From assembly GCA_903952145.1 (NCBI GenBank), contig CAJBES010000205.1, forward strand, positions 1 to 33,158: 33,158 bases of DNA. Direction: 5' to 3'. The notes beneath the pieces are model-generated. The model searched no databases. It saw only the letters and a program-made list of their open reading frames with translations, and was not told the DNA's origin. The stretch comes from an uncultured Opitutaceae bacterium (GTDB lineage Bacteria > Verrucomicrobiota > Verrucomicrobiia > Opitutales > Opitutaceae). The translations under genes and the position numbers were made by a program. Shown one piece after another: positions 1-33,158 of the stretch. Every line of letters begins with the position of its first letter. Position 1 is the first letter of the stretch.

Positions 1-2
1 AT

Positions 3-776
3 TACGCCGGTTTCGTGCGGCACATGGAAATTGGGGGCGGGCCGGAGCATCCGCTCTTGGGAGTGCTGGGCGAGATGGCGGCGTATGGGCTGGGATTTCC
101 AGTCCAGGCCGGAGTGGCGATGGCGCTGCCCTTGTTTCTTGGGGTGGCGCTGGTCGCCCTGGGGTTGATGTGGCGGCGATCCGTTGCGCTCGTGATATTT
201 TACGCGCTGGTGATTTTTGCGACGCCAGCGCTGGGCCTGATCTTCAGTCACTTCACCCTACTGTTTCCCCGTTACTTTGTCGTCAGTGCGGCGTTTGCTT
301 TGCTGCCGGTGGGTTATGCCATGGCGCGGTGCTGGAGCCTCGGCCGGATCTGGCGGGGCTTGTGCCTGGCGGGGCTGATGCTGTTTCTGCTGGGCAACGG
401 CGCTCATGTCACCCGGTTGGTGCAGGAAGGGCGCGGGCAATACCAGGCGGCGTTGCGCTTTCTCGCCGCCCGCACGCCGTTTCGGGACGTGACGGTCAGC
501 AGTGATCATGCCGATCGCAATCTCGTGGTGGTGGACTACTACCGACAGGTGGCGGGCGCTGACCGGAAAATCTGGTTTTACTCGGCCGACCGCCTGCCGC
601 CGAGGGGTGCGCAATGGCTGCTCCTGCACCGGCTCGATGGCGAGCCCCCGCCGGGCGAAAGCGCGGTTGATGGACGGGGCAACCGTTATGTGCTGGAGCG
701 GGTTTTTCGCCACGCGGCCTTGTCCGGCTGGGATTGGTTTGTTTATCGTAACGAGCAACTGCCGCCGGCCCGTTGA
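3..776 (+). CDS. C-terminal part of a polytopic membrane protein (5' end outside window)
   Basis: The reading frame is open through the left edge, so this is the 3' end of a longer gene; the GTG at 15 is probably internal. The visible part has about four hydrophobic segments in its first half (for example around VALVIFYALVIFATPALGL and LCLAGLMLFLLGNGAHV). A soluble tail of roughly 120 residues follows, with DVTVSSDHADRNLVVVDYY and a W/Y-rich end (SGWDWFVYRNEQ). Multi-helix membrane region followed by a short soluble C-terminal domain is the layout of GT39/PMT-like glycosyltransferases, where the tail is periplasmic. No catalytic motif lies inside the window, so that assignment is only a suggestion. 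The next gene is about 216 bases downstream on the same strand. Confidence 0.6.
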   Translation, partial: YAGFVRHMEIGGGPEHPLLGVLGEMAAYGLGFPVQAGVAMALPLFLGVALVALGLMWRRSVALVIFYALVIFATPALGLIFSHFTLLFPRYFVVSAAFALLPVGYAMARCWSLGRIWRGLCLAGLMLFLLGNGAHVTRLVQEGRGQYQAALRFLAARTPFRDVTVSSDHADRNLVVVDYYRQVAGADRKIWFYSADRLPPRGAQWLLLHRLDGEPPPGESAVDGRGNRYVLERVFRHAALSGWDWFVYRNEQLPPAR

Positions 777-992
777 GGGCGCCGACCAAGCGTATTCTCT
801 TTACGTGGCCGGGGCTGGTCGGCTGCCTGGCTCGCAGGCGCTTCAGGAAAACGAGCGCGAGCAGCTCGCTGCCCACGCCTATTTAAACCGAAAATGCTCT
901 ACGCTATGGCCGTCACGATCTGTTGCGGCACGGGATGCGGGCCGGTCAAAGCGGCGTTGAAGTTCCGGGTGCGGCATTTTTAGCTGGGCACG

Positions 993-1763
993 ATGCTTCA
1001 ATTCATTCTCGCCGACTGGTCCCTCGCTGCCGTGGTCACCAAGCTGATCTGGCTGGGCCAGCTTGCGCTGGTTTTCCATGTTTTCCGGACCGGCCGGCCC
1101 TACTGGTGGTTGCTGGTGCTGTTCATGGCTCCCGTACTCGGCGGCCTCGTCTATTTCTTCGTCGAAATCCTGCCCGGTCTGCGCTTCAGCGATCCCACCG
1201 GCGGGTGGAAGCCGCAGGCTTGGCGCATCCGTGATGCCCGGACCCGGGTGGAGGAAAACGGCACCGTCAAGGCGCGGCTCGAACTGGCTGCGTTGCTGCT
1301 GGCCGCGGGCCAGGCAGCCGCGGCGCGCCGCGAGGCCGAGGCCTGTGTCCAAGGGGTTTTTCGCGACGACCCGGTCGTGCTGGCGGAGGTTGCCCGTTAC
1401 CGTCTTGCCACGGAGGATTTCACCGCGGCGCTGGAGGTGCTGGATCGGGTCAATGCGCAGGGCGACCGCCGACTGGCATTGAAACTGGCCTTGCTGCGCG
1501 GGCGCGCGCTGGTGCTCGCGGGCCGGCAGTCGGAGGCGCAGGCCTGTTTGCAGGAGGCCGAGGCGGGGCATCTCGGCGACGAGCCTCGCTATTGTCGCGC
1601 TTTGTCACTGCATCTCTCGGGCCGCACGGCGGAGGCCCGCGAAATTTGGGAGGAGATGCGCCGTCATTTCCGGCGCGCCGGCCGGGCTTGGGCCCGCACC
1701 GAGCGCAAATGGTTTGAACTCGCCACCGCGCGGTTGCGCGAGACACGGGACCGAGGCCGCTGA
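993..1763 (+). CDS. Membrane-anchored TPR-like protein
   Basis: This 256-residue protein starts with two hydrophobic helices (residues about 12-30 and 36-60, with the intervening RTGRPYWW turn), so the N-terminus is membrane anchored. The remainder is a soluble, alanine- and arginine-rich helical region. It has a TPR-like periodicity of paired helices, such as ARLELAALLLAAGQAAAARR, AEVARYRLATEDFTAALEVL and ALSLHLSGRTAEAREIWEEM. TPR regions mediate protein contacts; no enzymatic motif is visible. The ATG at 993 places the membrane segment at the very start. No strong Shine-Dalgarno precedes it. The specific partner and role are unknown. Confidence 0.75.
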   Translation: MLQFILADWSLAAVVTKLIWLGQLALVFHVFRTGRPYWWLLVLFMAPVLGGLVYFFVEILPGLRFSDPTGGWKPQAWRIRDARTRVEENGTVKARLELAALLLAAGQAAAARREAEACVQGVFRDDPVVLAEVARYRLATEDFTAALEVLDRVNAQGDRRLALKLALLRGRALVLAGRQSEAQACLQEAEAGHLGDEPRYCRALSLHLSGRTAEAREIWEEMRRHFRRAGRAWARTERKWFELATARLRETRDRGR

Positions 1764-1826
1764 CCGGCCGGGGCCGTCCTCGTCGAAGTCGGAAAACGTC
1801 AGGCCTGAGATGGAATGATGCAGATG

Positions 1827-1964
1827 AACCACGAATGGACACGAATCGTCACGAATGAAGGTGCGGGCGTCGGAGAACTCACGAACCAGCCACTGATCAG
1901 TGATCCGTGCGCTGCAAGTCCGGGAAATGGGCCGTTCCTCGGCCATTCGTGTGTATTCGTGGTT
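1827..1964. repeat. MITE-like element with 20-bp terminal inverted repeats
   Basis: The left arm AACCACGAATGGACACGAAT (1827-1846) matches the reverse complement of the right arm (1945-1964, AACCACGAATACACACGAAT) at 18 of 20 bases. The interior of about 98 bases has no coding potential. It starts with a further partial CACGAAT unit at 1850-1856. Repeats on this ACCACGAAT/ACACGAAT theme are, from general knowledge, scattered in Opitutales-type genomes. The arms are too diverged from any transposon end I know to name a family. A related half-copy occurs at 17007-17039. Confidence 0.65.
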
Positions 1965-2029
1965 TCTTACTTCTTGGATCCGGATAAGATGGGGAGAGCT
2001 TGTAGCTCAATAGACTGCAATCCGGCCTG

Positions 2030-2053
2030 AGCCGGGGCAGATTCAGCCCGGCT
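2030..2053. other. G+C-rich hairpin
   Basis: AGCCGGG (2030-2036) pairs with CCCGGCT (2047-2053) around a 10-base loop. It lies between the convergent TPR-like and lipoprotein genes. There is no T-tract, so a terminator role is possible but unproven. Confidence 0.35.
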
Positions 2054-2168
2054 GGAGGCAGGAACAACCTCATCCCGGGATAGAGCACCGCAGAAATACG
2101 TCGCCGGCGTCGCGTCACCGGCAGAGCGCTTCACTGGCATCACCTATTGGCCTCATGGTTGCCCAAAC

Positions 2169-2834
2169 TCAAAGGTGCTTTGTGACCTCGGTGTCGCCGG
2201 CAATCTGTGAGCTGATTCCTTTGAGCGCCTTTTGGAAGAGACCGTCGAGGAAATCACTGCTTGGGAAAGTCAGCCATCTCGTGGAGTAACTGTCCTCCGC
2301 CAAGGCGGTGTAGTTTTTGGCCAAAACCACTTTCCCGTTCGAGGCGAGGGTCAATCGCGCCACCATTCTGATTCCAACCTTATTCATATTCTCCCATCCG
2401 GCGATGCCGGCCCAGTCCTTTCTTTCCATCAGGCCATATTTAAAATCGGCTGCGATCTGGGCATCCACGGTGCAAGCCGGATCTTCCTGGAACAAATTCT
2501 TCAGAACCGTGCCGAACATTGGCCCGCTGTCGTTCGCCAAGATGTAGTTAAAGTCTGCTCGCTTGTAGTCGTTAACCCTTACTATGCCGGGAGCACCGAT
2601 CAACTGCCCGCCCGTTACGAACCAATTCGCGACATCCTCGAAGACGAAGACGTTGGTTCCTACGGGAGGCGCGGTGACCTTCAAGGTGTGAACCTTCAGG
2701 GCACTCGTAGCATTAATTCCCGTCGGCGGGCTGAGTGTGAGGCTCTTGGTTATTTGGCAGCCGGCACTGCCGGCGGCAACGAGCAGACTCGCCAGAAAGC
2801 GAATCGTCCCAGTAGAGTTGAAACTAGATTTCAT
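2169..2834 (-). CDS. Putative lipoprotein of unknown function
   Basis: The start MKSSFNSTGT at 2834 gives a short basic n-region, a hydrophobic core and a lipobox ending AAGSAGC, so the mature protein should begin at that cysteine and be lipid-anchored. An in-frame ATG five codons upstream (2849) is an alternative start. The mature part of about 195 residues has no motif I recognise. It has alternating short hydrophobic strands (VFVFEDVANWFVTGG, KVGIRMVARLTL) suggesting a mainly beta fold. It precedes no obvious operon partner; the small membrane protein at 2920-3117 lies upstream on the same strand with an 85-base gap. The region is less G+C-rich than most of the window. Confidence 0.75.
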   Translation of the reverse strand: MKSSFNSTGTIRFLASLLVAAGSAGCQITKSLTLSPPTGINATSALKVHTLKVTAPPVGTNVFVFEDVANWFVTGGQLIGAPGIVRVNDYKRADFNYILANDSGPMFGTVLKNLFQEDPACTVDAQIAADFKYGLMERKDWAGIAGWENMNKVGIRMVARLTLASNGKVVLAKNYTALAEDSYSTRWLTFPSSDFLDGLFQKALKGISSQIAGDTEVTKHL

Positions 2835-2919
2835 GGAGTGAGTTATCATCGGCGGGGGCAGGTGTTTTTTGTAACGAGAGAGAGCGAGGGCTGTGGGGCG
2901 CGCTCGCTGAAACGCATGG

Positions 2920-3117
2920 TTACTCCTTTGGAGTCACGTCGTTATCGGGGGCCTTGGTCTTCCCCGAAACAAGCTGGGAGATGCCCAACAGCAGGAAGGC
3001 CGCGCCCGAGACCCACGCCGCGAAGTAGGCGGCCGATGGCTTCAGGAAAATCACGTTGAGCGTGATGATAACGACACCCAATACGAGCGGCCGGATGACA
3101 TTGGATCGGTTCTTCAT
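2920..3117 (-). CDS. Small two-helix membrane protein
   Basis: The 65-residue product begins MKNRSNVIRP and has two hydrophobic segments, about residues 9-26 (LVLGVVIITLNVIFL) and 30-50 (YFAAWVSGAAFLLLGISQLV). A hydrophilic tail KTKAPDNDVTPKE follows. This positive N-terminus, two helices and charged tail is a normal inner-membrane peptide layout. No family is recognised. It lies 85 bases upstream of the lipoprotein gene on the same strand, so the two may be co-transcribed. The start has no strong Shine-Dalgarno. Confidence 0.55.
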   Translation of the reverse strand: MKNRSNVIRPLVLGVVIITLNVIFLKPSAAYFAAWVSGAAFLLLGISQLVSGKTKAPDNDVTPKE

Positions 3118-3556
3118 AGGTGTCTTGCTTTGGAGGAATCGCTACGACCCCAAATATTCCTCGATTCTTTCCGAGCCAGCACAAGGGTGCGGCGGCCGGA
3201 GCTGAATCCGCAGGTAAAGTGATTCCGTGTTCGCGACGGCATCGAGGTATGGGGCGTTCGCCTACATTGTTTGCGTGACGGTGAATTGTGCGCGGCGTCG
3301 CGACAAGCCCGATTGCTCATCGTTTCTTGGCCCCCAGCCAAGGCCTATCGGTAGCTTCTTCCTGCCTTCTCGGCAAGAAACGCGCAATCCTCACGTCTCT
3401 TTTGCTCTCCCACCTCGCGGGAGACTTGGTCTCGTGCGTCTGGCGCTTACAAATACGAGTCTTGGCGGAACGCCCTTCGGCCGCGAGATTTCTCACCGAT
3501 ACGAGGTGCTCACTACTTGCTCTATTCTGCTAATCCGCATCTCGGTAATCGGAAGC

Positions 3557-3590
3557 GCGTGTTGCAAAAACGAAGGTCTCAGCAACACGC
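3557..3590. other. Perfect 9-bp stem with 16-base loop
   Basis: GCGTGTTGC (3557-3565) is exactly complementary to GCAACACGC (3582-3590). The loop is A-rich at its start. No T-run follows on either strand, so it does not look like an intrinsic terminator. Confidence 0.4.
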
Positions 3591-3602
3591 AGCTTACGTC
3601 CA

Positions 3603-3791
3603 GGGCCAGATATAGGGTCAGGCTTTGTAGTGTATGGTTGGCGCGGCGCAATTATCGAACAGGCCTTCGCTGCAACGTCAGCTATGCTGCGCAAAAAAGA
3701 CCCTCAGCGCCGAGTGGTGTGAAGCGCGCAAAATGTGCGGTTAAGTAACCGCGGTCTGAATCGGTATCACCTGGGGCCAGAAAATAGGGTC
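3603..3791. repeat. Imperfect direct repeat pair
   Basis: GGGCCAGATATAGGGTC (3603-3619) recurs as GGGCCAGAAAATAGGGTC (3774-3791), each followed by a T/G-rich tract containing TTTTGT or CTTTGT. The copies are about 171 bases apart. AGGGTC-plus-TTTG tracts resemble sequences often found beside REP/IS200-like elements; that link is only an impression. Confidence 0.4.
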
Positions 3792-3873
3792 GATTTTGTG
3801 GTTTGGGGTCACGCGGGAATCGCGGCTGTTTTTCTTCAGTTGCCCGTTTTTTGGGACGTGATTGATTGCCGTC

Positions 3874-6801
3874 ATGACCTCCGTGCCACCCAATCCTCTC
3901 CGTCCGCGTTCGGAGCCGGAGCCGATCCGCAGTTCGTGGGATGATTTGCTTGAAGGCGTGCAGACTCCGGCGGACTGGCTGGCACACAAGGCCGTCCTGC
4001 GGCAGCGTTATCTTGAGCTCATCCGGGATGACCGGAAACCGGCCAAGCCGCCCCTGGACCTGCGCGTTCATGAGACCGTGGACGTGGACGGCCTCTACGA
4101 GCGCCGCCTGATCAGCTACGCCGTCGAGGCCGATGAGCGGGCGCATGCCTTTCTCGCGGTTCCTTACCGACTTTCGGCGCCGGCGCCGGCGCTGGTCTCC
4201 CTGCACGGCACCTATGCGCACGGCAAAGAGCGCGAGGCCGGGCTCGAGGAAAATCCGGAGAAGGCCTTTCTCGATCACTTGGCACGTCGCGGCTATGTGG
4301 TGATCGCGCCCGATCATTTTGTGGCGGGGGAACGTACGCCGCCGGAAGGCGCTTACGTGACGGCGCGCTTCCACCAAAAGCACCCTGAGTGGACCGCGGT
4401 CGGAAAATTCACCTATGAACACTCGATTGCCATCGACGTGCTGCTCACCCTGCCCGAAGTGGATCCGGCTCGCATCGGGACGCTCGGCCACTCGCTGGGC
4501 GGCCACGGGGCGTATTTCCTCGCGGCGTACGACGCGCGCGTGCGCGTGGCCGTGTCCAACTCCGGCTGCGCCCCGTTCCGCTACAATACCAAGGTCGAGG
4601 GTTGGGCGCGGGACCGCTGGTATATTTACTTGAAGCCCATGCGCGCGGGGCTGCTCCGGGGCGAGTTGCCGCCCATCGACATGCATGAGATCATGGCGCT
4701 GATCGCCCCGCGGCCGTTTCTCGATCTTTCCGCCCTGAACGACCTCATTGCTGGGGATGCCCCGCAGCTAGCCGGGTGGACCTATCGTCAGCGGGTGCTG
4801 ATGCTCATGAAGGTGATGGATGCATACGAGTTGGAGTCGGCGGCGCCGAACTTCGCCTTTTACGCCCACGGGTCGGGTCACGCGGCCCCGCACGAGGTGC
4901 GCATGCTCATGTACGGCTGGCTCGACAAGCACCTGAAGCCGCCGGCGGCGACGGCCGCGCATTTGTTGCAGGATAACCGCTTTGCCGACCTCGGCCTGGC
5001 GTCCGCCGTTTCGGAAAGCCGTGGCGTGGTGACGGCGCAGGATGCCCGCGGCCGCCAGCTTGTCCTCACGCTGCTGCTCGACCTGAGCCAACTCGGCTCG
5101 CTCCTCGTCACCGACATCGATTCCGGTGAAACCGCGCAATATTTTTTCCCCGAGAGCACGCGGTCTGACGTGTATGCGGCCTGGGCGCCCTACGCCTCGC
5201 TCCTCAGCAAGAACGGCCGGTTTTACACTTTTGCCGGAAAGACCCTGCTGGAGTTTGATCTCGATCGCCGGGAATTCACCTTCCACGGCGTGCCGGCGCC
5301 CACCGAGTCCTGCTATACCGGTGCTGCCATGGTGGACGGGCCGGACGGCCGGATCTATGCCGGAAGCCACCCCAACGCCCGGCTGGTTTCATATGATCCT
5401 GTCACCCGGGAAATGACGGACCATGGGCAGCTGGATTCGGCGGAACACTATCCGGACAGCTTCGCGATCGACGCGGCCGGATGGATTTATTGCGGCCTGG
5501 GCACGGCCCGTTGGAACATCGTGGCCTTCAATCCGCGGACCCGCGAGTTGCGTCCGATGGTGCCGGAAAGCGAGCGGGGCCTGGGCACGGCCCGCGTCTG
5601 GACCGGGGCGGACGGGGCGGTTTACGGCACGGCGGGCAGCACGCACTACCGCCTGCGTGACGGGCGGGGCGAAAAAATCGCCGCAGCAACCTTATCCCCT
5701 GCGGAAACGATCAGCGCCGCCATCCGTTTCCAACCGACGACGGGCGTGTTGCCGGATGGCAGGAAATGCGCCTGTCACCTGCCGGAACGCCGCCTCGTGG
5801 TGGAGGATTCCCAAGGCGGCACAAGCCGGGTGATCGAACTCTCCTTCCGGTCCGGCGGCGCCATGATCACCACGCTGGGGGCGGGGCCGGACGGGAAAAT
5901 CTACGGCAGCACCGCGCACCCCATGCATTTTTTCAGTTACGATCCCGCGTTGCGCGAGGTGACCGACCTCGGTGCGATCAAGGAGATCGGCGGCGGCAAT
6001 ATCTGTGCGCTGGCCACGCAGGGCCGCCACATTGCCGGCCCGTCCTATCCTTGGGGCACATTCTATCTCTTCGACACCACCCGACCCTTTGCGCCGGATG
6101 ACCCCGCCGCGCCCAATCCTAGTGTCATCGCCCGGTTTACCGGCGACATCATCCGCCCGAGGGCCTGCCTTGCTCATCCGGACGGCGTGCATGTGCTGTC
6201 CGCCGGTTTCATGGACTACGGCCGGACCGGTGGCGGCCTCGGCATCGTCAATCTGCAGACCGGCGAAACTACGCTGCTCACGCACGAGCAGGTCATTCCC
6301 CGGCACAGCACCCATGCGCTCAAGGCACTGCCCTCGGGCGATCTCGTAGGCGGCACCAGTGTGCTCACGCCCGGCGGTGGGCACACCGCGGAACAGGCGG
6401 GGGTGCTCTATCTCATGGACTGGTCGCACCGGCAGGTGGTTTACCAAACCGTGCCCGTGCCCGGCGCCGCCGAGGTTTTCAGCCTGGAGGTCGGCGCGGA
6501 CGGCATGGTTTGCGGGCTGGCCTCCGGTTCGCAGTTTTTTGTCTTTGATCCGGTCCGGCGGACGGTGGTGAAACGCGCGGATCTCTCCGCCCTCGGCGAG
6601 CTGGTGCGGCCGGCCATGATCCTCGGACCGGACCGGATCATTTATGGCGTTCTCAGCAAGACCGTGTTCCGGATCGAACCGGATGACCACCGCATCACCG
6701 TGCTGGCGGAGGCCCCCGTGTCCATCACGGCCGGTTTGGCAATCCAGGGGGGCAAACTCTATTTTGCCTCGCAGGCCCGCCTCTGGAGCTACCGGCTGTA
6801 A
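3874..6801 (+). CDS. Alpha/beta-hydrolase (esterase-like) fused to beta-propeller
   Basis: The protein has about 975 residues from the ATG at 3874; a TTG at 3862 is a possible alternative. The first 350 residues form a dienelactone-hydrolase/acetyl-xylan-esterase-like domain. It has LVSLHGTYAHG (oxyanion strand), nucleophile motif GHSLGG (Ser about 207), a probable acid in LSALND (Asp about 290) and a His in HGSGHAAPH (about 336-340). The remaining 600 residues hold repeated blade signatures of the type G-x-DG-x-I/V-Y-x...YDP, for example PDGRIYAGSHPNARLVSYDP and PDGKIYGSTAHPMHFFSYDP. This is typical of a 6-8-bladed WD40/SMP-30-like propeller. No signal peptide is visible, so it is probably cytoplasmic. 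The gene stands alone and ends at a hairpin shared with a convergent gene. The substrate is unknown; a carbohydrate ester is a guess. Confidence 0.85.
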   Translation: MTSVPPNPLRPRSEPEPIRSSWDDLLEGVQTPADWLAHKAVLRQRYLELIRDDRKPAKPPLDLRVHETVDVDGLYERRLISYAVEADERAHAFLAVPYRLSAPAPALVSLHGTYAHGKEREAGLEENPEKAFLDHLARRGYVVIAPDHFVAGERTPPEGAYVTARFHQKHPEWTAVGKFTYEHSIAIDVLLTLPEVDPARIGTLGHSLGGHGAYFLAAYDARVRVAVSNSGCAPFRYNTKVEGWARDRWYIYLKPMRAGLLRGELPPIDMHEIMALIAPRPFLDLSALNDLIAGDAPQLAGWTYRQRVLMLMKVMDAYELESAAPNFAFYAHGSGHAAPHEVRMLMYGWLDKHLKPPAATAAHLLQDNRFADLGLASAVSESRGVVTAQDARGRQLVLTLLLDLSQLGSLLVTDIDSGETAQYFFPESTRSDVYAAWAPYASLLSKNGRFYTFAGKTLLEFDLDRREFTFHGVPAPTESCYTGAAMVDGPDGRIYAGSHPNARLVSYDPVTREMTDHGQLDSAEHYPDSFAIDAAGWIYCGLGTARWNIVAFNPRTRELRPMVPESERGLGTARVWTGADGAVYGTAGSTHYRLRDGRGEKIAAATLSPAETISAAIRFQPTTGVLPDGRKCACHLPERRLVVEDSQGGTSRVIELSFRSGGAMITTLGAGPDGKIYGSTAHPMHFFSYDPALREVTDLGAIKEIGGGNICALATQGRHIAGPSYPWGTFYLFDTTRPFAPDDPAAPNPSVIARFTGDIIRPRACLAHPDGVHVLSAGFMDYGRTGGGLGIVNLQTGETTLLTHEQVIPRHSTHALKALPSGDLVGGTSVLTPGGGHTAEQAGVLYLMDWSHRQVVYQTVPVPGAAEVFSLEVGADGMVCGLASGSQFFVFDPVRRTVVKRADLSALGELVRPAMILGPDRIIYGVLSKTVFRIEPDDHRITVLAEAPVSITAGLAIQGGKLYFASQARLWSYRL

Positions 6802-6812
6802 TCCGGACCGAA

Positions 6813-6838
6813 GCCCGCCGCCTTGGGTGGCGGCGGGT
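6813..6838. terminator. Bidirectional hairpin between convergent genes
   Basis: CCCGCCGCC (6814-6822) pairs perfectly with GGCGGCGGG (6829-6837) around a 6-base loop, with an extra G-T pair outside. It sits between the stop codons of the hydrolase (6801) and the PilZ gene (6848), where it can serve both strands. There is no T-tract, so its efficiency as an intrinsic terminator is uncertain. Confidence 0.6.
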
Positions 6839-6847
6839 GCCACGGAT

Positions 6848-7597
6848 TCAGTCGCAGAACTCCGCGAGAAATTCGCGGATGTCGTCCGGCACGGCTTGAT
6901 TCAGGTGCGGAACCACCCAGAGGAAAAGCTGGCGGATCTCGGCGCTTTGTTTGGTGGCGCGGGTGAGCTCGGGCATCCCGTAACCCTGCTTCTGCCCGGG
7001 CACCAGCTCATCGCAGGTGTAGATCTCGAGCACATGCGGGGTGCTGCTGCTGCGCACGAAGTAATTGTGCATGCGGAACTCAAAGCTGTGCACGGCCTGG
7101 CCGGCGAATTTGCGCCAGACGGTGAGCAGGGTGTCGTCCGGGCCGACGTAGAACTTGGTCAGTAGGCCGGCCTCCTTTTGGCGGACCAGCTTGGGATTGC
7201 CTGGTTTGAGCGAGGCGCCGATGACGACGGGCTCAAGCAGCTGCAGATAGTTCGTTTGTTCTTCAAAATTGGCAAATTTGAACTCGAGGCCCAGCATGGT
7301 CCGGCCGGTTTCGGTCAGTTGGTGGGCGACGGTGACGTCGAGGCGGAGCGCATGCCGACCGAGCACCAACCGGAGACGGCAGACTTCGCCCCGGTGGTAG
7401 TCGGCGGGTTCGCTGAGCTGAATGGCCGCCCCGTTGCTGGAAAGGTTAAGCAGTGTGACCGGCTGGTCATGGTTGCCCATCCGTAGCGAGGTCCGTAGCG
7501 GGGTGTTGGGTTCGACCGTGTAGCGCAGGGCGTGGCGCAGGTCCCGCTTCGCGACCTCCTGCTTGTCGAAATTCAAGATGCGCTTGAAAAAGAGCAT
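6848..7597 (-). CDS. PilZ-domain protein, putative c-di-GMP receptor
   Basis: This 249-residue protein starts at the ATG at 7597 (MLFFKRILNF). Residues about 17-110 match a PilZ domain: the RxxxR element (R21-HAL-R25) and the N-x-S-x-x-G element (NLSSNG, residues 51-56) that together bind cyclic di-GMP are both present. The remaining 130 residues are soluble with no named motif (WRKFAGQAVHSFEFRMHNYF and similar) and may be an output domain. PilZ proteins convert c-di-GMP levels into changes in motility, secretion or polysaccharide production. There is no membrane segment. It is a single gene with no same-strand partner nearby. An in-frame upstream extension to 7684 would run through palindromic repeat DNA, so the 7597 start is preferred. 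Confidence 0.8.
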   Translation of the reverse strand: MLFFKRILNFDKQEVAKRDLRHALRYTVEPNTPLRTSLRMGNHDQPVTLLNLSSNGAAIQLSEPADYHRGEVCRLRLVLGRHALRLDVTVAHQLTETGRTMLGLEFKFANFEEQTNYLQLLEPVVIGASLKPGNPKLVRQKEAGLLTKFYVGPDDTLLTVWRKFAGQAVHSFEFRMHNYFVRSSSTPHVLEIYTCDELVPGQKQGYGMPELTRATKQSAEIRQLFLWVVPHLNQAVPDDIREFLAEFCD

Positions 7598-7608
7598 GAG
7601 GCGGGGAT

Positions 7609-7671
7609 ATGCAAAACCTGCAGGCGGCACAAGCCTGCAGGCAGACCTGCCGCCCCGGTGCCGCGGCACCG
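7609..7671. repeat. Palindrome cluster (REP-like)
   Basis: Two GCCTGCAGG/CCTGCAGGC palindromic units near 7609-7632 are followed by a perfect 16-bp palindrome CGGTGCCGCGGCACCG at 7656-7671. The cluster lies just upstream of the PilZ start codon. A related motif set (GCAGGCC and ACCGGTG) occurs at 13623-13690, suggesting a dispersed REP-like family. Confidence 0.45.
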
Positions 7672-7820
7672 ACAGCCACGGCACGCTGCCGGCGGGACAA
7701 ACCGGGCCGCCGCTACGGAGGCGTGACTCTGCGCCGGGTCCGGGTTGCGGTGGCGTTATTGCGGTGCGCTGCCACCCGTCCCGGTCTTCCCAGCGGTGGC
7801 TGAGACCGGTGTTGCGGAGG

Positions 7821-7840
7821 AAAAACGGATCATTGATCCG
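7821..7840 (-). terminator. Rho-independent terminator of the URO-D gene
   Basis: Read on the minus strand, CGGATC and GATCCG form a 6-bp stem around AAT, directly followed by five T residues (7825-7821). It lies about 30 bases beyond the stop codon of the URO-D-family gene. An overlapping longer pairing, GAGACCGG (7802-7809 region) with CCGGTCTC (7838-7845), offers an alternative fold. Confidence 0.65.
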
Positions 7841-7868
7841 GTCTCCGCGCCTGAGGTCGGGGTGCGCG

Positions 7869-8819
7869 TCACCGGGGCCGGGGGCTGGCGCAAAACTCGC
7901 GGAACACCTGCAGCATGGTTTCGTAGTTCCGGAGCGGCATGCCCGGGAAAATGGTGTTGGAAGTGCCGAAAATGTAGCCGCCGCCCGGGCTGGCGTTTTC
8001 CAGACAATAGAGGGCGGACCTCCGGATCGCCTCGTCCGGACCTTCTTGAAGCAGGCTGCATTGCACGTTGCCCATCAGGGCCATTTTGCCGTGACAGCGG
8101 CGCTTGACCTCCGCGATGTCCATTCCGGCCATCGGATCAACCGACTGGAAGCACGCTGCGCCGAGCGCGAGATAGTCGTCCAGGATCGTCATGATGTTGC
8201 CATCGGTATGGACGAACGGAATCATGCCACGCCGGCGGATGTGTGCCACCTGTTCCGCGAGATAAGGCAGCATGAACTCGCGGAAATCGGCCGGCGCAAC
8301 GAACGGACCGGTGTTGTAGGCAACGTCATTGACGAGGTGAATGAAGTCCGCACCGGCGTCCGCCATCCGGTCAAACGTGGCGAGGGCGTTGCGGCTCTTC
8401 GCGCGCGCGGTCTCGTGGATGTGCCCGGGCCGTTCCTTGAGATCACAGGCGAATTCCTCCCAGTCCGAGATGCTCTCAATGGACCAGATGCTGTCGCCCA
8501 CGATGCCGCCGACGAGAATGCGGTCGCCGAAGGTTTTTCTGGCCGCGCCCACCCCGTCCGGGTCGCTCCACGGCCAATAGACCGCCAGCGCGTCCCACTG
8601 GTAGCGCTCCACGATGCGGGTGTAGATCTCCATGCACCGGCCGATGGCGTGATCCTTCTGTTGCGCGCTCATGCCGGCCCAGGCGTGCCGGTCGGGGAAA
8701 CGGAGGCCGAAGGCCTCGTGTTCCAGCTCGAACATGATTTCGAAATGCGGCGGCCGGTCCGGCTCTTCGAACCGCAGCGTCTTTAACATTCGTTCCTTGC
8801 CGGTCATGGCATGATTCAT
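7869..8819 (-). CDS. Uroporphyrinogen decarboxylase (URO-D)-family protein
   Basis: The 316-residue protein has the URO-D/methyltransferase-type barrel layout: N-terminal GKERMLKTLRFEEPDRPP, central DFIHLVNDVAYNTGPFVAP, strand MIPFVHTDGN and a terminal GGGYIFGTSNTI. Members of this superfamily include HemE and the MtaA/MtbA/CmuA corrinoid methyltransferases. The protein here belongs to the large non-HemE group, because the typical N-terminal HemE arginine motif is not seen. The HTDGN segment replaces the HxC zinc motif of MtaA-type enzymes. The substrate is therefore unknown. ATG at 8819 or 8807 can start it. The start lies only about 6 bases from the end of a degenerate IS481-family element, so its original promoter region has been displaced. 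A terminator follows at 7821-7840. Confidence 0.85.
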   Translation of the reverse strand: MNHAMTGKERMLKTLRFEEPDRPPHFEIMFELEHEAFGLRFPDRHAWAGMSAQQKDHAIGRCMEIYTRIVERYQWDALAVYWPWSDPDGVGAARKTFGDRILVGGIVGDSIWSIESISDWEEFACDLKERPGHIHETARAKSRNALATFDRMADAGADFIHLVNDVAYNTGPFVAPADFREFMLPYLAEQVAHIRRRGMIPFVHTDGNIMTILDDYLALGAACFQSVDPMAGMDIAEVKRRCHGKMALMGNVQCSLLQEGPDEAIRRSALYCLENASPGGGYIFGTSNTIFPGMPLRNYETMLQVFREFCASPRPR

Positions 8820-8825
8820 GGCTAG

Positions 8826-9707
8826 GTGTGAGGTTTCAGGAGGTTGTCCCTCCGAGTCCGGTCTGAGAGAGATGGGTTTGATGAAGAAACATCCAACCCA
8901 GGAGGACTCGAAAGGACATGCATGCCCATGCCCGGACCACCCCGCGTAGTCGAGCGGACATTGTGCGGCTGGTGCTCAAGGAAGGGCAGACGGTGCGCAA
9001 ATGGATCGAACGTTACTGCACCGAAGGCGCCTGTGGCCTGAAGGAGCGTTCCTCGCGCTCGGCGCACAGCCCCAAGCGGATTTTGCCCGACCAACGGGAG
9101 CATGCCCTCCAGTGGCGGCACCAAGGCTTGGTCTATGCCGAGATCACCCAGCGCACGGGCTTGTCGGAAGCGACCTTGAGCCGGCTGTTGCGCACGGTGT
9201 CCCGGCAGCCCGGGCCGCCGCTCCCACCGGTCGTGCGCTACAAACGTGCCACGCCCGGCGAGCTGCTCCACCTCGAAATCAAGAAGCTCGGCCGGATCGA
9301 GCGTGTCGGCCACCGCATCAGCGGGGATCGACGCGAACACACCCGGGGTGTTGGCTGGGAATGCGGCCATGTGTGCGTCGACGACCACTCCCGGGTGGCC
9401 TTTGCCGAAGTCCGGCCCGATGAAGGCAAGGCAACCGCCGTCGCCAGCTACGCCTGCTTGGGTGTCAGCGTGCAGCGCGTCATGACCGACAACGGCAGTT
9501 GCTACCGCTCCATCGCCTTCCGCACGGCCTGCCAGAAACTCGGCCTGCGGCATGTCCGCACCCGACCCTACACCCACTCCGACGAACGCACCGCCCAGCT
9601 CCAACGCCGGTTGCATCGATATAACTGGCATCGACCCTGTCGTTTACTGCACCGCTTACCACCCATCAGTCGGCCCAACTTAGGGGATAACGTCCTGACG
9701 ACTCCCC
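8826..9707 (+). mobile_element. Degenerate IS481-family insertion sequence
   Basis: The element is bounded on both sides by CTAG (8822-8825 and 9708-9711), the target tetranucleotide known for IS481. The ends match as inverted repeats: TTTCAGGAGGTTGTCCC (8834-8850) against the reverse complement of 9684-9700. About 14 of 19 bases are identical when extended, and both are set 9-10 bases inside the CTAG. Length is about 880 bp, shorter than the usual 1.0-1.1 kb, which fits the in-frame gaps seen in its transposase. The copy should be immobile. Confidence 0.75.
8918..9701 (+). pseudogene. IS481-family transposase with three in-frame deletions
   Basis: Recognisable IS481 transposase blocks are in order: ARTTPRSRADIVRLVLKEGQ, VRKWIERYCTEGACGLKERS, GELLHLEIKKLGRIERVGHR, VCVDDHSRVAFAEV, VMTDNGSCYRS and HRYNWHRP. 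Against the family pattern from memory, three stretches are missing without loss of frame. The helix-turn-helix between EGQT and VRKW lacks about 15 residues. About 6 residues are missing after TAVA. About 25 are missing between RTRPYT and HSDERTAQL. The last gap removes the GKAERF segment that carries the glutamate of the DDE triad, so the enzyme is inactive. The normal C-terminal stop is also lost and the frame runs on to 9856. An AGGAGG and an AAAGGA precede the ATG. Confidence 0.8.
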
Positions 9708-9723
9708 CTAGGCGATCGATCCA

Positions 9724-9834
9724 CCCTCGGTCAATCTGTCCGCGCGGCAACGTTGCTTCGAATGCTGGCGGCATACCTACAACCACAACCGGCCTTACGG
9801 GCCGCTCGCCCAGCAGAACCCGGCCGAGTTTTGA
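9724..9834 (+). pseudogene. C-terminal scrap of an IS481/IS3-type transposase
   Basis: In frame 1 the segment reads CFECWRHTYNHNRPYGPLAQ and then QNPAEF before the TGA at 9832-9834. This matches the conserved C-terminal WRxxYNxxRPHxxL end of DDE integrase-type transposases. No upstream catalytic part exists; it starts right after the right CTAG of the previous element. It is a decayed fragment from a second element. Confidence 0.65.
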
Positions 9835-9836
9835 TA

Positions 9837-9881
9837 TGATCCGGGCACATAGGTAACACTCTGTCCGGATACATGAGTTAC
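9837..9881. repeat. Tandem IS-end repeats
   Basis: GATCCGGGCACATAGGTAACA (9837-9857) is followed by TGTCCGGATACATGAGTTACA (9861-9881); 14 of 21 positions agree. Paired CCGG...ACATNNGTNACA motifs are typical at the ends of certain IS481-type elements, where they probably serve as transposase sites. They separate a transposase C-terminus from a transposase N-terminus. Confidence 0.5.
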
Positions 9882-9885
9882 ATTT

Positions 9886-10128
9886 TTGGGGTTATGCCCC
9901 GCCAGAGGCGGGCAAGCCTGGAATGAAACAACCCTCATGGAAGCGAAGCATCGATTCGTCGTCAGTCCGGTCACGACCGGCAGGTTTGCGCTGACCGAGT
10001 TGTGCGCGGATTTTCACATCAGCCGCAAGACCGGCCACAAGGGGCGGCGGCACCAGATCCAGAGCCCAAAGACACTTCAGGAACGGTCAGCGCTGCAAGC
10101 TAGAGATCACAACCAATGCACCGGGTAG
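9886..10128 (+). pseudogene. N-terminal scrap of an IS481-family transposase
   Basis: Residues 12-53 of this frame (9919-10044) read WNETTLMEAKHRFVV, then TGRFALTELCADFHISRKTG. This is the helix-turn-helix N-terminus of the IS481 group that begins MPWxET. The homology stops at HKGRR and the rest is unrelated. The first residues derive from the element end. The catalytic domain is absent, so this is a truncated remnant. Confidence 0.7.
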
Positions 10129-10185
10129 GTGAATTGATCGGCGATCAGTCGAGAGGCGAAAGAGCCCGCAAAATACGGCGATCGC

Positions 10186-10527
10186 TTACTTCTTCTCGAT
10201 GGGGCGGCCGTTTTCGTCGACCTCGATCTCGACCGGCACCTGGATGGTGCGGCCGTCGGCGGTGGTTTCCGTTTTCCAGACGCGCACCACGCGGCGCTCG
10301 TTGCTGAAGGTGGACTTGGTGGCGGCCGCAGCGCCCTCCACGCCTCCCACCACGGCACCGACAACATTGCTGCCCACCGCACCCACGGCGGTGCCCACGG
10401 CGTGGCCGACGGCGGGGCCGGGTGCGCTGGGGTTCGTAACGCGGGATTCGGGGTTGGTGGCGCAGCCGGTCAGCAGGAGGAGGGGAACGGCGAGGGCAAA
10501 AGCGGTCAGGTTGGTTGGGTTTTTCAC
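10186..10527 (-). CDS. Small glycine-rich putative lipoprotein
   Basis: With the GTG start at 10527 the product has about 113 residues. It begins with a clean lipoprotein signal: KNPTNL n-region, AFALAVPLLLL core and the lipobox LLTGC. After the cysteine come a short linker and a glycine/alanine/valine-rich segment (AVGHAVGTAVGAVGSNVVGA). Such glycine-zipper stretches are common in small envelope lipoproteins of the Rcs/SlyB/YMGG type and may insert in membranes. The C-terminus (TTADGRTIQVPVEIEVDENG) is polar. An upstream ATG at 10566 would bury the signal peptide, so it is less likely. It lies about 63 bases downstream of yhbY on the same strand. Confidence 0.7.
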   Translation of the reverse strand: MKNPTNLTAFALAVPLLLLTGCATNPESRVTNPSAPGPAVGHAVGTAVGAVGSNVVGAVVGGVEGAAAATKSTFSNERRVVRVWKTETTADGRTIQVPVEIEVDENGRPIEKK

Positions 10528-10589
10528 GGTGGAAAGTGTGACCGGAAGCTGGGGGAAAGGTGCCATGCCTGCAATTCCGAACCGGTGGC

Positions 10590-10898
10590 TCAGGGCAGGG
10601 TGAGGCTGCGTTCGGCGGGTTCGGGATTCTGCCGGTAAAACAGCGCGGTGTGGCCGATGACACCGACGCAAAGGCAGCGGCCCTCGTCCGCGATCCGGGT
10701 GCACAGGACGGCACGCTCCTCGCGTTCCGCGCCGAGGAAACGCAGCTTCACAAGTTCGTGGGCGCGCAACTGCTTTTGCAGTTCAGTGAAAAACGCCGGC
10801 GTCAGGCCGCCCTTGCCGAGCTTGAGCGCAGGGGAGAGCTGCTGGCCGAGGCCGCGTAAATGAGTTTTCTGTGCGCCGGTGAGAGTAAGGTCATACAT
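10590..10898 (-). CDS. yhbY: YhbY-type CRM-domain RNA-binding protein
   Basis: The 102-residue protein is a single CRM domain. It has an LTGAQKTHLRGLGQQLSP helix, the LGKGGLTP loop that corresponds to the conserved GxxG RNA-binding loop, and an LVKLRFLGAE strand/helix. It ends with the VGVIGHTALFYR segment conserved in YhbY (usually IGxxxVLYR). YhbY associates with pre-50S ribosomal subunits and helps late assembly. The ATG at 10898 (MYDLTLTG) gives the usual family length; an upstream in-frame start at 10952 is unnecessary. It lies downstream of an rRNA-modification-type pseudouridine synthase on the same strand, a sensible functional pairing. Confidence 0.88.
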   Translation of the reverse strand: MYDLTLTGAQKTHLRGLGQQLSPALKLGKGGLTPAFFTELQKQLRAHELVKLRFLGAEREERAVLCTRIADEGRCLCVGVIGHTALFYRQNPEPAERSLTLP

Positions 10899-10973
10899 TT
10901 GAAACGACGGATTAGCCGGGTTGCGAAGCAAGGACAAGCGCGTTGGCGCCAAAGCCGGGAACGGATTTGAATG

Positions 10974-11039
10974 TGGAACACTGGAGCTCAGGAACGGAAA
11001 TGAAGGTTTGGGGGCTTATTCCAGTTTTCCAGCTTTCCA
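10974..11039. repeat. Imperfect GGAA-rich inverted repeat
   Basis: TGGAACACTGGAGCTCAGGA (10974-10993) and the reverse complement of 11019-11039 (TGGAAAGCTGGAAAACTGGA) agree at about 15 of 21 positions, separated by roughly 24 bases. It lies in the 180-base gap between the pseudouridine synthase stop and yhbY start. The segment is less G+C-rich than its surroundings and looks like an inserted dispersed repeat. Confidence 0.4.
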
Positions 11040-11078
11040 TATTACAAGAGATCGAGATCGGATTCTAATTTTTCCGCG

Positions 11079-11786
11079 TCAATCCGCGCGATCCGGGGCA
11101 AAGAAATCCAGGGGAAGTTCCCGCCATTGGCCGGTGGGCAGCTCACCCAGTTCGAGTTCACCAAAACGGGCGCGATGGAGCGTCAGCACCGTGCGGCCGG
11201 CCGCCGCAAACATGCGCCGCACCTGGTGGTATTTTCCCTCCGTGAGGGTCAGCTCGGCCTCACGGGGTGTGGTGATTTTCAACCCGGCCGGCCGGCAGGG
11301 TTCCTTTTCGCCGTCGAGTTGGAGGGCGCCGCTGGCAAAAAGCGGGATCAGGTCCGGCGTGAGTTCGCGGTCCACTGTGGCGCGGTAGACCTTGGGCACC
11401 TTGTGTTTGGGTGAGGTCAGCCGGTGCACGAGTGCCGTCTGGTCGGTGAGGAGCAGTAGGCCGGTCGTGTCCTTGTCGAGCCGGCCGATGCTCGTGACCT
11501 GCGGATTGCGCTGCCGCCAGCGCGGGGGCAGCAGGGAGTAGACGTTTGGCCCCTCGCGCTCGTCGTGGGAGCAGACGAGGCCGGCGGGCTTGTGGACAAG
11601 GAGCAGCAGGCCGTCGGGGTGGTCGAGTGGCTCGCCGTCCACGCGCACGTCGGCAGGCCGGGCTTTTTGCCCATAATCTTCGGCAACGGCACCGCCCACG
11701 GTCACGTGGCTGGCTTCGATCCAGGCGCGCGCCTCCCGGCGGCTGCAATAGCCGAGGTTGGCGAGGAGTTGGTCGAGCCGGCGCAT
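11079..11786 (-). CDS. RsuA/RluB-family pseudouridine synthase
   Basis: This 235-residue protein starts at MRRLDQLLANLGYCSRREAR, an N-terminal S4 RNA-binding domain (residues 1-60). The catalytic domain carries LLLLVHKPAGLVCSHD, the signature GRLDKDTTGLLLLT with the catalytic aspartate, and KVPKVYRATVD. The C-terminal LTEGKYHQVRRMFAAAGRTV helix-strand is the RsuA-type ending. Such enzymes isomerise one specific uridine in 16S rRNA (RsuA) or 23S rRNA (RluB/E/F). Sequence alone does not decide which. The start is chosen at the S4 domain; a further 30 codons upstream look non-coding. YhbY follows downstream. Confidence 0.88.
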   Translation of the reverse strand: MRRLDQLLANLGYCSRREARAWIEASHVTVGGAVAEDYGQKARPADVRVDGEPLDHPDGLLLLVHKPAGLVCSHDEREGPNVYSLLPPRWRQRNPQVTSIGRLDKDTTGLLLLTDQTALVHRLTSPKHKVPKVYRATVDRELTPDLIPLFASGALQLDGEKEPCRPAGLKITTPREAELTLTEGKYHQVRRMFAAAGRTVLTLHRARFGELELGELPTGQWRELPLDFFAPDRAD

Positions 11787-11980
11787 GTCCGCACTGAAGC
11801 ACGCCGCCCCCCTGGAGCACACGCCGAAAATGACAAGATGGCGACTGGTGGCGGCGTCCGGCCTGCCCGGCAGCACCCTTGCCAGGCCACGTCACGCGAT
11901 CAGACGCTTTTCCCAGAATATGCTCGGCAACGGTCGCTGCATTTGGGATGGCTTGGTTTTGCCCCGTTAAATCATTTTTT

Positions 11981-13561
11981 ATGTCACTTTGGGAATATAA
12001 GGTCATCACCAGCGGCAAGGGGGGCTTCGCCACGCCCGCGCTGCTGGAAAAATTCCTCAACGATCTCGGCCGCGAGGAGTGGGAAATCATCCATTTTCGC
12101 CCGCAACCCGACAACGCACTGTCCTTCACCGGCCTCGCGCGCCGCTCGACCCAGCGGGACTGGACCCTGCAGGACGCGGCGGCCGCCGCCGCGAAGGCCG
12201 AGGCGGACAAACTCCGGGCCGAGTTCGAGGCCAAGTTCAAGGCCGCCACGAGCACGGCACCTGCCGCCGCGGAGGAAAAAGCCCCCAGCTACCTCGCCGA
12301 ACAGGCCGGGCCGGACGACGGTTTTCGCAAACCCGTGGACACCTCCCGCGACGATGATCCTGATGCGCCCGAGGATGACGAGAAGGATGACTGGGACAAA
12401 CTCGATAAGGAGGACGAGTTGCCGACCTTTTTTGAGGCGCTCAAGCCGCACATGCGCCGCAATCAACGCGGTCCCGGCATGTCGGTGGGCACCGACTATC
12501 TGGCGAAAAAATGGGATTTGGCCGAAGAGGACGTCAAGGGCGCGCTCGTCGAGTGCGGCCTGCAGATACCGGGCGACGAGAATGCCAAGCCCGTCTACGT
12601 CGAATACGACGGTGACCTGTTCTGGGTGAACATCAACCGCCGCGGCGAACTGTGGATCAACACGCGCGAAAAACCGCGCCCGGTTTTCCGTGTGGTGCCG
12701 GCGACCAAGGTTGCGGCGGAGGAGCCGGCCGAAAAGCCCGCGGCTCCGGCCGCTGCGGACCAGCCGGTGACCGCCGAGGCGGTGGCCGCCAGCCCCGCGC
12801 AAGAGCAGAAACCCAAAGGCAAAGCCGAACAGCCTCCCATGCTGCTGCCCGCCGGTCCGGACTTGCTGGAGAAAATCCGTCCGCACATGCGCCGCAACCG
12901 GCGTGGGCCCGGCGGTTCGGGCAGCACGAGTTTTCTGGCGCGCGCCCTGCGCACCACCGAGGCCAATCTCATGACGGCGTTCGCCGCCCTGGGCCTGACC
13001 CTGCCGGAAAAACCGGCGGACAAGCCGCTGTTTGCCGTGTTTGGCGAAGAACTCTGGTGGCTGAACCGCGACCAGCGCGGCGGGGTATGGATCAACGGCC
13101 GCGACAAACAGGCGGGCGAGACGGTCGCGTCCGCGACCGAGGCCGAGCCGGCACCCGTGGCAACCCCGGTGGCGGAAACGGCCGCCCCCCCGGCCGAGGT
13201 CAAAGACGAAGCCCGGGACACGAAGACAGCCAACGTCTTTTCCGCCGTCCGGCTCCTGCTCAAGGCGACCAAGACCGGCGCGCTTGCCGGCGAAACCGGC
13301 CGGCTGGCCATGGAGCTCGGTCAAGCCGAGGAGGCATTTATTACGACCTTCACGGGGGCCGGCCTCAAGGTGCCGGAGAAGGCGCGGGAGAAGCCCGTCT
13401 TCGTGGAACACGCCGGCGAGATCTTCTGGTTCAACCGCAACGCCAAGGGCCAGCTCTGGCTCAACGCCAAGGCCTCCAAATTTTCTGAAAAGAGTGGTGG
13501 GGGAGAGGACGAGACGGACCAGAAGCCCAAGCGCAGCCGTTCACGGAAAAAGTCCGAATAA
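11981..13561 (+). CDS. DUF4177-like protein with three copies of an ~80-residue module
   Basis: The product has 526 residues. Residues 1-40 (MSLWEYKVIT, LLEKFLNDLGREEWEII) resemble a DUF4177-type fold, named for W-EYKVV and GWELV signatures. An alanine-rich helical and acidic linker follows (60-148). Then come three tandem modules at residues about 151-232, 295-376 and 417-499. Each has a basic start (HMRRNQRGPG, HMRRNRRGPG, LLLKATKTGA), a helical centre with ALxxxGLxxP, and an end with W-V/L/F-N-x-N/R then W-I/L-N. Linkers are proline/alanine-rich and the tail KPKRSRSRKKSE is basic. Basic helical modules and tail suggest nucleic-acid binding; this is inference. It diverges from the pseudouridine-synthase gene, whose start is 195 bases away. 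The start ATG follows AATCATTTTTT, without a clear Shine-Dalgarno. Confidence 0.8.
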   Translation: MSLWEYKVITSGKGGFATPALLEKFLNDLGREEWEIIHFRPQPDNALSFTGLARRSTQRDWTLQDAAAAAAKAEADKLRAEFEAKFKAATSTAPAAAEEKAPSYLAEQAGPDDGFRKPVDTSRDDDPDAPEDDEKDDWDKLDKEDELPTFFEALKPHMRRNQRGPGMSVGTDYLAKKWDLAEEDVKGALVECGLQIPGDENAKPVYVEYDGDLFWVNINRRGELWINTREKPRPVFRVVPATKVAAEEPAEKPAAPAAADQPVTAEAVAASPAQEQKPKGKAEQPPMLLPAGPDLLEKIRPHMRRNRRGPGGSGSTSFLARALRTTEANLMTAFAALGLTLPEKPADKPLFAVFGEELWWLNRDQRGGVWINGRDKQAGETVASATEAEPAPVATPVAETAAPPAEVKDEARDTKTANVFSAVRLLLKATKTGALAGETGRLAMELGQAEEAFITTFTGAGLKVPEKAREKPVFVEHAGEIFWFNRNAKGQLWLNAKASKFSEKSGGGEDETDQKPKRSRSRKKSE

Positions 13562-13622
13562 GACCTGTCGCGTGGTGCGCTTATCCGGCGCGTCCGCCAA
13601 GGATGCGCCATACGGCCCGTCA

Positions 13623-13690
13623 CCGGCGGTTTGGAACCGCCGGGCTGGCAGGCCTGCACCGGTGGCAGGCCGCAGCGCCTGTCAGCAGGC
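13623..13690. repeat. Cluster of three hairpins between convergent genes (REP-like or terminator)
   Basis: Hairpin 1: CCGGCGGTT (13623-13631) and AACCGCCGG (13635-13643), perfect, 3-base loop. Hairpin 2: GGCCTGC (13651-13657) and GCAGGCC (13665-13671), loop ACCGGTG. Hairpin 3: GCCTG (13677-13681) and CAGGC (13686-13690). They lie between the stops of the repeat protein (13561) and asnS (13727). They may stop transcription from both sides, although no T-tract follows. Confidence 0.5.
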
Positions 13691-13726
13691 TGTCTGCGCA
13701 AGAGCCAATACTCAGGGCGATTGGTA

Positions 13727-15124
13727 TCAGAACTCCGCCGTGCCCGGGGTGCGGGCGAAGGGGATGACGTCGCGGATGTTGGCGACCCCGGTCACGAACA
13801 TGAGCATGCGCTCGAAGCCGAGGCCGAAGCCCGCGTGCGGCACGGTGCCGTAACGGCGCAGGTCGAGATACCACCAGTAGTTTTTCTCCTCGAGGTGGTG
13901 CAGCGCCATGCCGGCGCGCAGCTGGTCGAGGCGTTCCTCGCGCTGGCTGCCACCGATGATTTCACCGATGCCGGGCACGAGCAGGTCCATCGCGGCGACG
14001 GTCTCGCGGCCGGCCGCGCAGCCGTCGGTCTGGCGCATGTAGAACGCCTTGATCGCACGCGGATAGTTGTAGACGGTGACGGGGCACTTGAAGTGCTCCT
14101 CGGTGAGATAGCGCTCGTGCTCCGACTGGAGGTTGTCGCCCCACGCGACCGGATGCTCCCACGTTTTGCCGCTCCGGTTGAGGATCTCGACGGCCTCGGT
14201 GTAGCTGCAGCGGACAAAGGGCTTGTCGAGGACGAAGTCGAGGTGCGTGAGCAGTTCCTTGTCCACGAACTTGGCGAAGAATTCCAGGTCGCCGGCGCAA
14301 TGCGCGCGGATGTCGCGGATGAGGTGTTTCACGAACTCCTCGGCGAGGTCCATGTTGCCGTTCAGGTCGCAGAACGCGACCTCGGGCTCGATCATCCAGA
14401 ACTCGGAGGCGTGGCGCGAGGTGTGGGAGTTCTCGGCGCGGAAGGTCGGGCCGAAGGTGTAGACGTTGCTCAAGGCGCAGGCGAAGATCTCCGCCTCAAG
14501 CTGGCCGGAGACGGTGAGGAAGGTTTTCCGACCGAAGAAGTCCTTGGCGTTGTCGATGTCGCCCTGCTCGGTCTTGGGCGGATTAGCCAGGTCGAGCGTC
14601 GTGACGCGGAACATGTCGCCCGCACCCTCGGCGTCGCTGGCGGTAACGATGGGCGTGTGCACGTAGTAAAACCCCTTCTCCTGGAAAAACTGGTGGACGG
14701 CATAGGCCAGCCGGCTGCGCACACGGAAGACGGCGCCGAAGAGGTTCGAGCGCGGGCGCAGGTGGGCGATCTCCCGCAGGAATTCCATCGTGTGCCCCTT
14801 CTTCTGGAGCGGGTAGGTGGCGTCGGCCTCGCCGAGCACGATGAACTTTTCCGCGACGACCTCCCACTTCTGGCCCTGGCCCTGCGAGGCGACGAGTTTG
14901 CCGCGCACCTCGATGGAGGCCCCGGTGTTGGCTTTTGTCACCTGGGCATAATCGGGCAGGGCGGCGTCCACAATGATTTGCAGGCCCTTGAGGCAGGAGC
15001 CGTCGTTCAGCTCGATGAAGGAAAAACCCTTCGCATCGCGGCGGGTGCGGACCCAGCCCTGCAGGAGGATGGCGTCATTAGGGGCGGTGGCGTTGAGGGC
15101 GTCTTTGACGAGGGTGCGTTGCAT
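13727..15124 (-). CDS. asnS: Asparaginyl-tRNA synthetase
   Basis: The protein has about 465 residues from [10 protein letters not shown] at 15124; an in-frame ATG at 15139 is an alternative. An N-terminal OB-fold anticodon-binding domain ([20 protein letters not shown]) is followed by the class II core. Motif 2 is seen as [20 protein letters not shown] and motif 3 as [20 protein letters not shown]. AsnS-type residues instead of AspS residues are indicated by the [11 protein letters not shown] segment and the [20 protein letters not shown] run. It charges tRNA-Asn with asparagine and ATP in the cytoplasm. Length is usual. It lies 75 bases downstream of the OPT transporter gene on the same strand and could share its transcript. 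Confidence 0.95.
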
Positions 15125-15199
15125 GATATTAGTAACCACGGCTTACACGGCCGGACGCGGCGGCAGAAGCATGAAATGTGGGTGCCCCCGCGGCCGGGG

Positions 15200-16996
15200 T
15201 CAGAGCACGGTCGAGAGCAGGCCGTAGATGCCGACGGTCAGCGCCGCGAGCGAATCGCCGGCGATGAGGCCACCGCCGGCGAGTGACATTGTGCTCATGT
15301 CGGCGGGCAGGGCGTCAGCCTCATTGACCGGCGCCCGGCCTGCACTGAAGACGTTGAACAGCGATGCCCCGATCCCGCCACCTGTCCACCAGAGCACGGT
15401 GAGAATCTCAACAAAGCCGCCGAAGCTGGAGGCGTAGGGGCTCGGCATCACGACGGCGTCGAAGAGGAAGTCTGTGTTCCTGCCCGTGGTGCTGGCGTCG
15501 CGGAAGGCGTGGTAGCGCGGGTTGCGCTTCACGAGCTTGCGGATGACCTCGGTTGCCAGGCCGATGGCGAGGCCGAGCCAGAGGGCCTGCAGCACGTGGG
15601 GCTGCGCCTCGGTGATGCCGCGCAACGCGCCGACGAACTTGTAGGTCATGGCGCTCTGCCAATGCTGGGCGCCGGGGACCTCGTGCCCGAATTGGTCGAG
15701 TTGGAGCACGGGATAAGCCTGCAGGAAGATCTTCGCGAGCAGGACGGCGAAGACGGCACCGAACACGATGCCGATCATCTGGTAGCGGAATTGGGCGATG
15801 CGGTTGGTGCCGAGGCGCCAGCCGATCGAGCGGTCCTGCTGCATATCCCCGCCTTCGCTGCAGGCGATGAGCAGGATCGAGGCACACATGAGCCCGGTGC
15901 CGGGATTAGTCAGCCCGGCGGCGGCGAGGATGAAAACTGTCAGGACGAAAGCGCTCGAGATGGGATTCGAATCGGAGATGCCAAGCGAGATGCCGTTCAC
16001 CAGCACGAACAGGAAACAGAGTCCGACCGCGATGAACAGGAAGCGCAGGGGCTCCCCCAGCACGAAATGGCCGCTCAGCACCACCGCGGCCCCCCAGAAG
16101 ACCACCCAGAGCACGAGGCGCCAGAAATTAACCCGTTTCCAGTCCTCCTGCGGCACGGGATTAACAGGCAGCTTGGTCTGGAAGCGTCGCGCCGCCTGGA
16201 AAAGGATGAGCACGATGTCGATTAGGGCGGCGCCGAGAATAGTACCGAGGGCGATGATGAAGCCGATCTTGCGGTAAGGATCGCCAGACTCGAGCCAGCC
16301 GATGGCGACCAGATGAGGCTGTGCGCACCAGCCGATGAGCGCGACCACCAGTGCAGGAATGGCGATGCGCGCCCCCACAATCATGCCGGCCCCGAGGGTT
16401 GAGACGGAGAGGCCCGTGGCCCCGAGCACCGCCACTTTGATGCTGCCAAGACCGACCGCATAGCCGACGGCCATGCCGCCGCCCAGTTTGGCGACCGAAC
16501 GGCGGAGAAGACTGGGATCGGTGAGGGCGCGCAGGATGTTGGCGACGGCAAAACCCGACGGGAAGGTCAGCTGCATGCGGTCCACCAGCACCGGGGTGTA
16601 GAGCATGCCGATCCCGACGCCGAACATGCCGATGCAACAGTAAAACAGCGCCAGCTCCCAGCCCGGCACCTCGGGCAGGCCAAGCCAGTGCCGCGCCTGG
16701 ATGAGCACCGCCATGCCACACATGCCGGCCACCGATGCCGCCATGGTCTGCATGTAGTTCGCACCGTGCTTGCCCTCGGGGCCATAGGGCAGCGTGACCA
16801 CGCTGCCAAGGATGCCTGCGAGCACCTGGCCACCGACAAAGAACCCGATGGAAAAGTTCATGAAGGCCGCCGAGATACCACCGAGCGGCCCGAGGATGAA
16901 GATGGCGACGACCGCCAGCATCAGGTGGTAGGCAGGTGTGCCGATGGCGGGCAGGTAACGTCTCAAGCCGGTTGGGGCGGGGGAGCTGGAAAGCAT
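15200..16996 (-). CDS. OPT-family oligopeptide/metal-chelate transporter (copy 1)
   Basis: This 598-residue polytopic membrane protein has about 14 hydrophobic segments. It shows OPT-family landmarks: GGISAAFMNFSIGFFVGGQV near the N-terminus, LTFPSGFAVANILRAL, and the SEGGDMQQDRSIGWRLGTNR loop that corresponds to the conserved GDxxQDxKxGxxxGxxP region. OPT carriers take up oligopeptides or metal-siderophore/nicotianamine-type chelates by proton symport; the substrate cannot be read from sequence. The ATG at 16996 is preceded by GAGGGCCC, a reasonable Shine-Dalgarno. A degenerate CGTCACGAATGAA repeat lies just upstream. asnS follows on the same strand. A second OPT gene lies at 22849-24786. 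Confidence 0.88.
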   Translation of the reverse strand: MLSSSPAPTGLRRYLPAIGTPAYHLMLAVVAIFILGPLGGISAAFMNFSIGFFVGGQVLAGILGSVVTLPYGPEGKHGANYMQTMAASVAGMCGMAVLIQARHWLGLPEVPGWELALFYCCIGMFGVGIGMLYTPVLVDRMQLTFPSGFAVANILRALTDPSLLRRSVAKLGGGMAVGYAVGLGSIKVAVLGATGLSVSTLGAGMIVGARIAIPALVVALIGWCAQPHLVAIGWLESGDPYRKIGFIIALGTILGAALIDIVLILFQAARRFQTKLPVNPVPQEDWKRVNFWRLVLWVVFWGAAVVLSGHFVLGEPLRFLFIAVGLCFLFVLVNGISLGISDSNPISSAFVLTVFILAAAGLTNPGTGLMCASILLIACSEGGDMQQDRSIGWRLGTNRIAQFRYQMIGIVFGAVFAVLLAKIFLQAYPVLQLDQFGHEVPGAQHWQSAMTYKFVGALRGITEAQPHVLQALWLGLAIGLATEVIRKLVKRNPRYHAFRDASTTGRNTDFLFDAVVMPSPYASSFGGFVEILTVLWWTGGGIGASLFNVFSAGRAPVNEADALPADMSTMSLAGGGLIAGDSLAALTVGIYGLLSTVL

Positions 16997-17006
16997 GGGC
17001 CCTCAT

Positions 17007-17039
17007 GAACCATGGAAGACGCGGCCCGTCACGAATGAA
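17007..17039. repeat. Degenerate half-copy of the 1827-type repeat
   Basis: GAACCATGGAAGACGCGGCC and then CGTCACGAATGAA (17027-17039) line up with 1826-1859. The last 13 bases are identical to 1847-1859. No opposite arm was found, so it is a partial copy. It lies in the divergent region between the OPT gene (start 16996) and pntAA (start 17182). Confidence 0.45.
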
Positions 17040-17181
17040 CTATCTTCCTTGGGCCGGCGCGGTCCGGACGCCCCGCCCAATCTGTTTTGGGCCCTTGCAA
17101 ATTCGCCATTGAGGCCCGGCCGGGAGCCCAACAGCGTCCTTGCCGGCCGGGTGTCCCGACCACAACCTCCACCCTCATTTT

Positions 17182-18315
17182 ATGATCTGCTACGTTCCCA
17201 CTGAGACGGCCCCGGCCGAACCCCGGGCGGCGCTTACCCCCGCCACCGCGCAGGCCTTGGTCAAACTGGGCTTCACCGTGCAGGCTGCGCCCGGCCTGGG
17301 GCAGGCCAGCCACTATGCCGATGCCGATTACGCAAAGGCGGGCGTCACCTTCGCCGCCGACCACGCGGCCGCGCTGGCGGCGGCCGACCTCGTGCTGCGC
17401 GTGCGCAAGCCGCCGACGGAGGACATCGCCCGCATGAAACGCGGAGCGTTGCACCTGAGTTTTCTCGATCCCTTCAACGAACCTGCGCTGCTGGCGGCCT
17501 TCGCCGCCGCCGGGGTCAGTGCCGTCAGCCTGGAGATGATCCCGCGCACGACGCAGGCGCAGAAGATGGACGCGCTCAGCTCGCAGGCGAGCCTGGCCGG
17601 CTACGCCGCGGTCATCGAGGCCGCGCAGCGACTGCGCATGGCGCTGCCGATGATGATGACCCCCGCCGGCACCATCATGCCGGCGCGGGTGTTTGTCATC
17701 GGCGCGGGCGTTGCGGGACTGCAGGCGATTGCGACGGCCAAACGGCTGGGTGCGCGCATCGAGGCGTTCGACACCAGGCCGGTGGTCGAGGAGCAGGTGA
17801 AGTCGCTCGGCGCCAAATTCGTGAAGATCGACCTCGGGGAGACCGGCCAGACCGCCGGTGGCTACGCCAAGGCGCTCACGCCCGAGCAGATCGCGAAGCA
17901 GCAGGCGGGCATGGCGAAAATCTGCGCCCAGTCCGACATTGTCATCACCACGGCCAAGGTCTTCGGCCGGCCGGCGCCGCGGGTCGTGACGCAGGCGATG
18001 CTCGACGGTATGAAGCCCGGCAGCGTGGTGGTGGACCTGGCGGTGGAGACCGGCGGCAACGTCGAGAGCTCCCGCCCGGGCGAAGACGTGGTTACACCCA
18101 ACGGGGTCACCATCATCGGGCATCCCTGCCTCGAGGGCACGGTGGCCCACCACGCCACGCAGGTGTTGGCGGCGAACTTCGCCGCCTGGCTCACGCACTT
18201 CTGGGACGAGAAAACCAAGACCCTGCGCCTCGACCCGCCCGACGAGATTCTCCAGGGCTGCCTCCTCACGCACGGCGGCGCCGTCGTGCATCCACAATTC
18301 ACCCAAAAAACCTGA
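17182..18315 (+). CDS. pntAA: NAD(P) transhydrogenase alpha subunit, part 1 (NAD-binding)
   Basis: This 377-residue soluble protein is domain I of proton-translocating transhydrogenase, which binds NAD(H). It starts MICYVPTETAPAEPRAALTP, the family's ExRxALTP opening. It carries LSSQASLAGYAAVIEAAQ, the Rossmann motif VIGAGVAGLQAIATAKRLGA, and VVVDLAVETGGNVE. The ATG at 17182 fits the family start; 14 upstream codons are not conserved-looking. In the split (RrPntAA-like) arrangement the membrane part of alpha is a separate gene, as seen directly downstream with 9 bases between. With pntAB and pntB it transfers hydride from NADH to NADP+ driven by proton influx. Confidence 0.93.
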   Translation: MICYVPTETAPAEPRAALTPATAQALVKLGFTVQAAPGLGQASHYADADYAKAGVTFAADHAAALAAADLVLRVRKPPTEDIARMKRGALHLSFLDPFNEPALLAAFAAAGVSAVSLEMIPRTTQAQKMDALSSQASLAGYAAVIEAAQRLRMALPMMMTPAGTIMPARVFVIGAGVAGLQAIATAKRLGARIEAFDTRPVVEEQVKSLGAKFVKIDLGETGQTAGGYAKALTPEQIAKQQAGMAKICAQSDIVITTAKVFGRPAPRVVTQAMLDGMKPGSVVVDLAVETGGNVESSRPGEDVVTPNGVTIIGHPCLEGTVAHHATQVLAANFAAWLTHFWDEKTKTLRLDPPDEILQGCLLTHGGAVVHPQFTQKT

Positions 18316-18324
18316 ACCCCAGCC

Positions 18325-18666
18325 ATGTTCCTGCTCATCGCCTCTGCCAACAAACTCGTGCCGCTGACCGCGGCCGAACTCTATCCGTTGCTTTTCATCC
18401 TGGTCCTGGCCGGTTTCCTCGGCTACGAAGTGATCGGGCGCGTTTCACCGACGTTGCACACCCCGCTCATGGCGGCCACCAACGCCATTTCCGGCATCTC
18501 GCTGGTCGGTTCGCTCGTGGCGGCGGGCGGCGACTACTCCCTGACCAGCCACATTCTTGGCATGTTCGCCGTTTGCGCGGCGTCCATCAATGTTGTCGGC
18601 GGATTCCTGATCACCGACCGCATGCTGCGCATGTTCCGGAAAAAAGCCCCTGGATCAAAATCATGA
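18325..18666 (+). CDS. pntAB: NAD(P) transhydrogenase alpha subunit, part 2 (membrane)
   Basis: This 113-residue protein has three to four hydrophobic helices: LYPLLFILVLAGFLGYEVIG, TNAISGISLVGSLVAAG and ILGMFAVCAASINVVGGFLI. It ends in TDRMLRMFRKK, the standard end of the PntAB membrane segment. It contributes part of the proton channel of domain II. It begins 9 bases after pntAA and its stop overlaps the pntB start in an ATGA (18663-18666), so translation is probably coupled. Confidence 0.93.
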   Translation: MFLLIASANKLVPLTAAELYPLLFILVLAGFLGYEVIGRVSPTLHTPLMAATNAISGISLVGSLVAAGGDYSLTSHILGMFAVCAASINVVGGFLITDRMLRMFRKKAPGSKS

Positions 18667-20072
18667 ACGTTGAACTGAGCCATATCCTGGCGGAGGGGGC
18701 CTACCTCGTCGCCGCCATCCTGTTTGTCCTCGGCCTCAAGGCCCTGAGCCATCCCGACACCGCGAGACGCGGCATGTTCATGGCCGAGATCGGCATGCTG
18801 CTCGCCGTGATCGGCACGCTGCTCTATTTTGAGATCGTCACCTGGACCTGGATCCTGGTGGGCGTGGCCGTGGGTTCGGCCGTCGGCACCCTGATGGCGG
18901 TGTTCATGCCGATGACGGCGATGCCGCAACGGATCGCCCTGTCGCACGCTTTCGGCGCGCTCGCCGCGGTGCTGGTCGGCATCTACAAATTCATTGAGTA
19001 TCCGGTGGACGACCTGGGCCGGCTGCGCATTGCGGCGCTGGGCTTTGAGGTGCTTTTTGGCGGGCTCACCGTCACGGGCTCGCTCATGGCCTTTGCCAAG
19101 CTGCAGGAACTGGTCCGCGGTGCGCCCATCACCTTCCGCGGCCAGAATTTCTTCAATCTCGGGCTCCTGACCACCACCGTCGCACTCTACATCTATTTTG
19201 TGTGCGATCCCTCGGCCGCGTGGGCGTTTTATACGTTTCTGGCCCTCGGTTTCGTGGTGGGCATCCTGCTCGTTTTGCCCATCGGCGGAGCCGACATGCC
19301 GGTGGTCATCTCCCTGCTCAACAGCTACGCCGGCCTGGCGGCCGCCGCGACAGGGATCGCGATCGACAACAAGGTGCTCATCATCGCCGGTTCGCTCGAC
19401 GGCACGAGCGGCTTCTTCCTTTCGATCCTGATGAGCCGCGCGATGAACCGTTCGTTCGCCAACGTTCTGTTCGGCGCGGTGGGGGCGGCCCCGCCGCCAG
19501 GCACCAAGACGGTGGAAACCCGCACCGTGATGCGCTACACGCCGGACGACATGAAGTTCGTCCTCGAGAACGCGGCCAACGTCATCATTGTGCCCGGCTA
19601 CGGCATGGCGGTGGCGCAGGCGCAGCACGTGCTGCACGAGATCGCCAACCACCTCATCGAACTCGGCATTCAGGTGCGCTACGCCATCCACCCGGTCGCG
19701 GGCCGCATGCCAGGCCACATGAACGTGCTGCTGGCCGAGGCCAACGTGTCCTACGACATGCTGTTCGAGCGTGATGCCATCAACGACCAGTTTGCCGAGA
19801 CCGATGTGGTGGTCGTGGTCGGCGCCAATGACGTCGTCAATCCGGCGGCGCGCACCAAGAAGGGCAGTCCGCTCTACGGCATGCCCATCCTTGACGTGGA
19901 CAAGGCGCGCACCGTGATCTTCCTCAAGCGTTCGATGGGGGCCGGTTTTGCCGGGGAGGAGAACGAACTCTTCTTCGACAAGAAGACCATGATGGTCCTC
20001 GGTGACGCCAAGCAGACGCTGACGGCGGTTGCCGGCCAACTCAAGAAGCGCCCCGGTCTCGTGCACGGCTGA
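18663..20072 (+). CDS. pntB: NAD(P) transhydrogenase beta subunit
   Basis: The 469-residue beta subunit begins MNVELSHILAEGAYLVAAIL. It has about nine membrane helices over residues 5-265 (domain II). A linker leads to the NADP(H)-binding domain III with VIIVPGYGMAVAQAQHVLHE, GRMPGHMNVLLAEANVSYDM and GANDVVNPAARTKKGSPLYG. The characteristic RSMGAGFAGEENELFF segment binds the NADP phosphate. Full-length by family standard. The start ATG overlaps the pntAB stop by 4 bases. A hairpin at 20238-20257 separates it from the convergent nfnB. Confidence 0.95.
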   Translation: MNVELSHILAEGAYLVAAILFVLGLKALSHPDTARRGMFMAEIGMLLAVIGTLLYFEIVTWTWILVGVAVGSAVGTLMAVFMPMTAMPQRIALSHAFGALAAVLVGIYKFIEYPVDDLGRLRIAALGFEVLFGGLTVTGSLMAFAKLQELVRGAPITFRGQNFFNLGLLTTTVALYIYFVCDPSAAWAFYTFLALGFVVGILLVLPIGGADMPVVISLLNSYAGLAAAATGIAIDNKVLIIAGSLDGTSGFFLSILMSRAMNRSFANVLFGAVGAAPPPGTKTVETRTVMRYTPDDMKFVLENAANVIIVPGYGMAVAQAQHVLHEIANHLIELGIQVRYAIHPVAGRMPGHMNVLLAEANVSYDMLFERDAINDQFAETDVVVVVGANDVVNPAARTKKGSPLYGMPILDVDKARTVIFLKRSMGAGFAGEENELFFDKKTMMVLGDAKQTLTAVAGQLKKRPGLVHG

Positions 20073-20237
20073 ACCCAACGCCGCACGCGGCAAGGGCACG
20101 GGCCGCCCGGGGCTGGAAAGCAGCTCTTGCCGATGCCCAACACCCGCATGCGCTACGGCGAGGCCAAGGCCCCGCTGCAGGGCGTCGTGGCCGAGCTGAA
20201 GAGCCTCGCCGCGGGATGGGCCAACGCGGATCGGCCG

Positions 20238-20257
20238 GGCGGCAACCCGGTGCCGCC
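20238..20257. terminator. Hairpin between convergent pntB and nfnB
   Basis: GGCGGCA (20238-20244) pairs with TGCCGCC (20251-20257) around ACCCGG. It abuts the stop codon of nfnB (20257-20259). It may terminate both convergent transcripts; no T-tract is present. Confidence 0.45.
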
Positions 20258-21702
20258 TACGCCTGACCGGCGGCGGTGGCTGGCACAACTTCGGTCCGGG
20301 CCTGGAAATATCGGTCGATCGCCTGGGCGGCGCGTTTGCCGTCGCCCATCGCCAGGATGACCGTGGCCGCGCCGCGCACGATGTCTCCGCCGGCAAACAC
20401 GCCCGGCACGCTGGTCATGCCCTGCTCGTCAACCTGGATGTTGCCGCGTGCGTCCAGCTTGAGGTCGGGACAGGTGGCGGTGAGGAGCGGGTTGGCGCGT
20501 GTGCCGAGGGCACTGATGACCATGTCGCACTCGATGACAAACTCCGAACCGGGGATGGGCACGGGCCGGCGGCGACCGGACGCGTCGGGCTCGCCCAATT
20601 GCATGCGTTCGCAACGCAGGCCGCTGACCCACCGGCGGTCGGTGCCGAGAATTTCCAGCGGAGCCGCAAGGAGTTCGAACTCGATGCCCTCCTGCTCGGC
20701 ATGGTGCAGTTCCTCGACCCGGGCGGGCATTTCGGCCTTGGTGCGCCGGTAGACGATGAACGCCCGCTCGGCCCCCATGCGCCGGGCGGTGCGCGCAGAG
20801 TCCATCGCGACGTTGCCGCCGCCCACCACCGCCACGCGGCGCGGCCGCAGCACGGGGGTGTCGGCTTCCGCGGTGAACGCCGCCATCAGATTCACGCGGG
20901 TCAGGTATTCGTTGGCGGTGTAGACCCCCTGGAGATTTTCGCCGGGGATGTTCATGAACATCGGCAGGCCGGCGCCGTTGGCGATGAACACCCCATCGAA
21001 ACGCGCCTGCAGTTCCGGCACCGTGTAGGTGCGGCCGATGACGACGTTGCATTCGATCTTCACGCCGGAACGGCAGAGCCGTTCCACCTCCTCATCGACG
21101 ATCTTCTTGGGCAGACGGAATTCCGGGATGCCGTAGACCAACACGCCGCCCGGCCGGTGCAGCGCCTCATAGACCGTGACATCGTGGCCACGGCGCACCA
21201 GTTCGCCTGCCGCAGTCAAACCCGCGGGGCCGGATCCGACAATGGCGACGCGGCGGCCCGTCGGGGGCACTGCGTGCAGCGGCACGGCCTCCGGGTGCTG
21301 ACGGGCCCAGTCGGCGACGAATCGTTCCAAGTGGCCGACGGCGACAGGTTCACCCTTGCAGGCGCGCACGCATACGCATTCGCACTGCGTTTCCTGCGGA
21401 CAGACGCGGCCGGTGATGGCAGGCAGGGCGTTGTCGCCGAGCAGCGACCTGGCCGCCTCGGGCAGATTGCCCTGCGCAAGCAGTTCGAGGAAACGCGGAA
21501 TATTGACGCCAACCGGGCAGCCGTTCATGCAGCGCGGATCCTTGCACTGCAGGCAACGGTCCGCCTCGATGAGGGCGAATTTTTCGGGCAGGCCGAGATT
21601 GACCTCCTCGAAATTTACGCGGCGCCGCCCGGCGTCCTGCTCGGGCATGGCCTGCCGCCGGAGTTGCAGGCGTTCCTTGGTCGTGATGCGTTTCGGTTGC
21701 AC
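20257..21702 (-). CDS. nfnB: NfnB-type large subunit / GltA-like NADPH oxidoreductase
   Basis: This 481-residue protein matches the glutamate synthase small-subunit-like family that includes NfnB. The N-terminus binds iron-sulfur clusters: CLQCKDPRCMNGCP (Cys 50, 53, 58, 62) and CPQETQCECVCVRACKGEPV (Cys 101 onward). An FAD Rossmann motif VAIVGSGPAGLTAAGELVRR (about 152-171) and an NADPH motif VAVVGGGNVAMDSARTARRM follow. AGGDIVRGAATVILAMGDGK binds FAD at the C-terminus. Because nfnA lies 20 bases upstream on the same strand, the NfnAB reading (NADH-dependent reduced ferredoxin:NADP+ oxidoreductase) is preferred over a stand-alone GltD; no GltB-type large subunit is in the window. In Nfn this subunit carries the bifurcating FAD. 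Confidence 0.88.
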   Translation of the reverse strand: MQPKRITTKERLQLRRQAMPEQDAGRRRVNFEEVNLGLPEKFALIEADRCLQCKDPRCMNGCPVGVNIPRFLELLAQGNLPEAARSLLGDNALPAITGRVCPQETQCECVCVRACKGEPVAVGHLERFVADWARQHPEAVPLHAVPPTGRRVAIVGSGPAGLTAAGELVRRGHDVTVYEALHRPGGVLVYGIPEFRLPKKIVDEEVERLCRSGVKIECNVVIGRTYTVPELQARFDGVFIANGAGLPMFMNIPGENLQGVYTANEYLTRVNLMAAFTAEADTPVLRPRRVAVVGGGNVAMDSARTARRMGAERAFIVYRRTKAEMPARVEELHHAEQEGIEFELLAAPLEILGTDRRWVSGLRCERMQLGEPDASGRRRPVPIPGSEFVIECDMVISALGTRANPLLTATCPDLKLDARGNIQVDEQGMTSVPGVFAGGDIVRGAATVILAMGDGKRAAQAIDRYFQARTEVVPATAAGQA

Positions 21703-21722
21703 AGCGGGGGTCGGGAGGGGGA

Positions 21723-22586
21723 TCAGCGGTGGTTGAGGCCGACACGGCAGCCGTCGGCACCGCAGGAGTTGGCGGTCTGTTCGAACTCGCGGTAGGTGGT
21801 CTGGCGGTCGGCCAGTAGGTCAAAATCAACTGCGTGTCCGTCGAATTCCGGACCGTCGACACACGCGAAAAACACCTTGCCGCCCACATTCACGCGGCAG
21901 CCGCCGCACATGCCCGTGCCATCGACCATGAGCGGATTCAGCGAGACGATCGTGCGCACACCGGCGGGACGGGTCAGTGCTGCGACCGCGCGCATCATCG
22001 GCACCGGGCCCACGGCGTAAACGATCCCGATGCCACCAGCGGCCAGTAGCTCGGCGGCCGCCTGGGTGACGAAACCCTTGCGGCCATAGCTGCCGTCATC
22101 GGTGCAGACGACCACGGCACCCAACTGGCGCAGTTCCGTTTCGAAAATCACCCATTCCTTCGAGCGGCCGCCAATGATGCTGGTGACCTGCACGCCGCCC
22201 CGCGACAATGCCTGCGCGATCGGGTGGGCGACGGCCGTGCCCACGCCGCCGCCGATGCACAGGGCATGGCCCTGCCTGATCACCTCGGTGGGGTGCCCCA
22301 ACGGGCCGGCGATGTCCTGAATCGCCTGACCGGGCTCCAAGGCGACCAGTTCGCGCGTGCTTTTACCCACGGCCTGGATCACGAGGGCGATGGTGCCGGC
22401 AACTGGGTCGGAGTCGGCGATGGTCAGGGGAATGCGCTCTGCGCCTTCGCCGCGGCGCACGATGACAAACTGCCCCGCCTGCCGGATCTCGGCAATCCGG
22501 GGCGCGCACACGTCGAGACGAGTCACATTCGGACTGAGCTGGGTTTTGGCGATGATGGCGTGCATCCGGGTGAAAGAGGAAGGCAT
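21723..22586 (-). CDS. nfnA: NfnA-type small subunit (ferredoxin-NADP reductase-like, 2Fe-2S)
   Basis: The product has about 287 residues from ATG at 22586; 22565 is a second in-frame ATG. It has the ferredoxin-NADP reductase fold. RLDVCAPRIAEIRQAGQFVI and ERIPLTIADSD bind FAD. LCIGGGVGTAVAHPIAQAL and VYAVGPVPMMRAVAALT form the nucleotide domain. The C-terminal MCGGCRVNVGGKVFFACVDG holds the [2Fe-2S] cysteines typical of NfnA and the dihydroorotate-dehydrogenase PyrK-like group. It transfers electrons between NADH and the large subunit. It is followed at 20 bases by nfnB, supporting a heterodimer. PyrK is an alternative only if a pyrD gene were next to it, which it is not. Confidence 0.87.
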   Translation of the reverse strand: MPSSFTRMHAIIAKTQLSPNVTRLDVCAPRIAEIRQAGQFVIVRRGEGAERIPLTIADSDPVAGTIALVIQAVGKSTRELVALEPGQAIQDIAGPLGHPTEVIRQGHALCIGGGVGTAVAHPIAQALSRGGVQVTSIIGGRSKEWVIFETELRQLGAVVVCTDDGSYGRKGFVTQAAAELLAAGGIGIVYAVGPVPMMRAVAALTRPAGVRTIVSLNPLMVDGTGMCGGCRVNVGGKVFFACVDGPEFDGHAVDFDLLADRQTTYREFEQTANSCGADGCRVGLNHR

Positions 22587-22848
22587 ACCAAGGCAAGGTC
22601 GGTGGGACAAATCAACGTCCAACCGCAGATCCGGCTGCCGATGCGAGGCCAGCTTTGTTGGCAGCGATCCGTCTATGAGCATGACGGAGACTCGCACCTG
22701 ACTGGCAAGAGAGGGGGCTCTGTCGCCCAAGAGCCGGTGCCGATCAGAAAATGCAGGGGCCTGCGCCGGGATTGAATCAAGGGCCCGGGCTCATGCGGTG
22801 TTTGCCCGGCCAACTGGCCCGCCCGGCCGGCGCAAAGTCTGGGCCCCC

Positions 22849-24786
22849 TCACCCGCCAAGGAACTGGCGCAGCATCTCCGGTCCGTTTTCCCAAAAGACC
22901 AGCAACACGCCCATCAGCGAGCCGCCGGCGATGACGCCGGAGGCCACCGGCCAGGTGTAGGCTTCGGACAGCGCGGGATTCTTCTTTTCCAACACGCGGC
23001 CGATGACGGCGCCGAGGCAGAAGAGCAGGCCGTAGTACCAGTGGAAGGTCCAGGACAGGCCGAGGGCCGCAGCCGAAGGCATCCAAGCCTGTTGCCGCGG
23101 ACACCATTTGGCCAGCAGTGTCAGGATGATGCCCACGGCGCCGCCAATCCCAATCGACCAGACCTTGACGGGTTGCAATGCCTCCAGACCCTGACTGAGC
23201 GCCATGGCCACGGCGCGCCACGATTGGGCGGCGGGGGCCGGAAACTGGTCCGAGCCGAGCACCTCGGCGTTCGGCACAAGGACGCGGAAGGCCAGCACGG
23301 TCGCGATCGTGCCCATGAAAATGCCGGCGAACTGCGCGAGGAACTGCTTGCGCGGGTTGGCCCCGAGCAGGTAGCCGCTCTTCAGGTCAGTGAGCAGGTC
23401 GGCCGAGGAGCTGGCCGCGCTGGCCGTGATGTTGGCGCTCATCAGGTTGATATTCAGGTTGCCTGGGCTGATGGCGCCGAAGAGCAGTTGCGTGACCTTG
23501 CCCATGGCCCCGACCGGGGTCGTGTCGGTCTCGCCGGTCACCCGGCAGGCGACAAGGGCGAGCAGAAAGGTGATGGCCACCGCCAGAGCGCTTTGCCACA
23601 CCGGCATGCCGAAACTGACCTTGCCCAGCCAGCAGACGGCGATGAGCGCCAAGCCCTGGCCGACGAAAAACCAGGACATGGGCGTCTCGATCGCGTCCAG
23701 GGGATTTGTGGCTGCGGCGGGCTGGCGGCCGAACATTTTCCGCATCGAACCCAACGCGGCGACGATGGTGCGCCACTGCATGAAGAAAGCCAGCAGGCTG
23801 GAGCTGACCATGCAGCTCACGCCGCCCCAAAGCGTCCACTGCACGACTTCGCGGAAGCCGGTGCCGGTGATGGTGCCGTTGGCCTGCATGAGCGGCACAA
23901 ACACGCCCCAGCAGAGCGTCCCGCCGAGCAGCATGCTGGCGCCCGCCCGCAGGCCCATCAGGGCGCCGCCGGCGATGAAGATCGGATCCCATTGGAAAAA
24001 TACGGTGCGACCCATCCAGGTCGGCCCGAAGGTGGCGGCGTTGAATTTGGCGAAGAATACACTGAGGCTGTAAGGGGCGAGTTTCGCGCTGACAAGGTGG
24101 AGGCCGTCCATCCAGAACTGGCTGGCGGCGGCGGCAATGCCACCGAGGGTCAGGGCGCGGGCCGACCGGGCGGCCTTGGCGCCTTCGGAGTAGAGGGTGC
24201 GCAGCGTCACGGCGGCCGCGATGCCGGTGGGGAAGCGCAGTTGCTCGGTGTTGATCATCTGGCGCTTCATCGGGATGGCCATCGTTACGCCCAGCACCGC
24301 GAGGATGAAGACCCACGCCAGCATCTGCCCGAGCGGCAGCTGCTGGTGGTTGATCATGACATAGGCGGCGAAGGCCGACACCAGGGTCGAGCCGGTGGAG
24401 TAACCGGCGGCGCTGGCGGTGGACTGCATGCAATTATTTTCCAAAATCGACATCGGCGTGCGGGCGAGGCCGATTTTGCGGAAGATATTCCACGAGGTGT
24501 AGGAGACGATGCAGGCGGTGATGGCGACGCCGAAGCCCCAGCCGGCCTTGAGCCCGATGTAGAGATTGGTCAGTGAGAGAATGCCGCCGAGCACGGTGCC
24601 CATGAGCACCGCGCGGAGCGTGAGCTGCGGCATGCGGTCGCCGCGACCGAGGTAGACCTTTTCATACCATTGCCGCTCGATCTCGGCGGGCGTGCCTTGA
24701 AAGCCGTCCACAAAGATGGGATGGTCGGCGGCGTTGTCGTGGCCCGGGGCGGAAGCACCGGGGGTGGGCGGCTGGGGTTGGGCCAT
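22849..24786 (-). CDS. OPT-family oligopeptide/metal-chelate transporter (copy 2)
   Basis: The protein has 645 residues from MAQPQPPTPGAS at 24786. A proline-rich cytoplasmic head (residues 1-60) is followed by about 14-16 membrane helices. Family marks include LTLRAVLMGTVLGGILSLTN and the YIGLKAGWGFGVAITACI pair at the N-terminus, LRFPTGIAAAVTLRTLY, and LLTDLKSGYLLGANPRKQFL with the conserved DLKxGYLLGAxPR loop. It is not a recent duplicate of the copy at 15200-16996, since the sequences differ throughout. It lies 95 bases downstream of the sigma-factor partner gene on the same strand and 262 bases before nfnA. The substrate is unknown. Confidence 0.9.
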   Translation of the reverse strand: MAQPQPPTPGASAPGHDNAADHPIFVDGFQGTPAEIERQWYEKVYLGRGDRMPQLTLRAVLMGTVLGGILSLTNLYIGLKAGWGFGVAITACIVSYTSWNIFRKIGLARTPMSILENNCMQSTASAAGYSTGSTLVSAFAAYVMINHQQLPLGQMLAWVFILAVLGVTMAIPMKRQMINTEQLRFPTGIAAAVTLRTLYSEGAKAARSARALTLGGIAAAASQFWMDGLHLVSAKLAPYSLSVFFAKFNAATFGPTWMGRTVFFQWDPIFIAGGALMGLRAGASMLLGGTLCWGVFVPLMQANGTITGTGFREVVQWTLWGGVSCMVSSSLLAFFMQWRTIVAALGSMRKMFGRQPAAATNPLDAIETPMSWFFVGQGLALIAVCWLGKVSFGMPVWQSALAVAITFLLALVACRVTGETDTTPVGAMGKVTQLLFGAISPGNLNINLMSANITASAASSSADLLTDLKSGYLLGANPRKQFLAQFAGIFMGTIATVLAFRVLVPNAEVLGSDQFPAPAAQSWRAVAMALSQGLEALQPVKVWSIGIGGAVGIILTLLAKWCPRQQAWMPSAAALGLSWTFHWYYGLLFCLGAVIGRVLEKKNPALSEAYTWPVASGVIAGGSLMGVLLVFWENGPEMLRQFLGG

Positions 24787-24881
24787 GGGGTAAGCAGGAG
24801 GTAGGGCGCCGAGAGTGCGTCCGGGTGGTCCCGTGGCAAGCGGCAAGCCCGGGTGGCCCCGGCGGGGAGGGGTGGCGGCAA

Positions 24882-25529
24882 TCAGCCGCCTGCAAGCAGC
24901 TCGCGGCGGAGTTTCTCGAGTTCCTCCAGCCGGGGATCGATGCGCAGGCGAATCGCTTTTTGGACATCCACCCACCACCACACCGTAGCGCCAATGGGAA
25001 CGACCAGAAGAATCGCGATCCAAGCGGCGGTGCTGGGGGTGGTCAGCAGCGTGACCAGATATTCTGGCGGCGCCCCGTGACGAACCTTTTGCCAGCAGCC
25101 ATAACCAAGGAGAAGAAGGGCCGTGCCATAAGCGGTGAGATACCACTTGGCATAGTGACTGATGAAACCCCGCTGGTGTCGCAGTTCGGTGATGTTGGCC
25201 TCCAGTTTAACCAGCATCGATGCTTCCGGCCCAACCCGCCTTTGCCGGAAGCGCCACAGATCATACAGAAATACGCAGGAGACGCCGGCAATTACCGTCA
25301 GGCCCAGCAAGATCGGCCAGCCGAAGAGGCCCATGCTCCACGTCAACCAGCCAAACCCGATGGAGGCGATGATGCCGCCCACGCCTTCGATATAGTTACG
25401 CAGCAGTATGGTGCCCTCCATTTTCCGGCGCTTGGCTTCAAAGGTGGCACGGAGTTCACCCGGATCTGTGGCGGTCCCGACGGGTAGGGACTGCCGCTTC
25501 CAGATCGCTTCGTAGTCACTCAAGTTCAT
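24882..25529 (-). CDS. Membrane protein, candidate anti-sigma or sigma-associated partner
   Basis: This 215-residue protein starts MNLSDYEAIWKRQ and has a charged helical N-domain (to about residue 45). Four membrane segments follow: VGGIIASIGFGWLTWSMGLF, WPILLGLTVIAGVSCVFLY, WYLTAYGTALLLLGYG and WIAILLVVPIGATVWWWVDV. It ends in a charged coiled tail (RIDPRLEELEKLRRELL). Its start codon lies inside the ECF sigma gene, overlapping by 14 bases, with AAGGAG six bases ahead of the ATG. Overlap with a sigma gene is the usual place for an anti-sigma factor. The zinc-binding HxxxCxxC of classical ECF anti-sigmas is absent, so the role is inferred from position only. Confidence 0.75.
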   Translation of the reverse strand: MNLSDYEAIWKRQSLPVGTATDPGELRATFEAKRRKMEGTILLRNYIEGVGGIIASIGFGWLTWSMGLFGWPILLGLTVIAGVSCVFLYDLWRFRQRRVGPEASMLVKLEANITELRHQRGFISHYAKWYLTAYGTALLLLGYGCWQKVRHGAPPEYLVTLLTTPSTAAWIAILLVVPIGATVWWWVDVQKAIRLRIDPRLEELEKLRRELLAGG

Positions 25530-26049
25530 TGGTTACTCCTTTCATGAGTTCGGCGAGGCGTTGACGTGCCCGCGTCAAGGCGACTCCGACATGGTTTTCG
25601 GTCAGGCCGGTGATTTCAGCGATCTCGCGGTAGGCCAGGCCGTCGAGCGAAAACAACATCAGGGCCCGGTCGAACATCGGCAGGGCGTGGATGGAGGCAT
25701 ACAGTTTGTCGAGAATCTCGCGATCGCCGGCATGCTCGGCTGGCGAGGCGGCAGGTGTGGCCATGACACCGAAGTCTGCTCCAGGCTCGATGCGCTTCTC
25801 CCGCCGGTCGATGCCGCGACGCCAGGTCAGCGCGGTGTTGAGACAGACGCGGTAAATCCACGTCGAGGGTTTGGCCTGCCCGGCATAGGCCGGCAGTGAG
25901 CGCCAGAGTTGCAACAGCAACTCCTGCTGCAGGTCGGCCGTATCGGCCGGGGTGGCGGCGAACGAACGGGCGACTTTGACGATGATGCCCCGATGCGCCT
26001 CCAGCCAGCGCTGGAAAAGGGATTCGGATTCGGCAGGTGAGCTCATCAT
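25516..26049 (-). CDS. ECF-type RNA polymerase sigma factor
   Basis: The 177-residue protein starts at MMSSPAESESLFQRWLEAHR (26049; the next codon is also ATG). Region 2 is seen as DLQQELLLQLWRSLPAYAGQ and the PSTWIYRVCLNTALTWRR helix (-10 recognition). Region 4 is DRALMLFSLDGLAYREIAEI and TGLTENHVGVALTRARQRLA (-35 recognition helix-turn-helix). The two are joined by a short linker. This is the group-IV (ECF) layout lacking regions 1 and 3. Its stop overlaps the start of the downstream membrane-protein gene, suggesting coupled expression. It diverges from the amrB-amrA gene across a 239-base region. The regulon is unknown. Confidence 0.9.
   Translation of the reverse strand: MMSSPAESESLFQRWLEAHRGIIVKVARSFAATPADTADLQQELLLQLWRSLPAYAGQAKPSTWIYRVCLNTALTWRRGIDRREKRIEPGADFGVMATPAASPAEHAGDREILDKLYASIHALPMFDRALMLFSLDGLAYREIAEITGLTENHVGVALTRARQRLAELMKGVTNELE
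25536..25541 (-). promoter_or_regulatory. Shine-Dalgarno of sigma-partner membrane gene
   Basis: On the minus strand AAGGAG sits 6 bases before the ATG at 25529, within the end of the sigma coding region. It fixes this start. Confidence 0.7.
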
Positions 26050-26274
26050 AGGATTAGTCGCCGCAGCGAACCAATCCTTACAAACATTCGAGGGAAAGCC
26101 AGCCGTCGGCGGCGGGATGAGGACGGGCGGAACGTCATACGCCGCGATCCCACGGCGCGTCCTTGATACCTGCGCAGCGGCGCGAACGGATGCCCGCACC
26201 CTCGCACAAATCAAGGTTGTCCGCCCCGCCGCGTCCCGATACGTTCCGCGCAAACTCGCGAGTCATTCAATTCG

Positions 26275-26281
26275 AAGGAGG
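26275..26281 (+). promoter_or_regulatory. Shine-Dalgarno of the Memo-AMMECR1 gene
   Basis: AAGGAGG lies 7 bases upstream of the ATG at 26289. This supports that start over the in-frame upstream candidates and puts the signal peptide at the N-terminus. Confidence 0.8.
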
Positions 26282-26288
26282 GCCTCTC

Positions 26289-27809
26289 ATGAAACGTTGG
26301 TCAATTCCCCGCGGTGCGATGCGGCAACTGCTGGCCGCCGCCCTTGCCGTTGCGCCCGTCACGCTCACCGCGGCGGCGCCCAAAGTCCGCGAGCCGGCGG
26401 TTGCCGGTCTGTTTTATCCGGCCGATCCCGCGGCGCTGGCCCGGATGATCGACGGTTACCTTGCCGCGGCCAAGACGGAATCGCCCGGCGAACTCAAGGC
26501 GCTCATCTGCCCGCACGCGGGCTACGTTTACTCGGGACCGGTGGCCGCGTCCGGATTTCGGCTGCTGCAAGGGGCCGACTTTGCCACGGTCATCCTGCTC
26601 GCCCCCAGCCACTATGCCGCCCTTGACGGCGCCGCGGTGTCCGATGCCGACGTGTTTCGTACGCCGCTGGGCGACGTGCCGATCTCGCCCAAGGCGCGCC
26701 AACTCGCGCAACTCCGTCCCTTTGCGCTTGCACCGCGTTGCCTGGTGCAGCGTCCCGGCTGGGCCGCCCAGTCGTCGCGCCAGCCACCCGCGGACGGCTG
26801 TGCTACCGCCGACACGTGGGAGCATGCCGACGAGGTCGAGGTGCCGTTTCTCCAACGCACGCTTAAAGATTTCCAGCTGCTGCCCGTCGTCTGCGGCGAA
26901 GTCAATCCGGCGCAAGCCGCGCGCGCGCTCACGCAGGTGCTCGACGATCGCACGCTGATTGTCGTCAGCTCCGACCTCAGCCACTACCAGCCTGATGCCG
27001 AGGCACGCACCCTCGACCGGCGCTGCACCGATGCAATCTGCGCACTCGACGTCGATAAAATGTCCGCGCAGGAAGCCTGCGGGCGCACGCCGATCCTCAC
27101 GCTGCTGCACATCGCGAAGCAGCAGGGCTGGCAGGCGCGGTTGCTCGACTACCGCAACAGCGGCGACACCGCGGGCGACAAGGCGCGCGTCGTCGGCTAT
27201 GCGGCGATCGCGTTTTACGCGCCGGCAGCGGCCACAGAAACCTTCACCAATGAGGAGCGGCGTTTCCTCCTTGATGTCGCTCGCCAGTCCGTCCGCGAAG
27301 CCGCCGGCACCGGCCGGCAGCGGCCCGTGTCCGCCGACGGACTCGCCGCCAAACTCACCGCCACGCGCGGTTGCTTCGTCACGCTGACGCAGGGCGGCCG
27401 GTTGCGCGGCTGCATCGGCCACATCCAACCCATGATGCCGCTCTACCAGGCGATCATTGACAACGCCCGCAACGCCGCCATCCGCGATCCGCGTTTCCTG
27501 CCGGTCTCCGCGCGGGAGGTCGCCGAACTCGAAATCGAAATCAGCGTGCTCACGGTGCCGCAGCCACTCGCGTTTACCTCGCCCGAAGACCTGCTGCGCC
27601 TGCTGCGTCCGCAGAAAGACGGGGTGGTGCTCAACATTCGGGGCCGGGTCGCGACCTATCTGCCGCAGGTGTGGGAGCAGTTGCCCGACAAGGTCGATTT
27701 TCTCGACAGCCTCGCCGAGAAAGCCGGCTGCGCGTCCGGCGACTGGCGCAAGCCCGGCGTCACGGTCTCGATCTACCAGGTTGAGTCGTTCAAGGAATCG
27801 GACCGCTGA
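26289..27809 (+). CDS. amrB: AmmeMemoRadiSam B-A fusion: Memo domain plus AMMECR1 domain, exported
   Basis: The protein has 506 residues. Residues 1-30 look like a signal peptide (MKRWSIPRGAMRQ, then LLAAALAVAPVTLTAAA). Residues 31-312 are a Memo-like domain that keeps all five metal-site positions of human MEMO1: PHAGY (His 76), APSHY (His 108), SSDLSHY (Asp 229, His 232) and ACGRTPI (Cys 264). A roughly 25-residue insert sits near 148-178. Residues 315-500 are the AMMECR1 domain with RLRGCIGHI (371-379) and NIRGRVATYLPQVW. In most genomes these are separate genes called AmmeMemoRadiSam proteins B and A. Here they are fused, and the start with AAGGAGG is solid. It is the first gene of a four-gene cassette; the next ATG is 3 bases after its stop. 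Its biochemical activity is not established. Confidence 0.93.
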   Translation: MKRWSIPRGAMRQLLAAALAVAPVTLTAAAPKVREPAVAGLFYPADPAALARMIDGYLAAAKTESPGELKALICPHAGYVYSGPVAASGFRLLQGADFATVILLAPSHYAALDGAAVSDADVFRTPLGDVPISPKARQLAQLRPFALAPRCLVQRPGWAAQSSRQPPADGCATADTWEHADEVEVPFLQRTLKDFQLLPVVCGEVNPAQAARALTQVLDDRTLIVVSSDLSHYQPDAEARTLDRRCTDAICALDVDKMSAQEACGRTPILTLLHIAKQQGWQARLLDYRNSGDTAGDKARVVGYAAIAFYAPAAATETFTNEERRFLLDVARQSVREAAGTGRQRPVSADGLAAKLTATRGCFVTLTQGGRLRGCIGHIQPMMPLYQAIIDNARNAAIRDPRFLPVSAREVAELEIEISVLTVPQPLAFTSPEDLLRLLRPQKDGVVLNIRGRVATYLPQVWEQLPDKVDFLDSLAEKAGCASGDWRKPGVTVSIYQVESFKESDR

Positions 27810-27812
27810 GCG

Positions 27813-29966
27813 ATGAATGCCGCGACGACCGCGCCGGGCTCCGCACACCGGCTGTTTCTGGCGGCGGTTGGCGGCATCGGCGCGGCGGCCGTGATGACGC
27901 AGCTCGTGCTGATGCGCGAGTTGCTCGGCGCTTTTTCGGGCAATGAACTCATCTTCGGTCTCAGTCTCGGCAGCTGGCTGTTGCTCACCGGCGCGGGCGC
28001 GTGGCTGGCCCGCGGCGCCCAGCGGCTCGATTCGCCGGAGCACGTTTTCGGCTGGGGGCAGATTGGCATCGCGTTGCTGCCGCTGGCGGAGGTCGTGGCC
28101 GTGCGCGTGCTGCGCGATGTCGTGTTTGCGCGCGGCGCGGCGGTGGGTGTGATCGAAACCGTCTTGGGCTGCCTTGCCCTGCTCGCGCCGTATTGCCTGC
28201 TGTCGGGCGCGATGCTGACGCTGGCGTGCGCGTGGCTGGCGCAGCGCGGCGACCGGGCAGGTGCCGGCCGCGTCTACGTCGCCGACACGCTCGGCAGCAT
28301 CGCTGGCGGCGCGCTGTTCTGTTTCGCGCTCGTGCCGTGGTTTGACCATTTCGCGCTGCTGGCATTTCCTGCCCTGCTGAATCTCACGCTCGCCGGCCTG
28401 CTCGCGTGGCGCGCTCGCCGGCGGGTGCTGCTGGGCACGGCCGCCCTTGCCGCCGTCGCGCTTGGCACCGTGGCGCTCACGGCCAACGTCGACGAACTGA
28501 CGACGCACTGGCAGCACGCCGGCGAGGTCGTCTTCCGCGCGAACTCGCCCTACGGTCGGCTGGTTGTCACGCGCGCCGCCGGCCAGCTCACGTTTTTTGA
28601 AAACGGCGTCCCGGTGGTCTTTTCCGACAACTCCGCCCACATCGAGGAGACCGTTCACTACGCCATGAGTCAGCGGCCCGGTGCGCAGCGCGTCCTGCTG
28701 CTCTCCGGTGGCGTGGCCGGCGCGGCGCGCGAGGTCCTGCGCTACGGCGTGCGCGAGGTCACGGTCGTGGAACTCGACCCGCGCATGATCGAGGCCGGCC
28801 ACCGGCTGCTCCCCGGCCATCTCGATGATCCGCGCCTCCGCCTTGTCGCCACCGACGGCCGGCGCTTCGTGCAACGCACCGCCGCGCGCTTCGACGTGGT
28901 GCTGCTCGATCTGCCCGATCCATCGACGTTTCTATTCAACCGCTTCTACACTGCGGAATTTTTCGCCAGCGTGAAGCGCATCCTCACCCCCGGCGGCGTG
29001 CTCGGCTTCGGTCTCGGCCGTTATGAAAATTACGTCAGCCCCGAACTCGCCCGGCTGCTCGCGTCCGCGCAGCGCACCGCGCGCTCGGTGTTCGCACAGG
29101 TGCGGATGATTCCGGGTGGCCGCGTTTATTTCCTTGCGGCCGACGGGCCGCTCGACCTCGACATCGCGGCCCGGCTCGAACAGCGCGGCCTCGCGACGCA
29201 GTTCGTCAACCGCCACTACCTTGCCGCCGCCCTGACGGGCGACCGTCTGGCCGATCTCGATCGAGCCGTCGCCCAGCCGGCCGAACTCAACACCGACTTC
29301 AACCCGGTGCTGTATTACTACAGCCTGCGCCACTGGCTGAGCCAGTTCGCGCTGCCCTCAGGCCTGTTGGGTGCGGCGCTCGTTGTGGCGCTGGCCGTTT
29401 ACCTCGTCCGGCTGCCGGCGGTGCCGCGCGTGCTTTTCGCGTCTGGCTTCGCCGCGTCGGCGCTCGAGGTCGTGCTGTTGCTCGGGTTTCAGATGTTCTA
29501 CGGCTCGCTCTACCAACAGGTCGGGCTCGTCGTGACCGTTTTCATGGCCGGCCTCGCAATTGGCGCGTGGCGGGCGGCGGGGCGCCCGGTGGTCGTTTCT
29601 GCTGGGCGTGGTCTCGCATGGCTGGCGTTGGCGGTGGCCGCGTTCGCGGCGCTGCTGCCATTGGTGCTGCCCCGGCTCTCGGGCCTGGGCGACATCGCCG
29701 GCCAGGGCGCCATGCTGCTCATCACGTTCCTGCTCGCCGCAGTCGTCGGGGCCCAGTTCCCACTCGCCGCCGCCGCGTCGCCCGGCGAGGCCACGCGGGT
29801 GGCCGCGCGGCTTTTTTCCGCCGACCTCACCGGCGCGGCGCTCGGCGCACTGCTGGTGAGCGCGTGGCTCATCCCGGTCGCAGGCATCACCATGGTCTGC
29901 CTGCTCACGGCGGGGTTGAATCTCGCCGCCGCCGGGCTAGCCTGGCGTCAAACTCCGAGCGCATGA
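27813..29966 (+). CDS. Membrane-embedded spermidine-synthase-like protein
   Basis: The 717-residue protein has three parts. Residues about 14-222 form about six hydrophobic segments. Residues about 235-490 form a SpeE-like Rossmann methyltransferase/aminopropyltransferase domain with LLLSGGVAGAAREVL (about 295-309, AdoMet-type glycine motif), VTVVELDPRMIEA (317-327), DGRRF (348-352) and LLDLPDP (364-370, catalytic Asp region). Residues about 510-710 carry further membrane helices. Spermidine synthases use decarboxylated AdoMet and a polyamine acceptor. The usual DExxYHE acceptor motif reads SDNSAHIEETVHY here, so the acceptor may differ. The start is 3 bases after the upstream stop; the stop overlaps the next gene as ATGA. 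This tight packing implies co-expression with the amr genes. Confidence 0.88.
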   Translation: MNAATTAPGSAHRLFLAAVGGIGAAAVMTQLVLMRELLGAFSGNELIFGLSLGSWLLLTGAGAWLARGAQRLDSPEHVFGWGQIGIALLPLAEVVAVRVLRDVVFARGAAVGVIETVLGCLALLAPYCLLSGAMLTLACAWLAQRGDRAGAGRVYVADTLGSIAGGALFCFALVPWFDHFALLAFPALLNLTLAGLLAWRARRRVLLGTAALAAVALGTVALTANVDELTTHWQHAGEVVFRANSPYGRLVVTRAAGQLTFFENGVPVVFSDNSAHIEETVHYAMSQRPGAQRVLLLSGGVAGAAREVLRYGVREVTVVELDPRMIEAGHRLLPGHLDDPRLRLVATDGRRFVQRTAARFDVVLLDLPDPSTFLFNRFYTAEFFASVKRILTPGGVLGFGLGRYENYVSPELARLLASAQRTARSVFAQVRMIPGGRVYFLAADGPLDLDIAARLEQRGLATQFVNRHYLAAALTGDRLADLDRAVAQPAELNTDFNPVLYYYSLRHWLSQFALPSGLLGAALVVALAVYLVRLPAVPRVLFASGFAASALEVVLLLGFQMFYGSLYQQVGLVVTVFMAGLAIGAWRAAGRPVVVSAGRGLAWLALAVAAFAALLPLVLPRLSGLGDIAGQGAMLLITFLLAAVVGAQFPLAAAASPGEATRVAARLFSADLTGAALGALLVSAWLIPVAGITMVCLLTAGLNLAAAGLAWRQTPSA

Positions 29967-30232
29967 ACACGGGCCCCTTCAGTTTCATCTGCCTCAAGAT
30001 CGTCCGCTGGACCGGCTGGCTGCTGCTGCCGATGGTCACCGCGTTTTTCGCGACCGGTTACGCGATCAGCGGCCGCTATGGCTTCGGCGCCTTCACCGAC
30101 GAGCAGACCGCCCTCGAGTTGCACAAGCTCATGCACCTGCCGCTCGTGATCCTTGTGGTCGCGCACGTCGTGCCGTCAACCTACCTCGCCTTCATCCGAT
30201 GGGGCTGGATCAAACCACACCCGAAAGCCTGA
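29963..30232 (+). CDS. Small two-helix membrane protein, cytochrome-b-like
   Basis: This 89-residue product starts at the ATGA overlap with the preceding gene. It has two membrane helices (about residues 11-34 WTGWLLLPMVTAFFATGYA and 57-80 HLPLVILVVAHVVPSTYLAF) joined by a polar loop. Histidines at 54, 58 and 68 cluster at the second helix; His54 and His68 are 14 residues apart, like paired haem ligands in b-type cytochrome helices. This resembles one half of a DUF4405/cytochrome-b561-type four-helix bundle, so the protein may dimerise and bind haem. That is inference from sequence shape only. The next gene overlaps its end by 34 bases. Confidence 0.65.
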   Translation: MNTGPFSFICLKIVRWTGWLLLPMVTAFFATGYAISGRYGFGAFTDEQTALELHKLMHLPLVILVVAHVVPSTYLAFIRWGWIKPHPKA

Positions 30233-31533
30233 GCCCGCGCGGTCCGGGCGCCGGCGGCACCCCGCGGTTCCTCACACGGCGGCAGGCGCTCGCATGCGGC
30301 GCCGTGGGGCTCGCGAATATAGCCATGGGGACCGAAGCAAACTCCTGGCTGCGCGATCTCCTCGGCCTCGGCAGCTCCGCCGCGGCGCCGGCCGAAATCT
30401 TCAAGGGTGACGCGCCCAGCGACGAGGTTTTCGCCCTCTGGCAGCGGCGCGGTTGGGTGCACGAGGGATCGCACTACCTCAAGCTCGACCGCAACGTCCA
30501 GTGCAAGGTCTGCCCCAACAACTGCATTCTCGCGCCCGGTGACCGCAGCCACTGCCGCAACAAAATCAACCGCGACGGCACGCTCTACACCCTCGCCTAC
30601 GCGAACCCGTGCACGTTCCACGTCGATCCGGTCGAGAAGAAACCGCTGTTTCATTTCCTGCCCGGCAGCCTCACGTTCTCGCTCGCGACGTCGGGCTGTG
30701 TGTTCCGCTGCCTCAACTGCCAGAACTGGGAAATCTCCCAGAAGAAACCCGAGGAAACCAAGGACCCGCACGGATCCGCGCTGTGCTTCCGTCCGCCGCT
30801 GCCCGCCGCGCTCACCGCGACCGACCTGCGCCGGCTCAGTCTATTCCCCGACGACATCGCGGCCGTCGCCACCGCGCTGCGCTGCCCTTCCGTCGCCTAC
30901 ACCTACTCCGAACCCACCGCCTACTACGAATACACCTTCGACTCCTGCCGCGCCGCCCGGACCCGCGGCGTGCGCAACATCATCGTCACCTGCGGCTCCA
31001 TCGAAGAACGCCCGCTCCGTGAGCTCGCGCCCTTCGTCGATGCCGCACACGTCGATCTCAAGGGCTTCAGTGAAGATACCTACAGGCAGCTGAACTCCGG
31101 CAAACTTGAGCCCATCCTCCGCACGCTGAAAATCTATCACGAGCTCGGCGTCTGGTTCGAGGTGATCAACCTCATCGTGCCCACCTACACCGACGACCTC
31201 GACGGCATCCGGCGCATGTGCGGCTGGCTCGTGGACAATCTCGGCCCCGACCGGCCGCTGCATTTCTCGCGTTTTCATCCGCAGCACAAGCTCGATCACC
31301 TTCCGCCCACGCCCGTCGAGACGCTGCTCAAGGCGCGCGACCTCGCGCGCGCCGCCGGCTTGCGCTACGTTTACATCGGTAACGTTCCCGGCCTCGCCGG
31401 CGCCGGGAACACGTCGTGCCCGACCTGCCACCGCACGGTCATCGAACGCGATATCTTCTCCGTGACGCGTCTCGACCTCAACGCCGGTAAGTGCCGGCAC
31501 TGCCACACCGCCATCGCCGGGGTGTGGTCGTAG
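30199..31533 (+). CDS. amrS: AmmeMemoRadiSam system radical SAM enzyme, with twin-arginine-type leader
   Basis: The 444-residue protein carries the radical SAM signature CVFRCLNC (Cys 167, 171, 174) that binds the AdoMet-reducing [4Fe-4S] cluster. N-terminal cysteines QCKVCPNNC (102, 105, 109) plus Cys 119, and C-terminal CPTC (407, 410) and CRHC (432, 435) pairs, are the extra metal-type motifs of the AmrS family. KRDG/TLYTLAYANP and SVAYTYSEPTAYYEYT regions also match. An unusual N-terminus (residues about 22-45) reads PRFLTRRQALACGAVGLANI, a twin-arginine plus hydrophobic core that looks like a Tat signal. A later ATG (codon 43, 30325) would remove it. It is the last gene of the cassette, overlapping the upstream gene by 34 bases. 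The substrate is unknown. Confidence 0.92.
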   Translation: MGLDQTTPESLSPRGPGAGGTPRFLTRRQALACGAVGLANIAMGTEANSWLRDLLGLGSSAAAPAEIFKGDAPSDEVFALWQRRGWVHEGSHYLKLDRNVQCKVCPNNCILAPGDRSHCRNKINRDGTLYTLAYANPCTFHVDPVEKKPLFHFLPGSLTFSLATSGCVFRCLNCQNWEISQKKPEETKDPHGSALCFRPPLPAALTATDLRRLSLFPDDIAAVATALRCPSVAYTYSEPTAYYEYTFDSCRAARTRGVRNIIVTCGSIEERPLRELAPFVDAAHVDLKGFSEDTYRQLNSGKLEPILRTLKIYHELGVWFEVINLIVPTYTDDLDGIRRMCGWLVDNLGPDRPLHFSRFHPQHKLDHLPPTPVETLLKARDLARAAGLRYVYIGNVPGLAGAGNTSCPTCHRTVIERDIFSVTRLDLNAGKCRHCHTAIAGVWS

Positions 31534-31579
31534 GGCGAAAACGCATGGCGCAACGCGGCGGACAACAATGCCCGCAAAC

Positions 31580-31625
31580 TGAGCCGCCGGGCAGGCTCCA
31601 GCCCCCACTCAAGAGGGCGGGCTCA
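31580..31625 (+). terminator. Long hairpin after the amr cassette
   Basis: TGAGCC-GCC (31580-31588) pairs with GGC-G-GGCTCA (31616-31625) with one bulge and a large loop. It starts 47 bases after the amrS stop. It is a plausible operon-end structure, although no T-tract follows. Confidence 0.4.
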
Positions 31626-31817
31626 GCGGCCGGCGGGAAATGGCAGGATCAGCGCTGGTCAAGGGACGGAAAAAACGGGGTGCGAGCCGGTGTTTTGGCC
31701 GCGGGATGGAACTCCTTTTCCGCATGCCCGACGCTGCAGAGAGCGGTGTTGCCGGCAACCACCCCGGAGCGGGCGACGGATGCCTTGGCTTGGGGGACGA
31801 GGTGAGGATGGGCCGTC

Positions 31818-32573
31818 TTACCGTGACCGGTGCTCCTGCCATTGGGCTGCCCGGGTGAGCGAGGCCAGGGCGGTGGACGAGAAGGAAAGGAAACGCACCT
31901 GCTCCAGCGTGTAGCGGGAGCGTCGGGCATGCGCGATCAGATCCGGATCCAGCGCGGTGCCGGTCTGCAGGAGCTGCACAGGGAAAGGCTCGTCCGGGCG
32001 TGTCGGGTCCAGCGCCATCCAGTGCGTGCCGCGGCGGTAGACCAGCACACTGTGCCCGATGCCCGCCAGCAGCACCGATGCGTTCGGCCCCCCTTGGGGC
32101 TCGCGGGAGGAGAACAGAACCACCCCCGCGGCAGTGATTTGCTCCTCGGTGGTCAGCAGACGGGCGAGATGAAACAGACAGGCGACGAAGCAGCCGTTAA
32201 ACAGAGTGTCGCCGGTCTGTTCCGGTGGCGGCAGGAGGGCTTGGGGATAAGCACGCAAGTTACCGACCGCCGGGGCACGGCGGTGCAACTGGGCGACGAT
32301 GGTATCGGCCAGGGCGGAGGTATCTGCCGCGATGGGTTCGAGCAGGCAGGTTCCGAGGCCCGGGGTGTAAAGCCAGAGCAAATCGTCGAAAGCCAGAGCA
32401 ATGGCATAGATGCGCTTGGGCGGCGCTGAAGCCTGGGGCAGGTCCATGCCCACGATGCAGGTGTCCACGAGGCCGTTGACCAGCTGGGCGGTGTTCATGG
32501 CGTCGCGCATCGCCGCCCCAGCCGGAACGGCCAGGGCAACGAGCATCAGGCTGAAACGCGGGAGACAGGCCAT
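31818..32573 (-). CDS. Putative exported Cys-His-Asp protein of unknown function
   Basis: With the ATG at 32573 the protein has 251 residues and an N-terminal MACLPRFSLMLVALAVPAGA that looks like a signal peptide. No family is certain. It contains, in order, a cysteine in an alpha-helical context (LFNGCFVACLFHLARLL, Cys about 128), a histidine at a strand start (GIGHSVLVYRR, His about 174) and an aspartate after an aromatic strand (THWMALDPT, Asp about 189). This C-H-D order and the HxVxVY...W.xxDP pattern resemble transglutaminase-like and papain-fold cysteine proteins. The assignment is inference; the catalytic roles are unproven. An upstream in-frame start at 32708 is possible but its translation is low-complexity. 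Confidence 0.65.
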   Translation of the reverse strand: MACLPRFSLMLVALAVPAGAAMRDAMNTAQLVNGLVDTCIVGMDLPQASAPPKRIYAIALAFDDLLWLYTPGLGTCLLEPIAADTSALADTIVAQLHRRAPAVGNLRAYPQALLPPPEQTGDTLFNGCFVACLFHLARLLTTEEQITAAGVVLFSSREPQGGPNASVLLAGIGHSVLVYRRGTHWMALDPTRPDEPFPVQLLQTGTALDPDLIAHARRSRYTLEQVRFLSFSSTALASLTRAAQWQEHRSR

Positions 32574-32810
32574 TGGATGATGGCAGTATACGCTTGGATG
32601 CGCGGCTCGCAAGCGACTAGAGGCCGGCGGCGGCAACCATGACGAGGAACGGGTCGCGCAACCGGAACCGGGAGCGGCGGCGGCGCGGTAAGGGCTTGGG
32701 TTCGGCAAAGGGCCGGAACCCGACGCGGCGCAGGTGGATCGGAGGATGGTTATCTCAATTGTTCTTCGCTGCCGGGATTGAAAACAAGGGCGAGAACGAT
32801 CCGGGTGTTT

Positions 32811-33158
32811 TCAGGGGGAGCTGATCGTCGGGATACGGAGCTGGCGGGAAAACGGCGTGGGGACCGGCCGGCGCACCAGCAGAAAAAAGTCGGGGGTGTT
32901 GTAGGCCAGCAGAAAGTCGCGCTCCAGCCGGGCAATGGTGTGTTCGCGCACTGCAGGCGGCTCGTGCCGGAAGCTGGGCATCGACCAGCCATAGTTGAGG
33001 TCCCAACGCTGGAAGAAGGACAGCACGGTGACATCCGGTCGCGCAAACCAGGCGTCGAGCTGCGGGCGGGTGGCAAGGTGGAGGCGGGCGGCGCGTGCCG
33101 GCGGGATTTCCTGAGTCCAGGAGAACGGACCCATGCGCAGTTCGGAGGGCACCGCGCG
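32811..33158 (-). CDS. C-terminal part of a protein of unknown function (5' end outside window)
   Basis: The reading frame is open through the right edge, so the start lies outside; the GTG at 33152 need not be the start. The visible 115 residues are soluble-looking and aromatic-rich (VTVLSFFQRWDLNYGWSM, LLAYNTPDFFLLVRR). No motif is recognised. It ends 237 bases before the start of the exported Cys-His-Asp gene on the same strand. Confidence 0.55.
   Translation of the reverse strand, partial: RAVPSELRMGPFSWTQEIPPARAARLHLATRPQLDAWFARPDVTVLSFFQRWDLNYGWSMPSFRHEPPAVREHTIARLERDFLLAYNTPDFFLLVRRPVPTPFSRQLRIPTISSP

Follow-up and report, generated by a model that had tools for sequence, protein, structure and literature searches.

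The window, a stretch of 33,158 nucleotides from an uncultured bacterium of the family Opitutaceae, carries a cassette of four open reading frames on one strand between positions 26289 and 31533 (Table 1). The sequence AAGGAGG lies upstream of the ATG of the Memo-AMMECR1 gene. This gene is separated from the gene of a SpeE-like membrane protein by a 3-base gap, the SpeE-like gene overlaps that of a small membrane protein at an ATGA, and the small gene overlaps amrS by 34 bases. These coordinates and junctions match those given in the initial annotation, whose four-gene cassette is thus borne out, with a conserved gene order. All three AmmeMemoRadiSam profiles pass their cut-offs, with 237 bits for TIGR04336 (cut-off 26), 188.6 for TIGR04335 (99), and 330 for TIGR04337 (220), and PF01564 matches the SpeE-like protein with 81.2 bits (cut-off 22.9).

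Table 1. Features of the cassette, with positions in the window
Feature	Position	Strand	Basis
Memo-AMMECR1 fusion, exported form, 506 aa	26289..27809	+	PF01875, PF01871; TIGR04336 and TIGR04335 over cut-off
N-terminal signal peptide of Memo-AMMECR1, about residues 1-31	26289..26381	+	hydrophobic segment preceding the Memo domain
14-TM MFS-like membrane protein with inserted SpeE-like domain, 717 aa	27813..29966	+	PF01564; AlphaFold2; TM halves homologous
SpeE-like domain, residues 224-517, predicted extramembrane (outside)	28482..29363	+	positive-inside counts; flavinylation-motif control; Foldseek
SGGVAG in place of SpeE GGGDG, residues 298-303; dcAdoMet-binding Asp lost	28704..28721	+	64-homolog alignment
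Two-TM cytochrome-b-like protein, 89 aa	29963..30232	+	37 homologs adjoining AmrS; weak PF01292 match
His54 and His68 of the small protein, H-x13-H, invariant	30122..30166	+	37 homologs
AmrS radical SAM enzyme, exported form, 444 aa	30199..31533	+	TIGR04337 330 bits, PF04055
Tat-like signal TRRQALACGAVGLANIAMG of AmrS; RR at 30277-30282	30271..30333	+	kept in G020, G010 and 86/92 clade AmrS
CX3CX2C [4Fe-4S] motif of AmrS	30697..30720	+	C167, C171, C174 invariant in alignment A1

All four genes recur in identical order in two other members of the bacterial family (G020 and G010), along with the style of junction and both N-terminal signals. The order and junction style are also shared by dozens of loci of other lineages, which places the cassette far above chance. 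When 84,980 species genomes were scanned, 80 related loci emerged, hosted by Verrucomicrobiota, Planctomycetota, Acidobacteriota, Sumerlaeota, Desulfobacterota, Bacteroidota, and several archaeal groups. Cultured carriers of the locus include Mangrovibacterium marinum DSM 28823 (L084) and Gaoshiqia sediminis A06 (L101). Related amr loci lacking both membrane genes, which the initial annotation had named as evidence against its reading, formally do occur in the same family, in the canonical cytosolic clade only. The genomes concerned (G007, G013, G033, and G014) have a canonical AmrS, no signals, and no membrane genes, and in most of them Memo-AMMECR1 adjoins the canonical AmrS.

The N-terminus of Memo-AMMECR1, the product of the sole AMMECR1 gene of its genome, is a signal peptide (MKRWSIPRGAMRQLLAAALAVAPVTLTAAAP). 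A hydrophobic signal segment is present at the Memo N-terminus in 37 of 41 clade members, 12 with a lipobox; canonical Memo proteins have neither signal nor lipobox. The residues of the MEMO1 metal site are also kept (H76, H108, D229, H232, and C264, each in 37 to 39 of 39), their match to human His49, His81, Asp189, His192, and Cys244 having been made by motif. The initial annotation had missed this signal peptide and the Tat signal of AmrS, and hence export.

An RR, RK, or KR pair followed by a hydrophobic stretch is found at the N-terminus of 86 of the 92 AmrS proteins of the clade. RR is present in 59 of these signals, and 27 have the weaker Tat motifs RK or KR. In a comparison set of short and canonical AmrS proteins a matching motif was found in 2 of 29, neither of them Tat-like. 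The curated Tat models, which are insensitive on short N-termini, matched 8 (TIGR01409) and 3 (PF10518) of 80 clade N-termini and 0 of 18 controls, and Tat-signal models were almost the sole models to recur in these scans. The full-length AmrS of the window had no match to a curated Tat-signal model. TatC is present in its genome (E=1.9e-52) and in 43 of 45 genomes with a locus, a set in which one genome was counted under two handles; the two locus genomes without TatC carry AmrS signals of the RK/KR type. The genes tatC and amrS are 3 bp to 2.6 kb apart in four archaeal loci, three of them confirmed by Pfam. In one archaeal class, TatC exceeds its cut-off in 3 of 234 genomes and any AmrS is found in 68, with the Tat form in three among those examined. 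Two of these three have TatC inside the cluster (Fisher p=3e-4), and one of the two also has TatA and a Fer4_5 gene there. These observations suggest that AmrS of this clade would be exported through Tat.

The tree separates AmrS of the cassette clade from the canonical cytosolic AmrS. The cassette had been described as the ordinary AmmeMemoRadiSam set plus two genes; it represents instead a clade of its own whose components carry export signals. In a sister subgroup (L144, L148, L165, L168, and others), an exported-type Memo and a SpeE fusion accompany a short AmrS lacking a signal. In a quick tree this signal-less subgroup stands beside the Tat clade, within a larger clade holding all SpeE-linked members (99% SH-aLRT). 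This position indicates that SpeE and an exported Memo are shared, and that Tat export of AmrS is a trait of the larger branch. Changes in Tat and SpeE along the tree comprise too few independent gains for a sign or independent-contrast test.

The 14-TM form of the SpeE-like protein is found only together with AmrS (69 of 69 among 388 genomes of the phylum; p=5e-29), which supports the proposed assignment of both extra membrane genes to the pathway. SpeE-like matches occur in 74 of the 388 genomes, 69 with AmrS and five without. The 69 include every form exceeding the N-terminal half, and the five are first halves only, about 510-550 aa, of the PRK03612 type; these short forms were set apart after the result was known, and with them kept in p is 1e-22. 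K+R counts alternate over 64 homologs, which predicts an N-terminus inside, seven TM helices, the SpeE domain outside, seven more helices, and a C-terminus inside. An AlphaFold2 model (pLDDT 90.7) likewise has seven helices, the domain, and seven helices when its last long helix is counted as two. The TM halves are homologous to each other over 6 TM each (hhalign probability 97-98, E 1e-11). Some relatives of the SpeE-like protein are fused to FMN_bind, and in the seven with a covalent-FMN motif eight TM helices lie between that motif and the SpeE domain. This even number puts both on the same side of the membrane, and flavinylated domains are extracytosolic (PMC8238504), so that these fusions give independent support for a SpeE domain on the outside. 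The envelope location proposed by the initial annotation is supported.

The SpeE-like domain resembles aminopropyltransferases in Foldseek comparison (1uir and 3o4f, TMt 0.71-0.74). Residue 301, which is the site of the dcAdoMet Asp and is Val in this protein, is V, L, I, M, or F in nearly all 64 homologs and gapped in the rest. The Asps of the catalytic DxxD drift, D366 and D369 each being present in 36 of 64 homologs. SpeD (PF02675) was absent from the bacterium's own genome, which is 93% complete, and was found in 12 of 45 other genomes with a locus. With the Asp at the dcAdoMet site lost and SpeD missing, the polyamine reading of this gene made in the initial annotation is unsupported, and on both grounds the protein is judged not to be a spermidine synthase. 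Its domain may instead bind AdoMet or another adenosyl compound, and not dcAdoMet.

Both histidines of the small two-helix protein are present in all 37 homologs, with a spacing of 14 residues in 36 of 37, in bacteria and archaea alike. The pattern H-x13-H is the haem-ligand spacing of b-type cytochromes. PF01292 scores 13.6 bits on the small protein, below its gathering threshold of 30.1, and matches 13 of 36 homologs at E<=0.01; the weak matches among the homologs are to cytochrome b561, Sdh_cyt, or DUF4405 models. No relative of the small protein was found in the PDB, and none of the cassette proteins reached a curated cytochrome or Tat cut-off. The module is also exchanged between lineages. 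In Bacteroidota, SpeE itself bears the H-x13-H pattern, in an extra segment fused to its N-terminus. Some loci lacking the small gene have instead a NapH-like Fer4_5 gene beside amrS (L047, L076, L085, and L188) or a Fer4_5 domain joined to SpeE (L138), and the SpeE proteins of the sister subgroup are fusions with FMN_bind and Fer4_5. The Desulfobacterota loci and some Bacteroidota loci have no local electron module. A search of the other small membrane ORFs in 48 loci, for an H-x13-H protein that might have been overlooked where an electron module is lacking, gave a single match, ascribed to chance. The conserved pattern and the substitutions suggest that the small protein probably carries electrons across the membrane. 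Its earlier description as a possible electron supplier is strengthened by the histidine pattern of b-type cytochromes. The potential of b haems is, as a rule, too high for the reduction of a radical SAM cluster.

Several known systems resemble parts of the cassette. AmmeMemoRadiSam (TIGR04335, TIGR04336, and TIGR04337) likewise combines Memo, AMMECR1, and a radical SAM enzyme resembling PFL activase; the cassette differs from it by exported components, the 14-TM SpeE-like protein, the electron-transfer module, and the separate AmrS clade. The cytochrome b561 family of prokaryotes (PF01292), which includes the membrane subunits of formate dehydrogenase and hydrogenase, is weakly matched by the C-terminal two helices of the small protein, with two histidines 14 apart on one helix; the small protein has only two helices, so that a dimer would be required, and falls below the Pfam cut-off. 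FMN_bind and Fer4_5 modules of the NosR/RnfG-NapH type are fused to or stand beside SpeE-like proteins in relatives, with a covalent-FMN motif, and are absent from the window. NF037959, a fused MFS-spermidine synthase, matches the SpeE-like protein with 62.2 bits (cut-off 40) and is alike in its membrane SpeE-like architecture, and PRK03612 remains below its cut-off (180.6 versus 472); the cassette protein differs from both in having 14 rather than about 7 TM helices, in its link to AmrS, and in the loss of the Asp. NHMT (AN4663) of filamentous fungi is a 7-TM SpeE-like N-terminal histidine methyltransferase that acts on secreted LPMOs in the ER, and its 7-TM sequence has been reported as unique to fungi (PMC10349129). 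It shares with the cassette protein seven TM helices, a SpeE-like domain, and a hydrophobic (aliphatic) residue at the dcAdoMet Asp. The substrate of NHMT is a secreted protein and that of the cassette a predicted envelope molecule; the cassette protein has seven more TM helices, is tied to AmrS, and is known from sequence. By this analogy, the most likely reaction of the SpeE domain is a group transfer that depends on AdoMet, as in a methyltransferase.

The reading that we favor, with a probability of about 0.6, is that the cassette is an extracytoplasmic form of AmmeMemoRadiSam with a trans-membrane supply of electrons, which modifies an envelope substrate. The signals, the topology, the loss of the motif, the gene linkage, and the swapping of modules are supported by comparison of sequences. 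We infer actual export, haem binding, electron flow to AmrS, use of AdoMet outside, and the product, along the following lines. Memo-AMMECR1 would leave the cytoplasm by its Sec or lipoprotein signal, and Tat would export AmrS folded, with the iron-sulfur cluster already in place. The 14-helix MFS-like scaffold would keep the SpeE-like domain on the outside of the membrane. The small protein with its two helices would probably dimerize, bind two b haems through H-x13-H, and move electrons over the membrane, starting radical chemistry in the exported AmrS. The SpeE domain, with AdoMet or another adenosyl compound, would carry out a group transfer, and the cassette proteins would jointly modify the envelope substrate. 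That the whole radical-SAM pathway lies outside the membrane, including reductive cleavage of AdoMet, a dedicated electron conduit, and delivery of AdoMet by the 14-TM SpeE-like protein, is a tentative proposal with somewhat less than an even chance. Counted against the extracytoplasmic reading were the signal-less AmrS of the sister subgroup, the loci without a local electron module, the RK/KR signals, the source of AdoMet outside, and the haem potentials.

Other explanations place less of the system outside or assign other roles to its membrane proteins. The 14-TM protein could be mainly a transporter or exchanger of AdoMet or of the product, its SpeE domain serving for binding or gating and not as an enzyme. 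Two homologous halves, drifting DxxD Asps, and top Foldseek matches of the 7-TM half that are mostly MFS transporters would fit such a role, which would also solve the problem of AdoMet supply. However, the E-values of these matches are not significant (0.09 or worse), and NHMT, a 7-TM SpeE-like protein with the same loss of Asp, is needed and sufficient for AdoMet-type methylation of secreted proteins (PMC10349129), so that a transporter is considered somewhat unlikely. The set could also be an ordinary AmmeMemoRadiSam in which the N-terminus of AmrS tethers a cytosolic enzyme and the membrane partners move the product outward. The short signal-less AmrS beside exported Memo and SpeE in the sister subgroup is consistent with this, as is the resemblance of the SpeE scaffold to MFS transporters. 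A mere tether is nevertheless unlikely, since the AmrS motif is Tat-like, with N-in/C-out expected, and tatC or tatAC is linked to it in archaea otherwise without Tat.

The small protein might serve SpeE and AmrS in structure or assembly and not be a cytochrome, which would agree with the lack of a curated family above cut-off and of a PDB relative. Such a role is quite improbable given two invariant histidines at the same spacing in bacteria and archaea, the single chance occurrence of H-x13-H among the other small membrane ORFs, and the replacement of the small protein by iron-sulfur and flavin modules. A polyamine-forming or polyamine-modifying role of the SpeE-like protein in the pathway is hardly credible: its fold is clearly that of spermidine synthase, but the replaced dcAdoMet-binding Asp and the scarcity of SpeD argue against it, and polyamine synthesis was rejected on these grounds.

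The favored extracytoplasmic reading bears on a widespread system whose function has long been unexplained. Radical SAM enzymes are normally held to work inside cells only, AdoMet and low-potential electrons are not expected outside the cytoplasm, and we are not aware of any radical SAM enzyme that works there. If this reading is true, AdoMet chemistry extends to the cell envelope in many bacteria and archaea. MEMO and AMMECR1 are both linked to human disease, and a handle on their function would be gained, with an envelope molecule as the substrate and with the electron and AdoMet partners named. Full-text literature searches found no account of AmrS being exported or of a SpeE linked to AmrS; an earlier SpeE-like mention by Burroughs et al. 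2019 (JBC, on Memo genome contexts) is possible. A survey of flavinylated electron transfer mentions no spermidine synthase, radical SAM, or AMMECR1 (PMC8238504).

The surroundings of the cassette were also compared. A divergent ECF sigma factor adjoining it in the window is absent beside the cassette in G020 and G010 and was rejected as a member of the system. Clustering of 823 neighbour ORFs gave no further conserved partner or substrate gene. The clusters were promiscuous families such as ABC ATPases, response regulators, and oxidoreductases, and the rest were locally conserved neighbours in close relatives, together with TatC in archaea.

A sister architecture to the window cassette was found in a group of related amr loci (L144, L148, L159, L160, L161, L165, and L168). 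In these loci, the 14-TM SpeE-like protein is fused to a covalent-FMN domain and a NapH-like iron-sulfur module, Memo-AMMECR1 is a lipoprotein, and AmrS is without an export signal. The small gene and amrS overlap by 34 bases in the window (30199-30232), an overlap that is preserved between phyla and in which RWGWIK from one frame corresponds to MGMDQ from the other frame.

The amr cluster of DPANN-type archaea includes tatC (L188:6691-10949, L067, L076, L064, and L085), accompanied by tatA in one case. Tat is nearly missing elsewhere in the class of these archaea, and their Tat system may be retained chiefly for AmrS. In one Desulfobacterota-like genome, CbiMQO-type metal importer-like genes come after the amr cluster (L083:5351-9821).

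Within the window, the ECF sigma factor gene and the overlapping gene for a membrane protein without known family are oriented divergently from the cassette.

Genes flanking the cassette in the window
Feature	Position	Strand	Remarks
Large membrane protein	22849-25146	minus	Looks like an OPT oligopeptide transporter, judged by eye
ECF sigma factor and overlapping 215-aa membrane protein	24882-26253	minus	
296-aa protein	31818-32708	minus	Signal peptide apparent
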